Positions 1 to 64,000 of a DNA stretch of 64,000 nt are shown piece by piece. Position numbers and translations under genes: made by a program. Positions within the stretch are counted from its first letter, which is position 1, and the number at the start of each line of letters is the position of its first letter. The stretch spans positions 1-64,000 of the IMG/VR virus record IMGVR_UViG_3300017917_002441, one strand, 5' to 3'. The notes under the pieces are model-generated. The model saw only the letters and a program-made list of their open reading frames with translations. It was not told the origin of the DNA and did no database searches. Source of the DNA: a virus.

Positions 1-19
1 AATTGAAAAGGAATCAATT

Positions 20-3000
20 ATGGCCCTAACATCACCAGGCGTAGAAGTCACAGTTATTGACGAGAGTCAATATATCCCTTCTGCTGTCAACACAGTACCT
101 TATTTTGTGGTAGCTACCGCGCAGAACAAAGTTTCTGCTGACGGGGTAACTGTAGCCGCTGGTACAACAGCCGCTAACGCTAACAAAACTTATCTTATTA
201 CAAGTCAACGAGACTTGGTTGCCACATTTGGTGTACCGTTCTTCTACAGTACAACAACTGGCACTCCTATCAATGGTTACGAGCTTAACGAATATGGCTT
301 GTTGGCTGCTTACAGCGCACTTGGTGTAACAAACCGTGCTTATGTACAGCGTGTTGATGTTAACTTAACTGACCTAACAGCCAGCTTGAGTCGTCCTACC
401 GGTGACCCAGCCAATGGCACATACTGGTTAGACGTTAGCACCAGCGTGTGGGGTATCCAAGAGTGGAATCAAACAACTGCTACATTCACAGTAAAAACTC
501 CAACAGTTATTACTGACAGCGCCAACGTAACTGATTCATCAGTTGGTGATTACACCCCTCTAGCCAGCATTGGTAGCATTGGCGACTATGCAGTAGTGGC
601 AGTGGATCAAAACATTCGTGGTTACTATAAAAATTCAAGCAACATCTGGGTGTTTATTGGCAGTGACGCTTGGAAATCTAGCTGGCCAACTGTGACAGGT
701 GGCAATGCACCTAGCAGTTTGACCGTGGGATCAAACTTGTACTTTAACGATGTACTAGTGGCAGTTCCAGCAAGCCCAAATAACACTGTGGCAGGCCTAG
801 CAGCCGCTATCAACAGCGCCGCTATTCCTGGCGTCACGGCAGCCGCAGTTGGCGGACGTCTAGCTGTATATGCTAACAGCCAAGCCACCAACGATGCTTC
901 AACAGCTAATGGTGGTATTGTAGCAGTTGACGCTGGTCCTAACCAAGGTAGCTCTTTATTGACTTCTTTGGGCCTAGTAACTGGTGAATATCTTGCACCA
1001 TCGTACTATCCTGGCTTCAGCTATCAAGTTCCACGCTGGAGAGTAACTGATACATCACCAAGACCTACAGGTTCCGTATGGAATAACTTGAGCTCAGTTA
1101 ATAACGGTTTAAATGTTAAAGTCAAGAAGTACAGTTCAGCCCTTGGCGATTGGGTGTCTCAAACTACCAACGCCTATGTAGACGATGCTCAAGCTAATAA
1201 CCAACTTGACCCAGCTGGCGGCGGTAAAAACATTCCAACTGGTACAACATACATTGGGTATGATGCCGCAACATATTTGACTAACACACTTTCAAACTTT
1301 AGTTTTGAAATTTTTGAACGTGTGGCGTTTGGACAAACAGTAATCACTGGTACTACTACACCCTCAGTATTCCAAGTTGGCAGCTCTTTTGGAATTGGTG
1401 GTTCAGAAGCTGGCTCAGCAACATTCAATGAAGGTTTAGTAACCATTGGTGGAACTGGTTCTGTCAGCGACTTTATTGCCGCAGTTAGCGCAGCCAACAT
1501 TCCTTATGTCAGTGCAAGCGTAAACAGTGCTGGCAATATTGTGTTTACACATAGCCAAGGCGGTACAATTCTATTACAAAACAACGTTGGCACTCCAGTA
1601 ACAACAGCTGGTTTTACTTCCGCAACTCCAAATGTCAGAGTTTTAAACACTGATACATCAGTATTGGTATTGAGCAACTGGGTAACAGCACCTGAGTTTG
1701 AATACACATCTAACGACGTGGCACCGGATCAGAACCCAGCTAACGGTCGTACTTGGTACTACAGCAGTGTCAGCGAGGTTGACATTATGATTCAGGACAA
1801 CGGTGTCTGGAAAGGTTATCAAAACGTTACTAACGATGTTCGTGGTTTCGATTTGAGTAACACAAACCCCAATGGTCCTATTGTAAGCGCAAGTGAACCA
1901 ACTACACAAAACGATGCCGCACAGACACCTCTACAATACGGTGACTTGTGGATTGACACTGGTGACTTAGAGAACTATCCTGTGATTTATCGTTGGGAAC
2001 CGGTTGACGGTGTTGACCAGTGGGTACTGATTAATACATCAGATCAGGTAACGGAAAATGGTGTATTGTTTGCAGATGCTCGGTGGAGTTCAAGCGGCGC
2101 CACTGACCCTGTAGCAGATCCGTTCCCAAGTATCATTAGCTTGCTAACAAGCGATCACTTGGACCTTGATGCTCCAAGCCCAGCACTATATCCTGAAGGT
2201 ATGTTGTTGTTTAACACACGCCGCAGTGGTTACAACGTGAAGGAATTTAGAAATAACTACTTTACATCACAAACATACCCCGATGCTGGTGCATACAACC
2301 CTGCACAACCAAGCAACAACAACAACCTACCGTTGTTCAACTATACTTGGGTCAGCGCAAGCGGTAACAAAGACAGCGGTGCGATGTGGAGCGGTCGTCA
2401 AGCACAACGTCAGATGATTGTGGCAGCAATGAAGTCTGGTATTGACACCAGTGCAGCCGCACGTGAAGAGCAAAATGGTTACAACATTATTGCTACACCT
2501 GGCTACCCTGAGTTGATTCCTAACATGATCGCACTCAGCAATGAACGTGCTAACACATTGTTCTGCGTTGGTGATACCCCAATGCGCTTGGCTGCCGACG
2601 GTAACAGCTTGGTTGAGTGGGCTACAAACAACAACGGTTTGGGCTTGCCAACAGAAGACGGTCTAGTTGCAACCAGCAACTACTTGGCTACATTCTATCC
2701 AAGTTGCCAAACTACAGACCTAGGTGGTACAACAGTTGTTGCTCCTCCAAGTCACATGATGGTTCGTACAATCTTGCGTAGTGATGCAGTTAGCTATCCA
2801 TGGTTGGCACCAGCAGGCACACGTCGTGGTGTTGTTGACAACGCCAACGCAATTGGTTATATTGATGCGGCTACTGGCGAATTCCAACAAATCAGCGTTG
2901 GACAAGCCGTGCGTGACATCCTGTATGAGCGCAACATTAACCCAATTACATTCATCCCAGGTGTTGGTATTACTAACTTTGGTAACAAGACCAGTACTAC

Positions 3001-3340
3001 AACAACAACTGCGCTGGACCGAATCAACGTTGCACGTTTGATCTGCTTCTTGCGTGGACGCTTGGAAGAAATTGGTAAGTTGTTCTTGTTTGAACCTAAC
3101 GATGAGATCACTCGTAACGAAATCACCAACACTGTTAACAGTTTGATGATTGACTTAATTGCCAAACGTGCTATCTATGACTACCTAGTTGTTTGCGACT
3201 TGAGCAACAACACACCAGCTAGAATTGATAGAAACGAGTTGTGGGTGGACATTGCCATCGAGCCTGTGAAGGCAGTAGAGTTTATCTACATTCCTTTGCG
3301 TATCAAGAATACTGGCGAAATTTCTGGTGCGGCAGGTTAA
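20..3340 (+). CDS. 18: Contractile tail sheath protein (gp18-like)
   Basis: Forms the contractile outer tube of the myovirus tail. The start has AAAAGGA eight bases upstream. The N-terminus (MALTSPGVEVTVID) is typical of sheath proteins, and the C-terminal ~180 residues carry the conserved sheath core: PWLAPAG, a GVGITNFGNKT segment, then INVARLICFLRGRLEEI and a final strand-rich arm. At 1106 residues it is far longer than T4 gp18 (659 aa); the extra length lies between about residues 110 and 780 and is rich in Thr, Ser, Asn and Gly, as expected for inserted surface domains. The tail tube gene follows directly, the usual T4-like order. The family call is firm; the nature of the insertions is inferred. 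Confidence 0.93.
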   Translation: MALTSPGVEVTVIDESQYIPSAVNTVPYFVVATAQNKVSADGVTVAAGTTAANANKTYLITSQRDLVATFGVPFFYSTTTGTPINGYELNEYGLLAAYSALGVTNRAYVQRVDVNLTDLTASLSRPTGDPANGTYWLDVSTSVWGIQEWNQTTATFTVKTPTVITDSANVTDSSVGDYTPLASIGSIGDYAVVAVDQNIRGYYKNSSNIWVFIGSDAWKSSWPTVTGGNAPSSLTVGSNLYFNDVLVAVPASPNNTVAGLAAAINSAAIPGVTAAAVGGRLAVYANSQATNDASTANGGIVAVDAGPNQGSSLLTSLGLVTGEYLAPSYYPGFSYQVPRWRVTDTSPRPTGSVWNNLSSVNNGLNVKVKKYSSALGDWVSQTTNAYVDDAQANNQLDPAGGGKNIPTGTTYIGYDAATYLTNTLSNFSFEIFERVAFGQTVITGTTTPSVFQVGSSFGIGGSEAGSATFNEGLVTIGGTGSVSDFIAAVSAANIPYVSASVNSAGNIVFTHSQGGTILLQNNVGTPVTTAGFTSATPNVRVLNTDTSVLVLSNWVTAPEFEYTSNDVAPDQNPANGRTWYYSSVSEVDIMIQDNGVWKGYQNVTNDVRGFDLSNTNPNGPIVSASEPTTQNDAAQTPLQYGDLWIDTGDLENYPVIYRWEPVDGVDQWVLINTSDQVTENGVLFADARWSSSGATDPVADPFPSIISLLTSDHLDLDAPSPALYPEGMLLFNTRRSGYNVKEFRNNYFTSQTYPDAGAYNPAQPSNNNNLPLFNYTWVSASGNKDSGAMWSGRQAQRQMIVAAMKSGIDTSAAAREEQNGYNIIATPGYPELIPNMIALSNERANTLFCVGDTPMRLAADGNSLVEWATNNNGLGLPTEDGLVATSNYLATFYPSCQTTDLGGTTVVAPPSHMMVRTILRSDAVSYPWLAPAGTRRGVVDNANAIGYIDAATGEFQQISVGQAVRDILYERNINPITFIPGVGITNFGNKTSTTTTTALDRINVARLICFLRGRLEEIGKLFLFEPNDEITRNEITNTVNSLMIDLIAKRAIYDYLVVCDLSNNTPARIDRNELWVDIAIEPVKAVEFIYIPLRIKNTGEISGAAG

Positions 3341-3350
3341 TATGACAAAT

Positions 3351-3370
3351 GGGCTGGTTTTAACCAGCCC
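3351..3370 (+). terminator. Hairpin after sheath gene
   Basis: Perfect inverted repeat GGGCTGGTT / AACCAGCCC (3351-3359 and 3362-3370) with a two-base centre, ten bases after the sheath stop. No T-run follows, so it may act as an attenuator or RNA-processing or stability hairpin rather than a classical terminator. Confidence 0.55.
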
Positions 3371-3380
3371 TGAGTCCAGG

Positions 3381-3386
3381 TAAATA
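3381..3386 (+). promoter_or_regulatory. Late-type promoter box TAAATA before tube gene
   Basis: GGTAAATAAAC lies 19 bases before the tube ATG, with a Shine-Dalgarno (TAGGAG) in between. It resembles the core of the T4 late promoter TATAAATA and recurs before other virion genes in this window. Confidence 0.5.
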
Positions 3387-3405
3387 AACATATAGGAGAT
3401 AACAA

Positions 3406-4038
3406 ATGGCAGTTTCATCACTACAGAGAATGACAGTACCGCTAGCTAGCGATCAAAGCGCAAGCACACAAGGTCTGTTGATGCCTAAACTCAAATATCG
3501 CTTTAGAGTGATGTTTGAAAATTTTGGCGTATCAAAGCCAACAACTGAATTGACTAAGCAAGTAATCAGCTTCACACGCCCTAATTTGAGCTTTGAAGAA
3601 ATCACACTACCAATTTACAACTCAACATTGAAGTTGGCAGGTAAGCACACATGGGCTGATGCTACATGTGAAATCCGTGACGATGCAAGTGGCGCAATCA
3701 GTAAACTTATTGGCGAACAACTACAGAAGCAAATGGACTTTTTGGAAATGGCTTCTGCAAGTTCAGGTATCGATTACAAGTTCTTAACAAGAGTCGAAGT
3801 ACTAGACGGTGGTAATGGCGCAAGCGAGCCAATCGTTCTAGAAACTTGGGAACTATACGGTTGCTATCTAAAGTCAGCAGACTATGGCGCATTGAACTAC
3901 GGTGAAAGCGCACCAGTCACAGTTAATTTGACAATTGCTTACGACAACGCTAACCAGACCCCTGAAGGTACTGGTGTTGGCACACCAATTGGACGTACCC
4001 TAGGCGACGTGGTAACCGGTGCTGGCCAAGGCCAGTAA
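3406..4038 (+). CDS. 19: Tail tube protein (gp19-like)
   Basis: Builds the inner tail tube through which DNA passes. The 210-residue length is close to that of T4 gp19 (163 aa) with small extensions. Visible family features are a basic N-terminal strand region (KLKYRFRVMFENFG), an alternating polar/hydrophobic beta pattern, the WADATCEIRDD segment, and a closing region with WELYGCYLKSADYGALNYGE and a NLTIAYDNA strand. The start is supported by TAGGAG ten bases upstream. It sits directly after the sheath gene and before a second tube-fold protein. Assignment rests on sequence pattern and synteny. Confidence 0.88.
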   Translation: MAVSSLQRMTVPLASDQSASTQGLLMPKLKYRFRVMFENFGVSKPTTELTKQVISFTRPNLSFEEITLPIYNSTLKLAGKHTWADATCEIRDDASGAISKLIGEQLQKQMDFLEMASASSGIDYKFLTRVEVLDGGNGASEPIVLETWELYGCYLKSADYGALNYGESAPVTVNLTIAYDNANQTPEGTGVGTPIGRTLGDVVTGAGQGQ

Positions 4039-4048
4039 GGAGTAATCC

Positions 4049-5200
4049 ATGGCCAATGGCGGCGGTCCATTTGGTATTGGCAATCAAGTCTTCAAAGGCT
4101 TTATTGGAAATGACGTCTTGCGTGATTACACTCACGCAAGTCGTACATTCACGACCAACAGTTACGAACTTAAACCACGCTTTAAGTTTTTATTCCATGT
4201 TAGCTTTACTATCAACGTTCAGCAAATTCCTTATCTCCGTGGCGTTTTTAGTAACGATGATATTCAAGAACTCAGCTTGTTGGTTAAAACAGTTGACTTA
4301 CCCAAGTACAACATTGCAACACAGACGCTGAACCAGTATAATCGTAAACGTGTAGTACAAACCAAAGTTGATTACCAGCCAGTTTCGTTGACATTCCATG
4401 ACGACGGTGGCGATAACAGTCGCAAGCTTTGGTACTATTATTTCAGTTACTACTTTAAAGACCCTGCTCAACGATATTTGTCGCCAAATAACACCAACGG
4501 AAGTTTGGGTGCTAGTTTAAACAGCCCAGCTGGCTTTGGTTACAACAGCAGAGACATTTACAACGATATTCTTCAAGTCAAAGACTGGGGTTACTCAGGG
4601 GAGACTTGGAACGACGGAACCAGTGCCACAGGTGGTAAGCCACCTTTCTTTAGAGACATACGTATATACGGCATGGATCAGCGCAAGTTTGCTGAGTATG
4701 TGCTAGTAAACCCAATTATATCAAACTGGAGTCATGATCAATATGACTACAGCCAAGGATCTGGTGTTATGCAACACAGCATGACCATTAACTATGAAAC
4801 TGTAAAATACTACGAAGGCGCAGTGGGTGGATCTCGTCCAGACACCAACGTACAAGGATTTGCAGACCCCAGCCACTACGACACACGTGTTAGCCCCATT
4901 GGTCGCCCCGGTGGCAATCAAACAGTGTTTGGGCAAGGTGGATTGCTGGACGCTGGTATTGGTATATTGAGCGACTTACAAAGTGGCACAGTGGGTGGCT
5001 TAATTGGTGCCGCACAAACAGCCGCACGTTCGTACAACACATTCAAGGGTGCAGACCTAAAGAGCATTACCAAGAGTGAAGCTATTGCCCTGGGCAAGAA
5101 TACTATCATACAGGCTATTCCTGGCGCAGTGCGACCAGTATTAAACAAGCCAACTGGTATATTCATCCCAACACCCACAAACCCTAACAACAATCCTTGA
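4049..5200 (+). CDS. Tube-fold baseplate or tail-tube initiator-like protein
   Basis: 383 residues. The first 230 follow the tail-tube fold pattern: RFKFLFHVSF, LLVKTVDLPKYNI, the NQYNRKRVVQTKVDYQPVSL strand, a YYFSYYFKDP helix, then PIISNWSHDQYDYSQGSGVM and MTINYETVKYYEG. The last ~130 residues are a Gly/Pro/Ala-rich extension not found in plain tube proteins. Such proteins resemble T4 gp54 or gp48, which start tube polymerisation on the baseplate, so a baseplate-tube junction role is likely but not proven. The start has AAGGAG (4038-4043) just upstream; the stop is followed by one base and the next ATG. Confidence 0.65.
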   Translation: MANGGGPFGIGNQVFKGFIGNDVLRDYTHASRTFTTNSYELKPRFKFLFHVSFTINVQQIPYLRGVFSNDDIQELSLLVKTVDLPKYNIATQTLNQYNRKRVVQTKVDYQPVSLTFHDDGGDNSRKLWYYYFSYYFKDPAQRYLSPNNTNGSLGASLNSPAGFGYNSRDIYNDILQVKDWGYSGETWNDGTSATGGKPPFFRDIRIYGMDQRKFAEYVLVNPIISNWSHDQYDYSQGSGVMQHSMTINYETVKYYEGAVGGSRPDTNVQGFADPSHYDTRVSPIGRPGGNQTVFGQGGLLDAGIGILSDLQSGTVGGLIGAAQTAARSYNTFKGADLKSITKSEAIALGKNTIIQAIPGAVRPVLNKPTGIFIPTPTNPNNNP

Positions 5201-5201
5201 T

Positions 5202-5561
5202 ATGTCAACAGTAAATTATGCTAACACCAACATAGATCAAACCGTAAGAATTTTTGATAGTTTTTATCGGTATGATGTACAAGTGCCCGCGGCTGAATAC
5301 GATGTAGTGTTTAGCTACTTCAAGTCGAACATGAAGAACGCACGTGCCGCTGGTAATTTTACAGTGAGTTTGTTTCAAGTAGCACAAGAAACCAATGTAC
5401 CTCCGTTGACATTGCTCAAGCAATTTGAAGGTACTAGTGGGGTAAACCTCAATGCTACATTGGCATACTACCTCAATCAAATACGCAGCCGCGCCACATT
5501 GTTGGGTGTAGGTGCACCAGTGGTGCCCAATGCGTATGCAGCCAGAAACGTATTACAGTAA
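5202..5561 (+). CDS. Conserved-type phage protein of unknown function
   Basis: 119 residues, starting one base after the stop of the tube-fold gene, so probably translationally coupled. The middle is helical, with regularly spaced aromatic and aliphatic residues (YDVVFSYFKSNMKNARAAGNF, PPLTLLKQFEG), and the end reads LAYYLNQIRSRATLLGVG. No catalytic motif, signal peptide or membrane segment is visible. Its place between tail-tube and head-completion genes suggests a virion or assembly role. I do not recognise a named family. Confidence 0.7.
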   Translation: MSTVNYANTNIDQTVRIFDSFYRYDVQVPAAEYDVVFSYFKSNMKNARAAGNFTVSLFQVAQETNVPPLTLLKQFEGTSGVNLNATLAYYLNQIRSRATLLGVGAPVVPNAYAARNVLQ

Positions 5562-5564
5562 ACT

Positions 5565-5996
5565 ATGGCTAAGTGGGCTCAAGGTCAATACATAGTTCAA
5601 AATCGTGAAAAGTATGTTGGCAAAGGTACGCCAAGATATCGTTCAGGTTGGGAACACAGCTTTATGCGTTTTTGCGACAGCAATGACCATATACTACAGT
5701 GGGCATCAGAAAGCATTGCTATTCCCTACCGCAATCCCATAACAGGCAAAATGACTAACTATGTGCCAGACTTCTTGATCACATATCGCACTAGAAACAA
5801 TACAGTCAAAGCCGAACTCATTGAAATCAAGCCTAAAAAACAAAGCGTGGTAGAAGACCGAATGAGCTCTAGAGACCGTGCAGTTGTAGCAGTAAACTAC
5901 GCTAAGTGGGATGCCGCAACCAAGTGGGCACGCCGTAATGGCATGACATTTAGGGTTATAACCGAAACAGACATGTTTCACATGGGTGGCAAGTAG
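5565..5996 (+). CDS. 4: Head completion protein (gp4-like)
   Basis: 143 residues. T4 gp4 (also called gp50/gp4) is needed to complete packaged heads before tail joining and resembles TnsA-type endonucleases. Matching features are an N-terminal basic segment with YVGKGTPRYRSGWEHSFMRFCD, the WASESIAIPYRNPITGK strand pair, the acidic-strand motif YVPDFLITY, then LIEIKPKKQ, which together look like the D...ExK core of PD-(D/E)XK nucleases. The size matches T4 gp4 (150 aa). The gene lies three bases after the preceding stop and directly before terS. Confidence 0.82.
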   Translation: MAKWAQGQYIVQNREKYVGKGTPRYRSGWEHSFMRFCDSNDHILQWASESIAIPYRNPITGKMTNYVPDFLITYRTRNNTVKAELIEIKPKKQSVVEDRMSSRDRAVVAVNYAKWDAATKWARRNGMTFRVITETDMFHMGGK

Positions 5997-6001
5997 TACG
6001 G

Positions 6002-6007
6002 TAAATA
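6002..6007 (+). promoter_or_regulatory. Late-type box TAAATA directly before terS ATG
   Basis: GGTAAATACCGT ends at the ATG (6012). Only four bases separate box and start codon and there is no Shine-Dalgarno, so a transcript from it would be leaderless or nearly so. Confidence 0.5.
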
Positions 6008-6011
6008 CCGT

Positions 6012-6509
6012 ATGACTCGCAAACTTGAAGAACTTTTTGATCTACCGCCAACTTCCAAAGAAGTTGAAACCGCGGTTCCTGATTTAGAGGAAAACCGCAA
6101 CACCATAGTGGCTCTTGACGAAGCCATAGACAAAATAGACACAGCTCTCCCAGCAGTCAAAGGCTTAGACGCTACTGACAGTGAAATGGACGAGCTTGCC
6201 GATCTAGCTAAACAAAGCTACAACGAGTTAATGGATCTAGGTATGCAAGTAGATTCACGTTTTGCCTCGGAAATTTTTGGGGTAGCCAGCAACATGCTAG
6301 GGCATGCAATTACTGCCAAAACAGCCAAGCTAGACAAAAAGCTCAAGATGATTGATTTGCAATTGAAAAAGATGCGACTAGATCAGCAACAAGCTGATAA
6401 GGATGCTGATGCAGGCGCAGTGCAACAAGGCACAGGGGTAGTACTCAGCCGCAATGATTTGCTGGAGCAAATTCTCAAGCGCAACGATCAAAACAGTAAA
6501 AAAGAATAA
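6012..6509 (+). CDS. 16: Terminase small subunit (gp16-like)
   Basis: Recognises and regulates packaging of concatemeric DNA by the large terminase. 165 residues, the same as T4 gp16 (164 aa). The layout matches: an acidic N-terminal region with a DLPPTSKEVETAVPDLEEN stretch, a central helical pair rich in Ala, Lys and Leu (about residues 70-125, including LDKKLKMIDLQLKKMRLDQQ) expected to form the oligomeric coiled coil, and a C-terminal segment VVLSRNDLLEQILKRN comparable to the gp16 tail. The large subunit is encoded 7 kb downstream, so the pair is split here. The call rests on length, architecture and context. Confidence 0.72.
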   Translation: MTRKLEELFDLPPTSKEVETAVPDLEENRNTIVALDEAIDKIDTALPAVKGLDATDSEMDELADLAKQSYNELMDLGMQVDSRFASEIFGVASNMLGHAITAKTAKLDKKLKMIDLQLKKMRLDQQQADKDADAGAVQQGTGVVLSRNDLLEQILKRNDQNSKKE

Positions 6510-6512
6510 ATA
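6506..6512 (+). promoter_or_regulatory. Late-type box ATAAATA
   Basis: AATAAATATAGG overlaps the terS stop codon and lies 17 bases before the next ATG (6530), which has a CAGGAAC Shine-Dalgarno-like element. Consistent with a late promoter for the following cargo genes. Confidence 0.45.
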
Positions 6513-6529
6513 TAGGACAGGAACCTGAC

Positions 6530-7138
6530 ATGAAACCATTTGCACAATACCTCGCTGAAAGCGAACGTACCTATGATTATCGGATCAAAATCTGCGGTAA
6601 ACCACCAGCAGACACTGTTCGATTATTGAAACAACGTCTTGATCAATTTGATCCTGTACGCATGGGAGATGAAAAGTCTACCCCGGTACAACCAATCCCC
6701 ACTGACTTCCCTAACTTCAAAAATGAATCAGTTACCATGCTTGATGTAAGCTTTCGCTATCCAGCGATTGAGCCACAAATCAAGCAACTGTTTCAGTTGT
6801 TAGGTGGCGACCCTAATCGTTTAGTAATGACCACTCGTGATTACAATGACAGCATGGCCGCTGAGTACAAGAAGATTGAAGATGAAAACCAGGATCTTGT
6901 TGCTGACACTGACTATCCTGCACCTGATGCAGAACAAAAAGGTCTCAAGAAAGACTACAGTGTAGAGGCTCATGATCACGTTGTGCTAAAAAATCAATAT
7001 CGTTCCGACTTCACAGTGGCAGGTGGCAAGACCCGTCCAGCAGTGACAACAAATGATTTCAAAACTGGTAACACCAGTCCGATGACAAAAATTAACCGTC
7101 CGGCAAAGCCAGCGACTGGTGCCAAACCAAGAGGATAA
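6530..7138 (+). CDS. Virion-associated candidate with capsid-targeting-like N-terminus
   Basis: 202 residues, no named function. The first ten residues, MKPFAQYLAE followed by Ser, closely match the T4 capsid-targeting sequence (IPIII begins MKTYQEFIAE, cut after Glu by the prohead protease). Residues ~15-100 form an alpha/beta unit (YDYRIKICGKPPADTVRLLK, VTMLDVSFRYPAIEPQIKQL); the rest is charged and low in order, ending in a basic PAKPATGAKPRG tail. I know related sequences from cyanophages and pelagic phages, where they are unassigned. A virion-internal protein is the best inference. Confidence 0.6.
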   Translation: MKPFAQYLAESERTYDYRIKICGKPPADTVRLLKQRLDQFDPVRMGDEKSTPVQPIPTDFPNFKNESVTMLDVSFRYPAIEPQIKQLFQLLGGDPNRLVMTTRDYNDSMAAEYKKIEDENQDLVADTDYPAPDAEQKGLKKDYSVEAHDHVVLKNQYRSDFTVAGGKTRPAVTTNDFKTGNTSPMTKINRPAKPATGAKPRG

Positions 7139-7142
7139 AGCA

Positions 7143-9155
7143 ATGACATTTTTCTATGACTTAAACAAAAAATTAGCCACACTGGCTGAGAAACAAGAAT
7201 CACAACAGTTATCAGAAAGTGCTGTTGCTGAACGTGCCACTGGCGATTACAGTGCTAAAGATGCACGTGCTGGCAAAGACATTGGCAAGCCAGGCAAAGG
7301 ATTTGCCAAAATTGCTAAGTCAGCTGGCGAGAAGTATGGCAGCAAAGAGCGTGGTGAGAAAGTTGCTGGTGCTGTGTTGGCCAAACTACGTGGCAAAAAC
7401 GAAGGCATTGAACAAGAAGGCAATGCATTCTCTGGCGCAGTGGCCAAGGCCAAAGCTGATGGTGTTCAACCTGGCGAGAAAATCAAAGTTGGTGGTAAGG
7501 AATATCCTGTGAGAGAAGGTGAAGTACCAGCAGAGTTTCGAGGAGCCAAGAAGTCAGATGTGCCAGCGTATCAACGCAAGGCCAAAGGCGGTGATTGGAA
7601 AGTTGGACAAAAAGATTTAGACAAAGAACGTGAACGCAACATCAGTGACCGCAAAGGCCTTGCACGTTTACGTGGTGCCGACCCTGCTGAAGTTGACGAA
7701 GGCTGGGACGACATGTTGAAGATGGTCAAAGACCGCGGCGACATGAAAGTTGGCGATACTAAAAAAGGTGCCAAAGGCACTATCACAAAAACAGCAACTG
7801 GTGTACGTCACACACGTAGCTATGACGAAAAGACCGGTGAAACTGACACAGGTGATGATGCACCAGCAGCCGGAGAAAAGCGCGGTCGTGGACGTCCCAA
7901 GAAATACACAGCAGACAATCCTCGTCAAGAGCGTACCACAGCTAAGTCACGCAAAGCTGACCGCACTGCGTACAGCAAGAAAAAAGTAAATGAATACGGT
8001 GACTTTGGTCCCATGGAAGACCAAGACGAAATGGTTGATCGTGGCGAATATGATCGCGAAGGCGACATGGCCAAAGAACAATTGCACACTATTGAAGCAG
8101 CCGCTGAAGAGCTACATGCAATTCTCAGCGACGAAGAGAATTTGCCTGAGTGGGTGCAAAGCAAAATTACCAAGGCCATGGACTACATTGACACTGCACG
8201 TGACTACATGAAGTCTAGCAAGGCCGATGATGCTGAACCTGTTGCTGAAAAGGCTCCTCCAGGCGCTAAAGCAGAACGCATGGTCAAGCACATCAAGAAG
8301 GGCTATGCCAAAGACGGCAAGCTAACTGACAAAGAAAAATCAATTGCTTATGCCACAGCTTGGAAAAGCAAAAACAAAAGCAAAAAGAAAGAAAAAGAAG
8401 TTGAAGAAAATACAGTGGCCGGCAATGTGGCACCAGCAGACGAAGCACCAAAGAGCAAAGGCAGTGGTGGATTTACATTTGGCAAAGGCATTTACGACTC
8501 TCTAAATCGTGAACTAGAAACTATGATTTCTGAAAGCATGAACATCAGCATGAACATGAGCAACAACCCTGATGGTGGCCCAGCTCATAGCTTGACTGTT
8601 ACTGCCACAGACGAAGACGCACTCAAATTGGCAACCATGTTGAAAATGGCTGGCCTTGGTGGTGGCGAGCAAGAAGGTCCTGCTACATGCGAAACCTGTA
8701 ACGAAGCACCATGTCATTGCGCCGAAATGGTTGACGAAAATCAACCTGAGTGGCCCACTGATCAAGTTGAAGCAGAAGACAATTTTGAATACAGCGGTGG
8801 CCTGAACGGCCCCAAGTCAACAGGTCAGACCACGGGTGCTCCGTTTAACCGTCAGCCACAACGCCAAGGTGCTATGGCTGAACAAGATGAGTTAGCTGGC
8901 ATGCTTGGCTTTGATGGTCAGCCTAGTTTTAACAGTAAAGAAATAAACGAACAAGAGCAGGATGAGTTAAGTCGCATGAAAGAAATGGCTGGCATTCGTG
9001 AATCTGCCAAGCCAGACTATGTTGATCTTGACAAAGATGGCAACAAAAAAGAGTCAATGAAAAAGGCTGCTGACGACAAAGCCAAGGGCGAAAAGAAAGT
9101 TGAAGAAAGTATTCTATCTTTGACAAATCTTTGGAAAGAATACAAAGGTCAGTAA
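7143..9155 (+). CDS. Large charged virion-internal candidate with AT-hook
   Basis: 670 residues from the ATG at 7143, preferred over an in-frame GTG at 7119 because AGAGGATAA sits just before it. Extremely rich in Lys, Glu, Asp, Gly and Ala. Residues 246-254 read KRGRGRPKK, a classical AT-hook that binds the minor groove of AT-rich DNA. Residues 516-526 form a small Cys cluster (C-x2-C-x4-C-x-C). A helix-rich segment (MVKHIKKGYAKDGKLTDKEK) and a late DLDKDGNKKESMKKAADDK segment are, as I recall, shared by other marine phage virion proteins. Sites of the T4 prohead-protease type occur at residues 23-25 (LSE/S), 462-464 (ISE/S) and 618-620 (IRE/S). A processed internal head protein is inferred. 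Confidence 0.6.
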   Translation: MTFFYDLNKKLATLAEKQESQQLSESAVAERATGDYSAKDARAGKDIGKPGKGFAKIAKSAGEKYGSKERGEKVAGAVLAKLRGKNEGIEQEGNAFSGAVAKAKADGVQPGEKIKVGGKEYPVREGEVPAEFRGAKKSDVPAYQRKAKGGDWKVGQKDLDKERERNISDRKGLARLRGADPAEVDEGWDDMLKMVKDRGDMKVGDTKKGAKGTITKTATGVRHTRSYDEKTGETDTGDDAPAAGEKRGRGRPKKYTADNPRQERTTAKSRKADRTAYSKKKVNEYGDFGPMEDQDEMVDRGEYDREGDMAKEQLHTIEAAAEELHAILSDEENLPEWVQSKITKAMDYIDTARDYMKSSKADDAEPVAEKAPPGAKAERMVKHIKKGYAKDGKLTDKEKSIAYATAWKSKNKSKKKEKEVEENTVAGNVAPADEAPKSKGSGGFTFGKGIYDSLNRELETMISESMNISMNMSNNPDGGPAHSLTVTATDEDALKLATMLKMAGLGGGEQEGPATCETCNEAPCHCAEMVDENQPEWPTDQVEAEDNFEYSGGLNGPKSTGQTTGAPFNRQPQRQGAMAEQDELAGMLGFDGQPSFNSKEINEQEQDELSRMKEMAGIRESAKPDYVDLDKDGNKKESMKKAADDKAKGEKKVEESILSLTNLWKEYKGQ

Positions 9156-9156
9156 T

Positions 9157-9774
9157 ATGAAAAGCTTTCTTGATTATCTAGCCGAAGCAAACTATGCCGC
9201 ACAAGTTCCGGTAGTGGGCGACGACTTTGCTATCAACATTCGTGAAGAATGTTTGTTAGAAACGTATGTTTGCGAAGAAGCCATTGACGGTGTTGTGTTG
9301 TTTGCTGACGACCGCATGATGGAGATTCTTGAGAGCTATGCTTTATTAGAAACTGCACCTCACGAAACTGTGATTCTTGAAGGCATGACCAAACAGGCCA
9401 TGCACGACGATGCTGACCGCATGAGTCTTGAGCAGTTTGTTGACAAGTACGGTGACGAGGAATGGGTTCATGAGTTTTGGCACAACATCAATGATGACAT
9501 TGACGAAGCCAAGTATCAAGGACGCGAAGTTCCGCTGGGTAAGCCCATGAAGGGCGATGTTAAAAAATCCAAAGTATATGTACGTGGTCCCAAGGGCAAT
9601 GTAGTTAAGGTAAACTTTGGTCACGGTGGCACCAGTGCTAAACGTGCTGGTCAACAGACCATGAAGATCAAGAAGTCAAACCCAGCAAGACGTAAAAGTT
9701 TTAGAGCAAGACACAACTGTGATAATCCGGGCCCAAGACACAAGGCTCGCTATTGGAGCTGCCGTGCTTGGTAA
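9157..9774 (+). CDS. Candidate capsid-internal protein with basic Cys-rich tail
   Basis: 205 residues, one base after the previous stop. It begins MKSFLDYLAE followed by Ala, a close match to the T4 capsid-targeting sequence and protease site. The first half is acidic and helical with several ILE and LLE runs. The second half becomes very basic: VPLGKPMKGDVKKSKVYV, VVKVNFGHGG, then a C-terminal block of Arg, His and two Cys ending YWSCRAW. That tail type recurs in marine T4-like phage proteins, where function is unknown; it could bind nucleic acid. Virion packaging is inferred from tag and context. Confidence 0.6.
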   Translation: MKSFLDYLAEANYAAQVPVVGDDFAINIREECLLETYVCEEAIDGVVLFADDRMMEILESYALLETAPHETVILEGMTKQAMHDDADRMSLEQFVDKYGDEEWVHEFWHNINDDIDEAKYQGREVPLGKPMKGDVKKSKVYVRGPKGNVVKVNFGHGGTSAKRAGQQTMKIKKSNPARRKSFRARHNCDNPGPRHKARYWSCRAW

Positions 9775-9785
9775 AGGAGATATAA

Positions 9786-9962
9786 ATGACAACACCATAT
9801 AAACCGTTTAACGAAAATTTAACAACACCTACACAGCAAAATCCACATAGTCCTGCGACCAGCGGATACAAGCAACAGCCTGTGGACATTCCTGGTGTTA
9901 TCAGTCAGACCAACAATTTGTACAAGCCATATGTGGCACCAGACAATAAGGATACCAAGTAA
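9786..9962 (+). CDS. Small proline/asparagine-rich protein
   Basis: 58-residue reading frame, MTTPYKPFNENL to NNLYKPYVAPDNKDTK, preceded by a strong AAAGGAGATATAA ribosome site. Its stop overlaps the next start (TAATG). No domain is visible; the composition (Pro, Gln, Asn, Tyr) suggests an extended peptide. Function unknown; the context suggests a virion component. Confidence 0.6.
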   Translation: MTTPYKPFNENLTTPTQQNPHSPATSGYKQQPVDIPGVISQTNNLYKPYVAPDNKDTK

Positions 9963-10264
9963 TGGCCAGTCAAGCAAATGTTTATACCACCGTCAATGCC
10001 CAAGTATGGTACACTGACAAAGCTTTGATTTCTACCGGCACAAACAGTGTAACCTATCAAGTCAATTTGGCGCCTAGTTTTAGTGACACAATTTACAGCA
10101 ATGCTGTGGTAATACCAGCCAACAGTTCTGAATATGTGTACATAGGTGTAGGTAACAAATTAACTATCACAGGCGGCAATTGCACAATTAGCGAAGCCGG
10201 CACGGCAAGTTCCGGTACAGCTGGTGTTTCAGGACAAGGTAGCTATCCCGGCCAAGTGAGCTAA
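9962..10264 (+). CDS. Small beta-rich virion candidate
   Basis: 100 residues, overlapping the previous stop by one base. Almost all beta-prone: VYTTVNAQVWYTDKALI, SVTYQVNLAPSFSD, SEYVYIGVGNKLTITGGN, then a Gly/Ser/Thr tail. This looks like a small jelly-roll or decoration-type protein, but no family is recognised. Its place among head cargo genes suggests a structural role. Confidence 0.55.
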   Translation: MASQANVYTTVNAQVWYTDKALISTGTNSVTYQVNLAPSFSDTIYSNAVVIPANSSEYVYIGVGNKLTITGGNCTISEAGTASSGTAGVSGQGSYPGQVS

Positions 10265-10269
10265 TTGCC

Positions 10270-10641
10270 ATGCGAGCTTGCGAGTTTATCACCGAAGCCC
10301 GTGAAGGTAAATTAAGCAAACGCCTGCAGGCAGCTACTCGCGGCCTTAATACATTCTCTGATGGTGAAAAGTGGAATACTGATTACACTCTTAACCGTGT
10401 GATGATGGCAGTAGCTTGCACAGACGGATCATTTGTTCCTGACATTGACTGGAAAAGCTGGATAGGCAAATCCAAGTCTGCACATCCTTATACCAAAGAA
10501 GAGCAAGAAATGCTAAAAATGGCTTACAAGGCTGCTAATGCCAAGTGGGATGATACAAACCACGGCGACATGGACAGCGAAGAACATCCAGCAGTGAACA
10601 AAGAAAGCCCGGTCAAAGCATTCAAAGGATATCCAAGATGA
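10270..10641 (+). CDS. Tagged virion candidate, FKGYPR tail, type A
   Basis: 123 residues. The N-terminus MRACEFITE followed by Ala matches the T4 capsid-targeting and protease site pattern. The C-terminus ESPVKAFKGYPR is almost the same as that of the next gene, although their middles are unrelated. The core (residues ~20-100) is helical with Trp residues (DIDWKSWIGKSKSAHPYTKEE). The stop overlaps the next start (ATGA). Function unknown; two shared ends around different cores suggest common sorting or anchoring. Confidence 0.62.
   Translation: MRACEFITEAREGKLSKRLQAATRGLNTFSDGEKWNTDYTLNRVMMAVACTDGSFVPDIDWKSWIGKSKSAHPYTKEEQEMLKMAYKAANAKWDDTNHGDMDSEEHPAVNKESPVKAFKGYPR
10606..10641 (+). repeat. 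C-terminal tail repeat, copy 1
   Basis: 36 bases encoding SPVKAFKGYPR and the stop; near-identical to 10989-11024. The identity includes the ATGA stop-start overlap. Confidence 0.75.
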
Positions 10642-11024
10642 GAGCTCGAGATTTTATCAAAGAAGAGAAAAATCTTCCAGTTGAAATCTCCGCGCCGCTA
10701 AGGCAGACGTATGTTGTGCCAGGACTCAGTGCCGCTGATCCTTACAACAATTATAGATTTGGTGTAGCAATTGCTAGAGCTAGAAGTGATTATCGTAAAA
10801 ACGACGTCAATCCACACATGCCAAACTGGAGCCCAGAAACAGCGTTTGGTGAACACGGTGTAGTTGTAGGTATGAACGCAGGTATTCAGCCTGTGATTGA
10901 TGCGGCATTGAAAATGACTGGCACCAAGGGCGGTAAAAGAATAGTATCAACTCCAGACAGCGATGAGCCTGAATTTGTTGAAAAGAAAAGCCCAGTAAAA
11001 GGCTTCAAAGGATATCCAAGATGA
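10638..11024 (+). CDS. Tagged virion candidate, FKGYPR tail, type B
   Basis: 128 residues. It begins MRARDFIKE followed by Glu, similar to the preceding protein's tag, and ends KKSPVKGFKGYPR. The core has PLRQTYVVPGLSAADPYNNYRFGVAIARAR and a FGEHGVVVGM strand, a pattern I recall from cyanophage and pelagiphage proteins of unknown function. It overlaps both neighbours by four bases (ATGA), so the three genes are likely co-translated. A virion location is inferred from tags and context. Confidence 0.62.
   Translation: MRARDFIKEEKNLPVEISAPLRQTYVVPGLSAADPYNNYRFGVAIARARSDYRKNDVNPHMPNWSPETAFGEHGVVVGMNAGIQPVIDAALKMTGTKGGKRIVSTPDSDEPEFVEKKSPVKGFKGYPR
10989..11024 (+). repeat. C-terminal tail repeat, copy 2
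   Basis: 36 bases encoding SPVKGFKGYPR and the stop, near-identical to 10606-10641. Confidence 0.75.
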
Positions 11025-11455
11025 AAAAAGTATTAGCAATATTAATGTTGTTGCCAGCATTGGCAATGGCACAAAAAACACCACAAGGTGTCGTGTACGA
11101 TGCACAAATAGTGAGGGTCAACGATGGCGACACTGTTGTCATTGCCGCTCCCTTTCTGCCCGCACCACTCAAGCCCGAACTCGCGGTCCGAGTGTACGGA
11201 GTTGATACCCCAGAAAAAGGATTCCGCGCTCAGTGCCCTAGCGAAGATGCCAGAGGAAAAGCCGCCTCAGAATTCACTAAAAATGCAGTTAACGCCTCAA
11301 CTCAACGTCAAGTCGTTCTCTATTCATGGGATAAGTTCGGCGGTCGTGTACTGGGAGACATCATTCTAAACGGCCAAAGTCTACGTGCTATGTTAATCGC
11401 CAATGGTTTTGCTCGTGAATATTATGGCGACGCAAAACAAAGCTGGTGCCATTGA
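11021..11455 (+). CDS. Secreted thermonuclease (staphylococcal nuclease family)
   Basis: 144 residues. The first 17 are a clear signal peptide (basic MKK, hydrophobic LAILMLLPALAMA, cleavage before QK), so the enzyme should be exported to periplasm or medium. The mature part is an OB-fold SNase domain with all key motifs: VNDGDTVVI, VRVYGVDTPEKG (catalytic Arg and Glu plus metal Asp), and WDKFGGRVLGDI (second catalytic Arg), closing with GFAREYYG. It would cut DNA or RNA to short 3'-phosphate products. It overlaps the preceding tagged gene by four bases. It could degrade extracellular DNA or competing phage DNA, or release nucleotides; the role is inferred. Confidence 0.88.
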   Translation: MKKVLAILMLLPALAMAQKTPQGVVYDAQIVRVNDGDTVVIAAPFLPAPLKPELAVRVYGVDTPEKGFRAQCPSEDARGKAASEFTKNAVNASTQRQVVLYSWDKFGGRVLGDIILNGQSLRAMLIANGFAREYYGDAKQSWCH

Positions 11456-11474
11456 ACTTAGAAGACTAGTGTAA

Positions 11475-11494
11475 AGCTGGTTAAATAACCAGCT
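11475..11494 (+). promoter_or_regulatory. 20-bp palindrome containing TAAATA, abutting the ATG
   Basis: AGCTGGTT / AACCAGCT with AAAT in the centre; its last base touches the ATG of the next gene. The late-type box TAAATA (11482-11487) lies across the centre. It could be a promoter-operator, or a hairpin that ends the upstream transcript. The half-site CTGGTT/AACCAG recurs in the hairpin after the sheath gene. Confidence 0.5.
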
Positions 11495-12622
11495 ATGACA
11501 AACTTCTATTGTGCCGCTCCTTGGCGCGGCTTACACATAAATCCCCGTGGTGATGTAAAAACCTGCTGTGCTGGTGATCCCAACATGCTGGGCAATCTCA
11601 ACGAACAAAGTATTGAACAAATTTTACATGGCCCAGTTATGCGCGAAATACGTCAAAGTATTCGCCAAGGTAAGCCACACCAATATTGCTACAACTGTGT
11701 GCAAGCCGAACGTTACGGTCGCAGTGAGCGCGATTGGCACAACAACGTAAGCCCAGAATTTGATCCTGCCACAGCAGCCGACGATGAGCATATTCCTACA
11801 CTGATTGATGTGCGTTGGAATATCACTTGTAATCTTAGCTGTAACTACTGTGGTGACAAATGCTCAAGCAAGTGGGCCGCACTTAAACACATACCTTTTA
11901 AGTCTGGGGCTAGACCATACTATGAACAAGTGTGCGATTACCTAGAGCAACACCAACCCAACATACGTGAAGTAGCACTTGTAGGCGGTGAACCTCTGTT
12001 GTTGCCTGAGAACGAACGACTACTTGATGTACTGCCTGACAATTGTATTGTTACACTAATAACCAACGTGTCAGTTGATTTAACTAACAACAAAATTTTT
12101 GAAAAACTAAAAACACGCAATCAAGTTGGTTGGAGTCTTAGTTTTGACAATATTGATCAACGTTTTGAATATGTTCGTCATGGCGGTCGTTGGAGCCTTG
12201 TGCAACAGAACTTAGATATACTACGACCATATATGGAAAGCCGGCAACACTGGGGTGGAATTCACGCTGTGTATAATTTGTACAATGCCACAAGGTTAGT
12301 TGAGCTTACTGAATTTGCAAGAAGCCGTGGACTAACAATACATTGGCAAAGTTTGTACCAACCTGAGTGTTTAGATCCTACTCGTCTTGGCAACACTGTG
12401 TTGGCCATGGCACAAGATGAGATAACCAAGCTGTTGGATATGAACATTTGTTTAGACAACGAGCGACAGTTTTTTCAAAATGTGCTGGCAGGATTCAACG
12501 CCAAAGATGATCTAGGATCACAGTTCCGTGAACACATTCAAGACATTGAAACAAAGTATCACACAGATCAGCACGGTAAATTTCAAGAGTTGTGGCCCGA
12601 GTTAGGATTCTTATGCCAATGA
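11495..12622 (+). CDS. Radical SAM protein, twitch/SPASM type
   Basis: 375 residues. The CNLSCNYC motif (Cys112, 116, 119) binds the [4Fe-4S] cluster that cleaves S-adenosylmethionine; VGGEPLLLPE is the GGE motif for the SAM amino group. An additional N-terminal Cys set (APWRGLHINPRGDVKTCCAG, then QYCYNC) looks like an auxiliary-cluster (twitch/SPASM-like) element placed before the barrel rather than after it. Substrate unknown; relatives act on peptides or sugars. There is no Shine-Dalgarno; the palindromic TAAATA element abuts the ATG. The stop overlaps the start of the SGNH gene, suggesting they work together. Confidence 0.82.
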   Translation: MTNFYCAAPWRGLHINPRGDVKTCCAGDPNMLGNLNEQSIEQILHGPVMREIRQSIRQGKPHQYCYNCVQAERYGRSERDWHNNVSPEFDPATAADDEHIPTLIDVRWNITCNLSCNYCGDKCSSKWAALKHIPFKSGARPYYEQVCDYLEQHQPNIREVALVGGEPLLLPENERLLDVLPDNCIVTLITNVSVDLTNNKIFEKLKTRNQVGWSLSFDNIDQRFEYVRHGGRWSLVQQNLDILRPYMESRQHWGGIHAVYNLYNATRLVELTEFARSRGLTIHWQSLYQPECLDPTRLGNTVLAMAQDEITKLLDMNICLDNERQFFQNVLAGFNAKDDLGSQFREHIQDIETKYHTDQHGKFQELWPELGFLCQ

Positions 12623-13377
12623 TTTTTGAAAATCCCCCAGTGCATTTTGGCATATATTATGCCAATCAAACACTGCGCTGGTTACCAACTGACACTGAGG
12701 AAAGCTACAACAAATTAATTCAAGACCCCAAACATCTTGAGTACTTTCGCAATCTGGGCTGGGATCATCCAGATGCAATAACTTATAAATTAAACAACTA
12801 CGGTTACCGTGCTGATGAATTTGATGACCAACCTTGTGTTGTTGCATTGGGCTGTAGTTATACAGTGGGGATTGGATTACCAGATCAAACTACTTGGGCA
12901 AGACAAGTAGCAACAAAAATGGGATTAAAATGTGCCAATTTGGCCTGGGGTGGATACAGTACCGATACATGTTATAGAATAGCTGAGTACTGGATTCCTC
13001 GCCTGAATGTCAAATATGTTTGCATGTTGGCGCCTCCAAGATCTAGGGTTGAGTTACTGTTAGACCCTGCAATAAACATGCAACTGCCAGTAGAAATATT
13101 CTTGCCTCAAGGCACAGGCGATATGTTTGATTACAATGATTTATTTTTAAAACACTGGTTTTTAAACGAAGAAAACGCCAAGATAAATCAGCGAAAGAAT
13201 ATCCGAGCTATACAAAATTTGTGTACAGAATTAAACATACCTTGCACTGTTTACACTGCCGACGAGTACATGTCTCAAAGTCGTGAGGAAATAGGTTATG
13301 CTAGAGATTACATGCATGGCGGTCCAAAGATACATAATATATTAACAGAAAAGTTCTTAGATGGTTATAAAGAGTAG
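12613..13377 (+). CDS. SGNH/GDSL-type hydrolase
   Basis: 254 residues from ATG 12613 (AGGA five bases upstream); ATG 12619 is an alternative. Motifs: VVALGCSYTVGIG (block I, nucleophile Ser), LAWGGYSTD (block II Gly), and the C-terminal DYMHGGPKIH, a likely Asp-His pair of block V. SGNH enzymes remove or transfer acyl groups, often O-acetyl on polysaccharides. It overlaps the radical SAM gene and terL. One of four SGNH-like genes in the window. Substrate unknown; a surface-glycan role is inferred from the nearby glycan genes. Confidence 0.72.
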   Translation: MPMIFENPPVHFGIYYANQTLRWLPTDTEESYNKLIQDPKHLEYFRNLGWDHPDAITYKLNNYGYRADEFDDQPCVVALGCSYTVGIGLPDQTTWARQVATKMGLKCANLAWGGYSTDTCYRIAEYWIPRLNVKYVCMLAPPRSRVELLLDPAINMQLPVEIFLPQGTGDMFDYNDLFLKHWFLNEENAKINQRKNIRAIQNLCTELNIPCTVYTADEYMSQSREEIGYARDYMHGGPKIHNILTEKFLDGYKE

Positions 13378-14941
13378 TTTAGAAACAGTACTAGTTAAAT
13401 CTCCTTACCGGAGAGAAACCTACACCGAGCACGAGCTTCAAGAGTTTGCTCTCTGTGCAGACCCTGTCACGGGTCCTATGTACTTTATGGACAACTTTTT
13501 CTACATCCAGCATCCCACACGTGGTAAAATGTTGTATCACCCGTTTGGGTATCAAAAGAAGCTGATTGAAACTTATCACAACTATAGATATTCAATTAGT
13601 TTGATGCCACGACAAACTGGTAAGTCAACCAGTGCCGCAGGTTACTTGTTGTGGTATGCTATGTTTGTGCCCGACTCAACAATTTTAATTGCCGCGCACA
13701 AATATACTGGTGCTCAGGAAATTATGCAACGTATTCGTTTTGCATACGAACTATGCCCTAATCATATTCGTGCTGGTTGCACCAGTTACAACAAAGGCTC
13801 GCTGGAGTTTGAAAACGGCAGTCGTATTGTATCAGCTACCACAACTGAAAACACTGGTCGTGGTATGTCTATCTCTCTTCTATACGCTGACGAATTTGCG
13901 TTTGTGCGACCCACAATTGCCACAGAGTTTTGGACTTCTATTAGTCCTACATTGGCCACAGGTGGTAAGGCAATTATTACTAGTACACCTAACTCAGACG
14001 AGGACAAGTTTGCTGAAATTTGGAAATTAGCAAACAAATGTGAAGATGAATTTGGTAACCCTACTGTGCTGGGTCGTAATGGATTTAAAGCCTATCGTGC
14101 TTACTGGAATGAGCATCCTGACCGAGATGAAAAGTGGGCCGCTGAACAACGAGCACAGCTAGGTGAAGAACGTTTCCGTCGAGAAATGGACTGTGAATTC
14201 GTTATCAACGACGAAACGCTGATCAGTCCAGTCAAGCTATTGGACCTTGAAGGTATTGAGCCAGTTAAAAAGACTGGACAAGTTCGTTGGTATCGTAATC
14301 CCCGCCCTGGCGAAATGTACATTGTGGCCCTGGATCCTAGCTTGGGCACCGGCGGAGACCCTGCTGCCATACAAGTGTTTGAAGCACGTACCACAGAACA
14401 AGTGGCCGAGTGGCGTCACAACAAAACTGACATACCTACGCAGATTCGCATCATGGCGGACATAATCAAAGAACTCAACTCAGTGGTCAACGATTCAAAG
14501 AGCATTTACTACAGTGTAGAAAACAACACCATTGGTGAAGCGGCTTTGATCTCAATTGCTGAATATGGGGAAGAAAACATACCCGGTTACTTTCTCAGTG
14601 ATAACAGTGTGATAAACGGTGTAGGACGCAAATTCCGCAAAGGCTTTAACACCACAAACAAAGCCAAAATCACAGCATGCAACAAGTTTAAAATTTTGGT
14701 GGAAAGCGGGCGTATGCAAATACGCTCAAAACCCTTGGTGTCTGAACTTAAAACATTTGTTGCCAATGGCACTAGCTATGCGGCAAAACCTGGGGAAACT
14801 GATGATTTGGTAATGAGTACGTTGTTGGCTGTGCGTATGCTGATGTTGTTACAAACATACCATGCTGAACTAGATGCACACCTTAAAGATCACTCAGACA
14901 ACATCATTGAGCCCATGCCCTTCATTTCTATAATGCGCTAA
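13361..14941 (+). CDS. 17: Terminase large subunit (gp17-like)
   Basis: 526 residues. The packaging motor pumps DNA into the prohead and cuts it. ATPase domain: Walker A PRQTGKST (about residues 83-90), Walker B LLYADE (173-178). Nuclease domain: YIVALDPSLGTGGDP with metal-binding Asp325, an acidic NNTIGEAA motif, and ETDDLVMSTLLAVRML near the end with the final acidic residues. The length is a little below T4 gp17 (610 aa). The start overlaps the previous gene by 17 bases. No gp16 gene adjoins; the probable small subunit is at 6012. Confidence 0.95.
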   Translation: MVIKSSLETVLVKSPYRRETYTEHELQEFALCADPVTGPMYFMDNFFYIQHPTRGKMLYHPFGYQKKLIETYHNYRYSISLMPRQTGKSTSAAGYLLWYAMFVPDSTILIAAHKYTGAQEIMQRIRFAYELCPNHIRAGCTSYNKGSLEFENGSRIVSATTTENTGRGMSISLLYADEFAFVRPTIATEFWTSISPTLATGGKAIITSTPNSDEDKFAEIWKLANKCEDEFGNPTVLGRNGFKAYRAYWNEHPDRDEKWAAEQRAQLGEERFRREMDCEFVINDETLISPVKLLDLEGIEPVKKTGQVRWYRNPRPGEMYIVALDPSLGTGGDPAAIQVFEARTTEQVAEWRHNKTDIPTQIRIMADIIKELNSVVNDSKSIYYSVENNTIGEAALISIAEYGEENIPGYFLSDNSVINGVGRKFRKGFNTTNKAKITACNKFKILVESGRMQIRSKPLVSELKTFVANGTSYAAKPGETDDLVMSTLLAVRMLMLLQTYHAELDAHLKDHSDNIIEPMPFISIMR

Positions 14942-14944
14942 ATA
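14938..14944 (+). promoter_or_regulatory. Late-type box CTAAATA overlapping terL stop
   Basis: GCGCTAAATACACTACC ends at the ATG at 14952. Seven bases separate box and ATG, and no Shine-Dalgarno is present: a leaderless candidate. Confidence 0.5.
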
Positions 14945-14951
14945 CACTACC

Positions 14952-16787
14952 ATGGCAAAAGATAACTCAATTTCACAAGATTTATATGATTTGTTGACTA
15001 CAGCAAATTTTGACCCCGAAGTTGCCGACGAACGAGGCAATGAAGTCCAACCCAACGAAGGCTCTGTGTACAGTTTTGACTGGGTAAGCGACTCAGGTAA
15101 AAACTACGGTACTGCTGTGGCAGTGATCACAGACGACAATGACTTGCAGTTTTTCTTTGGTGACAATCTTGGCAGAGGCATGGAAGAGCCTGACAAGACT
15201 GAATGGTATCAATTCATGGAGCAACTTAGTAATTTTGCTGCCAGGCACAGATACACCTGGAGTCCAAAGAACTTAAACCAACTCAAGCACACCATGGCTG
15301 GCATGGCAGCCATTAAAGAAGGTTTGTTTGAGGGATATTATGGCACACGTCGCAAGAGCTACATGGGCGAAGAGACTACAGCACGTCTGGTGATCAATCA
15401 TAATAGAATCATTGGCGAAAACGACAAACGTTATCGATATGTGGAAAGTTTGTTTATTGAAACAGCAGATGGCGAATGTTTCAAACTGCCATTTAAGAAT
15501 TTAGGTGGCGGCAAAGCCATGCTAGAACATGTGCGTCAAGGCGGACGTCCTTATGATGTACGTGGCTCACACATTGCTGAACTGGTGAGTGAAATGGCAG
15601 TGTTGACTCGTTTTAACCGTGCCCGTCAAGGTCGTGTGTTTGAAGGCGTCACCCAAGAGTTAGTGGAGCAAGCCGAACATTACTATCGCAGCCTTCAAGA
15701 AAATTTAAAACACATGGCCACGGGCCGTGGCTATCAACGATATTTTGAATCATGGAGCCCGGCAGACATCACTGCTGAAGAAGCCCTGGTAGAAGATCTC
15801 AAAACTTTATTCATTGAACAAACACTGGATCAACGAATTGAAGCCGCATTACCTACCTTGGCAAAAATACAAAAAAGAGAGTCCAGTATGAAAGAAGCAG
15901 ATATATTTGAAAGTTGGGTAGAGCGTTTGGCCGAAGGCACTTGGGCGTTACCAGATAACCCTGAAGCACAAACCAAACTCAATGAGTTAATGAGTAAAGA
16001 ACTTATTGTTGGCCCAGATGCCACTAATGCCACAGAACAACTTTATGACGTTGTAGGCGACGATCAACTGTTTGACATCCTACAAGATTTAGCCAAACGT
16101 GACCCACGTGCCAATATCTGGGACGACACTGACGTACAACAGCGTTTGCAAGAATTAGGCATTCAGTTAAACACCACACCCCAAGCTGATGAACAGCCTC
16201 CAGTGGTACCAGCAGCCGGTACTGAAGCACCTGTGCCTCCCGAGCAAGGTGTGGCAGAAGGCATGCTTGACAATCCCGGAGAGCCGGACAGCCCTGTGGC
16301 ACAAGCTATCATTCGTCGTATCCTACTACAGCGAACAGACTTGTTGGCCAAATATGGTCCTGAACTAGTGGGCAGTGCAGTTGACGAAGTAGCTGACTAC
16401 GTAGGTGATGTAGACGAAATTGGCAGCAGTGACGTCAGTGGTTGGGTGCGTCAAGTTGAGCGTATGCTCAGTGAAAACCCACCTGAAGCATTTGGTGAAG
16501 GAGCCAAAGAGTCTCCTGAGTCAGAAATTGAGCGATTAAAGCTACGTCAAAATGCCGAGCATGGCCGAGCACCACTCAAGCGCCAAGCTGAAACTCAAGC
16601 ACGTATCCGTGAATTGGAAAAACAGATCAAAAGCAAGAAGGGTGTAGAAGAAGGACAAGATGCCTTTGTCAACAAGCACAAAGAAGATCCCATCAACTAC
16701 AACGCATCCATAACCGGAAGCTACTACGAGTCAACTGATCCTTTGGCAAGAATAAAATCTTTGGCTTTTGCCAATCGACATAAATAA
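14952..16787 (+). CDS. Large modular virion-type protein, unknown
   Basis: 611 residues. Residues 1-~300 form one folded unit (YSFDWVSDSGKNYGTAVAVITD, KSYMGEETTARLVINHNRIIG, FKLPFKNLGGGKAMLEH, RGSHIAELVSEMAVL) with strands and helices. Residues ~300-400 are helical (ADIFESWVERLAEGTWALPD). A Pro/Ala/Glu linker then leads to an acidic helical module (SPVAQAIIRRILLQR, DEVADYVGDVDEIGSSDVSG) and a charged coiled-coil-like tail. As I recall, the modules recur in other pelagic T4-like phages without function. Its position after terL with a late-type box suggests a virion component, possibly internal. Confidence 0.6.
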   Translation: MAKDNSISQDLYDLLTTANFDPEVADERGNEVQPNEGSVYSFDWVSDSGKNYGTAVAVITDDNDLQFFFGDNLGRGMEEPDKTEWYQFMEQLSNFAARHRYTWSPKNLNQLKHTMAGMAAIKEGLFEGYYGTRRKSYMGEETTARLVINHNRIIGENDKRYRYVESLFIETADGECFKLPFKNLGGGKAMLEHVRQGGRPYDVRGSHIAELVSEMAVLTRFNRARQGRVFEGVTQELVEQAEHYYRSLQENLKHMATGRGYQRYFESWSPADITAEEALVEDLKTLFIEQTLDQRIEAALPTLAKIQKRESSMKEADIFESWVERLAEGTWALPDNPEAQTKLNELMSKELIVGPDATNATEQLYDVVGDDQLFDILQDLAKRDPRANIWDDTDVQQRLQELGIQLNTTPQADEQPPVVPAAGTEAPVPPEQGVAEGMLDNPGEPDSPVAQAIIRRILLQRTDLLAKYGPELVGSAVDEVADYVGDVDEIGSSDVSGWVRQVERMLSENPPEAFGEGAKESPESEIERLKLRQNAEHGRAPLKRQAETQARIRELEKQIKSKKGVEEGQDAFVNKHKEDPINYNASITGSYYESTDPLARIKSLAFANRHK

Positions 16788-16789
16788 AC

Positions 16790-16818
16790 TTGACACAGTA
16801 GGAAACAACGCATATACT
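16790..16818 (+). promoter_or_regulatory. Strong sigma70 promoter for gp32 gene
   Basis: TTGACA (16790-16795), 17-base spacer, TATACT (16813-16818). The -35 is perfect and the -10 has one mismatch. Expected transcription start near 16825, giving a ~90-base leader before the ssb ATG. Confidence 0.85.
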
Positions 16819-16839
16819 ATGTCTGTGTATGCGTTTTTT
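16808..16839 (+). terminator. Terminator-like hairpin enclosing the -10 box
   Basis: ACGCATA (16808-16814) pairs with TATGCGT (16828-16834), followed by TTTTT. The -10 box lies in the hairpin. Transcripts coming from upstream would form it; transcripts starting near 16825 would lack the left arm and escape. Confidence 0.5.
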
Positions 16840-16851
16840 ACATTGTGTCAC

Positions 16852-16897
16852 AGGCAACGTAATCTAAATTTTTAGATAGGCAACACACATAGGCAAC
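16852..16897 (+). promoter_or_regulatory. Candidate translational operator in gp32 leader
   Basis: Three exact AGGCAAC copies (16852-16858, 16878-16884, 16891-16897) flank a small hairpin ATCTAAA/TTTAGAT (16862-16877), just before the AAGGAG ribosome site. T4 gp32 represses its own translation through a structured leader; this leader could serve the same purpose (inference). Confidence 0.4.
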
Positions 16898-16916
16898 TTT
16901 TTAAGGAGAAACAACT

Positions 16917-17927
16917 ATGGCATCTTTAGCAGAAATTCGAGCACGACTACAGGCAGCAGAAGGCAATAAAAACAAAGAAAGTACAGGCGGTGATAACTCG
17001 ATCTACCCGCACTGGAACATGGAAGAAGGTCAATCTGCAACAATCCGTTTCCTTCCAGACGGTAACTCCAAAAATACTTTTTTCTGGCAAGAACGAGCAA
17101 TGATTCGTTTGCCCTTCAATGGCGTCAAAGGCGAAATGGAGAGCAAGCAAGTTTATGTTCAAGTGCCTTGCGTGGAAATGTGGGGCGAAACTTGCCCTGT
17201 GCTAACCGAAGTGCGTACATGGTTCAAGGACAAGAGCCTTGAAGAAATGGGTCGTAAGTACTGGAAGAAGCGTAGTTACATCTTCCAAGGTTTTGTACGT
17301 GAAAACCCACTAGGCGAAGACAAGACCCCAGAAAACCCAATCCGTCGATTCATCATTGGTCCTCAGATTTTTACAATCATCAAATCAGCTTTGATGGATC
17401 CTGAGCTGGAAGAATTGCCAACTGACTTGATGCGCGGTTTGGACTTCCGTGTCAGCAAGACCAGCAAAGGTGGATTTGCTGACTACAGTAGCTCTAAGTG
17501 GGCACGTAAAGAGTCTGCACTGACAGAAGAAGAACAAGCCGCTATCGAAAAGCATGGTTTGTTTGACTTGAGCACTTTCCTGCCTAAGAAGCCTACTGAC
17601 GTTGAGCTCCGGGTCATCAAGGAAATGTTTGAAGCGTCAGTTGACGGACAAGCATACGATGTCGAGCGTTGGGGACAGTACTATCGTCCAGCTGGCGTGC
17701 AAGCACCAGCTGGTACTGCAAGTGGTGCCGCACACGACGATGAGGATGCCCCGGCAGCCAAACCAGCTGTGGTAGCTAAACCTGCCCCAGCACCGGCAGC
17801 TACCACATCGCCCTTTGAGGATGACGAAGACACACCAACTGCTTCGGCACCAGTGGCCGCGGCCAAGCCAGCGGCACAAAATGCTCAAGACATTTTGGCA
17901 ATGATTCGTAGTCGCCAAAAGCAGTAA
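16917..17927 (+). CDS. 32: Single-stranded DNA-binding protein (gp32-like)
   Basis: 336 residues (T4 gp32 is 301). It coats ssDNA in replication, recombination and repair and interacts with UvsX, UvsY and gp41, all encoded in this window. The N-terminal ~20 residues (SLAEIRARLQAAEG) are the cooperative-binding arm. The OB-fold core includes IYPHWNMEEGQSATIRFLPDG, MIRLPFNGVKG and VQVPCVEMWGETCPVL, where only part of the T4 zinc-ligand set is visible. The C-terminus is a long Ala/Pro/Asp/Glu tail ending DILAMIRSRQKQ, the acidic tail that recruits partners. AAGGAG lies nine bases upstream of the ATG, behind a strong sigma70 promoter and structured leader. Confidence 0.93.
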   Translation: MASLAEIRARLQAAEGNKNKESTGGDNSIYPHWNMEEGQSATIRFLPDGNSKNTFFWQERAMIRLPFNGVKGEMESKQVYVQVPCVEMWGETCPVLTEVRTWFKDKSLEEMGRKYWKKRSYIFQGFVRENPLGEDKTPENPIRRFIIGPQIFTIIKSALMDPELEELPTDLMRGLDFRVSKTSKGGFADYSSSKWARKESALTEEEQAAIEKHGLFDLSTFLPKKPTDVELRVIKEMFEASVDGQAYDVERWGQYYRPAGVQAPAGTASGAAHDDEDAPAAKPAVVAKPAPAPAATTSPFEDDEDTPTASAPVAAAKPAAQNAQDILAMIRSRQKQ

Positions 17928-17937
17928 ACACTGCGGA

Positions 17938-18456
17938 ATGAGCAGTTGCTTTTATAAAGCAGATCAATGGGCTTACACACGTAAGCTCATTGATTCACTT
18001 GTGCCCCTTCAAAAAGAATTTGCTAGATATCCAAGTATTTTTTATCGCGACCACGGTGAACAGAAGATACAAGTTACGGGATCTTGGCAACATATTTCCT
18101 TTTTGAGACGGGGCAATCTTCGTTATGTTAACTGTGCATTGTTTCCTACAGTTAGAAAATTGCTAACGGAAATTCCAATATATGATAACTGTTTGATCAG
18201 CATCATTGGACCCAACGCCTTTATTGGTAAACACCCAGGACACAGCAATCGTCACTTGCGAGTTCATTTGTGTTTGGAAACTGCGGGCGGCGCATACATG
18301 CGCATTGGTGATGAGAGTCAAGAGTGGAAAACTGGCGAAGTTATGATATTTCAAGACAGCAAAGTTCATGAAGTAATTAATACTTCTCGGCATCCACGAA
18401 CAGTACTATTGTTTGATATTAAACGAGAGGATTATTTTGATAATCTCACAAAATAA
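17938..18456 (+). CDS. Aspartyl/asparaginyl beta-hydroxylase-like dioxygenase
   Basis: 172 residues, a compact 2-oxoglutarate/Fe(II) oxygenase. Visible motifs are KHPGHSNRHLRVHLCLE (iron-binding His and substrate Arg region), EWKTGEVMIFQDSKVHEVINTS (second iron-binding His), and the RHPRTVLLFDIKR 2-oxoglutarate-binding Arg. These match the Asp_Arg_Hydrox family found in phages and bacteria. Substrate unknown: a protein side chain or a lipid/sugar-linked acyl group are possible. It starts ten bases after gp32 without a strong ribosome site and overlaps the acyltransferase gene. Confidence 0.78.
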   Translation: MSSCFYKADQWAYTRKLIDSLVPLQKEFARYPSIFYRDHGEQKIQVTGSWQHISFLRRGNLRYVNCALFPTVRKLLTEIPIYDNCLISIIGPNAFIGKHPGHSNRHLRVHLCLETAGGAYMRIGDESQEWKTGEVMIFQDSKVHEVINTSRHPRTVLLFDIKREDYFDNLTK

Positions 18457-19030
18457 AAATCTAGCTGTGGTATCGTTTGACACTGCCACTTATCAAGACT
18501 TACAATTTTTTATCAGCGAGCATGCAGGCTACGCACTAGAACGAATAGATCCTTACGACTTTTTGAGTGAGACTCCAGCCACAGATAAGTCTTACATCAA
18601 TTTGATAATCAAAGATTTTGAACTTAGAAAAACAGTCACCAATTATTTTGATGAGTTTAGAGTTGATCGATTCTCAATGTTACATGATCAATCCCATCAT
18701 GTACATGCATCAGTTGGCCCTGGATGTGTTGTATATCCCATGGCAACGTTATACCCGCACTCTAAATTACAAAAAGACGTAATAGTTCATGCACAGACAT
18801 TGATTGCTCACAACTGTTACATTGGTACTGGTTGTTTTATCAGTGGCGGATGTACTGTAGCTGGCGGATCAGTGATCGGGGAATTTACTCAACTTGGTAT
18901 TGATGTATCAGTATATGATCAAATTGCAATACCCTCCAACAGCATTATTGGTGCCGCTAGTGTGGTTAGAAAATCCTTGACTGAGTCAGGCACATACAGC
19001 AGTGGACACAAGCTAATTAAAATACAATGA
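18437..19030 (+). CDS. Hexapeptide-repeat acyltransferase (NeuD/PglD-like)
   Basis: 197 residues from TTG at 18437, chosen because GAGAGG lies six bases upstream; an earlier in-frame TTG at 18413 is less likely. The N-terminal ~80 residues form a Rossmann-like half (NLAVVSFD...). The C-terminal half is a left-handed beta-helix with hexapeptide turns (VGPGCVVYPMATLYPHSKL, IAHNCYIGTGCFISGGCTVAGG, IPSNSIIGAASVV). This layout matches sugar O- or N-acetyltransferases such as NeuD and PglD. It probably acylates a surface sugar; donor and acceptor unknown. It ends overlapping the next gene by four bases. Confidence 0.8.
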   Translation: MIISQNKNLAVVSFDTATYQDLQFFISEHAGYALERIDPYDFLSETPATDKSYINLIIKDFELRKTVTNYFDEFRVDRFSMLHDQSHHVHASVGPGCVVYPMATLYPHSKLQKDVIVHAQTLIAHNCYIGTGCFISGGCTVAGGSVIGEFTQLGIDVSVYDQIAIPSNSIIGAASVVRKSLTESGTYSSGHKLIKIQ

Positions 19031-19986
19031 TATCACTTGTACCCTATGACAACATCTTCTTTAATCATACAAACTTACCTGACCAGGTAACGTTGGAAGA
19101 TCATCTCTGTGGGTTTGACCAATCACATCACAATACCTTGCTGTCCCATATTGATACTGTGGCCGCAAGACAACACAAACAAATACAGGTTAACTATCAC
19201 CAAATTTTAGAATCCTCGGTTACCAAAAAGTACAGTAACTTGGATATAAAATTTCAATTGCCGCATCATGTTAAACAGATGCTGTGGCAGTCATTTGCTG
19301 ACTACAATATTCATCCCAGTCTTGATTTCAAGAACTTTATTTGTAGCTTCAATGGTACACCTCATGTTGGAAGAAAGTTGTTGGTGTCGGCGCTGAAAAA
19401 ATTCAACTACTTTGACCCAGCGTATTGTAGCAAAAACTTTTCCCTTGCATCAGATATTTTAGATGGCCACATATCTGATTTTGTTGGAAAGCGTTCAAGT
19501 TTTTACAATAAATTTTTTGCCGTTGACGACAGCGATTTTCTCAACTCAGAGGTTGGATTTAAATACACACAGTACGATCATAAAAACAACATCTACAACT
19601 TAGAATCTCGCTTAACCAACAGTTTTTTGCATATTGTAAGTGAAAGCTTGGCCACTAGTTATGTTCCGTTTGTGACAGAAAAGTTTTTATACAGTGTTGT
19701 TACACGTGGATTGTTCTTAGCGTATGCACAGCCAGGTTGGCACCTGCATGTGGAGAAGTATTATGGATTCCGACGTTATACTCAACTGTTTGATTACCAG
19801 TTTGACACTATACAAAATCCAGTACATCGTTTGATAGAGTTATTAACCATGCTGTCAAAATTTGACAAACTAACACCAGCAGAGTGGCACGACTTATACT
19901 TGATGGAATCAGACACAATTGAATTCAACTACGACTGGTATTTTTCAAACAGTCACATCAAACAACTTGAAGCTTTCGCGGTTTGA
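19027..19986 (+). CDS. Glycosyltransferase-like protein with VTEK motif
   Basis: 319 residues. No full family match is certain. Around residues 207-235 it reads IVSESLATSYVPFVTEKFLYSV, the same pattern as in the proteins at 20862 (VISETQMFSQAIVTEKTW) and 42207 (AVETDIDFQHSFFLTEKTI). A similar Glu...(V/L)TEK signature is known from the C-terminal half of GT10-type fucosyltransferases, where it contacts the nucleotide sugar. The N-terminal half is poorly conserved and rich in His and Phe. It overlaps the acyltransferase by four bases and meets a reverse-strand radical SAM gene tail to tail (29-base overlap). Glycan role inferred. Confidence 0.55.
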   Translation: MISLVPYDNIFFNHTNLPDQVTLEDHLCGFDQSHHNTLLSHIDTVAARQHKQIQVNYHQILESSVTKKYSNLDIKFQLPHHVKQMLWQSFADYNIHPSLDFKNFICSFNGTPHVGRKLLVSALKKFNYFDPAYCSKNFSLASDILDGHISDFVGKRSSFYNKFFAVDDSDFLNSEVGFKYTQYDHKNNIYNLESRLTNSFLHIVSESLATSYVPFVTEKFLYSVVTRGLFLAYAQPGWHLHVEKYYGFRRYTQLFDYQFDTIQNPVHRLIELLTMLSKFDKLTPAEWHDLYLMESDTIEFNYDWYFSNSHIKQLEAFAV

Positions 19987-20803
19987 AGGTCACTGTACTG
20001 TAGTGATCAACGGACTGTGATTTTTGGCTTGGGCATTGCCCGCAAATAGTATTAGGGAGCCCAAAGTTATCGCAAAAGGTTTGTATAACATCATCAGTAT
20101 CATTAACACCAATACCTGATGTGATGTACGGAGCCCAGTGTTCAATGTTGGGATTGTCAAATCGTTGCAGTGTGTCCTTTAACAAGCCAGCAGTGCTACA
20201 TTTGTAGATTCTGCCTTGATACAATAATGGGCAAGTTTGCTGACAACATACGCCAAACGCCTGCGCTGGATCACTGTTCCATGGCATCATGTTGTTGTAT
20301 GTGTGTTGATATGTTTTTAGGAATGAGTTTGGACGATTTATTTGCAATCGAATGTTGTTTGGACCAACCCATCGTTGAATGCCGTATTCAGTTACTGGCT
20401 GCCATGCTCGCAAGTGTTGAATTTGTTGAATCTGCTGTTCTAATTTAGGATCGTTGACGTGTACAGTAATTTTAAAAACTATGTTGCCCACAGACTCGCA
20501 CAAGTCGATGATGTTGGGCGCACGATGCAACAACAAACCATTGGTAGTAAAACGTATAGGAGCATGCGGCATAAGGTCACGCACACCCAAAATCCACTGT
20601 TGCCATTCAGGATTGATCAAAGGCTCTCCGCCAATAATACCAAATTCTTCAATATCAATGCGTTCAAGCCAGGATTCAAGTTGTTGTCGGCCATCTGCCC
20701 AAGACACATACCCACTGTGGCGGAGGTCGCTGTAGTTGGTACACCCCAAGCAACTGATATTGCAGGATTGGGTGATCATGGTTTCTAAGAATGGCAACTT
20801 CAT
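19958..20803 (-). CDS. Radical SAM protein, SPASM-like C-terminus
   Basis: 281 residues on the reverse strand. TQSCNISCLGC (Cys14, 18, 21) is the radical SAM cluster motif and FGIIGGEPLINPEW carries the GGE motif. The C-terminus has more cysteines (GVCCQQTCPLLYQGRIYKCSTAG and ICGQCPS), fitting an auxiliary-cluster SPASM-type domain. Homologues modify peptides or small substrates with a 5'-deoxyadenosyl radical. It is isolated in orientation, between two glycosyltransferase-like genes on the other strand. Substrate unknown. It is a plausible client of the phage IscU/IscA genes. Confidence 0.82.
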   Translation of the reverse strand: MKLPFLETMITQSCNISCLGCTNYSDLRHSGYVSWADGRQQLESWLERIDIEEFGIIGGEPLINPEWQQWILGVRDLMPHAPIRFTTNGLLLHRAPNIIDLCESVGNIVFKITVHVNDPKLEQQIQQIQHLRAWQPVTEYGIQRWVGPNNIRLQINRPNSFLKTYQHTYNNMMPWNSDPAQAFGVCCQQTCPLLYQGRIYKCSTAGLLKDTLQRFDNPNIEHWAPYITSGIGVNDTDDVIQTFCDNFGLPNTICGQCPSQKSQSVDHYSTVTFKPRKLQVV

Positions 20804-20805
20804 AT

Positions 20806-20834
20806 TTGTATTTTTGCTTGTAATTTGCTATACT
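20806..20834 (+). promoter_or_regulatory. Sigma70-type promoter
   Basis: TTGTAT (20806-20811), 17-base spacer, TATACT (20829-20834), 27 bases before the ATG at 20862; probably drives 20862 through uvsX-uvsY. Confidence 0.65.
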
Positions 20835-20861
20835 TATAGTGTCGCTGAGTAAACATTTAAA

Positions 20862-22064
20862 ATGTCAAAGTTAAAGAACTTTTATCCCTATGCGTTTAAT
20901 TTAGATTTCTTTGACGGTGATCACGAACAATTTGTCAGCAACAAAGTACAGCAAGTTCAACAAATCAGCAAAGACCATACGGTTGTGTTGTATTGGTACG
21001 AGCCACAGCCAATAGAAAATGTGATGTATGCCATTGAGCAGTTTGGACGCAAATGTGATCAACGCATTGTTTGGATATTAACTGATTCTTTTTACACAAT
21101 TGAACAGCAACAACAAATTCGTGACACGGGCATCGACGCAACGTTTATAGAATTTGACTTGCTTAATTTGTATTTTGAGTTGAACATTTACAAAACGTCA
21201 ACGTTGAACACCAACTGGAACTACTCAGCTGATCGCTTTTTGTTTTTAACTGGAAAGCCCAATAGGCCTAACCGACTACGGCTATTGCACAAATTTTATC
21301 AGCAAGGTTTGTTGAACCAATGTACATGGTCCTTGTTTATGAGCAATGATTTGCAAAAGCAAAGTCGTTATTTGTTGCCTGAGCTTGATGATGTTGAGTA
21401 TGTTAGATTTATCAATGCGTGTATCAGCAATCCTGACAATGCCAAAGTGGCATACGGATCGGGCAACAGTTGTCATTATGACGGCTATCCTTTTGATCGA
21501 GCACTGTATGAACAAACTGCATTCAGGGTAATCTCTGAAACACAGATGTTTAGCCAGGCCATTGTAACTGAAAAAACCTGGACTACTATTGCCAATCAAC
21601 AGCCGTTTATCATTGCTGGCTATCAACATAATCTACAGCCGTTGCAACAACAAGGATATCGTACATTTGAACGTTATTTAAAAATCACAAACTATGACGA
21701 CATAGTCGATGAAGAGCAAAGATTAGATGCAGTGGTCAAAAACACACAGAATTGGTTAAGCAATATACAACGTTATCAAACACAAATCGCCAACGATGTG
21801 CAACATAACTATGGCTTGCTGATCGACCAGATGAATAAAACGTTTGATCAATTTTCTAGCATATATAGAAAACTTGACAACGTTGAAGTTGAAATTTTTA
21901 GAGTTATTCCAACTTCGATACAACGTGCAAATTGGATTAACTTTTATTATGCAGTAAAGAGTCCCAACTGGCCCCACTGCTTTGGCGAGGAGCAGTTTGG
22001 CGCACTGCCGGACATTGTCCAAAAAGAGTGCATTGAGGTGCATGGATATAGTAAACTCAAGTAA
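20862..22064 (+). CDS. Glycosyltransferase-like protein with VTEK motif
   Basis: 400 residues. Residues ~1-100 resemble a Rossmann-type domain (TVVLYWYEPQPIENV, QRIVWILTDSFYTI). The region around residue 225 has FRVISETQMFSQAIVTEKTW followed by QQPFIIAGYQHNLQPLQQQGY, the donor-binding signature shared with 19027 and 42207. This is a likely GT-B enzyme or related sugar-nucleotide-binding protein. It lies upstream of uvsX with 20 bases between, so cargo and recombination genes appear co-transcribed from the 20806 promoter. Specific sugar unknown. Confidence 0.58.
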   Translation: MSKLKNFYPYAFNLDFFDGDHEQFVSNKVQQVQQISKDHTVVLYWYEPQPIENVMYAIEQFGRKCDQRIVWILTDSFYTIEQQQQIRDTGIDATFIEFDLLNLYFELNIYKTSTLNTNWNYSADRFLFLTGKPNRPNRLRLLHKFYQQGLLNQCTWSLFMSNDLQKQSRYLLPELDDVEYVRFINACISNPDNAKVAYGSGNSCHYDGYPFDRALYEQTAFRVISETQMFSQAIVTEKTWTTIANQQPFIIAGYQHNLQPLQQQGYRTFERYLKITNYDDIVDEEQRLDAVVKNTQNWLSNIQRYQTQIANDVQHNYGLLIDQMNKTFDQFSSIYRKLDNVEVEIFRVIPTSIQRANWINFYYAVKSPNWPHCFGEEQFGALPDIVQKECIEVHGYSKLK

Positions 22065-22084
22065 TTAAACAAAGGAAACAACTC

Positions 22085-23143
22085 ATGGGAAAACCATTTG
22101 ACGTATCAAAATTCCGTAAGGAAATCACAAAGAGCATTGACGGATTGTCAATTGGCTTTAACGATCCCACAGACTGGATCAGCACTGGCAACTATGCCTT
22201 GAACTACCTTATCTCAGGTGACTTTCATAAAGGCATTCCGCTAGGCAAAGTAACTGTGTTTGCTGGCGAATCTGGTGCAGGTAAATCATACATTTGTTCT
22301 GGTAACATTATCAAGAACGCACAAGAGCAAGGCATCTTTGTTGTACTGATTGATAGTGAAAACGCTCTTGACGAAGCTTGGCTCAAGGCCCTGGGTGTAG
22401 ACACTAGCGATAGCAAACTGCTCAAGCTATCAATGGCCATGATTGATGACGTTGCCAAAACAATTTCAACATTCATGAGCGACTACAAGGCCCTGCCCGA
22501 TGGCGAGCGTCCTAAGATTTTGTTTGTGATTGACTCCCTGGGCATGTTGTTGACTCCCACCGACGTTAACCAGTTCGAAGCTGGCGAAATGAAGGGTGAT
22601 CTAGGCCGTAAGCCCAAAGCTCTCACTGCTTTGGTGCGTAACTGTGTGAACATGTTTGGTTCGTACAATGTAGGGTTGGTTGCAACTAACCACACATACG
22701 CATCACAAGATATGTTTGACCCCGATGATAAAATCTCAGGCGGTCAAGGTTTCATCTATGCAAGCTCAATTGTTGTGGCCATGAAGAAACTCAAGCTCAA
22801 AGAGGACGAGGACGGCAACAAAGTTTCAGAAGTCAACGGTATTCGTGCCGCGTGCAAGATCATGAAAACACGTTACGCCAAGCCCTTTGAAGGCGTACAA
22901 GTCAAGATTCCTTACGAAACTGGCATGAGTCCACACAGCGGTCTTGTTGACCTAGCTGAGAAAAAAGGTATTCTCAAGAAAGACGGCAACCGATTGATGT
23001 TTGTTACCAGCGATGGTGAAATTATCAAACAGTTCCGCAAAGCCTGGGAATCAAACGAAGATGGTTGCTTAGACAAGTTGATGGCAGACTTTGCAAATCA
23101 GAAAGAAACGGTAAGTACTGAAGAATCAGCACAGGAGGTGTAA
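22085..23143 (+). CDS. uvsX: RecA-like recombinase UvsX
   Basis: 352 residues (T4 UvsX is 391). It catalyses strand invasion in recombination-dependent replication and repair. Walker A GESGAGKS is at residues 61-68; Walker B is KILFVIDSLGMLLTP; the L2-type DNA-binding loop region follows VGLVATNHTYASQDMFDPDDKISGGQG. The N-terminus (FDVSKFRKEITKSIDGLSIGFNDPTDWISTGNYALN, spread over the first 40 residues) is typical of UvsX rather than bacterial RecA. AAAGGAAAC provides the ribosome site. Followed by a small acidic gene and uvsY. Confidence 0.95.
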   Translation: MGKPFDVSKFRKEITKSIDGLSIGFNDPTDWISTGNYALNYLISGDFHKGIPLGKVTVFAGESGAGKSYICSGNIIKNAQEQGIFVVLIDSENALDEAWLKALGVDTSDSKLLKLSMAMIDDVAKTISTFMSDYKALPDGERPKILFVIDSLGMLLTPTDVNQFEAGEMKGDLGRKPKALTALVRNCVNMFGSYNVGLVATNHTYASQDMFDPDDKISGGQGFIYASSIVVAMKKLKLKEDEDGNKVSEVNGIRAACKIMKTRYAKPFEGVQVKIPYETGMSPHSGLVDLAEKKGILKKDGNRLMFVTSDGEIIKQFRKAWESNEDGCLDKLMADFANQKETVSTEESAQEV

Positions 23144-23145
23144 GA

Positions 23146-23406
23146 ATGCCAATTACCGTAGCCAAAGAACTTTGGAGTGAACTAAAACGTTACGTCAACA
23201 CAGTAGATCGTACAGAAGCCGCAGAAACAGTGGTTTCTGTTTTGATTGACAATGATGTTGATCCCGAAGATATCAAAACAGAATTTAAAAGTGATGCAGA
23301 TATTAAACGTGCTCTAGTTCATTACCTCAAGGATCAGCCCGAAGAAGAAGATGAAGAAGATTACGAAGAAGATAATGACGGGTACGACGATGACTGGGAA
23401 GATTAA
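23146..23406 (+). CDS. Small acidic protein between uvsX and uvsY
   Basis: 86 residues, two bases after the uvsX stop; AGGAGG lies upstream inside the uvsX end. The N-terminal ~60 residues are helical (AKELWSELKRYVNTVDRTEAAETVVSVL, spread over two helices). The last 25 residues are almost all Asp and Glu, like the acidic tails of ssDNA-binding proteins. Its last base overlaps the uvsY ATG. Position suggests a recombination accessory role, for example handling UvsX or gp32; no family is recognised. Confidence 0.7.
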   Translation: MPITVAKELWSELKRYVNTVDRTEAAETVVSVLIDNDVDPEDIKTEFKSDADIKRALVHYLKDQPEEEDEEDYEEDNDGYDDDWED

Positions 23407-23858
23407 TGTGGTATAGTCGTGTAGTAGCTGATCTGGGAGTAATCCCAGATTTCATTGCCCATTACGAAACTGAGCTTGGCAATGCTAAAGCCGAAGTTCG
23501 TGTGGGCGGCTTAATTGAACGCAACATCAAAGAGTTGCCAGGTATTACTGAGCATAGATTTAACCAACTGCAAGAAATTGAAGCTGTGTTGAACTATCTC
23601 AACATTCAACTACGCAAGATTCGACGCCGACACTTTCAAAAGTATCTTGAAGGTTATGCCCGTGCGTTAACGTCTAGAGATGCCGAAAAGTATGTGGATG
23701 GTGAAGACGAAGTCATTGACTTTGAAACCATTATCAACGAAGTGGCACTGTTGCGTAACAAGTGGCTGGGTATCATGAAAGGCCTTGACACCAAACAGTG
23801 GCAAATGGGCCACATTGTTCGCTTGCGTACAGCGGGCATGGAAGATATCACAGTATAA
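23406..23858 (+). CDS. uvsY: Recombination mediator UvsY
   Basis: 150 residues (T4 UvsY is 137). It loads UvsX onto gp32-coated ssDNA. The sequence is all helical and basic in the middle (LNIQLRKIRRRHFQKYLEGYARAL), followed by an acidic stretch DGEDEVIDFETIINEVALL and a C-terminal KWLGIMKGLDTKQWQMGHIV segment that parallels the T4 C-terminal helix responsible for oligomerisation. Adjacency to uvsX strongly supports the call. It overlaps the preceding gene by one base. Confidence 0.83.
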   Translation: MWYSRVVADLGVIPDFIAHYETELGNAKAEVRVGGLIERNIKELPGITEHRFNQLQEIEAVLNYLNIQLRKIRRRHFQKYLEGYARALTSRDAEKYVDGEDEVIDFETIINEVALLRNKWLGIMKGLDTKQWQMGHIVRLRTAGMEDITV

Positions 23859-23891
23859 ATTTTCCTCAAGTCCTCTGTTGTTCATACATAA

Positions 23892-25697
<1,806 letters not shown>

Positions 25698-25708
25698 GTT
25701 CTAAGTGT

Positions 25709-25714
25709 TAAATA
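25709..25714 (+). promoter_or_regulatory. Late-type box TAAATA
   Basis: GTTAAATATC lies 25 bases before the ATG at 25740, which has AAGGA upstream. It sits between divergent genes. Confidence 0.4.
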
Positions 25715-25739
25715 TCTCAATATAGTTATAAGGAAAATC

Positions 25740-26567
25740 ATGAGTCGTAAATTCTCTGTGGTAACAACATTTCATCGTGCTGGGTATGACAAGTATGCCA
25801 AGAAGCTAATACAAACATTTTTACAAAACTGGCCCAAAGAAGTTGATCTTATTGTGTACCCTGAAGATCACACAATTGAAGAGTCTGCGCCAAATTTAAT
25901 TGTACGTGACCTACACTCTAGCTCACCAGAACTAGTAGCATTCAAACAGCGTTGGGGCAATGATCCAAGAGCACGTGGCGAAGTTGCACAAGGCCCAGCT
26001 GATCGCAAAGGCAAGCAACCAGGCATTGGATTTCGTTGGGACGCAATACGATTCAGTCACAAAATATATGCAGTATGTCATGCCGCAAAGAACACTGACG
26101 CCGATGTGTTATTTTGGATGGATGCTGATATGGTGTGTCACACTCCTATTTCGTTGGATTTTATTGAGAGTCAAACACCACCACCAGTGGGCCTAGCGTT
26201 TTTGGGCAGAGAGAAAAAATTTACAGAATGCGGACTCTACGCAATAAACTTGCGTGACCCCGTTACTCAAGCATGGTTACGTGAATTTCAGTTGGCATAC
26301 GACTCCGGTAGACTAATGACCATGGCTGAATGGAATGACTGCTGGGTGTTTGATGAAACACGTCGAGAAGTGCAAGCTCTTAATCCCACTTGGCAACAAT
26401 TAAACTGGAGCGCAGGATTGATTCGTGGAGAAGGCCATCCGCTGATCAACACTGCTTGGGGTGCATACTTGGATCATTTAAAAGGCAATAGAAAAGACAC
26501 AGGCCGTAGCTTGGCTAAAGATTTAATTGTGTCTAGAAAAGAAAGTTACTGGGCTTCCACAGCCTGA
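25740..26567 (+). CDS. GT-A type glycosyltransferase
   Basis: 275 residues from ATG 25740 (AAGGA eight bases upstream); the frame is open further upstream but that part overlaps the divergent gene. The DADVLFWMDADMVCHTPISLDFI segment holds the D-x-D metal/nucleotide-sugar motif of GT-A enzymes. Later conserved parts are ECGLYAINLRDPVTQAW and NTAWGAYLDHLKGNRKD. The reverse-strand gene at 26546 is a homologue with the same order of motifs, and the two overlap tail to tail by 22 bases. Donor and acceptor unknown. Confidence 0.7.
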   Translation: MSRKFSVVTTFHRAGYDKYAKKLIQTFLQNWPKEVDLIVYPEDHTIEESAPNLIVRDLHSSSPELVAFKQRWGNDPRARGEVAQGPADRKGKQPGIGFRWDAIRFSHKIYAVCHAAKNTDADVLFWMDADMVCHTPISLDFIESQTPPPVGLAFLGREKKFTECGLYAINLRDPVTQAWLREFQLAYDSGRLMTMAEWNDCWVFDETRREVQALNPTWQQLNWSAGLIRGEGHPLINTAWGAYLDHLKGNRKDTGRSLAKDLIVSRKESYWASTA

Positions 26568-27271
26568 GCAAAGTCGTCCTTGCTGTGTTTGGCTTTGTAG
26601 TGATGCAAGTAAGGACCAAGCACAGTGTGACGCAACGGAGTCTTGTACTCTTTTTCCAAATCTGCACACAAGTCTTTGTAAGGTGCCTGTATTGATTTTA
26701 CTGCGGCTCCAAATACATCGTTGTCATAAAATCTGCGCAGTGAATTGCTGTCCATTTCAACGTAGCGTCTACGATACTCAGTCCTAAATGCATCAAACCT
26801 TGGGTGCCGGCAATTTACAGCAAACACGCCAGTCTCGGGCACAAGCCAATGTCCTTCGCGACCGTCCTTGGTTTCAGTATAAGTTACACCCATGTACATT
26901 GCCAAGCAGTTGTTGTCTAGCACTGACTTTAAGAGTTTTTTAGTAATTGGTGCAGTGGTAATAACATCTGAATCAATCCAAAAGATCCAATCAGCTTTGC
27001 TGTTGTACATAGCATGTATTACACTCCAGCCTTTTTTGCCAAATGTTTTTACTCGTTCCTTGACATCGGCTTCTTGTAGATCCCAGTATTCTTTTGGTAG
27101 TTGGTCAAATCCAATTTGATTAACTCTGTGCTGTTGGGGTAGCTCCATGCCTTCGACATAGCAAGTGATTGACAAGTCTTGGGGCCAGTACTGAAGCCAA
27201 GTGGCTAGAGATTCGTATCCTATTAGGTCATAGTATTTTTGATTGAAACTGGTGATAACTTCTATCTTCAT
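26546..27271 (-). CDS. GT-A type glycosyltransferase, homologue of 25740
   Basis: 241 residues. DWIFWIDSDVITTAPITKKLL carries the D-x-D motif. ETGVFAVNCRHPRFDAF and RHTVLGPYLHHYKAKHSKD match the corresponding segments of the opposing gene at 25740. It starts overlapping the end of the capsule-type gene at 27268 by four bases, so it belongs to the leftward operon 31503 to 26546. Probably adds a sugar to the same glycan as its neighbours; specificity unknown. Confidence 0.72.
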   Translation of the reverse strand: MKIEVITSFNQKYYDLIGYESLATWLQYWPQDLSITCYVEGMELPQQHRVNQIGFDQLPKEYWDLQEADVKERVKTFGKKGWSVIHAMYNSKADWIFWIDSDVITTAPITKKLLKSVLDNNCLAMYMGVTYTETKDGREGHWLVPETGVFAVNCRHPRFDAFRTEYRRRYVEMDSNSLRRFYDNDVFGAAVKSIQAPYKDLCADLEKEYKTPLRHTVLGPYLHHYKAKHSKDDFAQAVEAQ

Positions 27272-28224
27272 TTTTTAGCCCATTTTTTCATATGGTTCCA
27301 TGCTGTGCCGTTGACAATTTCATCGTGACACCAATGAAATTGTGCTAACCGTTGTACCCACTGTTGGCGGTCTGGTGTATTGGGGTGTTCAATATCTGCC
27401 AAGTTGGTGTTGGCAATGTCTGCGCATTGACTACGAATTGGATCTGTTACAAACACTGGTACACCTTCGATTACCGCACCCACAGCTGGGCTAGAGTTAT
27501 GATTGACTACTGCCCAGCATTTGTGTAAGTCACTTATTAAGTCACTGCCCGGGCGACTCATAGAGATACGGTCCACTTTGGACAGTGTACACATTCTAAT
27601 AATTTGTGCGCAGTCGCTGGCAGCACCTTTGTCACCTGGGTGCGGTCTAATGCGTATGGGTCTTGCAGTGTATTGACGCAGTGTTCTAATGGTATTAACC
27701 GCCCACTCAACAGTTGTAACGGCGCCCATGCTCCATCCGCCATTGCGTTGCAAACACAGCAACACATGATCACCTTGAGTGCGCCAAGGTTGTAGTGATA
27801 AGCCAATGTCTTGGGACAGTTGTTGCCAACGCTGTGGATTGGGATCTTGGTCACAGTATTCACCAGTGTTGGGAAACACCCCGTCATAGCTATAGCGTTG
27901 GTATGTTCGTGGATTAGCAGTGTTTTTATACAAGAACAAGTTGCTGTCGGCAATGATAGTTCGGCCGCCTGTGGCCAGTTGTTGGTCTACTATGTGTTTT
28001 CTAAACGTTAAATGTGGTGCGGTTTTTCCATGCTCATGCACCCAACCCAACATAAACGCAACATCGCTGGGATGGTACATCATTGCAGTTTCTACTATGC
28101 CTTGATCGCCAGTGGCGGCAACACCTTGTGCAAAGCCCACAATGGTTTGATACTTGTGGTCTGTGGCGTGAGGACGACTTAATAGTTTAGACGGCAGGGT
28201 GGCTACGTAGCTGATTAGTTTCAT
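27268..28224 (-). CDS. Capsule-type (KpsS-like) transferase, paralogue 2
   Basis: 318 residues. Contains RPIRIRPHPGDKGAASD, then WAVVNHNSSPAVGAVIEGVPVFVTDP, then NTNLADIEHPNTPDRQQWVQ, the same motif order as the other three paralogues. The N-terminal part has VAFMLGWVHEHGK and GGRTIIADSNLF, fitting the first Rossmann half of a GT-B enzyme. It overlaps both neighbours by one to four bases in the leftward operon. Sugar specificity is not visible. Confidence 0.63.
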   Translation of the reverse strand: MKLISYVATLPSKLLSRPHATDHKYQTIVGFAQGVAATGDQGIVETAMMYHPSDVAFMLGWVHEHGKTAPHLTFRKHIVDQQLATGGRTIIADSNLFLYKNTANPRTYQRYSYDGVFPNTGEYCDQDPNPQRWQQLSQDIGLSLQPWRTQGDHVLLCLQRNGGWSMGAVTTVEWAVNTIRTLRQYTARPIRIRPHPGDKGAASDCAQIIRMCTLSKVDRISMSRPGSDLISDLHKCWAVVNHNSSPAVGAVIEGVPVFVTDPIRSQCADIANTNLADIEHPNTPDRQQWVQRLAQFHWCHDEIVNGTAWNHMKKWAKK

Positions 28225-29270
28225 TATTTCTTTTTCTTGGGCTCAGGGTCAGGTTGAGCATTCTTGGCAAGAATCTGTTGTATTGGGCCAACTAGTTGCT
28301 GCCATGCAACACCAGATCGCATTTCGTCCACACTGTATTGGCATTGAGCCAAATGCTTTAGCCATGTATTAATTACATTGGCATCAACCAACTGTAGGTT
28401 TTCAATTTCTTCAACATAACGAGTACTAAACGGCCATGCAAAGTTACCGTTGTCGCATGCCACCGTGGGAATGCCAGCTATCACACTGTCAATGGCCAGG
28501 CCACTGGTGTAAGTCACTGTACAATACGCACCGCGTAAATCATCTGCCCAAGGTGTTAACGCACCGTCACTGAACTTTACATTTTGAATACCATCCAACA
28601 GTACCATCCTTGCCAAGGATTCGTGATCACTCATGGCCTTGCCAGACGCCAAGGGATGGTTACGTACTACAATTTGACGCTGGCTAACTTTGCGAATGTT
28701 ACGTATAGCATTGATGGCCCACTCATTTATATCTGTACCACGCAGGCTGGCATCGCCAGGCAGTTGCAATGCCACTACAATGTGCCCATTGGGATCGTTA
28801 CGCCAGCCTTGCCAGTGGCCAATGCCCAGTTGGCTTAGTCTATGTTGTCCAATATGTTCTTGATAATCGGGCCAAGTGGCGCTTTGGCACAAGAATCCGT
28901 TGATACCAGTGCGCCACTGAGTGTTGTATGTTTTGGTACTGCGATTCAGTAGCGGAGTTTCGATACACACAAAGCAACGGCTATTGGCAGCTACACTGGA
29001 TCTAGTGGCATGGTGATTCTTTTCTCGATTTTTCCAGCTACCAAAAAACACAGCAACATCGCACTCGGTATAACCTTCGGTGTAGTCATAATCCACAGTG
29101 TGGAAAAGCCCAATGTCAAGATCGGCCCAACGACCAATACGTACTAAATCTGGGGCAGGCTGTCGACCGTTTTGTTGATTAGCCCACTCTTGTACTCCTT
29201 GGCCAAATTTCAATAGGATATCGTGTTCATTGTATCCATTAGCTGATGACATAAAAATTTTAATTAGCAT
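28224..29270 (-). CDS. Capsule-type (KpsS-like) transferase, paralogue 3
   Basis: 348 residues, the longest copy. Contains RQIVVRNHPLASGKAMSD, YCTVTYTSGLAIDSVIAGIPTVA and STRYVEEIENLQLVD, corresponding to the paralogue motifs, and an N-terminal MSSANGYNEHDILLKFGQGV segment. The C-terminus ends in a basic PKKKK. Its stop overlaps the start of the next gene by one base, and its own start lies within the end of the gene at 29260. Part of the leftward glycan operon. Confidence 0.62.
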   Translation of the reverse strand: MLIKIFMSSANGYNEHDILLKFGQGVQEWANQQNGRQPAPDLVRIGRWADLDIGLFHTVDYDYTEGYTECDVAVFFGSWKNREKNHHATRSSVAANSRCFVCIETPLLNRSTKTYNTQWRTGINGFLCQSATWPDYQEHIGQHRLSQLGIGHWQGWRNDPNGHIVVALQLPGDASLRGTDINEWAINAIRNIRKVSQRQIVVRNHPLASGKAMSDHESLARMVLLDGIQNVKFSDGALTPWADDLRGAYCTVTYTSGLAIDSVIAGIPTVACDNGNFAWPFSTRYVEEIENLQLVDANVINTWLKHLAQCQYSVDEMRSGVAWQQLVGPIQQILAKNAQPDPEPKKKK

Positions 29271-30066
29271 TTAGTATCCTATAAGCGGTACCATCTTTTA
29301 GTTCGTTGACATGAAACTGGCCATAGGCAAGATGACAAGCCCATGCATGTATTTTATCTTCTCCGGCCCAGTACGGAGAATCAATTTGACTGAGATCTTG
29401 TGATGCAACTGGACTGGCAGCATTGGCCGGCGCCAAAGTAAATGCCGGAACTCCATGCATGATGCTTTCCACTGCGGCCACACTGTTAAATGTGACCAGC
29501 GCATGAACGTCGTTGGCCAACACTTTTGACAGTGGATCGCTGTGTGTACGATCTATACGTTTTGGTGCCCGCTGTCGCACTACTATGGGACGATCTGTGT
29601 ATTGTTTGATTTTGTTTACAGTTTCTTCAACCCAGGTGCTGTAGTTTACACCATAAAACTTACAGGGTTTTTCGTCCGGCGCGGCAACAATGATTTGACT
29701 ACCGTGTCGTCTTGGGTGCAATTTAATGTTTAGTCGTTGCCAACGATCCGCTGGCTGCTGTACAATCTCGCCGTGCTGTAGATTGTTTTTAACAATTCGA
29801 TGCCATAATTTCCAGCCATTGGGATTGAGCGGCCCGGGTTGGTTACCAAAGTAACCTGAATCAATGTAGTAAAAGTCTCGAGAATCCTGCCAGCACTGTT
29901 TCATTATTTTGTGTTTGAGTATGCCTCGCAACACTATGGGGTCGGCGCTGGTATTATAATCAAAGTCATCTGTATTGGTCACAACAGAACCAACACTGCG
30001 AGCAAACATATTTACGTATTCATCATTGCCCTGTTTGCTGAGAAAGATCCAATTACTTGATGTCAC
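29260..30066 (-). CDS. Capsule-type (KpsS-like) transferase, diverged paralogue 4
   Basis: 268 residues from a GTG at 30066, chosen because its product begins TSSNWIFLSKQGNDEYVN, aligning with the start of paralogue 3. The frame stays open to an ATG at 30279, but that would overlap the upstream glycosyltransferase by 227 bases. It keeps the late loop (ALVTFNSVAAVESIMHGVPAFT, DLSQIDSPYWAGEDKIHAW). The HP motif is changed: RPIVVRQRAPKRID instead of RPHP. It may therefore have altered or lost activity. The start call is moderately sure. Confidence 0.55.
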   Translation of the reverse strand: MTSSNWIFLSKQGNDEYVNMFARSVGSVVTNTDDFDYNTSADPIVLRGILKHKIMKQCWQDSRDFYYIDSGYFGNQPGPLNPNGWKLWHRIVKNNLQHGEIVQQPADRWQRLNIKLHPRRHGSQIIVAAPDEKPCKFYGVNYSTWVEETVNKIKQYTDRPIVVRQRAPKRIDRTHSDPLSKVLANDVHALVTFNSVAAVESIMHGVPAFTLAPANAASPVASQDLSQIDSPYWAGEDKIHAWACHLAYGQFHVNELKDGTAYRILNAN

Positions 30067-30739
30067 GTTGTTGACAGTACTCGGTGTAGATACGTTCTCT
30101 ATGCCACTCATCCCCCATGGGAGTTGTAGCAAATTCATGAAAACTTGGTGTGCCCAGTGTGTAATGCAACAGTTTGGCATTGGGGTTTGGGCCGTATTCG
30201 TCAGGCAGCCAATTCCATTCTGGCGGCAACTCGCCAATGCGTTCATCACTGGTCCACTCAAATCTGTGCAAATGCGCACCTGTGGATTTTTGTATGTACT
30301 CGGGTGTTAGTTTTTTTGTTGGAAAATTGTTGCAGTTAAAAAGCATTACACTGCTCCAATTTTTTCTTGGATAATCTTCGTTTTTGCTACCAAGATACTT
30401 TTCTGTCATCTTAGTTTTGTAATCATGCTTGACTACCATGACATCTTTGCCAACTTCGGCCAAGTTCCACAACTCGGCTATGTCACCGCGCACAATCATA
30501 TCTCCGTCCATGAAGATAGCATACCCTTGATAGCCCATCAAGTACGGTACTAAAAATCTTGAATAGATAAACTGATTGCTACCGTCAGTGTGTGTTTCTG
30601 TGTAGTCTTTGAAGTTGTTTAATGCCAATGGAACAATTGCTACCGGGACGCTGGAATGCCTAATGATGCTGTTGGCACATACGTGATACGCAATGGCTTC
30701 TCTTGGATCATACCCGATAAAAATTGGAATTGGTTTCAT
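30053..30739 (-). CDS. GT8-like glycosyltransferase
   Basis: 228 residues. IPIFIGYDPREAIAYHVCANSI at the N-terminus and GYAIFMDGDMIVRGDIAELW with the D-x-D motif are characteristic of the GT8-like GT-A fold. WSSVMLFNCNN, DERIGELPPEWNWLPDEY and LLHYTLGTPSFHEF follow in the usual order, with the last His-containing motif expected to bind metal. Full length for this phage/bacterial subfamily. Its start overlaps the stop of the cytidylyltransferase fusion by one base (TAATG). Likely adds a hexose to a surface glycan. Confidence 0.8.
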   Translation of the reverse strand: MKPIPIFIGYDPREAIAYHVCANSIIRHSSVPVAIVPLALNNFKDYTETHTDGSNQFIYSRFLVPYLMGYQGYAIFMDGDMIVRGDIAELWNLAEVGKDVMVVKHDYKTKMTEKYLGSKNEDYPRKNWSSVMLFNCNNFPTKKLTPEYIQKSTGAHLHRFEWTSDERIGELPPEWNWLPDEYGPNPNAKLLHYTLGTPSFHEFATTPMGDEWHRERIYTEYCQQRDIK

Positions 30740-31503
30740 TATCGTCTTTCGATGTCATCTTCAACACAGCGGTCACCGTATTGAATTTCTACCACACGCA
30801 GTTCTTCTGTGCCTTCGTTACACAGCTGATGCCACTCATTGTTTTTGATATGAATGTGTTTGAACTTTTCAAACACGCCCAAGAGCTCTGCGTCAGTTTT
30901 TTGATTCACAGTATAAACAGTTGCAGTACCTTGTGCCACAAACCAGTGCTCTGCTCGGTCGTTGTGTCGTTGCATACTGAGATTTTGCCCAGGCGCAACA
31001 GTGAGTTCCTTGACTTTGACTTCGTTTGCTTGCTCATGTAACACACGGTAGTATCCCCAAGGACGTGCAGTTTTGGGAGCCTTCCATTCTTCAAGGATCC
31101 AACTGCTGGAATTTCGTTTGTCGAATCCGCCTACACCAAATACAAACTTGACATTGGTATCGGCAATGTCCATTTCAGGAATGTTTTTATCGGTACGATC
31201 CCCACCGTTGGCAAAGATAATTTCGTCATCTGGATATTTTTCACGAACTTTGGCAATGGCTGATTTAGCACTGCCGTCGCTGTCGTCGAACTCAATGACC
31301 CAATCAACCATGCTCAAGTGTCGTACCACAGATACTCGTTCTGCAAACGGCATAAAGGCACGCCCTTTTTTGCGTGACAGCCAGGCATCGCTGTTTAGGC
31401 CCACTACCAGCACATCGCCTAGGCGTCGTGCGTCTTTAAAATATTCAATGTGACCAGAGTGTATGGGGTCAAACCCACCAGTGACTAAAACAATTTTTTT
31501 CAT
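30739..31503 (-). CDS. Cytidylyltransferase-phosphomannose isomerase (cupin) fusion
   Basis: 254 residues with two domains. Residues 1-~130: KKIVLVTGGFDPIHSGHIEYFKDARRLGD, with the HxGH nucleotide-binding motif of the RfaE/TagD cytidylyltransferase family, which activates heptose- or glycerol-phosphate. Residues ~145-254: ARPWGYYRVLHEQ, LTVAPGQNLSMQRHNDRAEHWFVAQGTATV and HIKNNEWHQLCN, the type II phosphomannose isomerase cupin normally found at the end of ManC. It may make an activated sugar and interconvert mannose/fructose phosphates for the gmd route. It is first in the leftward operon, with TATAAATA eight to thirteen bases before the ATG and no ribosome site. Confidence 0.82.
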   Translation of the reverse strand: MKKIVLVTGGFDPIHSGHIEYFKDARRLGDVLVVGLNSDAWLSRKKGRAFMPFAERVSVVRHLSMVDWVIEFDDSDGSAKSAIAKVREKYPDDEIIFANGGDRTDKNIPEMDIADTNVKFVFGVGGFDKRNSSSWILEEWKAPKTARPWGYYRVLHEQANEVKVKELTVAPGQNLSMQRHNDRAEHWFVAQGTATVYTVNQKTDAELLGVFEKFKHIHIKNNEWHQLCNEGTEELRVVEIQYGDRCVEDDIERR

Positions 31504-31508
31504 GCTAA

Positions 31509-31516
31509 TATTTATA
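31509..31516 (-). promoter_or_regulatory. Perfect T4-like late promoter TATAAATA, leftward
   Basis: Reverse-strand CATATAAATATTAGCATG: the T4 late consensus TATAAATA is followed after five bases by the start codon of the gene ending at 30739. There is no Shine-Dalgarno; expected transcription would start at or next to the ATG. Confidence 0.6.
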
Positions 31517-31532
31517 TGTGTAGATTATGGTG

Positions 31533-31538
31533 TAAATA
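31533..31538 (+). promoter_or_regulatory. Late-type box TAAATA, rightward
   Basis: GTAAATACATTTATG: five bases separate the box from the ATG at 31544. Back to back with the leftward TATAAATA, forming a divergent late promoter pair in a 40-base gap. Confidence 0.5.
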
Positions 31539-31543
31539 CATTT

Positions 31544-32185
31544 ATGGATCAAAACAACTGGTTAGACTACTTCAATACCAACTACTATCCACGCTTGATG
31601 CCAAAATCCAGTGGCGCCAAACGAGGCTTGATAGAAGGTCATTGCCAACGCGGCGATGGATTTTTGTTAATGTTTCAAAAATTATTGGCCAAGAACAAAG
31701 CACATTATAAAATTATTGAAACCGGAACACTACGGAATCCGGGCAATTGGAAAGATGGCCAAAGTGCTCAACTGTTTACTGAATTTGTTCAGCGGCACGG
31801 TGGCACTGTGCGAAGTGTTGATATTGATCCACATGCTGTGGACACTGCAAACAGTTTTATCACCAGTGACCAATTTTCCAGTCATTGCAGTGACAGCGTG
31901 GAATTTTTGAAACAACAAGCAGACTTGGCAGAAGTTGATTTGTTTTATCTTGACAGTTGGGACGTAAAGTGGGAAAACGATCAAGCCAGCGCAGAACATC
32001 ATCTCAAAGAGTTTTTAGCAATCGAGCCACACTTGCAACCTGGCGCTGTGGTGGCAATTGACGACAACTCTAGATTGCTGTCTAGCAACAACAGAACTGG
32101 CAAGGGCCGACGCATTGTAGATTATCTTGAAGCCAAAGGCGTACAGCCCATTTACGATGCTTATCAAATTATCTATCAATTCTAA
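31544..32185 (+). CDS. Class I SAM-dependent methyltransferase
   Basis: 213 residues from ATG 31544. KIIETGTLRNPGNW is the glycine-poor motif I of the Methyltransf_24 / cephalosporin-hydroxylase-like group. VRSVDIDPHAVDTA gives the acidic residue at the end of strand 2, and EVDLFYLDSWDVKWEN and PGAVVAIDDNS are later core motifs. These enzymes methylate small molecules or sugars. It lies in the glycan island, suggesting sugar O-methylation (inference). There is no ribosome site; the late-type box abuts the start. Followed after two bases by a GT17-like gene. Confidence 0.75.
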   Translation: MDQNNWLDYFNTNYYPRLMPKSSGAKRGLIEGHCQRGDGFLLMFQKLLAKNKAHYKIIETGTLRNPGNWKDGQSAQLFTEFVQRHGGTVRSVDIDPHAVDTANSFITSDQFSSHCSDSVEFLKQQADLAEVDLFYLDSWDVKWENDQASAEHHLKEFLAIEPHLQPGAVVAIDDNSRLLSSNNRTGKGRRIVDYLEAKGVQPIYDAYQIIYQF

Positions 32186-32187
32186 AC

Positions 32188-32991
32188 ATGATCATTGACA
32201 CCACACTGTTTAACGACGAGTTCCACATGTTGGACATACGCATTGCGCTGACCAAGAGCTGGGTAGATCGCTGGGTAATATGTGAAGGCAACCGCACCAT
32301 GAGTGGTAAACCCAAGCCCTATCATCTCAGCAACAACCTTGAACGCTACGCATATCTTGGCAATCGTTTGCGTGTGATCAAGTTGGATATTCCTGAGTCA
32401 TGGAGTAACTGGGACATTGAAAACGGACAACGTGCAGCCTTGCTACCAGGGTATCAAGATGTCGATGACAACGACATTGTGATGCACAGTGATTTGGATG
32501 AAATATTGAACCCCGAGTTAGTGCCAGAAATACTGGCCGAAGTTGAACAGCAAGATCGACCCATAAGTTGCGGCTTGGACATGTACATTTACCGCTTTGA
32601 TCAAAAATTAGATCGTAGCTGGGCTGGCAATGTTGTAGCCAAAAAACGCCACTTTGATGATCCTTGTCATTTGTACAAAGGATTGCAAGCCGGTGTTGGT
32701 CATGCACAAAAACGCAAAGATCGCAGTCATTGCGGTGCGTACAAGAAGTCAGCAGGCTGGCACTGGGGCTGGATGGGCAGTGATGATGTCATCAAAAACA
32801 AAATAGTCAGTTGCATTGAAAGCCAAAACAAAGACACTGAACAGACACTGAGTTACTTCCGTAACATTGACTTTGGTAACGCTATCAACCACAAATGTGT
32901 GACACATTATGTAGCAGACCCTGGCTACCCAGCCGAAGTCAACGCAGTGTTGCGTCAATACCCATTCTGGACCAATGGAAACCAAGGCTGA
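32188..32991 (+). CDS. GT17-like glycosyltransferase
   Basis: 267 residues. The N-terminus has FNDEFHMLDIRIALTKSWVDRWVICEGNRTMSG, spread over the first 43 residues, the signature of family GT17 (beta-1,4-N-acetylglucosaminyltransferase type). IVMHSDLDEILNPEL carries the S-D-x-D-E motif, and GWHWGWMGSDDVIKNKI is the conserved late segment. Found sporadically in bacteria and phages, where acceptors are unknown. It overlaps the next gene by 17 bases in a rightward operon of methyltransferase, GT17-like and GT-A genes. Confidence 0.82.
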   Translation: MIIDTTLFNDEFHMLDIRIALTKSWVDRWVICEGNRTMSGKPKPYHLSNNLERYAYLGNRLRVIKLDIPESWSNWDIENGQRAALLPGYQDVDDNDIVMHSDLDEILNPELVPEILAEVEQQDRPISCGLDMYIYRFDQKLDRSWAGNVVAKKRHFDDPCHLYKGLQAGVGHAQKRKDRSHCGAYKKSAGWHWGWMGSDDVIKNKIVSCIESQNKDTEQTLSYFRNIDFGNAINHKCVTHYVADPGYPAEVNAVLRQYPFWTNGNQG

Positions 32992-33763
32992 AAAACGAGC
33001 ACGTAAAGAGCGTGAACGTCAAGCTCTGCAGCCTGTGTCAGACACGTATCATCCACCAGTAGACGTTGCCTGTGTAATACACAGCAAAGGTTACGACTGG
33101 CGCTATGTAGAGAATCTTTACAACATGTGCCGCAGACACTTGAGTGGCGAGTTACGTTTTCATGTTTACACCGAACACGATCGCAGTGTTCCTCCACACA
33201 TGATCAAACATTGCTTGACAGAGTGGGATGGCATTGCTGGTCCCAAACGCAGTTGGTGGTACAAACTACAGTTATTCAATCCCGAACATCACCGCGGAGA
33301 CTTGCTGTACTTTGACTTGGATGTAATGATCCTACACAACATTGACTGGATAGCACAGTGTCACAGTGATTACTTTTGGACCATACGAGACTTTCGTTAT
33401 TTGCAAAAGCCTTTTCACAATGGCATGAACAGCAGTGTTATGAAATTCAACGTGTCACGATTCAGCTATGTGTGGGACGAATTTTCACGACGTGATGCCA
33501 CGGAAGCAGTGCGTGGTTATCAAGGTGATCAAGACTTTTTGCAAGTCACTGTAAGACCGGAGCAACGAAGATTCCTAGAAGACCAGCGTTTCCAAAGTTG
33601 GCGTTGGCAAGTGGCCGATGGAGGCTACGACTTCTCACGACGTAGAGCACACAATCCAGGATCTGGCGCACAAGTCAGCCCTACTGCTGATGTAGTGATT
33701 TTTCACGGCCACCCAAAACCACACCAAGTAACAGATAAGTTAGTGACTGCCAACTGGTGCTGA
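32975..33763 (+). CDS. GT-A type glycosyltransferase
   Basis: 262 residues. It starts with a charged helix (METKAEKRARKERERQAL), then VDVACVIHSKGYDWRYVENLYNMCRRHL, SWWYKLQLFNPEHHRGDLLYFDLDVMILHNIDW with the D-x-D motif, and a GYQGDQDFLQVTV segment; HGHPKPHQV near the end is a likely metal/phosphate-binding His motif. The pattern resembles GT8-like or related nucleotide-diphospho-sugar transferases. Last gene of the rightward glycan operon. Specificity unknown. Confidence 0.72.
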   Translation: METKAEKRARKERERQALQPVSDTYHPPVDVACVIHSKGYDWRYVENLYNMCRRHLSGELRFHVYTEHDRSVPPHMIKHCLTEWDGIAGPKRSWWYKLQLFNPEHHRGDLLYFDLDVMILHNIDWIAQCHSDYFWTIRDFRYLQKPFHNGMNSSVMKFNVSRFSYVWDEFSRRDATEAVRGYQGDQDFLQVTVRPEQRRFLEDQRFQSWRWQVADGGYDFSRRRAHNPGSGAQVSPTADVVIFHGHPKPHQVTDKLVTANWC

Positions 33764-33770
33764 GCCACGG

Positions 33771-33799
33771 TTGACAACAAATTCAGCCGACGCTATAAT
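33771..33799 (+). promoter_or_regulatory. Perfect-consensus sigma70 promoter
   Basis: TTGACA (33771-33776), 17-base spacer, TATAAT (33794-33799). The ATG at 33806 lies six bases beyond the -10, at the expected +1. Confidence 0.88.
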
Positions 33800-33805
33800 C
33801 AGGCT

Positions 33806-34072
33806 ATGAAAATTGTTAAGTTAAACCGCAGATTTAAGATGTTCAGAGAGCACGGGCACACGGTGGCTCTGCGGTTCAACGGTTGGAGCAAACAGATATC
33901 ACCTTACGAAAAGGTATGCCGCGAACGGTTGGGCAGTGAATACAAAAACTTCAGCTGGTCTAGCCATTTTGGAACCAGGAACGGTCGCACTGATATTCGC
34001 CCATACTGGATCACATTCCGCAACGAAGCAGATCTTACTTTAGTACTACTTTCTGCTGGCTTGACCAAATAA
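33806..34072 (+). CDS. Small conserved phage protein, probable leaderless mRNA
   Basis: 88 residues: MKIVKLNRRFKMFREHGHTVALRFNGW, a basic strand-rich start; YEKVCRERLG; SSHFGTRNGRTDIRPYWITFRNEADLTL. I recall similar proteins from cyanophages without known function. The start codon coincides with the expected transcription start of a perfect sigma70 promoter and has no ribosome site. If the transcript is not leaderless, Met12 (33839) would be the alternative. An early-expressed host-takeover protein is possible (inference). Confidence 0.65.
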   Translation: MKIVKLNRRFKMFREHGHTVALRFNGWSKQISPYEKVCRERLGSEYKNFSWSSHFGTRNGRTDIRPYWITFRNEADLTLVLLSAGLTK

Positions 34073-34089
34073 CCTAATTCTGGTATAAT
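34063..34089 (+). promoter_or_regulatory. Sigma70-type promoter, short spacer
   Basis: TTGACC (34063-34068), 15-base spacer, TATAAT (34084-34089), 32 bases before ATG 34122. The suboptimal spacer suggests a weaker promoter or activator need. Confidence 0.5.
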
Positions 34090-34121
34090 AACAACATAGC
34101 GTAAACAAACAGGAGCCAACA

Positions 34122-34394
34122 ATGGGTTACATTCTCTACTTTAAGAAGGAACTGGGCACTCCCCACAAACTGAAATGGTACGCAAGTCTCAAGGGCGCGA
34201 AGATTGGTTTGAAAGCGGCGAACAGGAACGCCGGCCGCGAAAGCTACGCGATAATGGAAGAAAACGAGTTCGATACAACCTACAACGGTTGGACGACTAC
34301 GAAGAGTTTGATGACTGGGGAGACGATTGCAATACGGGCGCAAGACGTAGGAACATGCGTAGACCCCGGGACTGAACGTTACTGGAGCATGTAA
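34122..34394 (+). CDS. Small conserved phage protein, unknown
   Basis: 90 residues with a strong ribosome site (CAGGAGCC). The N-terminus is basic (MGYILYFKKELGTPHKLKWYASLKGAKIGLKAANRN), the C-terminus has TTTKSLMTGETIAIRAQDVGTCVDPGTERYWSM. The second half of this pattern is familiar from other marine T4-like phages. No catalytic motif. It is the second gene of the early-type cluster with its own promoter and a terminator-like hairpin behind it. Confidence 0.65.
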   Translation: MGYILYFKKELGTPHKLKWYASLKGAKIGLKAANRNAGRESYAIMEENEFDTTYNGWTTTKSLMTGETIAIRAQDVGTCVDPGTERYWSM

Positions 34395-34418
34395 AGTGTT
34401 GTTTTTTGGCAACATTTT
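34393..34418 (+). terminator. Probable terminator
   Basis: AAAGTGTTG pairs with CAACATTTT (one G-U pair) around a TTTTTTGG loop, directly after the stop at 34394. Confidence 0.45.
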
Positions 34419-34424
34419 GGGCGG

Positions 34425-34453
34425 TTGACCAAAATATCAGGGTTTGCTATAAT
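34425..34453 (+). promoter_or_regulatory. Sigma70-type promoter, duplicated module copy 1
   Basis: TTGACC, 17-base spacer, TATAAT (34448-34453) in the context GTTTGCTATAATAGAGCTATA; near-identical to the module at 34604. Confidence 0.75.
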
Positions 34454-34476
34454 AGAGCTATAGTAAAAAGGAGCAT

Positions 34477-34614
34477 ATGAAGTACACCCTGATTACCCGT
34501 AATGGAAAAGTTTACACTTTTTTCATTGAAGCAGTGGCCCAGCAGTTTCAGCAAGCTTATGGCGGTGTTGTTTTTACACAACAGGTGCTGGATGCTGTGG
34601 TGGTTGACCAATAA
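34477..34614 (+). CDS. 45-residue early-type peptide
   Basis: Short frame MKYTLITRNGKVYTFFIEAVAQ to VLDAVVVDQ with AAAAAGGAG upstream, own promoter at 34425, and the next promoter embedded in its last codons. Compact beta-alpha pattern; no known family. Its ribosome site and promoter support expression. Confidence 0.6.
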   Translation: MKYTLITRNGKVYTFFIEAVAQQFQQAYGGVVFTQQVLDAVVVDQ

Positions 34615-34632
34615 TCCCAGATTTGCTATAAT
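34604..34632 (+). promoter_or_regulatory. Sigma70-type promoter, duplicated module copy 2
   Basis: TTGACC (34604-34609), 17-base spacer, TATAAT (34627-34632), context ATTTGCTATAATAGAACTATA. It overlaps the 3' end of the 45-codon gene and drives the AAA ATPase gene. Confidence 0.75.
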
Positions 34633-34676
34633 AGAACTATAAACAGTAAACAAACAACCTTTTGTAGGAGCCAACA

Positions 34677-35708
34677 ATGAGTACAATTCGTATTTGGAAT
34701 GGTGTGTATCGCAACAAGCCGGTACAAAATGTAGAGTTCAAGTTAGTCAAAGGTTACCAAACTGGTGCCAAGGGCGGCTTTGTAACTGTAGACAGCGAGG
34801 GCTACTTTGGCCCGGAGTTCACTGTTGTACGCATTCGCGTCAACGACATCAAGGATTTTGAATATACCGCAAGGGAGCCCATGCAAGACAACACTGTACA
34901 TTTTGAAAAGCCCGCAGCCAAGCCTGTGGAAACTGACGAAGAAGTCATTACTCGCATTCGCGAGCGTTTTGATATCCTGCACGAAATGACCAAGGCCTGT
35001 GTCAACGGTGACATCCGTGCTATGATTGTGTCTGGCCCTCCCGGGGTAGGCAAGAGTTTTGGTGTTGAGCAAGAGATTGAAAAAGTGCAGATGATGCAGA
35101 TGCTGGGTCAGAAGCGACTCCGCGCTGAGGTTGTCAAGGGCTCAGCTACCCCAATTGGCCTGTACCAAACTCTGTACAAATACTCAGATCCCAACTGTGT
35201 GATTGTGTTTGACGACTGTGACAGCATTCTGGTGGACGACGTTGCACTGAACTTGCTGAAAGGTGCATTGGACTCAGGTAAGAAGCGTAAGATTTCGTGG
35301 TTGTCAGAGTCCAGTACTCTGCGTCGTGAAGGCATTCCTGACAGCTTTGAGTTCAAGGGCTCGGTAATTTTTATTACCAACCTCAAGTTTGATCAAATGA
35401 AGTCGCAAAAGCTTCGCGATCACTTGGATGCACTGCAATCGCGCTGTCACTATCTTGACTTGACATTGGATACCATGCGTGACAAGATTTTGCGTATCAA
35501 GCAAATTGCCAAGGATGGTGTGTTGTTTGCAGACTACGACTTTGAGCCTTGTGTACAAGACGAGCTTATTGACTTCATGGCTGAGAACCAAACTCGCATG
35601 CGTGAGATGAGCTTGCGTATGGCAATCAAGATTGCTGACTTGCGCAAGAGCTTTCCCAACAACTGGAAACGCATGGCAGAAACAACTTGCATGAAGGCTC
35701 CGGCCTAA
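34677..35708 (+). CDS. AAA+ ATPase
   Basis: 343 residues. The N-terminal ~75 residues form a small beta domain (IRIWNGVYRNKPVQNVEFKLV). The ATPase core has Walker A GPPGVGKS (residues 120-127), Walker B CVIVFDDCDS (174-183), a sensor-like SVIFITNLKF, and a helical lid with MRDKILRIKQIAKDG and RMREMSLRMAIKIADL. Such single-domain AAA proteins occur in many T4-like marine phages; partner and substrate are unknown (DNA transactions or remodelling of a host protein). TAGGAGCC ribosome site and a dedicated promoter. Confidence 0.82.
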   Translation: MSTIRIWNGVYRNKPVQNVEFKLVKGYQTGAKGGFVTVDSEGYFGPEFTVVRIRVNDIKDFEYTAREPMQDNTVHFEKPAAKPVETDEEVITRIRERFDILHEMTKACVNGDIRAMIVSGPPGVGKSFGVEQEIEKVQMMQMLGQKRLRAEVVKGSATPIGLYQTLYKYSDPNCVIVFDDCDSILVDDVALNLLKGALDSGKKRKISWLSESSTLRREGIPDSFEFKGSVIFITNLKFDQMKSQKLRDHLDALQSRCHYLDLTLDTMRDKILRIKQIAKDGVLFADYDFEPCVQDELIDFMAENQTRMREMSLRMAIKIADLRKSFPNNWKRMAETTCMKAPA

Positions 35709-35720
35709 CAAGGTTTTAAC

Positions 35721-35933
35721 ATGAACAAACGAATTAAAGAACTTGCTGAACAGGCTGGTTATTCAAAAGATTTTTTAGCAATTGGATTACCAAATAATAT
35801 GGAAAAGTTCGCCGAGTTGATTGTAGAGGAATGCGGAGAAGTAGCATATAAAGCGTATTGGGACAATCCCGAAACAGTTAGAGGTATACACATTAAAGAA
35901 AAGATTAAGAAACATTTTGGGGTTGAAGAATGA
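35721..35933 (+). CDS. Small conserved protein (MNKRIKELAEQAGY type)
   Basis: 70 residues, all helical: MNKRIKELAEQAGYSKDFLAI, MEKFAELIVEECGEVAYKAYWD, IKEKIKKHFGVEE. This N-terminal pattern with a central EKFAELIVxEC helix is common in phage and plasmid genomes; function unknown. It follows the AAA gene after 12 bases and overlaps the prepilin-like gene by four. Confidence 0.7.
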   Translation: MNKRIKELAEQAGYSKDFLAIGLPNNMEKFAELIVEECGEVAYKAYWDNPETVRGIHIKEKIKKHFGVEE

Positions 35934-36184
35934 AGCAACGTGGGTTTACACTTATCGAAACGATGATTGCTTTTGTGTTCATCGGTATTATTTTTACTAT
36001 TTTAGTTAATGCCGTGGGCTTTGCTTCTGGTAATAGTTCAGTTAGCTTTGGCATCAACGGAATGACCGAAAGCCGTTGCATTGAAGGTTACAAGTTTGTT
36101 ATCAATCAAGATGGGCACACTCGTCAAATCCTTGATGAGTTTGGCAAAGGTGTTCGTTGTGAAACAGTGGCAGTGCCTCGCTAA
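35930..36184 (+). CDS. Prepilin-like small exported protein
   Basis: 84 residues. The N-terminus MKQRGFTLIETMIAFVFIGI is a textbook type IV prepilin/pseudopilin signal: basic leader ending in Gly4, then Phe, Glu at mature position 5 and a hydrophobic helix to about residue 30. The exported part is short and contains two Cys (SRCIEGYKFVINQDGHTRQ, GVRCETVAVP) that could form one disulphide; similar Cys-x2-GYKF...GVxC cores occur in small phage periplasmic proteins (recalled). Host prepilin peptidase would be needed. It may join, block or mimic pili (inference). Confidence 0.72.
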   Translation: MKQRGFTLIETMIAFVFIGIIFTILVNAVGFASGNSSVSFGINGMTESRCIEGYKFVINQDGHTRQILDEFGKGVRCETVAVPR

Positions 36185-36194
36185 GGAGATATAG

Positions 36195-36713
36195 ATGATT
36201 ACCCTTAAAGAATTTCTTGAAGTTGTAGACTACCGAATCACCGAAGGCAGTGACTTTGGCTGGCAATGTTTTGGTCCCAAGGTACATACACTGAGTGCTT
36301 GGAACGGTGGTCATGACGGGTGGAGTTTCAATGTAACTTTCAGCACTGAAGACCAAACTGTGTTTGTAGCCGAATCCTGTGACTACAAAAATGGTCGTGC
36401 ATATAGATTGCTCAATCCTGATCACAAAGACGCATACTTGGCCGAAGCAGAAGAACACAAGCCCTATGGTAATCAAGCATGGGATGGCGTGGACTACATC
36501 GATCTTGAAGTTGACGATGACTGGATTCAAAAAGCGTTGGACATCAAATTGGGTGTGACATATGATACTCGGGTGCAAGTGCCGCTGATTCTGCCAGATG
36601 ATGAAGTGTTTGAGTTGATGAAAATTGCACACCAGCGTGATATTACTTTAAATAGGTTGGTAGAAGAAATGCTTGAGCAGTACATTGCCCAACACACCAG
36701 CAAGTTGGATTAA
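36195..36713 (+). CDS. Conserved phage protein with ribbon-helix-helix-like C-terminus
   Basis: 172 residues. The N-terminal ~100 (MITLKEFLEVVDYRITEGSDFGWQ, then VFVAESCDYKNGRAYRLLNPDH) form a conserved-looking domain I recall from marine T4-like phages. The C-terminal ~45 (VQVPLILPDDEVFELMKIAHQRDITLNRLVEEML, residues ~127-160) fit the strand-helix-helix pattern of Arc/CopG-type DNA-binding domains. It could be a regulator or an antitoxin-like protein. AAGGAGATATAG ribosome site; a strong terminator follows. Confidence 0.65.
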   Translation: MITLKEFLEVVDYRITEGSDFGWQCFGPKVHTLSAWNGGHDGWSFNVTFSTEDQTVFVAESCDYKNGRAYRLLNPDHKDAYLAEAEEHKPYGNQAWDGVDYIDLEVDDDWIQKALDIKLGVTYDTRVQVPLILPDDEVFELMKIAHQRDITLNRLVEEMLEQYIAQHTSKLD

Positions 36714-36755
36714 GTTTACCCCCTAGGCTTGGTTGGCTCCGGCCCAGGGTTTTAC

Positions 36756-36787
36756 ACAGGTGCTAAGAAATTGGCACCTGTTTTTTT
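36756..36787 (+). terminator. Strong intrinsic terminator
   Basis: ACAGGTGC (36756-36763) and GCACCTGT (36774-36781) form an eight-pair stem followed by seven T. It closes the early-type cluster; its T-tract overlaps the -35 of the next promoter. Confidence 0.82.
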
Positions 36788-36814
36788 GACTTTGCAGAAC
36801 GCAGGTGTTATTAT
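36786..36814 (+). promoter_or_regulatory. Sigma70-type promoter for uvsW
   Basis: TTGACT (36786-36791), 17-base spacer, TATTAT (36809-36814). The leader would be only about eight bases and has no Shine-Dalgarno. Confidence 0.7.
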
Positions 36815-36828
36815 AGAATACATACACT

Positions 36829-38289
36829 ATGAAAACTGCAACCATTATTATTCGTGACGAAGTCAATATCAAGATCGAAGGCCTGGATCTTGATGCACGG
36901 CGAGCCCTTGTCAACAAATTCAAATACGATGTGCCTTATGCACGTTACCTACCAGCAGTGAGACTGGGACGGTGGGACGGCAAGGTCAGCTACTTCCAAT
37001 TGGGCGGAAGCACTTACACAAGTCTACTGCCAGAGATTGTGCCCATACTTGAGGGCTTGAACTATGATCTTGAGCTAGATGACCAACGTGACTACAGCAC
37101 ATACTTTGAGTTCAAACAAGTAAACGAGGACAGCTACAGTCACATCATGTGGCCCAAAGGTCACCCCATGGCTGGTCAGCCCATGAGCTTGCGTGACTAT
37201 CAAGTTGAGATCGTCAACAACTTTCTAGACAACCCACAGTGCATTCAAGAAGTGGCCACAGGTGCAGGTAAGACTGTTATGACTGCGGCTTTAAGTGATG
37301 CTGTTACACCTTATGGTCGTAGCATTGTGATTGTGCCCAACAAGAGTCTTGTTACACAAACAGAAAAAGACTATGTGAACATGCAGTTGGATGTGGGTGT
37401 GTACTTTGGTGATCGCAAAGAGTGGGGTCGCCAACACACAATTTGCACATGGCAAAGCTTGAACGTACTGCTAAAGAATACCAAAGCCGGAGTAGGGGAC
37501 TGCACCATTGGCGAGTTCCTAGAGGGAGTAGTATGTGTCATTGTTGACGAAGTACACATGGCCAAAGCTGATGCATTAAAAACATTGCTCACTGGCGTAA
37601 TGGCTAGAGTGCCTATTCGCTGGGGGTTGACTGGAACCATACCCAAGGAAGCATTTGAAAGTGTAGCACTCAAAGTCAGTCTTGGCCCTGTGGTGTCTAA
37701 GTTAGCAGCCAGTGACTTGCAAGAAAAGGGTGTGTTGGCACAGTGCCATGTGAACATTGTGCAGTTGGTTGACCATGCAGAGTTTACCAACTATCAAAGT
37801 GAATTGAAGTACTTATTAGAAGAACCTGACAGACTGCAAGCCATTGCAGGACTGATACAGCAAGTAAAAGAAACTGGCAACACCTTAGTGTTGGTAGATA
37901 GGATCGCAGCCGGCACAGAGCTAGTTCGTTTGCTAGGTGATCGTGCAGTGTTTGTAAGTGGAGCCACCAAAGCAGGAGACAGACAAGATGAATACGACGA
38001 AGTTGCAAACGTGGATGATAAGATTATTGTGGCGACTTATGGTGTGGCCGCTGTGGGTATTAATATCCCTAGGATTTTTAATTTGGTTCTTGTGGAGCCC
38101 GGAAAAAGCTTTGTCCGCGTTATACAATCAATTGGGCGGGGCATTAGAAAAGCCGAAGACAAAGACCACGTTGAAATCTGGGATATCACATCCACGTGTA
38201 GATTTGCCAAACGCCACCTCACTAAGCGCAAAACGTTTTATAAGGAAGCCAATTATCCGTTTACGCAAGAAAAACTAGAGTGGAAGTAA
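36829..38289 (+). CDS. uvsW: Superfamily 2 helicase UvsW
   Basis: 486 residues, close to T4 UvsW (503 aa). It unwinds R-loops and branched recombination intermediates and helps switch from origin to recombination-dependent replication. The N-terminal ~115 residues are the UvsW-specific DNA-binding domain (YARYLPAVRLGRWDGKVSYF). Helicase motifs: ATGAGKT (143-149), CVIVDEVH with DEVH 240-243, WGLTGTIPK, then VATYGVAAVGINIP and RVIQSIGRGIRK (motif VI). The promoter overlaps the preceding terminator. The next gene begins directly after its stop. Confidence 0.94.
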   Translation: MKTATIIIRDEVNIKIEGLDLDARRALVNKFKYDVPYARYLPAVRLGRWDGKVSYFQLGGSTYTSLLPEIVPILEGLNYDLELDDQRDYSTYFEFKQVNEDSYSHIMWPKGHPMAGQPMSLRDYQVEIVNNFLDNPQCIQEVATGAGKTVMTAALSDAVTPYGRSIVIVPNKSLVTQTEKDYVNMQLDVGVYFGDRKEWGRQHTICTWQSLNVLLKNTKAGVGDCTIGEFLEGVVCVIVDEVHMAKADALKTLLTGVMARVPIRWGLTGTIPKEAFESVALKVSLGPVVSKLAASDLQEKGVLAQCHVNIVQLVDHAEFTNYQSELKYLLEEPDRLQAIAGLIQQVKETGNTLVLVDRIAAGTELVRLLGDRAVFVSGATKAGDRQDEYDEVANVDDKIIVATYGVAAVGINIPRIFNLVLVEPGKSFVRVIQSIGRGIRKAEDKDHVEIWDITSTCRFAKRHLTKRKTFYKEANYPFTQEKLEWK

Positions 38290-39021
38290 ATGAAGCGGCT
38301 GTATAGTATTGGCGATAGCTTTATGTCCACAGATGATCCTGACGATGGGATCATTGGTTTCTGTGAGTTGTATTGCCGTGAACGTGGGTTTGAGCATATT
38401 AGTCTAGCTCGTCCTGGTGCAACAGTGTTTGCTACTCGCTTGCAGATTGAACGTGCAATTGAGCAACAGGCTGACTTTGTTGTAGTAGGAATAACTTGCT
38501 CAGATCGCTTTGACTTGCCGTTGAATTTAGATGAACGTATTCCGCTGTATTCTCTGGACAATATTTTTTACAAAGGATACAGAGCACAAAGCGAACGTCA
38601 CGTGGATCAAACTGCAATTAAAATCATTAGTGACACGTTTAACAACTTATTAGAACGTAGATACGATCAAGATCGGCGCATCACTGATCAACAGTTACAA
38701 GCAATCAAGGCATACATTGCATACTTACACAATCCCAGCATCACAGTACAGCGGGACTATTATGTGATCAGTGACGGATTAAGAAAACTACAATCAGCTG
38801 GTATTGACTTTGTGTTGATACCTGGGTACATGGGTCAACATGATTGGAGTTGGGTCAAGCGTGTTTGGCCAGAAGATCAGCACGGGCCGTATCACATGAA
38901 GTATGGTCCTGATAATTGGGAAAATCCAATACGCTACACTGGTACACACAATCCTGCTTGGGCACATCAAGAGTTTTGCCAAACTCTATTAGACATAACA
39001 CCGGAGTGGATTAATGGGTAA
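38290..39021 (+). CDS. SGNH/GDSL-like hydrolase
   Basis: 243 residues, starting at the base after the uvsW stop. MKRLYSIGDSFMSTDDP carries the block I GDS motif, LARPGATV a block II-like Gly, and YTGTHNPAWAHQ a likely catalytic His region. The middle has WSWVKRVWPEDQHGPYHM. Substrate unknown; other copies lie at 12613, 43806 and 61938. The start without own leader indicates translation coupled to uvsW. Probably de-acylates a surface glycan, or is a nonenzymatic relative. Confidence 0.65.
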   Translation: MKRLYSIGDSFMSTDDPDDGIIGFCELYCRERGFEHISLARPGATVFATRLQIERAIEQQADFVVVGITCSDRFDLPLNLDERIPLYSLDNIFYKGYRAQSERHVDQTAIKIISDTFNNLLERRYDQDRRITDQQLQAIKAYIAYLHNPSITVQRDYYVISDGLRKLQSAGIDFVLIPGYMGQHDWSWVKRVWPEDQHGPYHMKYGPDNWENPIRYTGTHNPAWAHQEFCQTLLDITPEWING

Positions 39022-39586
39022 AATTTATCAACGACTTGAACAATACGTACTGCCGCAAGTGCAAGGCGTGTTTGTGGAAATAGGCAGTGATCGCGGAGAA
39101 GGTAGCACACATGCTCTAGATCAGTTGGCTGGATCTCGTGGCACACGACTGGTCACAGTGGATATATTGACCAACGCACAAAGAAATTTAGCCGCAGAAT
39201 TAAGCAATACAGATTTTGTTATAGCATCTGGCAGTGAGTGGGCTCGGCAGTACAATGGCCCGCCAATCTCTTGCTTGTACTTAGATAACTTTGATTACAT
39301 CTGGGACATCAACGAAAACCACAAGCCCACACAGATTCAAATGGCTGAATATGCTGACCGTGGCGAAACAATGACAAACCAAAACTGTCAAATTGAACAC
39401 ATGGCTCAAATGATAGCACTGTATCCTCACTTGGCAACGGATGCTGTGGTAATGTTTGACGACACTTATCAAATCAACGATTGTTGGATTGGTAAGTGTG
39501 GCCCTGCTGTGGTGTTTTTGCAAGCACAAGGCTGGAGCATAGTTGAGCGCACCTTGGATTGCGGTGTTATCTTGAAAAAGATTTGA
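39014..39586 (+). CDS. Class I SAM-dependent methyltransferase
   Basis: 190 residues. GVFVEIGSDRGEGSTHAL is motif I (SAM-binding loop), RLVTVDILTNAQRN gives the acidic residue after strand 2, ISCLYLDNFDYIWD and DAVVMFDDTYQINDC are later core motifs with an Asp pair seen in metal-using Methyltransf_24-type enzymes. Overlaps the SGNH gene by eight bases. With the methyltransferase at 31544 it suggests sugar or metabolite methylation; target unknown. Confidence 0.72.
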   Translation: MGKIYQRLEQYVLPQVQGVFVEIGSDRGEGSTHALDQLAGSRGTRLVTVDILTNAQRNLAAELSNTDFVIASGSEWARQYNGPPISCLYLDNFDYIWDINENHKPTQIQMAEYADRGETMTNQNCQIEHMAQMIALYPHLATDAVVMFDDTYQINDCWIGKCGPAVVFLQAQGWSIVERTLDCGVILKKI

Positions 39587-39611
39587 CAGTAGCCAATAAA
39601 TTGTGTATAGT
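39583..39611 (+). promoter_or_regulatory. Sigma70 promoter abutting ATG
   Basis: TTGACA (39583-39588), 17-base spacer, TATAGT (39606-39611). The ATG at 39618 is six bases past the -10, the expected +1. Confidence 0.82.
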
Positions 39612-39617
39612 ATAGAT

Positions 39618-40118
39618 ATGAGAATATTAACATTAGATAACCGTGCTTTTGATTTAGACCACCTGCCAGAAGAAGTAGATGACATGCGGTTTGCTATATT
39701 GGATAATTCAAATCCAACAGACCCTGACTATCATTTTATCCCACTGATCTTTTTGGAAAGTTTTAACGCACCAGCCTTGGTGTTGCGCATAGGCAAACAC
39801 ACATTGCGCATGCCCATGGACTGGCAAATTTTGATTGGCGAACCTGACATTGGTGACCTAGAAGTGTTGCCCTTGACATCAATCAATGATCGAGGATTCA
39901 ACGTATTCAAGTTCAACCCACTTACAAGTTTTAATCCCAGCTTTGCTGACATTGAAATTCTAGATGTGTATCATGAAGTCACGTGGTATAGTCCAAAGCT
40001 AAAGAATGGGCAAATGCTAGCAGTGCCGCTAAACGATGATCCTGAACCCGAATGTGTTTACTTTGTCAAAGACATTAGCCGCAACTGCGAGGTTGTGGAT
40101 TATAGCAAGGCTTGGTGA
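39618..40118 (+). CDS. Conserved T4-like phage protein, unknown
   Basis: 166 residues from ATG 39618 (an upstream in-frame GTG at 39603 lies inside the promoter and is rejected). MRILTLDNRAFDLDHLPEEVDDMRFAILDNSNP and FIPLIFLESFNAPALVLRIG, PMDWQILIGEPDIGDLEVLPLTSINDRGF form a sequence type I know to be well conserved among marine T4-like phages, with no function assigned. Placement beside replication genes suggests replication or transcription control. Leaderless expression is predicted. Confidence 0.7.
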   Translation: MRILTLDNRAFDLDHLPEEVDDMRFAILDNSNPTDPDYHFIPLIFLESFNAPALVLRIGKHTLRMPMDWQILIGEPDIGDLEVLPLTSINDRGFNVFKFNPLTSFNPSFADIEILDVYHEVTWYSPKLKNGQMLAVPLNDDPEPECVYFVKDISRNCEVVDYSKAW

Positions 40119-40119
40119 T

Positions 40120-40464
40120 ATGCAAATCAAATACAACGTACACGACATTGGTGGCGAAGTTGTTAAAGACAACGAAACCTATTTGCTCAAAGACAATACT
40201 ACTCTAAAAAATCTTGTACTGAGTTCAACAAAACTGTACCGTGGGCAACAAACTCGTGGGCACAGGCATGCTGGCCAAGAGGAAGTTTATATATTTGTTC
40301 AGGGCTATGGCAAAATGATTGTAGGCAACGAAACCGATGAGCCATTTGCTGTTAGCCCAGGTGACATTGTGCTAATCCCCGACGGAGCATTTCATCGTGT
40401 AATCAATGATGGCGAAATGAATCTTGTGTTTGACTGTGTGTTTCAAGGAAAAAGGAATCACTAA
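40120..40464 (+). CDS. Cupin-domain protein (sugar isomerase-like)
   Basis: 114 residues from ATG 40120, one base after the preceding stop. A single cupin: TRGHRHAGQEEVYIFVQGYGKMIVG gives the first metal motif (His, His, Glu) and SPGDIVLIPDGAFHRVIN the second (His). Single-domain cupins of this type include phosphomannose/glucose-6-phosphate isomerase-like and nucleotide-sugar isomerase proteins. It could feed the glycan island. Overlaps the next gene by one base. Confidence 0.75.
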   Translation: MQIKYNVHDIGGEVVKDNETYLLKDNTTLKNLVLSSTKLYRGQQTRGHRHAGQEEVYIFVQGYGKMIVGNETDEPFAVSPGDIVLIPDGAFHRVINDGEMNLVFDCVFQGKRNH

Positions 40465-40745
40465 TGGGACAATTAAAGCCTGGCGCAACATATATCTATG
40501 AAAGAAACAACGGTGTTGTGTATGCACGTGAACACGGTGCTCGCCCAGAAGATAGGTTTGTTGTAGGATACGAATACAAAACTGATACTGATCCTATTCA
40601 AAAAGAAAAAAGCATTATGATGCACGAGGCACAATTGTGGAGTGACATTCGCGAAGCAGCCAAGTATAATGCTACACTACAAGATGCACTGGATCAAATG
40701 ATAGAAATTTACGAATTAGCCAAAGACTATGAGCGACAAACTTAA
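40464..40745 (+). CDS. Small conserved phage protein, unknown
   Basis: 93 residues. LKPGATYIYERNNGVVYAREHGARPEDRFVVGYEY at the start is a strand-rich unit I recall from many T4-like phages; the rest is helical (EAQLWSDIREAAKYNATLQDALDQMIEIYELA). It overlaps the probable gp62 gene by 17 bases and the cupin gene by one. Virion or replication accessory; not assignable from sequence. Confidence 0.7.
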   Translation: MGQLKPGATYIYERNNGVVYAREHGARPEDRFVVGYEYKTDTDPIQKEKSIMMHEAQLWSDIREAAKYNATLQDALDQMIEIYELAKDYERQT

Positions 40746-41175
40746 CATCAAAAATGAAATGCGGCAGCTGGACCGCAAAAACAGAAACTTCTATAACGAG
40801 CTTACAGATGAGGAGCGCAAGAAGTTCAGTTTGTTTTTGATGATTCGTTGGGGGTCGGCTGTGGATAGCTCACGCGAGTTGCAAGAGTATTATGTACAGA
40901 GTTGCAATCACTATCTCAACAAACACTTTTTCAATATTAGTAAACATCCTAAACTGCAATGGCTGTGTGCCACAGCAGTGAGTCCTGGATTGGGCACACC
41001 CAACCATCCTTGGATTGCGCCAAAAAAGAAAGAGGCCGGTGCGTCAGCTCGTCGTAAACAACTACAAACAATATTTCCCACATACAAGGATGACGAAATT
41101 GATGTCATGATGAAAATTGTGTCAGACAAAGAGATCAAAGAATATCAACGTCAAGCAGGCCAAGATGACAAATGA
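40729..41175 (+). CDS. 62: Probable clamp-loader small subunit (gp62-like)
   Basis: 148 residues. Layout comparable to marine T4-like gp62 as I recall it: a short basic N-terminus, KKFSLFLMIRWGSAV, QEYYVQSCNHYLNKHFFNISKHPKLQWLCATAV in the middle, a basic WIAPKKKEAGASARRKQL segment, then FPTYKDDEIDVMMKIVSDKEIKEY. gp62 with gp44 loads the sliding clamp. gp44 and gp45 are not in the window, so synteny does not help fully. The alternative is an unassigned replication accessory protein. Overlaps its neighbours by four and 17 bases. Confidence 0.55.
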   Translation: MSDKLNIKNEMRQLDRKNRNFYNELTDEERKKFSLFLMIRWGSAVDSSRELQEYYVQSCNHYLNKHFFNISKHPKLQWLCATAVSPGLGTPNHPWIAPKKKEAGASARRKQLQTIFPTYKDDEIDVMMKIVSDKEIKEYQRQAGQDDK

Positions 41176-41846
41176 CTTACCAGTGTCAATATTGTAAACG
41201 AGACTTTCAAAAAGAAAGCACACTCAGTGTGCATGTGTGCGAGCAAAAACGTCGCAGACAAGAGAAAGACGACCGCGGAGTACAGTTGGGATTCCAAGCC
41301 TATGTGCGTTTCTTTGAAATGACTCAGGGTTCGGCCAAGTTCAAAACATACGATGACTTTTGCGAAAGTCCTTACTACCGTGCGTTTGTGAAGTTTGGGC
41401 ACTATTGTTACAGCGTCAAAGTAATCAACCCCAAGCAGTTTCTAGAATGGTTGTTGCGGAACAACAAAAAGATTGATCGGTGGGCGTCGGATCAACTGTA
41501 CACAGAATATTTGTTGCACTATCTCAAGTTGGAAAATGTCGCAGATGCTATTGCACGTGCAATTGAGTTTGGTATTGACTGGGCAGAAAAGAACGAAGCC
41601 CAGCCCAATGATTGCTTACGTTACGGCAACGCCAATGCTATGTGTTACGCTATTACCACAGGGCGCATCAGTCCCTGGGTAGTATACAACTGCGAATCAG
41701 GACAGCGTTTTTTAAATGATCTTGACCAAGGTCAAATTGCAATGATATGGCCTTACATTGACAGTGACAGTTGGATGAAAAAGTTTTCAGACTACCCAGC
41801 AGATCAAGAGTGGGCCAAAGAAATGTTAAACAAAGCAGGATGGTAA
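41172..41846 (+). CDS. C2H2 zinc-finger-containing conserved phage protein
   Basis: 224 residues. Residues 1-25 read YQCQYCKRDFQKESTLSVHVCEQKRRR, a C-x2-C...H-x-C finger close to the C2H2 type. The rest is helical: VQLGFQAYVRFFEMTQGSAKFKTYDDFCESPYYRAFVKFG, spread over ~40 residues, is a segment I recall as strongly conserved in cyanophages and pelagic phages. No enzymatic motif. A nucleic-acid-binding role is plausible; function unknown. Overlaps the probable gp62 by four bases. Confidence 0.75.
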   Translation: MTYQCQYCKRDFQKESTLSVHVCEQKRRRQEKDDRGVQLGFQAYVRFFEMTQGSAKFKTYDDFCESPYYRAFVKFGHYCYSVKVINPKQFLEWLLRNNKKIDRWASDQLYTEYLLHYLKLENVADAIARAIEFGIDWAEKNEAQPNDCLRYGNANAMCYAITTGRISPWVVYNCESGQRFLNDLDQGQIAMIWPYIDSDSWMKKFSDYPADQEWAKEMLNKAGW

Positions 41847-41847
41847 T

Positions 41848-42210
41848 ATGATTAAAGGAATCGGACCCAGTGGCAAGTACATCACTACATCTGGTGGTGG
41901 TGGTGCTACTTCTACATACGTAAACAATTATGGCAGTGCCATGGGCACAGGCAACATGCGCTACAACACTTCTAGTCAAAACATCGAAGTATGGGATGGT
42001 AGTAACTGGATTATGTTAAACATGGGTTATGCCAGTGTGGGACTTACTGATGAAGCAGAGTCTTTGCTAGACTGGGCAAAACAAAAACGGGCCGAAGAAT
42101 TTGAAATCAATGAATTGGCCAAGAGCAATGCCACCTTGGCAGATGCAGTGGCAGTGTTAAAGCAAGCACAAGAACAAGTTAAAATTTTAGCAGCCTTGGT
42201 AAAAGAATGA
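41848..42210 (+). CDS. Small structural-type protein (Gly-rich start, WDGSNW motif)
   Basis: 120 residues. The N-terminus KGIGPSGKYITTSGGGG and the segment GTGNMRYNTSSQNIEVWDGSNWIML are typical of phage fibre/virion proteins, where the WDGSNW motif is widespread. The C-terminal ~65 residues form a helical coiled-coil-like stretch. This could be a short fibre or a virion-associated chaperone-like protein. It lies among replication genes, an unusual place for a structural gene. Confidence 0.6.
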   Translation: MIKGIGPSGKYITTSGGGGATSTYVNNYGSAMGTGNMRYNTSSQNIEVWDGSNWIMLNMGYASVGLTDEAESLLDWAKQKRAEEFEINELAKSNATLADAVAVLKQAQEQVKILAALVKE

Positions 42211-43256
42211 CGCTGAAAATCAATGCATCTGGTTTGCTAGAAAATTTTATCAATAGATATTTGATCTGGCGCGACTTTCAAAATTTCTATAACACTGCCA
42301 GCGAACCAGTTGCGAAGATAGCCAAGGACGGTATTCCTTGTTTTGGGTATTGGGAAATTAACAAGATAAATGCTAGCACTGCTCCGTTGGTTGCAATAGA
42401 CTGCATGACCGAAGGAATACATTCTAGAAAAACATTTGATCACTATCGTGCAGACAAAAAATATATAATTTTTTGCAACGGTGACTGGGACCCAACGTAC
42501 TATGATTTAAAGATTGATTATGTTGTGGTACCTCATTTGTTTTTTCTGTTTGAGATGGCTGACACTTACAACAGTCCAAATCGTTTTTGTTATTTTACAG
42601 ACAAAGTTTATGACTTTGATTGCCACAAAGAGTATGAGTTTGTGACCACAATTGGCAACGTTCGTCCCGAGAGAACTAAGTTAGTAGATAAACTAGTAGA
42701 AATTGCCAAGCACAAAAAATGTATTGTTCGATACAGTGGCCAGGATTATGCAGAGCCCAGCGACCATCTTGATGTAATAAAATTCACCCCTGGAGAGTTT
42801 GACCCTTACATTGATGTTCAGCCAACACACTATCATAATGTAAGTCAAACCTTGCCCATGAAAATGTATAACTTGGCTCGATTTAACCTGGCAGTTGAGA
42901 CTGACATTGATTTCCAGCACTCGTTTTTTCTGACAGAAAAAACAATCAAAGTGTTGTTGACTGGTATGCCGTTTGTATCAATGAATCATCCAAATTTTTT
43001 ACCAAGGCTACACAAACTTGGGTTTACTACATACGGAGAGTTGTGGGACGAAAGTTATGACCAGGAAGTTGATTTTGACAAGCGCCTAGAAAAAGTTGTA
43101 CAATTGTGCAACAAGCTATGTAACTTTGATTGGGAAGGCAATCGTGATAAGTTAGAGTTGATTAAATTAAAGAATCAATCAAATTTTTTAAACTTAAATC
43201 ATGTATGCAATAAAGAATTTTTACGGTTTGAACAAATAATAAAAGATATAACATGA
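42207..43256 (+). CDS. Glycosyltransferase-like protein with LTEK motif
   Basis: 349 residues. Around residues 225-260: YNLARFNLAVETDIDFQHSFFLTEKTIKVLLTGMPFVSM, the signature shared with 19027 and 20862, followed by FLPRLHKLGFTTYGELWDESYD and a helical end. The N-terminal part has KYIIFCNGDWDPTYYDLKIDYVVVPHLFFL. I read it as a GT-B-type sugar-nucleotide-binding protein (GT10-like C-terminal half). Donor and acceptor unknown. Overlaps both neighbours by four bases. Confidence 0.58.
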   Translation: MTLKINASGLLENFINRYLIWRDFQNFYNTASEPVAKIAKDGIPCFGYWEINKINASTAPLVAIDCMTEGIHSRKTFDHYRADKKYIIFCNGDWDPTYYDLKIDYVVVPHLFFLFEMADTYNSPNRFCYFTDKVYDFDCHKEYEFVTTIGNVRPERTKLVDKLVEIAKHKKCIVRYSGQDYAEPSDHLDVIKFTPGEFDPYIDVQPTHYHNVSQTLPMKMYNLARFNLAVETDIDFQHSFFLTEKTIKVLLTGMPFVSMNHPNFLPRLHKLGFTTYGELWDESYDQEVDFDKRLEKVVQLCNKLCNFDWEGNRDKLELIKLKNQSNFLNLNHVCNKEFLRFEQIIKDIT

Positions 43257-43831
43257 GTGCAGACATTGACATTGATGTGCCCAATCGTGATGCTGTATTA
43301 AAACTGATACAGCATGTACCAGCACGTCAAACACATGACGGGAAAGTTCGTCGTCACAACTCAGGAATCTATGTCACAGCTATCCCGCAAGATCCCATGC
43401 ATGAGTGTGCGGCGTTGGATTATCAAGAAGCTGAACAGCGTGGGTATTTCAAAATTGACTTGTTGAACATGAGTGTGTATCAGCTGGTCAAGGATCCTGC
43501 ACACTATGAAAAGATGTTGACTGCAACACCCCCGTGGTCAAGACTATGGACTGACACAGCGTGGACACAGCAATTGGTGCATGTGGGAAACTATACAGAT
43601 TTATTAAAAAAGATGCAGCCAGATTCTATTCCAAGAATGGCAGCATTTATCAGTATTATTAGACCAGGCAAGGCCCACTTGCAAAATCAACCCTGGGATC
43701 AAGTTTTTAAATCAGTGTGGGATGGTGACGACAGTAAGGGTTACACGTTTAAAAAGAGCCATGCTGTGAGTTATGCGGCTCTTGTTGCTTTGCACATGAA
43801 TCTACTCAATCAAAATTCAGCGCCGGAATAA
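43253..43831 (+). CDS. Miniature DNA polymerase III alpha-like protein
   Basis: 192 residues. It starts MSADIDIDVPNRDAV, matching the PolIII-alpha palm motif with its two catalytic Asp. YFKIDLLNMSVYQL matches the third-Asp motif (DFLGLR in DnaE), IIRPGKAHL the RPG motif, and YTFKKSHAVSYAALVA the nucleotide-binding KSH motif. The ~1160-residue DnaE is thus condensed to a palm/fingers core without PHP, thumb, clamp-binding or OB domains. Similar short proteins occur in other marine phages (recalled). It could be a polymerase, a decoy or a regulator. Overlaps the upstream gene by four bases and a reverse gene by 26. Confidence 0.75.
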   Translation: MSADIDIDVPNRDAVLKLIQHVPARQTHDGKVRRHNSGIYVTAIPQDPMHECAALDYQEAEQRGYFKIDLLNMSVYQLVKDPAHYEKMLTATPPWSRLWTDTAWTQQLVHVGNYTDLLKKMQPDSIPRMAAFISIIRPGKAHLQNQPWDQVFKSVWDGDDSKGYTFKKSHAVSYAALVALHMNLLNQNSAPE

Positions 43832-44540
43832 CAAACTGCTCTGCAAATAGTTTGTGAGCTTTGCTGGTTGGATGAGAAGTGCAGTCCATTTCGCCAAGTT
43901 GATTAGCAAATTCTCCCAAACAGTTGCGTTGACGGTCAATAAAAACCCACTGGTCAAAGCTATAATTTTTATACGCAGGCACATCTTGTAAAAAGTAGTC
44001 CATACAGTAGTCTCCTGTAATAGGCGAAGATTCTACTGCATGATTCCACTGATTAACATAGCCAGCAAATCTGTACTGATATTGATTTGCTTTTAGATAA
44101 CTTTCCAAGTTAACGATATATGACAGTGAGTCTTTACACAGTGATACTGGGTCTGCTAGTTTGTAAGCCCACTCAAAGATTTGTTTTGTGGAAGAGTTAG
44201 TTATCCAACTGTTTGTTAATCCGCCACTAAAAAGATAATACTCGTCGGGACTGTTGGATATGCAACATCTATATCCTTGTTTGAGGTGATAATACCATTC
44301 CCCAGACAGCCTAATGTCTTTTCTCCCGGTGCCAGACCACATGATAACAACAATGGTTTCTGCTGGGTTTAGTTGAGCTGATGCAAGATAGTCAATGGTG
44401 CTGTTAGCAATGTAAAAATTTCCAGCGCCACCTTGTGCTAGATTTTTATAAGTGCTGGGAGTTAGGGAAGAGTTAACGTAGTGCGCCCAAGATTTGCCCT
44501 GTGTAAATGAACAACCGTTTACAACAAGGTTTTTTATCAT
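43806..44540 (-). CDS. SGNH/GDSL-type hydrolase
   Basis: 244 residues, reverse strand. KNLVVNGCSFTQGKSW is block I (Ser nucleophile after GC), NLAQGGAGNFYIANS gives the Gly/Asn block, and CTSHPTSKAHKLFAEQ is the Ser-His block V motif typical of active SGNH esterases or acyltransferases. It is the clearest of the four SGNH copies. Its start overlaps the stop of the preceding reverse gene by one base. Likely acts on O-acyl groups of glycans. Confidence 0.76.
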   Translation of the reverse strand: MIKNLVVNGCSFTQGKSWAHYVNSSLTPSTYKNLAQGGAGNFYIANSTIDYLASAQLNPAETIVVIMWSGTGRKDIRLSGEWYYHLKQGYRCCISNSPDEYYLFSGGLTNSWITNSSTKQIFEWAYKLADPVSLCKDSLSYIVNLESYLKANQYQYRFAGYVNQWNHAVESSPITGDYCMDYFLQDVPAYKNYSFDQWVFIDRQRNCLGEFANQLGEMDCTSHPTSKAHKLFAEQFVIPALNFD

Positions 44541-44917
44541 TAATCAATTCTCCGTACCAGGGTAATTGATTTACGTTTGGTTTTCTTACGGGAGATATCC
44601 ATTAAGCTACATACTGGACCATGAATGATTTCTAAATCTTTATTGCTGAATGTACGTAGTGTAAAGCGGAATTGGTCCCACTCACTGCGTAAGAAGATGT
44701 TTATGGGTATGCTACGATTGCTCTCCCACCACCAAACACTGGCCAGCTCTAAGAACTGTACTTTGCTGGCTTGATCTACCACAGCACCAAAGTCGTAGAT
44801 GGTGGTAACAGCATCGTCCCTGTTCTGTATTACCCCTACGTATTCTTGATTAGCGTATAAACAAAGCGTTATAAAGGGGTACTTTTCAGCTAGTTTGTCA
44901 AACAGTGTATTGCCCAT
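44540..44917 (-). CDS. Conserved phage protein, unknown
   Basis: 125 residues. FITLCLYANQEYVGVIQNRDDAVTTIYDF, ASVWWWESNRSIPINIFLRSEWDQFR and a basic end (SRKKTKRKSITLVRR). I recall this type in cyanophages without function. First gene of a short leftward pair with the SGNH gene. Its upstream region is shared with a rightward late-type promoter. Confidence 0.68.
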   Translation of the reverse strand: MGNTLFDKLAEKYPFITLCLYANQEYVGVIQNRDDAVTTIYDFGAVVDQASKVQFLELASVWWWESNRSIPINIFLRSEWDQFRFTLRTFSNKDLEIIHGPVCSLMDISRKKTKRKSITLVRRID

Positions 44918-44922
44918 AAATA
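44916..44922 (+). promoter_or_regulatory. Late-type box ATAAATA
   Basis: CCATAAATATT lies 16 bases before the ATG at 44939, with GAGG as ribosome site; it overlaps the start codon of the divergent gene. Confidence 0.5.
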
Positions 44923-44938
44923 TTATTCGAGGATTCCT

Positions 44939-46006
44939 ATGTATTCAACCACTGCGTACTTATACCAACAAATAACCCGGGTACTTTTGATAGATACCAG
45001 TGGAGCCTACTTTATTGCGAGGTACGACCCTGTGTATGCTAAAACCCTAACTGTTAACAAAGGCGTGGATAACGTTCTACTCTTTGAATTTATCAATCAA
45101 GACCAAAAGCCTGTTAATATCACAGGTTCAAGTTTTGTGTTCCGCTTGCTGAGCCAAGACGGTACTGAACTGTTGCTGGAAAAAGCCATGGAGACTTTGG
45201 CACCCAGCGTAGGTCGTGTAAAAGTTGTGCTGAACACCACAGACACAATTAACATCACAGCACAACCTGCCAGCTACAGCATACAACGCACATCTGGAAA
45301 CTATGTGCAAGCAGTGTATGTTGATGCCAATGCTGGTGCTAGAGCAGACTGCAATATTGTAGACAGCATCATGCCTGATTTTGTGCCCAGCGCAGAACTA
45401 ACTGTACCTGACATTTATGGCAAAGCACAGCAACTACAGCCTGGACCCACAAACTGGCCGGACTGGGCACTGCAACCACAACCTCAAAATACTACGCAAC
45501 TAACTGAGTTCTACTCTAGCTATATTGATTCAAGTCAACAAAATATCACAACTATCAAAATGGACATGGATCACTACACTGGTACTGTGAAGTTCCAAGC
45601 CGCAGATGACTATCAAAGCGTGTGGTACGATGTCACTGCCAGCTATGAGTTTTTGGATGAAACCAACACACAGTATTTCAATATTGTTGGGTATTATCCG
45701 CTGATGAGAGCCGCGTTTAACAATCAATTTGGTTGGGGTGCGCAAGGCACACTCAACGTCACTGATGGGGTAGTCACAAGTATCACTGTCACCAACGGTG
45801 GCCAAGGTTATTTGGCGCCACCCCGTGTGCAAATTTTGGGCAACGGTGCAGGCTGCGTAGCCGAAGCTGTGATACAAAACGGTGTTGTTGTGGGCATCAC
45901 AGTGCTGGAAGGTGGTTCTGGTTATACGCCAATCCAGTACCAAAGTACCAATTATGGTACTGCACTGATTACACCTGGTACAATTACCAACCTCCAATAT
46001 CGTTGA
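44939..46006 (+). CDS. Virion structural protein, baseplate/fibre type
   Basis: 355 residues. Residues ~40-120 (NVLLFEFINQDQKPVNITGSSFVFRLLSQDGTELL) look like the Ig-like N-terminal domain of baseplate upper proteins. The C-terminal ~90 residues hold two repeats of a glycine-rich beta motif (VTNGGQGYLAPPRVQILGNGAG and VLEGGSGYTPIQYQ), common in phage fibres. A late-type box upstream supports virion expression. Probably a receptor-near adhesin or fibre connector. Confidence 0.66.
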   Translation: MYSTTAYLYQQITRVLLIDTSGAYFIARYDPVYAKTLTVNKGVDNVLLFEFINQDQKPVNITGSSFVFRLLSQDGTELLLEKAMETLAPSVGRVKVVLNTTDTINITAQPASYSIQRTSGNYVQAVYVDANAGARADCNIVDSIMPDFVPSAELTVPDIYGKAQQLQPGPTNWPDWALQPQPQNTTQLTEFYSSYIDSSQQNITTIKMDMDHYTGTVKFQAADDYQSVWYDVTASYEFLDETNTQYFNIVGYYPLMRAAFNNQFGWGAQGTLNVTDGVVTSITVTNGGQGYLAPPRVQILGNGAGCVAEAVIQNGVVVGITVLEGGSGYTPIQYQSTNYGTALITPGTITNLQYR

Positions 46007-46031
46007 CTGTTGTCAAGCAATCTGTTAACAT
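46003..46031 (+). promoter_or_regulatory. Sigma70-type promoter abutting primase ATG
   Basis: TTGACT (46003-46008), 17-base spacer, TAACAT (46026-46031). The ATG at 46038 lies six bases beyond the -10, as at 33806 and 39618. Confidence 0.62.
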
Positions 46032-46037
46032 AAGCAG

Positions 46038-47024
46038 ATGCTTGACATCTTGACGTATCTTCCTGCGAAACGAAAACAGACCCCCAGCGGCTGGATCAGT
46101 TTCAATGCACCGTGTTGTCAACACAACGGCAACACCCAGGATCGTCGTCAGCGTGGTGGTCTAAAGCCCAATGATCAAGGTTGGAGTTATCACTGTTTCA
46201 ATTGTGGATACACTGCCAGCTTTCAACTTGGGCGCAATGTTTCATTCAAGGCACGTAGACTGCTGGGTTGGATGGGAGTGCCCGACAATGAAATTGAGCA
46301 TTTGAATTTAGAAAGTATGAAGCACAGAAATGTGCATGGCATATTAAACGAACGTCAGCGGCTGAGCAATGCGCTGAGTGCCATTGAATTTGAAGAAAAG
46401 GACTTGCCGCCTTTTGCTGAATTGCTAACACCTGAGCACAAGTATTACTGGGATTATGTTCAAAGTCGATGTGTGCCTGCAGACTTTCCCATGATGGTTC
46501 AAATTGAAAACGACGGCATACATTGGACAAGATCACATGTAGTTGTGCCATTTACATACGACAATAAAGTAGTTGGTTGGACTTGTAGATTTTTAGACAA
46601 CAAACAACCCAAATACATTTCAGACAGTCAACCTGGTTATGTGTTTGGAGTAGATTTGCAACATAGTGACTGGCAACATGTGATTGTGACCGAAGGTATA
46701 TTTGATGCACTCAGCATCAACGGTGTGGCAGTGATGCACAACACCATAAGCGACGCACAGGCCAGACTGATACGCAGCCTGGACCGTGCCATTACAGTGG
46801 TTCCTGACATGGACAGTGCGGGGGTAGAGTTGATTGACCGTGCAGTGGAATTGGGGTGGGCCGTGAGCATACCTGACTGGCCCGAAGGCGTCAAGGATGT
46901 CAACGATGCTGTGATTCGTTTGGGCAAACTGCCTACACTGCTAACTATACTGCAAGCTAGAGAAACCAGTAAAATTAAGATAGAATTAAAGAGGAAGCAA
47001 CTTGTTAAAAGAATACGGAACTGA
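46038..47024 (+). CDS. 61: DNA primase (gp61-like)
   Basis: 328 residues (T4 gp61 is 342). It makes RNA primers for lagging-strand synthesis with gp41. The N-terminal zinc-binding domain shows NAPCCQHNG and WSYHCFNCGY. The TOPRIM domain shows HVIVTEGIFDALSI (catalytic Glu) and ITVVPDMDSAGVEL (Asp-x-Asp), followed by DVNDAVIRLG. The start matches the expected +1 of the upstream promoter. The last 23 bases overlap the helicase gene, giving coupled expression of the primosome pair. Confidence 0.92.
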   Translation: MLDILTYLPAKRKQTPSGWISFNAPCCQHNGNTQDRRQRGGLKPNDQGWSYHCFNCGYTASFQLGRNVSFKARRLLGWMGVPDNEIEHLNLESMKHRNVHGILNERQRLSNALSAIEFEEKDLPPFAELLTPEHKYYWDYVQSRCVPADFPMMVQIENDGIHWTRSHVVVPFTYDNKVVGWTCRFLDNKQPKYISDSQPGYVFGVDLQHSDWQHVIVTEGIFDALSINGVAVMHNTISDAQARLIRSLDRAITVVPDMDSAGVELIDRAVELGWAVSIPDWPEGVKDVNDAVIRLGKLPTLLTILQARETSKIKIELKRKQLVKRIRN

Positions 47025-48402
47025 TGTACAGCGATTGTTTCTAGAAATGATGCTGGAGGACGCACAGAGTTTTGTGCGAGTATCCAACATCTACAATGCC
47101 AGCAATTTTGATAAAAATCTGCGCCCGGCCGCAGAGTTTATTCGCGAACACAGCGACAAATTTAAAACCATGCCTGACAGACTGCAGATTGAAGCAGCCA
47201 CAGGTATAAAGTTACAGGCAGTGCCAGACTTGAACGAAGGCCACTATGAGTGGTTCATGCAAGAGTTTGAAGCATTTACCAAGCGCCAAGAACTGGAACG
47301 TGCTATTCTCAAAGCCGCTGACTTGCTGGAAAAGGGCGAGTTTGATCCCGTGGAAAAACTCATAAAGGATGCTGTACAAATTTCATTGACCAAGGACATG
47401 GGCACAGACTTTTGGATGGATCCCGAAGGCATGTTTGCCAAGTACTTTGATGCAGGTGGACAAGTTTCAACTGGTTGGCCACAACTGGACAAACTGTTGT
47501 ATGGTGGGTTCAGTCGCGGCGAACTCAACATCTTTGCAGGTGGATCAGGATCAGGTAAATCCTTGGTGATGATGAACATTGCGCTAAACTGGGTGCAACA
47601 AGGATTGAATGGTGTGTACATCACACTAGAACTTAGTGAAGAGCTCACAGGCTTGCGTACAGCGGCCATGCTGACCAACATGAGCACAAAAGATATCCGC
47701 AAAGACAAAGAAACAGCGGCGTTAAAAGTCAAGTTAGTGGGCAAGAAAGCCGGTAGCTATCAAGTCAAAGCACTGCCAGCACAGAGTAACATCAATGACA
47801 TTCGTGCATACTTGAAAGAATATCAAATCAAGAGTGGCAAGAAGGTAGACTTCATGATGATTGACTACTTAGACTTGTTGATGCCTGTCAGCGCAAAAGT
47901 CAGCCCCAATGACTTATTTGTCAAAGACAAGTATGTGTCAGAAGAACTTCGTAACCTAGCCAAGGAGCTGGGTATATTGATGGTAACTGCATCGCAGTTG
48001 AACCGTAGTGCAGTTGAGGAGATTGAGTTTGATCACTCGCATATTTCAGGTGGTATTTCAAAGATTAATACTGCGGACAACGTATTTGGTATTTTTACTA
48101 GCCGTGCTATGCGTGAGCGTGGCAAGTATCAAATTCAGTGTATGAAAAGTCGTAGTTCCACAGGTGTGGGACAAAAGATTGACTTGGAGTACAACATTGA
48201 AACCATGCGTATCACAGACGAGGGTGGCGATGAGGGAGGCTCGGGTGGATTTACCAAGAAGCCCAGTATTCTTGAGTCAATTAAAACACAGAGTCGTGTC
48301 GTGGAATCGGCGCCCGATGAAGACGCCGATGTTGGTAAAGTCACTGCCGATGTTCAAAGTGCCAAGCTCAAACAGCTACTTGGCAAAATCAAAACCAATT
48401 AA
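47002..48402 (+). CDS. 41: Replicative helicase (gp41-like, DnaB family)
   Basis: 466 residues (T4 gp41 is 475), starting at TTG with GAGGAAGC upstream. The N-terminal ~130 residues are the helical collar; the C-terminal RecA-like motor has Walker A AGGSGSGKS (around residue 180), VYITLELSEE (H1a), VDFMMIDYLDLL (Walker B) and ILMVTASQLNRSA (H3, arginine-sensor region). The C-terminus is acidic and disordered (DEGGDEGGSGG) and ends in a Lys-rich helix, as in proteins that bind loader and gp32. Overlaps gp61 by 23 bases; ends tail to tail with a fibre gene (4-base overlap). Confidence 0.95.
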   Translation: MLKEYGTDVQRLFLEMMLEDAQSFVRVSNIYNASNFDKNLRPAAEFIREHSDKFKTMPDRLQIEAATGIKLQAVPDLNEGHYEWFMQEFEAFTKRQELERAILKAADLLEKGEFDPVEKLIKDAVQISLTKDMGTDFWMDPEGMFAKYFDAGGQVSTGWPQLDKLLYGGFSRGELNIFAGGSGSGKSLVMMNIALNWVQQGLNGVYITLELSEELTGLRTAAMLTNMSTKDIRKDKETAALKVKLVGKKAGSYQVKALPAQSNINDIRAYLKEYQIKSGKKVDFMMIDYLDLLMPVSAKVSPNDLFVKDKYVSEELRNLAKELGILMVTASQLNRSAVEEIEFDHSHISGGISKINTADNVFGIFTSRAMRERGKYQIQCMKSRSSTGVGQKIDLEYNIETMRITDEGGDEGGSGGFTKKPSILESIKTQSRVVESAPDEDADVGKVTADVQSAKLKQLLGKIKTN

Positions 48403-50021
48403 GTAGTTGAACCCTTGATCACAGCAAAGCGAAGCACAAGAGCTTCGCTGAGTGAACCAGCTGTGGCATTGCGCACATAAATTGTAGCAGATCCAGCACC
48501 ACAGCTGGCAGTAAATGTATAAGCACCAACTGTGCCACCGCTTACATGGTTAATAACCAAGACGTCAGTGGCTGCAATGGTACTGTTGGTCAGTGTAAAA
48601 TTCACAATACCACCGCCGCCCAGGGCAGTGTTTTGCATGGTAATCTGACCCGAAGGCTTGTTAATAACCACTGTGTCAGTTTTGTTACCAGATTGTGATC
48701 CAGTGCCACCTGCACCTGCACCATAACCCATGGTACCGCCATCAGTTAGTATCACACCACTGCCGCCGCTGACCAAGATATTGCCGGCAGCTACATTGCC
48801 TGGGAATGTAGCTACAGTAGATGACACAGTCATGCTCAAGGTCTTGGCATTGGAGCCTGTGGCTGACGTAAACAGTTTGATGTTTGTACCCTGCGCCGAG
48901 TCAGTAAAGTTTTCAGTAGCTACTGCTTCAATTGCACAGCCAGCGCCGCCAGGAGCACCAAAGTCTGTGCCATCCCAGCCCACAAATCCAAATCTTGCCA
49001 GCACATCGCCACTTTGGATTGCTGTGGGCGCGGCCGCTGTTCCACGTGCGGCACGAGCAGTAAAAGTAGGAATAGCACCAGTACCAAATGCATCATTGAC
49101 AATACGGCTTGAAGCACCATCATTGCCGGTGATGTGAATCATGCAACCTGTGTTGGTAAGAGGTTGGTACGTAGTTGACCCTTGGATACTGAATGCACCG
49201 GCTGTATTGGCTGCCACAGTGGGAGTTTTAATTTGTAAAAATCCAGTATCTAACACCTGGAAACTAACGTTACCTGTGCTAGTGTAAGTAGAAAGATTAC
49301 CACCCACGTTGAGGTTACCACTGATACCGGTACCGCCAGCCACTGTCAGCGCACCAGTTGTTTTGCTGGTACTGGCTGTGGTGTTTAAGATGTTTACTGG
49401 GCTGTCAAAAACGTCTCGTGGACGAGTAAGTTCTTGCACTGAAATTTGTGTGCCGCCATCCGCAGTAGTAAATTCATAGATGTAAACGTTGACATAAGGA
49501 GCTGTTTGGCTAAAAGTAATGGTGTTAGATACACCAGCTGTGCCCGGACTTACTCCTTGCAATCCTTCTACGCCCACACGCACACTGGCAGGCAGTGTCA
49601 ATGTATGCGCTGTATTGGTACACACAAACGCAAAACGCAAAACGCCAACTTGCCCATCTGAAGGCCAATTGCTAAAGCTCAAGCTAACTGATCCAGAACT
49701 GGCTGGAATAGCTTGGAACATGCCTGCACTGAAATCAAGGTTGATTGATCCTGAAGTTTGTGCTAAAGTTACTTCTGTAAAGCTGTTGTTCTTGATCTGT
49801 AGATTGCTCAATATGTTGTAGTTCATATTGTTGTCGAGCACAGTACCGTCTAGTGCGGCTTTGAACACACCTTTGCTCTGTAGCTCGTTGATTTCATCAG
49901 CGGCGTACTGGAAATTGGTTTTAGTATTGGTAAAATTGTCGCGGAATCCCTGGGTATTGTTGGGCACTCCGGCAACTGGATAATTACCATCTATGTTGTT
50001 TGGGTTTATCTGACTGGTCAT
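48399..50021 (-). CDS. Tail fibre/virion protein, reverse strand
   Basis: 540 residues. The N-terminal ~60 (SQINPNNIDGNYPVAGVPNNTQGFRDNFTNTKTNFQYAADEI) is a virion-anchoring segment I recall from marine phage fibres. The rest is Gly/Thr/Ser/Ala-rich beta structure with fibre-like units (TGALTVAGGTGISGNLNVGGNLST). A mid-section FTARAARGTAAAPTAIQSGDVLARFGFVGWDGT resembles segments next to fibre chaperone domains. Late-type box and AAGGACG ribosome site upstream. It is the only large virion gene on the reverse strand, which may mark an inversion or a separately acquired host-range module. Confidence 0.74.
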   Translation of the reverse strand: MTSQINPNNIDGNYPVAGVPNNTQGFRDNFTNTKTNFQYAADEINELQSKGVFKAALDGTVLDNNMNYNILSNLQIKNNSFTEVTLAQTSGSINLDFSAGMFQAIPASSGSVSLSFSNWPSDGQVGVLRFAFVCTNTAHTLTLPASVRVGVEGLQGVSPGTAGVSNTITFSQTAPYVNVYIYEFTTADGGTQISVQELTRPRDVFDSPVNILNTTASTSKTTGALTVAGGTGISGNLNVGGNLSTYTSTGNVSFQVLDTGFLQIKTPTVAANTAGAFSIQGSTTYQPLTNTGCMIHITGNDGASSRIVNDAFGTGAIPTFTARAARGTAAAPTAIQSGDVLARFGFVGWDGTDFGAPGGAGCAIEAVATENFTDSAQGTNIKLFTSATGSNAKTLSMTVSSTVATFPGNVAAGNILVSGGSGVILTDGGTMGYGAGAGGTGSQSGNKTDTVVINKPSGQITMQNTALGGGGIVNFTLTNSTIAATDVLVINHVSGGTVGAYTFTASCGAGSATIYVRNATAGSLSEALVLRFAVIKGSTT

Positions 50022-50044
50022 TTCACGTCCTTGTGTCGTTTAGA

Positions 50045-50050
50045 TATTTA
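50045..50050 (-). promoter_or_regulatory. Late-type box TAAATA, leftward
   Basis: Reverse-strand AATAAATATC, 23 bases before the fibre ATG at 50021. Confidence 0.45.
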
Positions 50051-50067
50051 TTGCCAGTCCGAACCTG

Positions 50068-50074
50068 CTAAATA
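50068..50074 (+). promoter_or_regulatory. Late-type box CTAAATA, rightward
   Basis: GCTAAATAATAC lies 20 bases before the ATG at 50095; back to back with the leftward box at 50045, a second divergent late promoter pair. Confidence 0.48.
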
Positions 50075-50094
50075 ATACAAAGGCCCCTAAGAGC

Positions 50095-50343
50095 ATGCAA
50101 AAGAAAACTCGTAGCTTACTAGAAGAATTGGACTCGATGTATGTCGAGCGTGATCGCCGTTTGTTGATTGAAAATCGTGCAAATACGCTGATACAAAACG
50201 CTATTCGACTGCTGGAAGAGATTGATCAAGAATACACTCCTGAGCAAGCTGAAAATCTAACTCGCAAATTGTTGAATGCAATACGCAATAGGGAACCTGA
50301 AAAATTCGTTAGATCCGTCAGGAGAACTCATGCAGATTCGTGA
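50095..50343 (+). CDS. Small helical virion-assembly-type protein
   Basis: 82 residues, highly charged and helical: KKTRSLLEELDSMYVERDRRLLIENRANTLIQNAIRLLEEIDQEY. I recall similar proteins in cyanophages, close to head assembly genes, where they are unassigned. A prohead-core or scaffold-like role is possible. Overlaps the next gene by 14 bases, and that gene's ribosome site (CAGGAG) lies within it. Confidence 0.62.
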   Translation: MQKKTRSLLEELDSMYVERDRRLLIENRANTLIQNAIRLLEEIDQEYTPEQAENLTRKLLNAIRNREPEKFVRSVRRTHADS

Positions 50344-51016
50344 AATAGTTACTGAAGCCGCTCCAGGCTCGGCTGGTGCTCAAGCTGGTGTTTTTGGCAA
50401 GGCTTTTGCCGGCGCATTGGGACAAAAGATTGCCCCGGGTGCTAACCTTGGTGGACCACAAGCTGGTGCAGTGGCTCCTGGACAACGTGCTCAAGCCGCA
50501 CAGCAAATCAACCAAGCCGCTGTTGCTACACTAGCCAACAAAGGACAGCAAGCTTGGGTGCAGACTCTAAAGAAAATGATAGCTCAGAGTGATAATCCTG
50601 CACTGAGCCCAGACAAATTAGATATCAATGACACCAAAGAAAGTCTTGATGACATGGTACAAACTATGCTGGGCTTTGACCCAGCTGAGATCACCAGAAT
50701 GACTTCACCTGAAGCCAAAGCAGCCGGTGAAAAACTCAACAACGGCATTGCCATGGTGCTCAAAGCTAGTTCTACCCCACAAACCAATGACACAGCAATG
50801 AAGGCAGCCTGGGCTACGTTAGCTCTGGGTATTGCTGAAGCGCAAAATGCCAAATCATTCTTTGGTGGGGGAGCCACCAAAGGACCGGGTAAATTACCCG
50901 AAGTAACAGTGGGAGCGGATGGTAAACTATTGTATGATGGCAAACCTTTCAATGCCAGCGATCCACAACATGTGACTATGTCGCAAATTTTAGCTAAACA
51001 ATCGGCAGCAAAATGA
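50330..51016 (+). CDS. Tagged virion candidate, Ala/Gly-rich
   Basis: 228 residues from ATG 50330 (CAGGAGAACTC upstream). The N-terminus MQIREIVTE followed by AAPG resembles the capsid-targeting/protease-site tags of other proteins here, with Val in place of Leu/Ile. Low-complexity Ala/Gly/Gln follows, then a helical unit (VQTLKKMIAQSDNPALSPDKLDI, TKESLDDMVQTMLGFDPAEI) and a Gly/Lys segment ending in DPQHVTMSQILAK. Probably enclosed in the head. Overlaps the next gene by four bases. Confidence 0.58.
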   Translation: MQIREIVTEAAPGSAGAQAGVFGKAFAGALGQKIAPGANLGGPQAGAVAPGQRAQAAQQINQAAVATLANKGQQAWVQTLKKMIAQSDNPALSPDKLDINDTKESLDDMVQTMLGFDPAEITRMTSPEAKAAGEKLNNGIAMVLKASSTPQTNDTAMKAAWATLALGIAEAQNAKSFFGGGATKGPGKLPEVTVGADGKLLYDGKPFNASDPQHVTMSQILAKQSAAK

Positions 51017-52887
51017 TAACAAAACTACTTGAAGGCGGAAACGTTTTTAAAGACGCCAACGGCAACCCGTTGACCGGCCGTATTAACCAAAGCGATGTTG
51101 CACAAACAGTGCAATGGATTGAAACACTCACAGGTTTGCAATTTCCCAAAGAGCGTTGGTTAGGATCAACTGGGCGCAAGCCTACATCAGGCGACTTAGA
51201 TCTAGCAGTGGATCTTAGTGAAATATCAAAAGATCAGTTGGCAGCCAAACTAACTCAGTGGGTTCAAAGTCACGGTGAAGATCCACGTGCTTGGGTTAAA
51301 AAGGGCGGCGAAGTACACTTACGCACTCCCATCAATGGTAAACCAGAAAACGGATTTGTACAAACAGACTTTATGTTTTTTCCTAATTTGGATTGGGGTA
51401 CATTTTTCTATGCTGGTGGTGAAGATTCTGCATACAAGGGCATGGTACGCAACGTATTAATGTCTAGTTTGGCCAAACATCAAGGCCTAAAGATTGGTGC
51501 CAACGGTGTTATCAGCCGAGCCACAAATCAAGTTGTAAGCATGGACCCAGACTGGGCCGCCCAAGCAGTATTGGGCAAAGGCCATGACCGTAACAGTTTA
51601 AAAAATGTTGAAAGCATTTATCAAGCCTTGACCAAGGATCGCGAACGTGATGCCAAATTGGCAGACTTTAGAGACTACCTGCAACGTGAAGGCTTGCAAG
51701 AGCCCGGTGCTGTGACAGAAAGTGATGTGGGATTCTTGGCTCGACTGCGTGACAGAATTGTCAATCAAGGCATGAGCCCGCTGATCGAACACGAAGTTGT
51801 TACCGAAGCTGAAGTAGCTGGTGTAGGCGGCAGAGCCAAGGGCATTGAACACTTGGAAGATCTTGTGTTTAGACACGGTAGCCGCGGTGTTGAACAAGCT
51901 CTGGGCATTGTGGCGCACCTTGCTGAGCAACCCAGCAGTGCTACAGTAAAGTGGGACGGAAAACCTGCTGTGGTGTTTGGTCGCAAGCCTGCCACAGGTG
52001 AGTTTGTGCTCACAGACGGTTCGGGCTTTGAAGCCAAGGGCTACGACGGACTTGCAACGTCACCAGAAATGATGGCGCAGATACAAAACATGCGTGGTGC
52101 CAACAGACAAGAACTCATTAACATTTACGCTACACTGTTCCCGCTGTTGGAAGCGGCTGTACCACAAAACTTCCGTGGATATGTCAAGGGCGATTTGCTG
52201 TATATGAGCAAACCTGAGTTGGTAGCTGGTAACTATGTATTCCAACCCAACACAGTGGAATATCGTATTCCAGCCAAATCTAGCCTAGGCAAACGCATTG
52301 GCAACAGCGACATCGGCCTAGCTATGCACTCAATGTACGGTGATGTTGGCGAACCACGCCAGCCCCTGAGCCGTGTGACATTTAACGAAGTTCCAGGGCT
52401 ATTGTTGCTAGAACCTATTGCTGGAAAAGAAATACAACTCAATCAACAGTTGATTAAAGAAATTCGTAGTTTGATGCGTAGCAAAGGCAAAGCCATTGAT
52501 ATCTTGTTTAACCCAGCAGAGCTACGAGCACAGCAGATCACAGACTTGGCCAAGCTCTGTGTTGATTATATCAATGCTAGAATTCCCACTGGTAACTTTG
52601 ATAACTTGTTGGGCGGGTTTGGTGAGTGGCTACAGCAACGAGTTACTCCAAGAAAGTTTGCTAATATTGTTGAGTACCTAAAGAGTCCCAGTTCAAATAC
52701 CGAAGGCATGGCTGCGGCGTTTACACTGTTCTTGTTGTTGCACGATCTCAAGATGGACTTGCTACAACAGCTGGATCAGCAAAGCCCTGGTAATGAAGGC
52801 TGGGTCATGGCTACTCCTGCAGGTTACGCCAAAGCAGTGAATCGCTTTGATTTCACTGCTAGAAACCGAGCCAGAAACAACTCCTAA
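51013..52887 (+). CDS. Nucleotidyltransferase / ligase-like (DUF6267-type) fusion
   Basis: 624 residues. Residues 1-~230: a pol-beta-type nucleotidyltransferase with GS (51-52), DLD (61-63) and VQTDFMFF (Asp119). Residues ~266-530: a segment I recognise as DUF6267-like, with GIEHLEDLVFRHGSRGVEQAL, KWDGKPAV (313-320, like motif I K-x-D-G of ATP-dependent ligases) and GYVKGDLLY (389-397, like motif III). Between them lies IEHEVVTE/AEVAG (cut would be after Glu265), like the prohead-protease tag found at the start of stand-alone homologues. The N-terminus MITKLLE/GG could be another such site. RNA or DNA end repair is possible. Confidence 0.62.
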   Translation: MITKLLEGGNVFKDANGNPLTGRINQSDVAQTVQWIETLTGLQFPKERWLGSTGRKPTSGDLDLAVDLSEISKDQLAAKLTQWVQSHGEDPRAWVKKGGEVHLRTPINGKPENGFVQTDFMFFPNLDWGTFFYAGGEDSAYKGMVRNVLMSSLAKHQGLKIGANGVISRATNQVVSMDPDWAAQAVLGKGHDRNSLKNVESIYQALTKDRERDAKLADFRDYLQREGLQEPGAVTESDVGFLARLRDRIVNQGMSPLIEHEVVTEAEVAGVGGRAKGIEHLEDLVFRHGSRGVEQALGIVAHLAEQPSSATVKWDGKPAVVFGRKPATGEFVLTDGSGFEAKGYDGLATSPEMMAQIQNMRGANRQELINIYATLFPLLEAAVPQNFRGYVKGDLLYMSKPELVAGNYVFQPNTVEYRIPAKSSLGKRIGNSDIGLAMHSMYGDVGEPRQPLSRVTFNEVPGLLLLEPIAGKEIQLNQQLIKEIRSLMRSKGKAIDILFNPAELRAQQITDLAKLCVDYINARIPTGNFDNLLGGFGEWLQQRVTPRKFANIVEYLKSPSSNTEGMAAAFTLFLLLHDLKMDLLQQLDQQSPGNEGWVMATPAGYAKAVNRFDFTARNRARNNS

Positions 52888-52909
52888 CCGCAGGTTTTTT
52901 ACCAAAAGA

Positions 52910-52916
52910 CTAAATA
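52910..52916 (+). promoter_or_regulatory. Late-type box CTAAATA
   Basis: GACTAAATAAGTG, 40 bases before the ATG at 52957. Confidence 0.48.
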
Positions 52917-52922
52917 AGTGTA

Positions 52923-52936
52923 GGGCTTTGGAGCCC
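52923..52936 (+). promoter_or_regulatory. Leader hairpin
   Basis: GGGCT/AGCCC with TTGG loop in the leader of the 52957 gene, just before AAGGAG; may protect the mRNA 5' end. Confidence 0.45.
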
Positions 52937-52956
52937 ATATATTAAGGAGAAACAAA

Positions 52957-53367
52957 ATGGCCGTATTTACACGTACAAGTGGTGACTTTCAACCAGTAGT
53001 GGTTGTTGACCAAGGCGTTGCCGCATCTTCACCAGGTGCTGGTTACAACACAGGTATTAATACTGTAGTTAGTGGTGCAACTGTTAACGCCGCAGGTCCT
53101 AAGCTAGACTTCGGTACAGTTACTTTCACAGGTACTGCAACTGTTAGTGGCGCTGACCTAGCTAAAGCAATCCAAGTGATTCAGCAAAAAGCTACTATCG
53201 CTATCTATGAGTTCACAACTGTTGGTTCTAACCAAGCTACTTTGGCTTTGGCTACATACCCAACCGCTGCCTGGAACTATGCTAACGGTGAAGATCTAGA
53301 CGTTGCTTTGACAGCCGCCCTAGGTTATGCTGTTACAACAGCCGCTAGCGCAACATTCACAAACTAA
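52957..53367 (+). CDS. Probable abundant small virion protein
   Basis: 136 residues, almost entirely beta-prone and Ala/Thr/Val/Gly-rich (FTRTSGDFQPVVVVDQGVAAS, KLDFGTVTFTGTATVSGADLAKAIQVIQQKATIAIYEFTT). It has its own late-type box, leader hairpin, AAGGAG and a strong terminator, so it is a single-gene transcript, as expected for a highly expressed decoration or structural protein. No family recognised. Confidence 0.66.
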   Translation: MAVFTRTSGDFQPVVVVDQGVAASSPGAGYNTGINTVVSGATVNAAGPKLDFGTVTFTGTATVSGADLAKAIQVIQQKATIAIYEFTTVGSNQATLALATYPTAAWNYANGEDLDVALTAALGYAVTTAASATFTN

Positions 53368-53386
53368 TTTAAACAGTTTGTAACCC

Positions 53387-53416
53387 AACCCTGGACGTAA
53401 AAAATCCAGGGTTTTT
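53387..53416 (+). terminator. Strong intrinsic terminator
   Basis: AACCCTGGA (53387-53395) and TCCAGGGTT (53405-53413) form a nine-pair stem, running into a T-tract. Confidence 0.85.
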
Positions 53417-53425
53417 CTTTGCCGT

Positions 53426-53431
53426 TAAATA
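53426..53431 (+). promoter_or_regulatory. Late-type box TAAATA next to ATG
   Basis: GTTAAATATCAACAATG: six bases to the ATG at 53438 and no Shine-Dalgarno; leaderless candidate directly after the terminator. Confidence 0.52.
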
Positions 53432-53437
53432 TCAACA

Positions 53438-53860
53438 ATGAAGATAGCATGTCGCACCATTTTTGATTGCATGGCAACCGGTGTCACTGGACACTACAGG
53501 CCCAGTCAAGTACCGTTTACAGATCATACCGGTCAGTCAATAAAAAATCAAACAGACTGGAATCAGTCACGGAATCAACAGCGCAACTGGGAAACACTGT
53601 TGCAAGTCATTGGACTGCGCACACAGCCTACCATTACTATAATGCCCTATTTTTCCAACGGCTACTGGCAGTTTGAATTTGAACCAGCCAGTGACGGGGT
53701 GTATAGCATAACTGGTGCCACAGACGATCTAGGAGCATTGTATCAAGACTGTCGCAATGTGCCCATGATTGTACACGTTGACGAACAAACACAGAAAACG
53801 CCAGTGCTGTGTGTGGAAGGTGCTGAACAAAACATTTGGTTTGAGGCGGTAAATAAGTGA
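53438..53860 (+). CDS. Conserved T4-like phage protein, unknown
   Basis: 140 residues: MKIACRTIFDCMATGVTGHY, TDWNQSRNQQRNWETLLQVIGLRTQP, MPYFSNGYWQFEFEPASDGVY. I recall this type from cyanophages and pelagic phages without function. It seems a globular alpha/beta protein; the WNQSRNQQRNWETLLQ helix is the most conserved-looking part. The late-type box indicates a virion or late function. Leaderless expression is predicted. Confidence 0.7.
   Translation: MKIACRTIFDCMATGVTGHYRPSQVPFTDHTGQSIKNQTDWNQSRNQQRNWETLLQVIGLRTQPTITIMPYFSNGYWQFEFEPASDGVYSITGATDDLGALYQDCRNVPMIVHVDEQTQKTPVLCVEGAEQNIWFEAVNK
53850..53855 (+). promoter_or_regulatory. Late-type box TAAATA
   Basis: GGTAAATAAGTG overlaps the end of the preceding gene, 17 bases before ATG 53873, which has GATGGAG. 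Confidence 0.42.
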
Positions 53861-53872
53861 TGGAGAATAATT

Positions 53873-54136
53873 ATGGCCGAGCCAAGTGAAATTGAAAAGA
53901 AAAGCTTAGAAGCACACGTAGAATTGTGTGCCGAACGTTATCGCAGTTTAGATGAACGTCTTGATGGGTTGGCAAATAATATTGTCAAGGTTGAAGAGTG
54001 TACCGAAGAAATCAAGAACATAATGACTAAACATGTGGAAAAACACAACGATCGACTGATAGGTTGGGGTGTTAGTATTATTGCAGTTTTAGTAGGCACC
54101 ATTGGATGGTTGCTGTCACACTACGTTTTTAAATGA
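53873..54136 (+). CDS. Holin-like coiled-coil membrane protein
   Basis: 87 residues. The first ~60 are a charged helix with heptad-like spacing (LDERLDGLANNIVKVEECTEEIKNIM). Then LIGWGVSIIAVLVGTIGWLLSHYVFK forms one C-terminal membrane span. This layout resembles the haemolysin XhlA-like small membrane proteins linked to phage lysis. It may be a holin, antiholin or spanin-like partner; no endolysin gene is seen nearby. Overlaps the next gene by four bases. Confidence 0.55.
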   Translation: MAEPSEIEKKSLEAHVELCAERYRSLDERLDGLANNIVKVEECTEEIKNIMTKHVEKHNDRLIGWGVSIIAVLVGTIGWLLSHYVFK

Positions 54137-54609
54137 ACAAAGAAGCCAAAATAGAACAGTGGGCCGAACGTGAATTACGCAAGGCCATGGACAAAGTTAT
54201 TTTGTCTGATGAAGAAGGCGGGTATGTGGTATTTGGAAAATACTACATTATGCCCAGCGAGAACGGTACTGTGGTCAGCACCTGGGATCGTGAAATTCAC
54301 TGTTTTATGAACAAACGTCATGCCATGAGTTGGTGCATTTTAGATCACAAAAACAATTATGCCTTGGCTAACCAGTTGATTTCATTAGACAGTAGAAAAC
54401 AAAAACTAGGCAGTGACGTACACATTAGACGCACAATTGGAGAACGTGGGCGTGACCCCAACTTCCGTGAAATTATCAATTTAAAAGTATCAATGAAATT
54501 ACAAGCACTCAGCGTGTTAAACCAAGAGCTTGATAAATGCGTTGGTTATGCTAAATATCTACAGACAAAAGGATTCGCAAATGAAACTGCAAGAACTAGC
54601 CGCGCCTAA
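54133..54609 (+). CDS. Conserved phage protein, unknown
   Basis: 158 residues: helix-rich start (AKIEQWAERELRKAMDKVIL), a strand unit (YVVFGKYYIMPSENGTVVSTWDREIHCF), NKRHAMSWCILDHKNNYALANQL, and a C-terminal helical part. I recall homologues in T4-like marine phages; no function. Its end overlaps the next gene by 29 bases. Confidence 0.66.
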   Translation: MNKEAKIEQWAERELRKAMDKVILSDEEGGYVVFGKYYIMPSENGTVVSTWDREIHCFMNKRHAMSWCILDHKNNYALANQLISLDSRKQKLGSDVHIRRTIGERGRDPNFREIINLKVSMKLQALSVLNQELDKCVGYAKYLQTKGFANETARTSRA

Positions 54610-55504
54610 CCCAGCGCAACAAATTGCCCAAGTATTTGAAAGCTACTTTGGGTCACGTATCACTGTTGAGCAACTCAACGAAACTCAAACCGTTGCAATG
54701 TTGCGTCGTGTTCGTGCTACTCTTAAAGAGCATCAGAATTCTCCAGCTCGCCATCACAGCGAGCAGAACCCAGCTTATTTGAAGTTGGTTGTAATGGAAA
54801 AAGCTCTGGTTGCTAAACTTAAAGAGTTTGAGCAGCCACAACCAACTGGTACAGGCCAACAACCGGGCAATACTCAACAACAGACTCAGCAAGCCGTGGC
54901 CACTGTCAAAGATCCCAAGCTAAAGGCAGCTCTAGATAAGAGCGCCAAAGGTCAACAGTTGAATCCAGAAGAACAAAAGCTTGTGGCTGGTGCTGCCTTG
55001 ATGAAAACTGAAAACAAATTGCGCAGTGCTCTGCGTATTGTTAAAGAAAGCGAAGTTCAACAAGCTCAGGTGGTTCTTGCCGCTCAAGACTTGGTAGACA
55101 AGATGCAAGGCATGTTGGAAGATACCACAGAATTACAATTTAAGGAATTGCCTGCTCTAGTTGACTCAATCAAGAATCAAGTAGGTGTTGAGCAAGCACA
55201 ACAGTTTAATACTGATGCATCTGCCGCCCTGGCTGGCTTGGTGCAAAACCTACAAGGTGCTAAACAACAACTAGAAACTGCACTTGGGGTTGTGACTGGA
55301 CAATCTGCTCCTGCTCCTGCACTAGACGCAGCCATGACTGGTGCAGAACCTGGTGCCGAAGCCGGCGCTGAGTTAGGTGCTGAGTTAGGTGCTGAAGCTG
55401 GTGCCGAAGCCGGCGCTGAGTTAGGTGCTGAAGAACTTCCAGCTGAAGAGCCTGAATCTCCTGCAGTGGGTGGCAAAGGCGCACTAGGTCGCGCTCGTAG
55501 ATAA
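54581..55504 (+). CDS. Helical virion/scaffold-type protein with GAE repeats
   Basis: 307 residues from ATG 54581. Mostly helix: LRSALRIVKESEVQQAQVVLAAQDLVDKM and ALVDSIKNQVGVEQAQQFNTDASAALAGLVQNL are segments I recall as conserved in cyanophages. A Gln/Pro-rich linker lies at ~90-110. Near the C-terminus is a Gly-Ala-Glu tract (~residues 255-290) encoded by a 48-base tandem repeat, then GALGRARR. An internal scaffold-like or core role is possible. Its stop overlaps the next start. Confidence 0.62.
   Translation: MKLQELAAPNPAQQIAQVFESYFGSRITVEQLNETQTVAMLRRVRATLKEHQNSPARHHSEQNPAYLKLVVMEKALVAKLKEFEQPQPTGTGQQPGNTQQQTQQAVATVKDPKLKAALDKSAKGQQLNPEEQKLVAGAALMKTENKLRSALRIVKESEVQQAQVVLAAQDLVDKMQGMLEDTTELQFKELPALVDSIKNQVGVEQAQQFNTDASAALAGLVQNLQGAKQQLETALGVVTGQSAPAPALDAAMTGAEPGAEAGAELGAELGAEAGAEAGAELGAEELPAEEPESPAVGGKGALGRARR
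55352..55431 (+). repeat. Tandem repeat encoding Gly-Ala-Glu tract
   Basis: A 32-base exact repeat (55352-55383 and 55400-55431, offset 48) within GAE/AGAELGAE codons. In-frame, so copy number can change without frameshift. Confidence 0.75.
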
Positions 55505-55860
55505 TGCGCATATTTGAAGTAGATTCAGGCGACACAAACACACCAGATCCCAAACAACTTTTGGGTCTGGTGAAGTTTTTAAACGGCCGTGCAGAAGATA
55601 CCAACGCACAAAAGCAAATATCACAAGATGCTTTCATTGGCATCGCACAGGATTTGGGTATCAATGTCAACAAAAACAATTTGGCTGACATGATAGCACA
55701 AGAGCCACTTAGTAACGTACTAGAACCCCTAGATCCAAATTCAGGGCAAGTTACATTCAAAGGTGCCAACATTGGCCCAACTGCTATGCCAGTTAACAAA
55801 GCACAAGACATAGTAGCATCCGCAGCCAAATCGGCAATGAAAAAAGACCGCGGCGTCTAA
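55504..55860 (+). CDS. Conserved T4-like phage protein, unknown
   Basis: 118 residues: LLGLVKFLNGRAEDTNAQKQISQDAFIGIAQDLGINV, then LADMIAQEPLSNVLEPLDPNSGQVTFKG and AMPVNKAQDIVASAAKSAMKK. I recall the same pattern from cyanophages, where it is unassigned. Compact helical protein with no enzymatic motif. One-base overlap with the upstream gene suggests they form a pair. Confidence 0.7.
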   Translation: MRIFEVDSGDTNTPDPKQLLGLVKFLNGRAEDTNAQKQISQDAFIGIAQDLGINVNKNNLADMIAQEPLSNVLEPLDPNSGQVTFKGANIGPTAMPVNKAQDIVASAAKSAMKKDRGV

Positions 55861-55870
55861 ACCAAAATCG

Positions 55871-55899
55871 TTGACAATCTGTTGTAAATACCTTACACT
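55871..55899 (+). promoter_or_regulatory. Sigma70-type promoter for iscU-iscA
   Basis: TTGACA (55871-55876), 17-base spacer, TACACT (55894-55899), then ATAAGGAG before ATG 55918. Confidence 0.72.
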
Positions 55900-55917
55900 A
55901 ACATAAGGAGTTTATCT

Positions 55918-56310
55918 ATGGCATATTCTGACAAAGTAGTGGACCACTATGAAAACCCCCGCAATGTGGGTTCGTTTGACAAAGGCGACAACAGTGTGGG
56001 CACTGGTATGGTTGGTGCGCCGGCATGTGGTGATGTTATGAAACTACAAATAAAGGTGGACGATGCTACAGGTATTATTACAGACGCGAAATTTAAAACG
56101 TATGGCTGCGGCTCGGCAATCGCAAGCTCAAGCCTTGTTACGGAATGGGTCAAAGGAAAAACCCTTGACGAAGCCGCAACCATCCGAAACAGTGAAATCG
56201 CAGAAGAGCTTGCCCTTCCACCAGTTAAGATCCACTGTTCAATCTTGGCTGAAGACGCTATAAAAGCCGCAGTAGAGGACTATCGTAAAAAACATGATAT
56301 CAATAACTGA
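55918..56310 (+). CDS. iscU: Iron-sulphur cluster scaffold IscU
   Basis: 130 residues, full length (E. coli IscU 128). It assembles [2Fe-2S] clusters from IscS-derived sulphide before transfer. All three ligand Cys are present (Cys37 in GAPACGDVM, Cys64 in TYGCGSAIAS, Cys107 in KIHCSIL), as are Asp39 and the LPPVK motif (100-104) recognised by the chaperone HscA, so it should work with host IscS/HscAB. Sigma70 promoter and AAGGAG. Overlaps iscA by 17 bases. Confidence 0.93.
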   Translation: MAYSDKVVDHYENPRNVGSFDKGDNSVGTGMVGAPACGDVMKLQIKVDDATGIITDAKFKTYGCGSAIASSSLVTEWVKGKTLDEAATIRNSEIAEELALPPVKIHCSILAEDAIKAAVEDYRKKHDINN

Positions 56311-56623
56311 TGCGGCTGTTTGCAAGATTAAAGAAAACATCAAACGTCGTGGACGCGGCCTAGGTATCAAAGTTGGCATACGCACCACTGGCTGTTCTGG
56401 TCTTGCATATACATTGGAATATGTTGATGTTGAGCAGGGCAAAGAAATTTGCATGATGCACCATGACATCAACGGTGTACGAGTTTACATAGACCCCAAA
56501 CATTCTCCTTACTTAACAGGCATGACCATGGATTGGGTCCGCAATGGACTCAACGAAGGTTTTGATTTTATTAACCCCAATGAACGTGACCGTTGCGGTT
56601 GCGGAGAAAGCTTTAGAGTTTAA
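56294..56623 (+). CDS. iscA: A-type iron-sulphur carrier (IscA/ErpA-like)
   Basis: 109 residues. It receives clusters or iron and delivers [4Fe-4S] clusters to apo-enzymes. The family's three Cys are in place: TTGCSGLAYTLEY (Cys34) and RCGCGESF (Cys101 and Cys103). Full length. Overlaps iscU and ends one base into the nuclease gene, so the three may be co-expressed. Likely clients encoded by the phage are the two radical SAM proteins at 11495 and 19958 (inference). Confidence 0.9.
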   Translation: MISITDAAVCKIKENIKRRGRGLGIKVGIRTTGCSGLAYTLEYVDVEQGKEICMMHHDINGVRVYIDPKHSPYLTGMTMDWVRNGLNEGFDFINPNERDRCGCGESFRV

Positions 56624-57342
56624 TGTACAATCCACGTTTTGACTACAAACCAGTGCCACGGGTAACAATTGATGGGCGTAGATACTATGCTACCCCTGAT
56701 GGCAACAAGTTACCCAGTGTAACTACAATTTTAGATCGTACCAAAAGCGAAGAAAGCAAACAGGCATTAGAAAACTGGCGCCGCCGTGTGGGACATGCCC
56801 AGGCGCAGGCCATTACCACAGAAGCTGCCAACCGTGGCACACGCATGCACACGTATCTTGAGCACTATATCAAACACGGTGAACTAAAGGATCGCGGCAC
56901 TAATCCATTTAGCTGGGCTAGCCATGCCATGGCTCAGGTAGTAATTGACCAAGGTATCACTAGCCGTGTAAATGAATTCTGGGGGTACGAAGTTCCTCTT
57001 TATTTCCCCAACATCTATGCTGGCACCACAGATGCATGTGGCTTGCATATCGGTGATGAATCTATTCTAGACTACAAACAAACCAACAAGCCCAAAAAGC
57101 GCGAGTGGATCGAAGACTATTTCCTACAGCTCTGCGCTTATGCAGAAGCACACAATGAACTGCATGGTACAAATATCAAAAAAGGCGTAGTTTTGATGTG
57201 CGTCAAACCCGAAGTTGACGATCAAATGAACATTATTAAACCGCCTGAATATCAGGAATTTGTGCTGGAAGGCGCAGAATTTGAACGTCATCGTCAGTTG
57301 TGGTGGAAACGAGTTGAACAGTATTACATGCTAAATATGTGA
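56623..57342 (+). CDS. PD-(D/E)XK exonuclease (Cas4/RecB-like)
   Basis: 239 residues. Motifs: LPSVTTILDRTKSEE at the start, AANRGTRMHTYLEHYI (RG...H...E), AGTTDACGLHIGDESILDYKQTNKPKKREW (D...D-x-K active site), and DYFLQLCAYAEAHNE (the QxxxY motif typical of RecB/Cas4-type nucleases). The four-Cys cluster of Cas4 is not visible. Such exonucleases in T4-like marine phages probably process DNA ends in recombination or degrade host DNA. Starts at the last base of iscA. Confidence 0.82.
   Translation: MYNPRFDYKPVPRVTIDGRRYYATPDGNKLPSVTTILDRTKSEESKQALENWRRRVGHAQAQAITTEAANRGTRMHTYLEHYIKHGELKDRGTNPFSWASHAMAQVVIDQGITSRVNEFWGYEVPLYFPNIYAGTTDACGLHIGDESILDYKQTNKPKKREWIEDYFLQLCAYAEAHNELHGTNIKKGVVLMCVKPEVDDQMNIIKPPEYQEFVLEGAEFERHRQLWWKRVEQYYMLNM
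57331..57337 (+). promoter_or_regulatory. Late-type box CTAAATA before tailspike
   Basis: TGCTAAATATG overlaps the nuclease gene end, 24 bases before the GTG start at 57362, with AAGGA between. Confidence 0.5.
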
Positions 57343-57361
57343 TATCGCAAGGAACATCACT

Positions 57362-59176
57362 GTGGCAATTGTACAAGTATCGAGAATAACACAACGTAAA
57401 GGTCTAGAAGTAGACTTACCACAACCGCTAGCGGGTGCAGAACTGGGCTGGGCAGTTGACCAACGCAGACTGTTTATTGGTAACGGCTCACTAGAAGAAG
57501 GAGCCCCAGCAGTGGGCAACACCGAAATTCTAACAGAATTCAGTGACCTTCTTGCTTACTCCACTGCTTACACTTACAAAGGCGAAGCCGCTGGTTATAC
57601 AGTGCAAACTGGCCCCACAGCCGGTGACCCCATTAGTCAAAGCATTCAAGCACGACTAGACAGCTATGCCATTGTATCAGAGTTTGGAGCACAGGGCGAC
57701 GGTGTGACAGACGACACTGAAGCCATTAACCGTGCATTCAACCAGCTGTATTGTGTACAAACCAACATTCAGGTTCGCCGTAGTTTGTTCTTCCCAGCCG
57801 GGGTGTATGTTATCAGTAACACACTGTTGATCCCATCTTATGCCAAACTGTATGGCGAAGGTGCTGATCACACTATCATACTTTTCCAAGTACAGAATTG
57901 GGCCGCTAATACTGCGTATGCCGAAGGTGTGTTGGTTAAAAACACAGACCCAGCAACATCAATTGTAACATATTATCGTGCAGTGGCACCTGTGCCAGCA
58001 ACTGGCATTGCACTCACTGACGTGGCATATTGGGATCCAACTAGCTTGCCCAACTATGTGTTTCAAACTGCTGACAGTCAACAACAAACCGGCGCCAACA
58101 TTGGCGTCAACGGTGCTATTGCACCACGCAACATTGAAGTGTCTGGAATCACATTCCAGACCATGGAATATGGTGATGGTGCATTGGTGGCACACAACAT
58201 AGCATTGATTGAAAAGTCTCGTCAGTGCTACTTTGACAGTGTAAACTTTATTGGCCCACTAACAACCACAGATCTTGACACCACAGTTGAAGATTTAACT
58301 GGTGTGAATTTCATAAGTTCGCCCGCTAGTATCTGTACACAGATTACATTTGACAAATGCCGCTTTGCTGGCATGACTTATGCGTTTAACACTGACAACT
58401 TAGTCAAAGGCATCACAGTCAGCAATGGTTGGTTTGATACATTGTACCAAGGTGTAGTTCTAGGCGACGCCACACCAGTAGACGGTGGCCCCACAGGCTT
58501 CCGTATTGTTCACAATGTGTTTGATAATATCTATGCCGAAGGTATTGTGTTTGACAATTGCAGACTCAATGCATCTGGTTACAACACATTCTACGACGTG
58601 GGCAATCACTTCAACGGTGTTGCTACTCCGGCAGCCCCAATTATTTCTATCAATGCTGATGAGAACGCCAGCATTGGTGACATGTTTGCTAGAACCACAG
58701 CACAGACTCAGCTGGGCACCGGATGGCCAAGAATTAGAATTTTTAATTCTACTACATCTACTATCCCAACCAGTATAGGAATTGACAGTGCAGATAAGCT
58801 ACAATTAGGTTCATATGTAAGAACCAGTGGCAAGCAACAAGAAATCCTTGATGGCTTTACCCAGGAACCTATTTTTACAGTCAACACTAACCTAAGTTTA
58901 CAAAACGGTGGATTCCAAGCATTTAAAATGGATTATACTATTTCAAGACTCACTGCTGGCAGTCGTGCATATCGAACAGGTACACTGACAGTTGTTGCCG
59001 GGGGCGATGACAGTGCTGGCGACGGCATTGTCTACACCGACGATTATACTGAAAACGAACAAACAGATGTTGTATTGCAAGCAACTGAAAGTGGTAATGT
59101 GGTAACCGTCAGCTACTCAGCGGCTACTACCACCTATGACGGATCAATCTACTACAGCGTAACACACTTGGCTTGA
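57362..59176 (+). CDS. Tailspike with pectate-lyase-like beta-helix
   Basis: 604 residues, GTG start with AAGGA 9-13 bases upstream. Residues 1-~60 (VSRITQRKGLEVDLPQPLAGAELGWAVDQRRLFIGNG, split by strands) form a virion-attachment domain common to phage fibres. At ~residue 100, VSEFGAQGDGVTDDTEAINRAFNQL is the signature entry into a right-handed beta-helix; FFPAGVYVISNTLLIPSYAKLYGEG and later coil repeats follow. Such spikes bind and often cleave surface polysaccharide. Active-site residues cannot be picked from sequence alone. Confidence 0.85.
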   Translation: MAIVQVSRITQRKGLEVDLPQPLAGAELGWAVDQRRLFIGNGSLEEGAPAVGNTEILTEFSDLLAYSTAYTYKGEAAGYTVQTGPTAGDPISQSIQARLDSYAIVSEFGAQGDGVTDDTEAINRAFNQLYCVQTNIQVRRSLFFPAGVYVISNTLLIPSYAKLYGEGADHTIILFQVQNWAANTAYAEGVLVKNTDPATSIVTYYRAVAPVPATGIALTDVAYWDPTSLPNYVFQTADSQQQTGANIGVNGAIAPRNIEVSGITFQTMEYGDGALVAHNIALIEKSRQCYFDSVNFIGPLTTTDLDTTVEDLTGVNFISSPASICTQITFDKCRFAGMTYAFNTDNLVKGITVSNGWFDTLYQGVVLGDATPVDGGPTGFRIVHNVFDNIYAEGIVFDNCRLNASGYNTFYDVGNHFNGVATPAAPIISINADENASIGDMFARTTAQTQLGTGWPRIRIFNSTTSTIPTSIGIDSADKLQLGSYVRTSGKQQEILDGFTQEPIFTVNTNLSLQNGGFQAFKMDYTISRLTAGSRAYRTGTLTVVAGGDDSAGDGIVYTDDYTENEQTDVVLQATESGNVVTVSYSAATTTYDGSIYYSVTHLA

Positions 59177-59598
59177 TGTGGCCCAAATCATTTAATCAAC
59201 GACTAGCGTCTTGGGCCGACCTCAAAGAGTTCGCATCAACTGCGGATCTTGAAACAGCTCTAAACACCATTGATGCATGGTGGAAAAAATCTCCGTGGCA
59301 GCCATATTATCTGCATTGGGATGACCAAAAAGATTGGCCAGACCCTTGGCAGTTATTGAGCGATAATGTGTTCTGCGGTCTTGCTCGCGGACTAGGAATC
59401 CTTTATACTATAGCTATTATAGATCGTCCTGATCTGCAGGATGCCTGCTTGGTTGAGGTCGAAGGAGACAATTTAGTCCTTGTGCATGGGGGGAAATATA
59501 TATTGAATTGGGACGGCCAAGCCGAGTTAAATACCAGCCCAAGCACAAGAACTCAAAGACGACTAGCACAGTCGCAAATAAAACAGCATTACAATTAA
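59176..59598 (+). CDS. Conserved T4-like phage protein, unknown
   Basis: 140 residues, ATG overlapping the spike stop by one base (TGATG). MWPKSFNQRLASWADLKEF, IDAWWKKSPWQPYYLHWDDQKDWPDPWQLL and DNVFCGLARGLGILYTIAII, then LVLVHGGKYILNWD. I recall this Trp-rich protein from many cyanophages and pelagic phages; function unknown. Coupling to the spike suggests a spike-assembly or late role. Confidence 0.72.
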   Translation: MWPKSFNQRLASWADLKEFASTADLETALNTIDAWWKKSPWQPYYLHWDDQKDWPDPWQLLSDNVFCGLARGLGILYTIAIIDRPDLQDACLVEVEGDNLVLVHGGKYILNWDGQAELNTSPSTRTQRRLAQSQIKQHYN

Positions 59599-59613
59599 GA
59601 AAACGAGTAAAGA

Positions 59614-61941
59614 ATGACGCAAATTACAGTTGTTAAACGGAGCGGTCAAAAAGAGCCGCTGGTGATCGAGAAGTGGCAAGCTCAAGTGGCCAAGGTCTGC
59701 AAAGGTATAGCAGATGTTAGTCAAAGCATGATTGAAATCAAGGCACAGCTACATTTCTATGATGGTATTACTACACAAGAGATTGACGGCATTACATTAC
59801 GTGCCATTGTTGACCTTATTGACGTAGAGCAAAATCCTGATGTTGGCCACACCAACTATCAATACGTGGCTGGTAAGCAACGTCTATCAATGTTGAGGAA
59901 GGATGTTTACGGCGACTATACGCCTCCTCACCTCTATGAGATTGTCAAGAAAAACGTCAGCGTGGGTCTTTATACTCCTGAGCTATTAGAGTGGTACAGC
60001 GAGGAAGACTGGAACCGCATGAATGACATGATTGATCATGAAAAAGATGAGCACTATTCATATGCGGCTATTGAACAGCTGATTGAAAAATATCTTGTGC
60101 GCAATCGTGCCACAAAAGAAATTTATGAAACACCTCAGGTGCGATACATGGTTGCGGCTGCAACAGTGATGCACAAAGAGGAACCCAACAGCGCACGTAT
60201 GCGTTTGATCAAGGAGTATTACAATGCGGCTTCTGATGGCCTATTTACTCTTGCTACTCCTGTCCTCGCTGGTCTTGGTACACCTACCAAACAATTTAGT
60301 TCTTGCGTTCTTATTCGCAGTGATGATGATTTGGATAGCATATTTGCTAGCGGAGAAATGATGGCAAAATATGCCAGCAAACGTGCTGGCATTGGCTTAG
60401 AGATTGGTCGACTACGTCCATTGGGCTCGCCTATTAGAGGCGGCGAAATTATGCACACTGGCATGATTCCTTTCTTGAAGAAGTGGTTTGGTGACTTACG
60501 TAGCTGTTCACAAGGTGGCATTAGAAATGCAAGTGCAACAGTGTTTTATCCCATATGGCATCATCAATTTGATGACCTAATTGTATTAAAGAACAATCAG
60601 GGCACAGAAGAAACTCGTGTGCGCCACATGGACTATGGTGTTGTTCTATCTGCGTTCTTTTGGCGTCGTTTTAAGAATCAAGAAAACATTACTTTCTTTG
60701 ATCCTAATCAAGTACCTGACTTGTACGAAGCATTTTATCAAGACACCAAGAAGTTTGAAGAGCTGTATGTAAAATATGAAAAGCGCAATGACTTACGCAA
60801 AAAGGTCATGAGTGCTGAAGAAGTATTCAAAGGTGGTATTCTCAAGGAGAGGACTGATACCGGTCGCATCTATCTAGTGTTTATTGACAACGTCATGAAT
60901 CAAGGACCGTTTGACCCAGAATACCACACAATCTATCAGTCTAACCTATGCTGTGAGATCTTACTACCTACGAAACCATTCAAGCGACTTAACGATCCGG
61001 AAGGCCGAATTGCTCTTTGCACCCTTGGGTCCATTAACTGGGGTGCCTTCCGCAATCCTGAGGACATGCGTCGTGCTTGCCGCATACTCCAGCGTAGCCT
61101 TTGCAATATTCTGGACTATCAAGACTTCTTGAGCATTCAAAGCGAACTCAGCAACAAGGAAATACAGCCCTTGGGTATTGGTATTACAAACCTTGCTTAC
61201 TGGCACGCCAAGCGTGGATTCAAGTATGGAGAACACGATGCACTGGGCGAAGTTAAATCTTGGATGGAACATCAAGCATACTACTTGACTGAAGCCACTG
61301 TTGAATTGGCCAAGGAACGTGGAGCCTGTTTGCATAGTGATCGTACATGGTACGGTAAAGGCGTGTTTCCCTGGGAGCGTAGAGCGCAGGGTGTCAATGC
61401 ATTGGCCGACTTTACACCCGAACTTGACTGGGAACCTTTGCGTGAGCAAATGAAACAGTACGGTGTTCGCAACGCCACACTGATGGCAGTGGCTCCTGTA
61501 GAATCTAGTTCTGTTGTGATCAACTCAACCAATGGTATTGAAATGCCCATGAGTTTGATTACTGTTAAAGAAAGCAAAGCCGGATCACTTACTCAAGTGG
61601 TTCCCGAATATCATAAGCTAAAGAACAAGTACCAGCTAATGTGGGAACAAAAAGACTGCGACGGGTATTTAAAAACAGCCGCAGTGATTGCGGCCTATGT
61701 TGACCAAAGCATTAGTACCAATACATTCTACAATCCCGCACACTTTGCAGACCGTAAGGTCCCTACTACATTGATTGCCAAGAACTTGATGCAAGCACAT
61801 CAGTGGGGATTAAAGACGTTCTACTATAGCTTGATCAACAAGGCTGGAAGTAAGTCTACAAACACACAGCCCAACAACGTGCAGGCCATGGAGCCTGTAA
61901 ATTACGACGATGTTGAAGATTGCGAATCGTGCAAACTATGA
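59614..61941 (+). CDS. nrdA: Ribonucleotide reductase class Ia, alpha subunit
   Basis: 775 residues. It reduces ribonucleoside diphosphates for DNA synthesis. The N-terminal ~90 residues form an ATP-cone (VVKRSGQKEPLVIEKWQAQV). Active site: Cys in FSSCVLIRSDD, the Asn-x-Cys-x-Glu triad in SNLCCEI, and the partner Cys in IALCTLGSINWG. Substrate loop AVAPVESSSVVINSTNGIE. The C-terminal DCESCKL is the redox-relay Cys pair reduced by glutaredoxin or thioredoxin. Matching beta subunit and glutaredoxin are encoded just downstream. Confidence 0.95.
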   Translation: MTQITVVKRSGQKEPLVIEKWQAQVAKVCKGIADVSQSMIEIKAQLHFYDGITTQEIDGITLRAIVDLIDVEQNPDVGHTNYQYVAGKQRLSMLRKDVYGDYTPPHLYEIVKKNVSVGLYTPELLEWYSEEDWNRMNDMIDHEKDEHYSYAAIEQLIEKYLVRNRATKEIYETPQVRYMVAAATVMHKEEPNSARMRLIKEYYNAASDGLFTLATPVLAGLGTPTKQFSSCVLIRSDDDLDSIFASGEMMAKYASKRAGIGLEIGRLRPLGSPIRGGEIMHTGMIPFLKKWFGDLRSCSQGGIRNASATVFYPIWHHQFDDLIVLKNNQGTEETRVRHMDYGVVLSAFFWRRFKNQENITFFDPNQVPDLYEAFYQDTKKFEELYVKYEKRNDLRKKVMSAEEVFKGGILKERTDTGRIYLVFIDNVMNQGPFDPEYHTIYQSNLCCEILLPTKPFKRLNDPEGRIALCTLGSINWGAFRNPEDMRRACRILQRSLCNILDYQDFLSIQSELSNKEIQPLGIGITNLAYWHAKRGFKYGEHDALGEVKSWMEHQAYYLTEATVELAKERGACLHSDRTWYGKGVFPWERRAQGVNALADFTPELDWEPLREQMKQYGVRNATLMAVAPVESSSVVINSTNGIEMPMSLITVKESKAGSLTQVVPEYHKLKNKYQLMWEQKDCDGYLKTAAVIAAYVDQSISTNTFYNPAHFADRKVPTTLIAKNLMQAHQWGLKTFYYSLINKAGSKSTNTQPNNVQAMEPVNYDDVEDCESCKL

Positions 61942-62630
61942 GGATAGGATTTTTTGGTGATAGCTTTTGTTCTGCCAAAGATACAAGGCAATCATTCAAC
62001 ACCTATATCTACAACATAGAAAAACACTACGGTGCAGACATAGTTAATCTAGGATACGGTGGTAGTTCTATATACGATTTGATAGCAATACAACTCAAGC
62101 CGTATATCAGTGACTTGTTGGATGTATATGTATTTGTGTGGACAGATTCTATGCGAGTGTTTCATAGAAGCATACGCAATTTAAAAAGTAATTTTGTAGG
62201 CAGTAAATCTGATCCAATTGCCAATGCAGTAAGAGATTACTACAAATACATTCACGACGACGAAGTGGCCCATCTTCAGTACGTGGCAACATTGCAATAT
62301 ATTGACAATCATATATTACCCCAGTTGCACAAGGCAAAAATTATACACATGTGGTCGTTTGGAAGGTTACCGCGGCATGCATGGGATAACAAAGAATTTG
62401 ACACAAACGAAATTGAGTATAACCATACATGGAAGAACGGAATAGAAGTACGTCCTCCGCTGATAACATTGGGCATGGTTGACAACAAGATTTCTAAAAC
62501 GTATAATGATCGTGTGCCAAATCACATACATGGTGATGTGTTAAATCAAACTTTGTCAGACATTATTATTGACATTGTTGATAACTATACAACTGCATCG
62601 TCGCCAGTAACTATTAGGAAAAATGCATGA
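61938..62630 (+). CDS. SGNH/GDSL-like hydrolase inside nrd operon
   Basis: 230 residues from ATG 61938, overlapping the nrdA stop (ATGA). RIGFFGDSFCSAK carries the GDS block I, NLGYGGSSIYDLI block II, and RVPNHIHGDVL a possible block V His. The middle has VYVFVWTDSMRVFHRS. Fourth SGNH copy in the window. It has no obvious link with nucleotide reduction, so it looks like an inserted cargo gene between nrdA and nrdB. Substrate unknown. Confidence 0.68.
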   Translation: MRIGFFGDSFCSAKDTRQSFNTYIYNIEKHYGADIVNLGYGGSSIYDLIAIQLKPYISDLLDVYVFVWTDSMRVFHRSIRNLKSNFVGSKSDPIANAVRDYYKYIHDDEVAHLQYVATLQYIDNHILPQLHKAKIIHMWSFGRLPRHAWDNKEFDTNEIEYNHTWKNGIEVRPPLITLGMVDNKISKTYNDRVPNHIHGDVLNQTLSDIIIDIVDNYTTASSPVTIRKNA

Positions 62631-63727
62631 GCAAACAACAATATAATTTAAAAACCAAAACTGACTATCTACATCGCAAGATGTTCCTGGACCCAGCAGG
62701 CCCTGTGACCATTCAACGATTTGAAGAAGTTAAGTACAACAAGATTGCTAAATTTGAGCAAGAAGCTCGTGGCTTCTTCTGGGTACCAGAAGAAATCTCT
62801 CTAACCAAGGATGCCGCAGACTTTAAAGATGCGTCAGACACAGTGCGGCACATCTTTACGTCAAACCTACTGCGTCAAACCGCGCTGGATAGCTTGCAAG
62901 GTCGCGGCCCAAGTCAAATCTTTACCCCTGTGGTAAGTCTGCCAGAACTAGAAGCACTGGTGTACAACTGGACATTCTTTGAAACTAATATTCACAGTCG
63001 TAGTTACAGTCACATCATTCGTAACATTTACAATGTACCTAAAGAAGTGTTTAACACCATTCACGACACTGAAGAGATCGTTGGCATGGCAAGTAGTATT
63101 GGCCGGTATTACGACAAGTTACATGTGTTAAATTGTAACAAAGAGGCAGGATTTCATGTTGACGAACGTGAACACATTCATGCCATTTGGCTGGCACTCA
63201 ACGCCAGCTACGGCTTAGAGGCATTCCGCTTCATGGTGAGTTTTGCTACAAGTCTAGCCATGGTCGAGAATCGTATCTTTATTGGCAACGGCAATATCAT
63301 TAGTTTGATCTTGCAAGACGAAATCTTGCACAAAGAGTGGACTGCTTTCTTGATCAATCAAGTGGTCAAAGAAGATCCTAGATTCAAGGCCGCGCAAGTT
63401 GAATGCGAAGCTGAAGTGTACCAAATGTACCAGGATGTGATCCGTGAAGAAAAGGACTGGGCAGACTACTTGTTCAAAAAAGGTCCAGTGATTGGTCTTA
63501 ACGCCAATATTCTTAAAGACTTTGTGGACTACACAGCCGCAGGTGCGCTAAAGGAAATTGGTATCAAATATCAACATCCAGCACCCAAGACTACACCAAT
63601 CCCTTGGTTCAACAAACACGTTAATACATCAAACAAACAAACTGCACTTCAAGAAAACGAATCAACTAATTATGTTATTGGGGTGTTAAGTGACAATCTC
63701 AACTACGACGAGTTGCCGCAAATTTAA
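62627..63727 (+). CDS. nrdB: Ribonucleotide reductase class Ia, beta subunit
   Basis: 366 residues. It houses the di-iron/tyrosyl-radical cofactor. Ligand motifs follow the E. coli order: TALDSLQGRGP (Asp), ELEALVYNWTFFETNIHSRSYSHI (Glu, His and the radical Tyr context SRSYSHI), GLEAFRFMVSFATSLAMVEN (Glu) and LILQDEILHKEW (Glu, His). The C-terminus ends in a DNLNYDELPQI tail, the peptide that docks on NrdA. Overlaps the SGNH gene by four bases. Confidence 0.95.
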   Translation: MSKQQYNLKTKTDYLHRKMFLDPAGPVTIQRFEEVKYNKIAKFEQEARGFFWVPEEISLTKDAADFKDASDTVRHIFTSNLLRQTALDSLQGRGPSQIFTPVVSLPELEALVYNWTFFETNIHSRSYSHIIRNIYNVPKEVFNTIHDTEEIVGMASSIGRYYDKLHVLNCNKEAGFHVDEREHIHAIWLALNASYGLEAFRFMVSFATSLAMVENRIFIGNGNIISLILQDEILHKEWTAFLINQVVKEDPRFKAAQVECEAEVYQMYQDVIREEKDWADYLFKKGPVIGLNANILKDFVDYTAAGALKEIGIKYQHPAPKTTPIPWFNKHVNTSNKQTALQENESTNYVIGVLSDNLNYDELPQI

Positions 63728-63743
63728 TTCAAGGAAGAAAGAA

Positions 63744-63971
63744 ATGACCAAAGCCATAGTATGGAGTAAGTATCACTGCCCTTATTGCGATCAAGCCAAA
63801 GCACTGCTAAAGCAAAAAGGAATCGCATTTGAAGAAAAGAAAATTGGTGACGGCTATACCAAAGAAGAACTGTTAGAAGCAGTGCCCACAGCACGTACAG
63901 TGCCACAGATTTTCCTTGATGGAAAATTAATTGGCGGATTTACCGAACTCAAACAACATTTACAAGGATAA
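63744..63971 (+). CDS. grx: Glutaredoxin
   Basis: 75 residues from ATG 63744 (AAGGAAGAAAGAA upstream; the upstream open frame overlapping nrdB is rejected). AIVWSKYHCPYCDQAKALL holds the CPYC active site (Cys12, Cys15), TVPQIFLDGKLIGGFTEL the cis-Pro and glutathione-binding GG. T4 encodes a comparable NrdC. It reduces the NrdA C-terminal Cys pair. Confidence 0.92.
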   Translation: MTKAIVWSKYHCPYCDQAKALLKQKGIAFEEKKIGDGYTKEELLEAVPTARTVPQIFLDGKLIGGFTELKQHLQG

Positions 63972-63972
63972 C

Positions 63973-64000
63973 ATGAATATCAACACCGGAGAAGTTTACA
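63973..64000 (+). CDS. Start of next gene, cut by window end
   Basis: ATG one base after the glutaredoxin stop, with AAGGATA upstream; only MNINTGEVY is visible. Product unknown. Confidence 0.5.

Follow-up and report, generated by a model that had tools for sequence, protein, structure and literature searches.

The window analysed here is a stretch of 64,000 nt from an incomplete IMG/VR virus record of 149,073 bases (G000), whose first gene is a tail sheath gene. It contains a 624-aa open reading frame (ORF) that is a fusion of two modules, as in the original prediction: an N-terminal nucleotidyltransferase module (NT) and a C-terminal DUF6267 module (Table 1). Full-length homologues in IMG/VR, of which 84 unique ones were aligned, are 68-76% identical. 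None of the annotated phage records covered 80% of the fusion protein, and no isolated phage with the fusion was present in the phage collection searched. The fusion ORF overlaps the upstream gene by 4 bases, and counterparts of this tagged gene in relatives are also tagged (MQIHEITRKQIAE/A in L309 and MQIHELTKLTE/A in L312; a slash marks a predicted cut). The 82-aa phrog_11854 protein has counterparts in L126, L310 and L312, and primase- and helicase-like ORFs also lie upstream of the fusion. Large ORFs of tail-fibre-like or repetitive virion type (57362-59176, 44939-46006 and 48399-50021) are found around the replication and head-payload genes. Elsewhere in the window, starts resembling the capsid-targeting tag (CTS) of T4 mark candidate packaged proteins at 6530-7138 (MKPFAQYLAE/S), 9157-9774 (MKSFLDYLAE/A), 10270-10641 (MRACEFITE/A) and 10638-11024 (MRARDFIKE/E).

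Table 1. Features of the fusion gene and its upstream neighbours (window coordinates).
Feature	Position	Strand	Basis or remark
82-aa protein, phrog_11854 virion structural protein (head and packaging)	50095..50343	+	conserved upstream neighbour
Upstream gene, product tag MQIREIVTE/AAPGS	50330..51016	+	start inferred inside ORF 50276-51016
Fusion ORF, 624 aa: leader, polymerase-X-like NT, linker/tag, DUF6267 ligase-like module	51013..52887	+	84 unique full-length homologues in IMG/VR
Leader MITKLLE7, predicted capsid-targeting/cleavage tag	51013..51033	+	predicted cut after E7, leaving GGNVF...
NT module, aa 8-253	51034..51771	+	AF2 model; Foldseek PDB best 50 all DNA polymerase lambda/beta/mu, probability 1.00
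G51S52...D61-L-D63, nucleotide-binding GS and first two catalytic aspartates (predicted)	51163..51201	+	G51, D61 and D63 invariant
D119, third catalytic aspartate (predicted; QTDFMF)	51367..51369	+	invariant in the 40-row NT alignment (A8)
Linker M254-SPLIE259-HEVVTE265	51772..51807	+	predicted cuts after E259 and/or E265; 247-269 disordered
DUF6267 module, aa 278-618, ligase-like covalent nucleotidyltransferase (predicted), helical insert aa 478-590	51844..52866	+	PF19782 E = 2.8e-32
Ligase motif I, K313WDG316, predicted nucleotidyl-lysine	51949..51960	+	K, D and G invariant in 41 C-half sequences
Ligase motif III, G393DLL	52189..52200	+	D394 invariant, G393 over 90% (41 C-halves)
Ligase motifs IV (E595GWV) and V (K607AVNR)	52795..52845	+	over 90% conserved (41 C-halves)

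An AF2 model of the full fusion, built from a 66-row alignment, had a mean pLDDT of 91.1, with only residues 1-3 and 247-269 below 50. The N-terminal half had been predicted to carry the GS...DLD...D pattern of pol-beta nucleotidyltransferases. Indeed, G51S52...D61LD63 is present, and model and alignment together give NT the palm fold and the GS...DxD...D triad of the DNA polymerase X family. The test set for the original prediction, whether either half has a nucleotidyltransferase fold, left it standing, as the N-terminal half is polymerase-X-like in the model. The best 50 Foldseek matches in the PDB had E values of about 1e-3; because polymerase X entries are very numerous there, we call NT polymerase-X-like and not a close polymerase X. 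The full fusion model also weakly matched giant-virus polymerase X proteins among predicted viral structures. GS, D61, D63 and D119 are conserved into jumbo phages, whose relatives are included in the 40-row alignment, and position 52 is T in part of the family. N-half sequence profiles gave chance matches only against the PDB and Pfam, the pol-beta palm model PF14792 had no match at E ≤ 10 or in a Pfam scan of 40 NT members, and no Pfam or PHROG model detects the family. RlaP was rejected as the identity of NT, since there was no PF10127 match and Atu_ph07 carries a separate true RlaP. NT is predicted to be a DNA-polymerase-X-like nucleotidyltransferase. It was found in 14 annotated phage records (the jumbo phages Phosso, Atu_ph07 and the PA5oct group) and at 80 further loci in an N-half profile search, and a search of cellular genomes from about 85,000 species turned up almost nothing (1 MAG contig).

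In the C-terminal half, KWDGKPAV and GYVKGDLLY had been read as ligase-like motifs I and III. Both hold (K313WDG and G393DLLY), and motifs IV and V were found in addition; motifs I (KxDG), III, IV and V of the ligase superfamily all occur in order, with D in place of the usual E in motif III. The PF19782 profile score for aa 278-618 was 112.9 bits against a gathering value of 27. The motif IV-V end was profile-aligned to EGVV...KVVDK of a jumbo-phage ligase-like family (P = 0.0011), and the C-half sequence profile gave chance matches only against the PDB. In a separate AF2 model of aa 266-624 (pLDDT 93.9, pTM 0.89), the 18 best PDB matches were all DNA, RNA or tRNA ligases and were weak (E ≥ 0.011, probability ≤ 0.82, TM about 0.2). 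Among predicted viral structures, the full fusion model matched a PA5oct ligase-like protein (E = 5.8e-6); its match to an Atu_ph07 protein annotated as an RNA ligase was weak. By motifs and by model, the DUF6267 half appears to resemble ligases, statistically weakly. DUF6267 alone occurs in 467 phage records, nearly all of them cyanophages.

The chain starts with a short leader ending in L/I-x-E, like a T4-type CTS (MITKLLE/GG). The first 10 residues have a mean pLDDT of 56, and P3 of the [LIV]xE/GGN leader ahead of NT in fusion homologues is L in 77, I in 3 and V in 2. Residues 247-269 form one disordered interior segment of the model, and the proposed cut site lies inside it. For this site, VVTE/AEVAG at the module junction, it had been noted that the tag of the upstream product has the same VTE/A, and both sequences are as described (VVTE265/AEVAG and MQIREIVTE/AAPG). 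VTE265/A has V, not L or I, at P3, and the stricter L/I-x-E site LIE259/H lies in the same linker. The motif [IL]xE[AGS] was present in the linkers of 72/82 homologues, which are not phylogenetically independent, and elsewhere in the same proteins it matched 14 times in 44,737 positions; its frequency in the linker is above chance. When linkers more than 60% alike were removed, [LI]xE[AGSND] was found in 10/10 non-redundant NT-DUF6267 linkers. It is retained while linker length and sequence vary; P3, P1 and P1' are kept and P2 is variable (Y, A, S, Q, L, V or T). The NT family itself ends at about residue 252, and almost every close fusion has Met at position 254, which leads us to read the linker, on this comparison, as the probable relic of a former second gene's start codon and CTS. 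Across G000, N-terminal L/I-x-E tags were found in 8/169 genes versus 3.9% of internal windows. As this genome-wide result is not decisive, we claim tag enrichment for this fusion family only.

The two modules also occur as separate genes. At the 80 distant NT loci, DUF6267 followed NT directly at 46, nearby at 9 and as a fusion at 12, with a different ligase-like gene at 2 and NT alone at 11. In Phosso, Atu_ph07 and PA5oct, NT and a separate ligase-like gene are side by side or close. In metagenomic phages with adjacent NT and DUF6267 genes, the DUF6267 protein usually starts with a T4-like CTS (e.g. MRAFEFLTE/A, MRFHQFNKPLLLE/A and MALLFEFIDTLVVE/E). The original prediction had stand-alone DUF6267 proteins tagged in this way; this was true of the metagenomic proteins (10/12 by a strict and 12/12 by a relaxed pattern), DLP6 and Melnitz-3, but not of the cyanophages P-TIM40 and S-PM2. 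The leader is likewise absent from the NT proteins of PA5oct, Phosso and Atu_ph07 and, together with the untagged cyanophage DUF6267, this means that the CTS is not required in all relatives.

Module order was found to vary, and a third module, the HxGH nucleotidylyltransferase, can be included: the orders were DUF6267-NT (L180:6771-8666), HxGH-NT-DUF6267 (L194:7344-9788) and NT-DUF6267-HxGH (L167:3817-6006). Nearly every module start in these permuted fusions is preceded by an [LIV]-x-E site, as in L194 (LITE/GGNVF and MITE/AAEARIQH), L180 (LTE/GGNVF) and further junctions (LFE/GMRIQH, LKE/ALEARIQH and VKE/AVKVTKIGYYPGSF). The DUF6267-HxGH junction of S-PM2 has no L/I-x-E site. In that phage, a frameshift splits one DUF6267-HxGH protein into p141 and p142 (L226:3492-5271); p141 is the N-terminal half of DUF6267, and the 'cytidyltransferase' p142 starts with its C-terminal half. 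The NT-DUF6267 fusion requires 3 changes in the tree but only 1 is forced by starred branches, and repeated independent fusion appears likely on this topology. The fusion probably arose when two neighbouring genes, both with a T4-type CTS ending in [LI]-x-E, became joined end to end. The idea of a protease site at the junction is strongly supported by this comparative anatomy, i.e. the linker statistics, the permuted fusions and the tagged stand-alone modules.

Other genes with similar starts were observed near NT. In L144, L150, L151, L156 and L159, a HAD-type protein (DMDGVLADF) with an MRAxEL-like start is encoded directly or one gene upstream of NT. The HAD gene and the several genes with an MRA-EF-E start that come after it look like a series of payload genes targeted to the head, with no DUF6267 among them. 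A separate array of about a dozen small ORFs (L138:1-7000; G005 70-77 kb) encodes proteins of 80-115 aa with a common start context that end in F-LRW or F-LKWS, and the start of one (L138:5487-5834) resembles the mature N-terminus of the gp23 capsid protein.

CTS leaders are sufficient for loading foreign proteins, and T4 gp21 cleaves after L/I-X-E (PMC9026906). The 331-kb contig G008 encodes a 68% fusion homologue, a gp23 capsid protein (E = 1.2e-96) and a gp21-type prohead protease (Peptidase_S77, E = 7.8e-23). Searches for gp23 and gp21 had no match in the window's own incomplete record, and in the first eight records Peptidase_S77 and gp23 searches gave no protease and two partial capsid matches. 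The stand-alone NT relative of PA5oct is annotated as a structural protein from ESI-MS/MS of virions, and its ligase-like neighbour is not reported from virions. The HxGH partner T4-GC190 was detected by mass spectrometry in virions of the cyanophage S-SM1 (PMC3037559), and in S-PM2 T4-GC190 adjoins DUF6267 (T4-GC 71). Association of the fusion with virions is supported indirectly, through these relatives.

We consider it probable that the fusion is a head polyprotein with a CTS before each enzyme, which is cut in the prohead and delivers repair-type enzymes with the genome. The CTS would direct the chain into the core of the prohead, where a gp21-type prohead protease would cleave it behind E7 and again behind E259, E265 or both; the products would be two enzymes, one polymerase-X-like nucleotidyltransferase and one member of the ligase superfamily. 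Both would remain with the packaged DNA and be ejected into the host, where NT may fill gaps or damaged ends or add nucleotides to them, and the DUF6267 enzyme may seal the break before the phage can make its own enzymes. The same phage encodes a separate ordinary RNA_ligase-family protein (458-aa frame; G000:69008-69553, outside the window) and has no RlaP on the contig, suggesting that the packaged pair acts in the first minutes of infection. The proposal draws directly on the model-based folds, the conserved catalytic residues, the sites, the split and permuted forms and the protease and capsid genes of a relative; from these, we infer cleavage, packaging of the fusion, catalytic activity and substrate.

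With respect to substrate, the structural matches of NT are DNA polymerases and the ligase side may point to DNA and RNA alike. In an RNA version of the packaged polyprotein, the pair would mend RNA, such as tRNA, that host anti-phage nucleases have cleaved, in the manner of the RlaP and RNA ligase systems of jumbo phages. This is a sub-case of the reading above, with which its probability overlaps, and in our view its chances fall somewhat short of even. In L142 and Atu_ph07 the ligase partner is a stand-alone protein with a weak match to Pfam RNA_ligase, RNA ligases are among the structural matches of the C-terminal half, and RlaP Pol-beta nucleotidyltransferases are predicted to restore nucleotides ahead of RNA ligation (PMC7824862). 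However, NT is not RlaP, its structural matches are DNA polymerases X and not tRNA enzymes, and the phage has its separate RNA ligase.

Alternatively, the halves might work joined, as one bifunctional gap-filling and sealing enzyme with an incidental E-A site in a flexible linker. NT and DUF6267 are neighbours or fused at 67/80 distant NT loci and are therefore functionally linked, yet [LI]xE[AGSND] is kept in linkers that otherwise differ, module order varies and the same site precedes stand-alone modules, all of which make a permanently joined enzyme unlikely. We regard it as less likely still that these are ordinary cytosolic infection enzymes with coincidental L/I-x-E sites, nothing being packaged. 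Primase- and helicase-like genes do adjoin the fusion gene and the virion data concern relatives and partners, not the fusion; against this stand the linker statistics (72/82 and 10/10), the tagged neighbours, and the mass-spectrometric evidence that virions contain an NT relative and the HxGH partner. Least probable is internal translation at Met254 in place of proteolysis. ATG is found at position 254 in 79/81 close homologues with AAGGC before it, but the 1 nt between AAGG and ATG is a shorter spacing than a usual Shine-Dalgarno site has; Met254 is replaced by Tyr in L001/L013 and L309/L310, and ATG254 is better read as a relic start codon.

The preferred reading, a packaged polyprotein, resembles several known systems in part. 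Like the T4 internal head proteins IPI-III and Alt, which have a CTS and are matured by gp21, the fusion has a short N-terminal leader ending in L/I-x-E, a gp21-type protease and gp23 (encoded with a fusion relative) and presumed ejection with DNA. In contrast to these proteins, it combines two (or three) enzymes per chain, each with its own tag and in variable order, and its packaging is predicted. Polymerase X and ligase pairs, such as the repair pair of ASFV, similarly place a small polymerase X beside a divergent ligase. We know of no detectable sequence similarity between the ASFV-type pair and the fusion, which belongs to a phage of bacteria and is one chain. Polyvalent proteins are multidomain and predicted to be injected, some have Pol-beta nucleotidyltransferases, and the authors compare them with polyproteins (Iyer et al. 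2017, PMC5512222); they are described as released by embedded peptidase domains (PMC5512222). The fusion, in contrast, has no embedded peptidase or other hub domain in a Pfam scan, which gives DUF6267 only, and would probably be cleaved by the protease that matures the head. RlaP and RNA ligase modules (PMC7824862) likewise set a Pol-beta-fold nucleotidyltransferase beside a ligase-superfamily enzyme, but NT has no PF10127 match, its partner is the divergent DUF6267 and the fusion is tagged for the head. The cyanomyovirus proteins T4-GC 71 and T4-GC190 share the DUF6267 family, with HxGH as the adjacent or fused partner; unlike the fusion, P-TIM40 and S-PM2 have no NT beside DUF6267 and no tag on it.

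There is precedent for CTS leaders, for gp21 processing and for injected proteins with several domains. A literature search with few subscription journals within reach found no paper naming DUF6267 and no phage head polyprotein of this kind; as far as our searches reach, what is new is a permutable polyprotein of enzymes punctuated by CTS tags, NT as a family, and the reading of DUF6267 as a ligase. DUF6267 gains a testable function, and NT is defined here as a family that Pfam and PHROG models had left undetected. Our proposal is that packaged enzymes are synthesized as a single chain and then parted by the proteolysis that matures the head. A wider reading, on which we are evenly balanced, is that CTS tags act as interchangeable punctuation in T4-type phages: NT, DUF6267 and HxGH would be joined in varying order and enter the head together at a fixed ratio, and the prohead protease would then separate them in a picornavirus-like manner, so that a DNA/RNA repair kit is delivered at infection. 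If this is true, searches for interdomain L/I-x-E sites could reveal more internal head proteins, and several proteins could be loaded into T4 heads at a fixed ratio as CTS-punctuated chains. Together, these results suggest that a phage may package a set of repair enzymes as a single chain, to be cut apart inside the virus particle.
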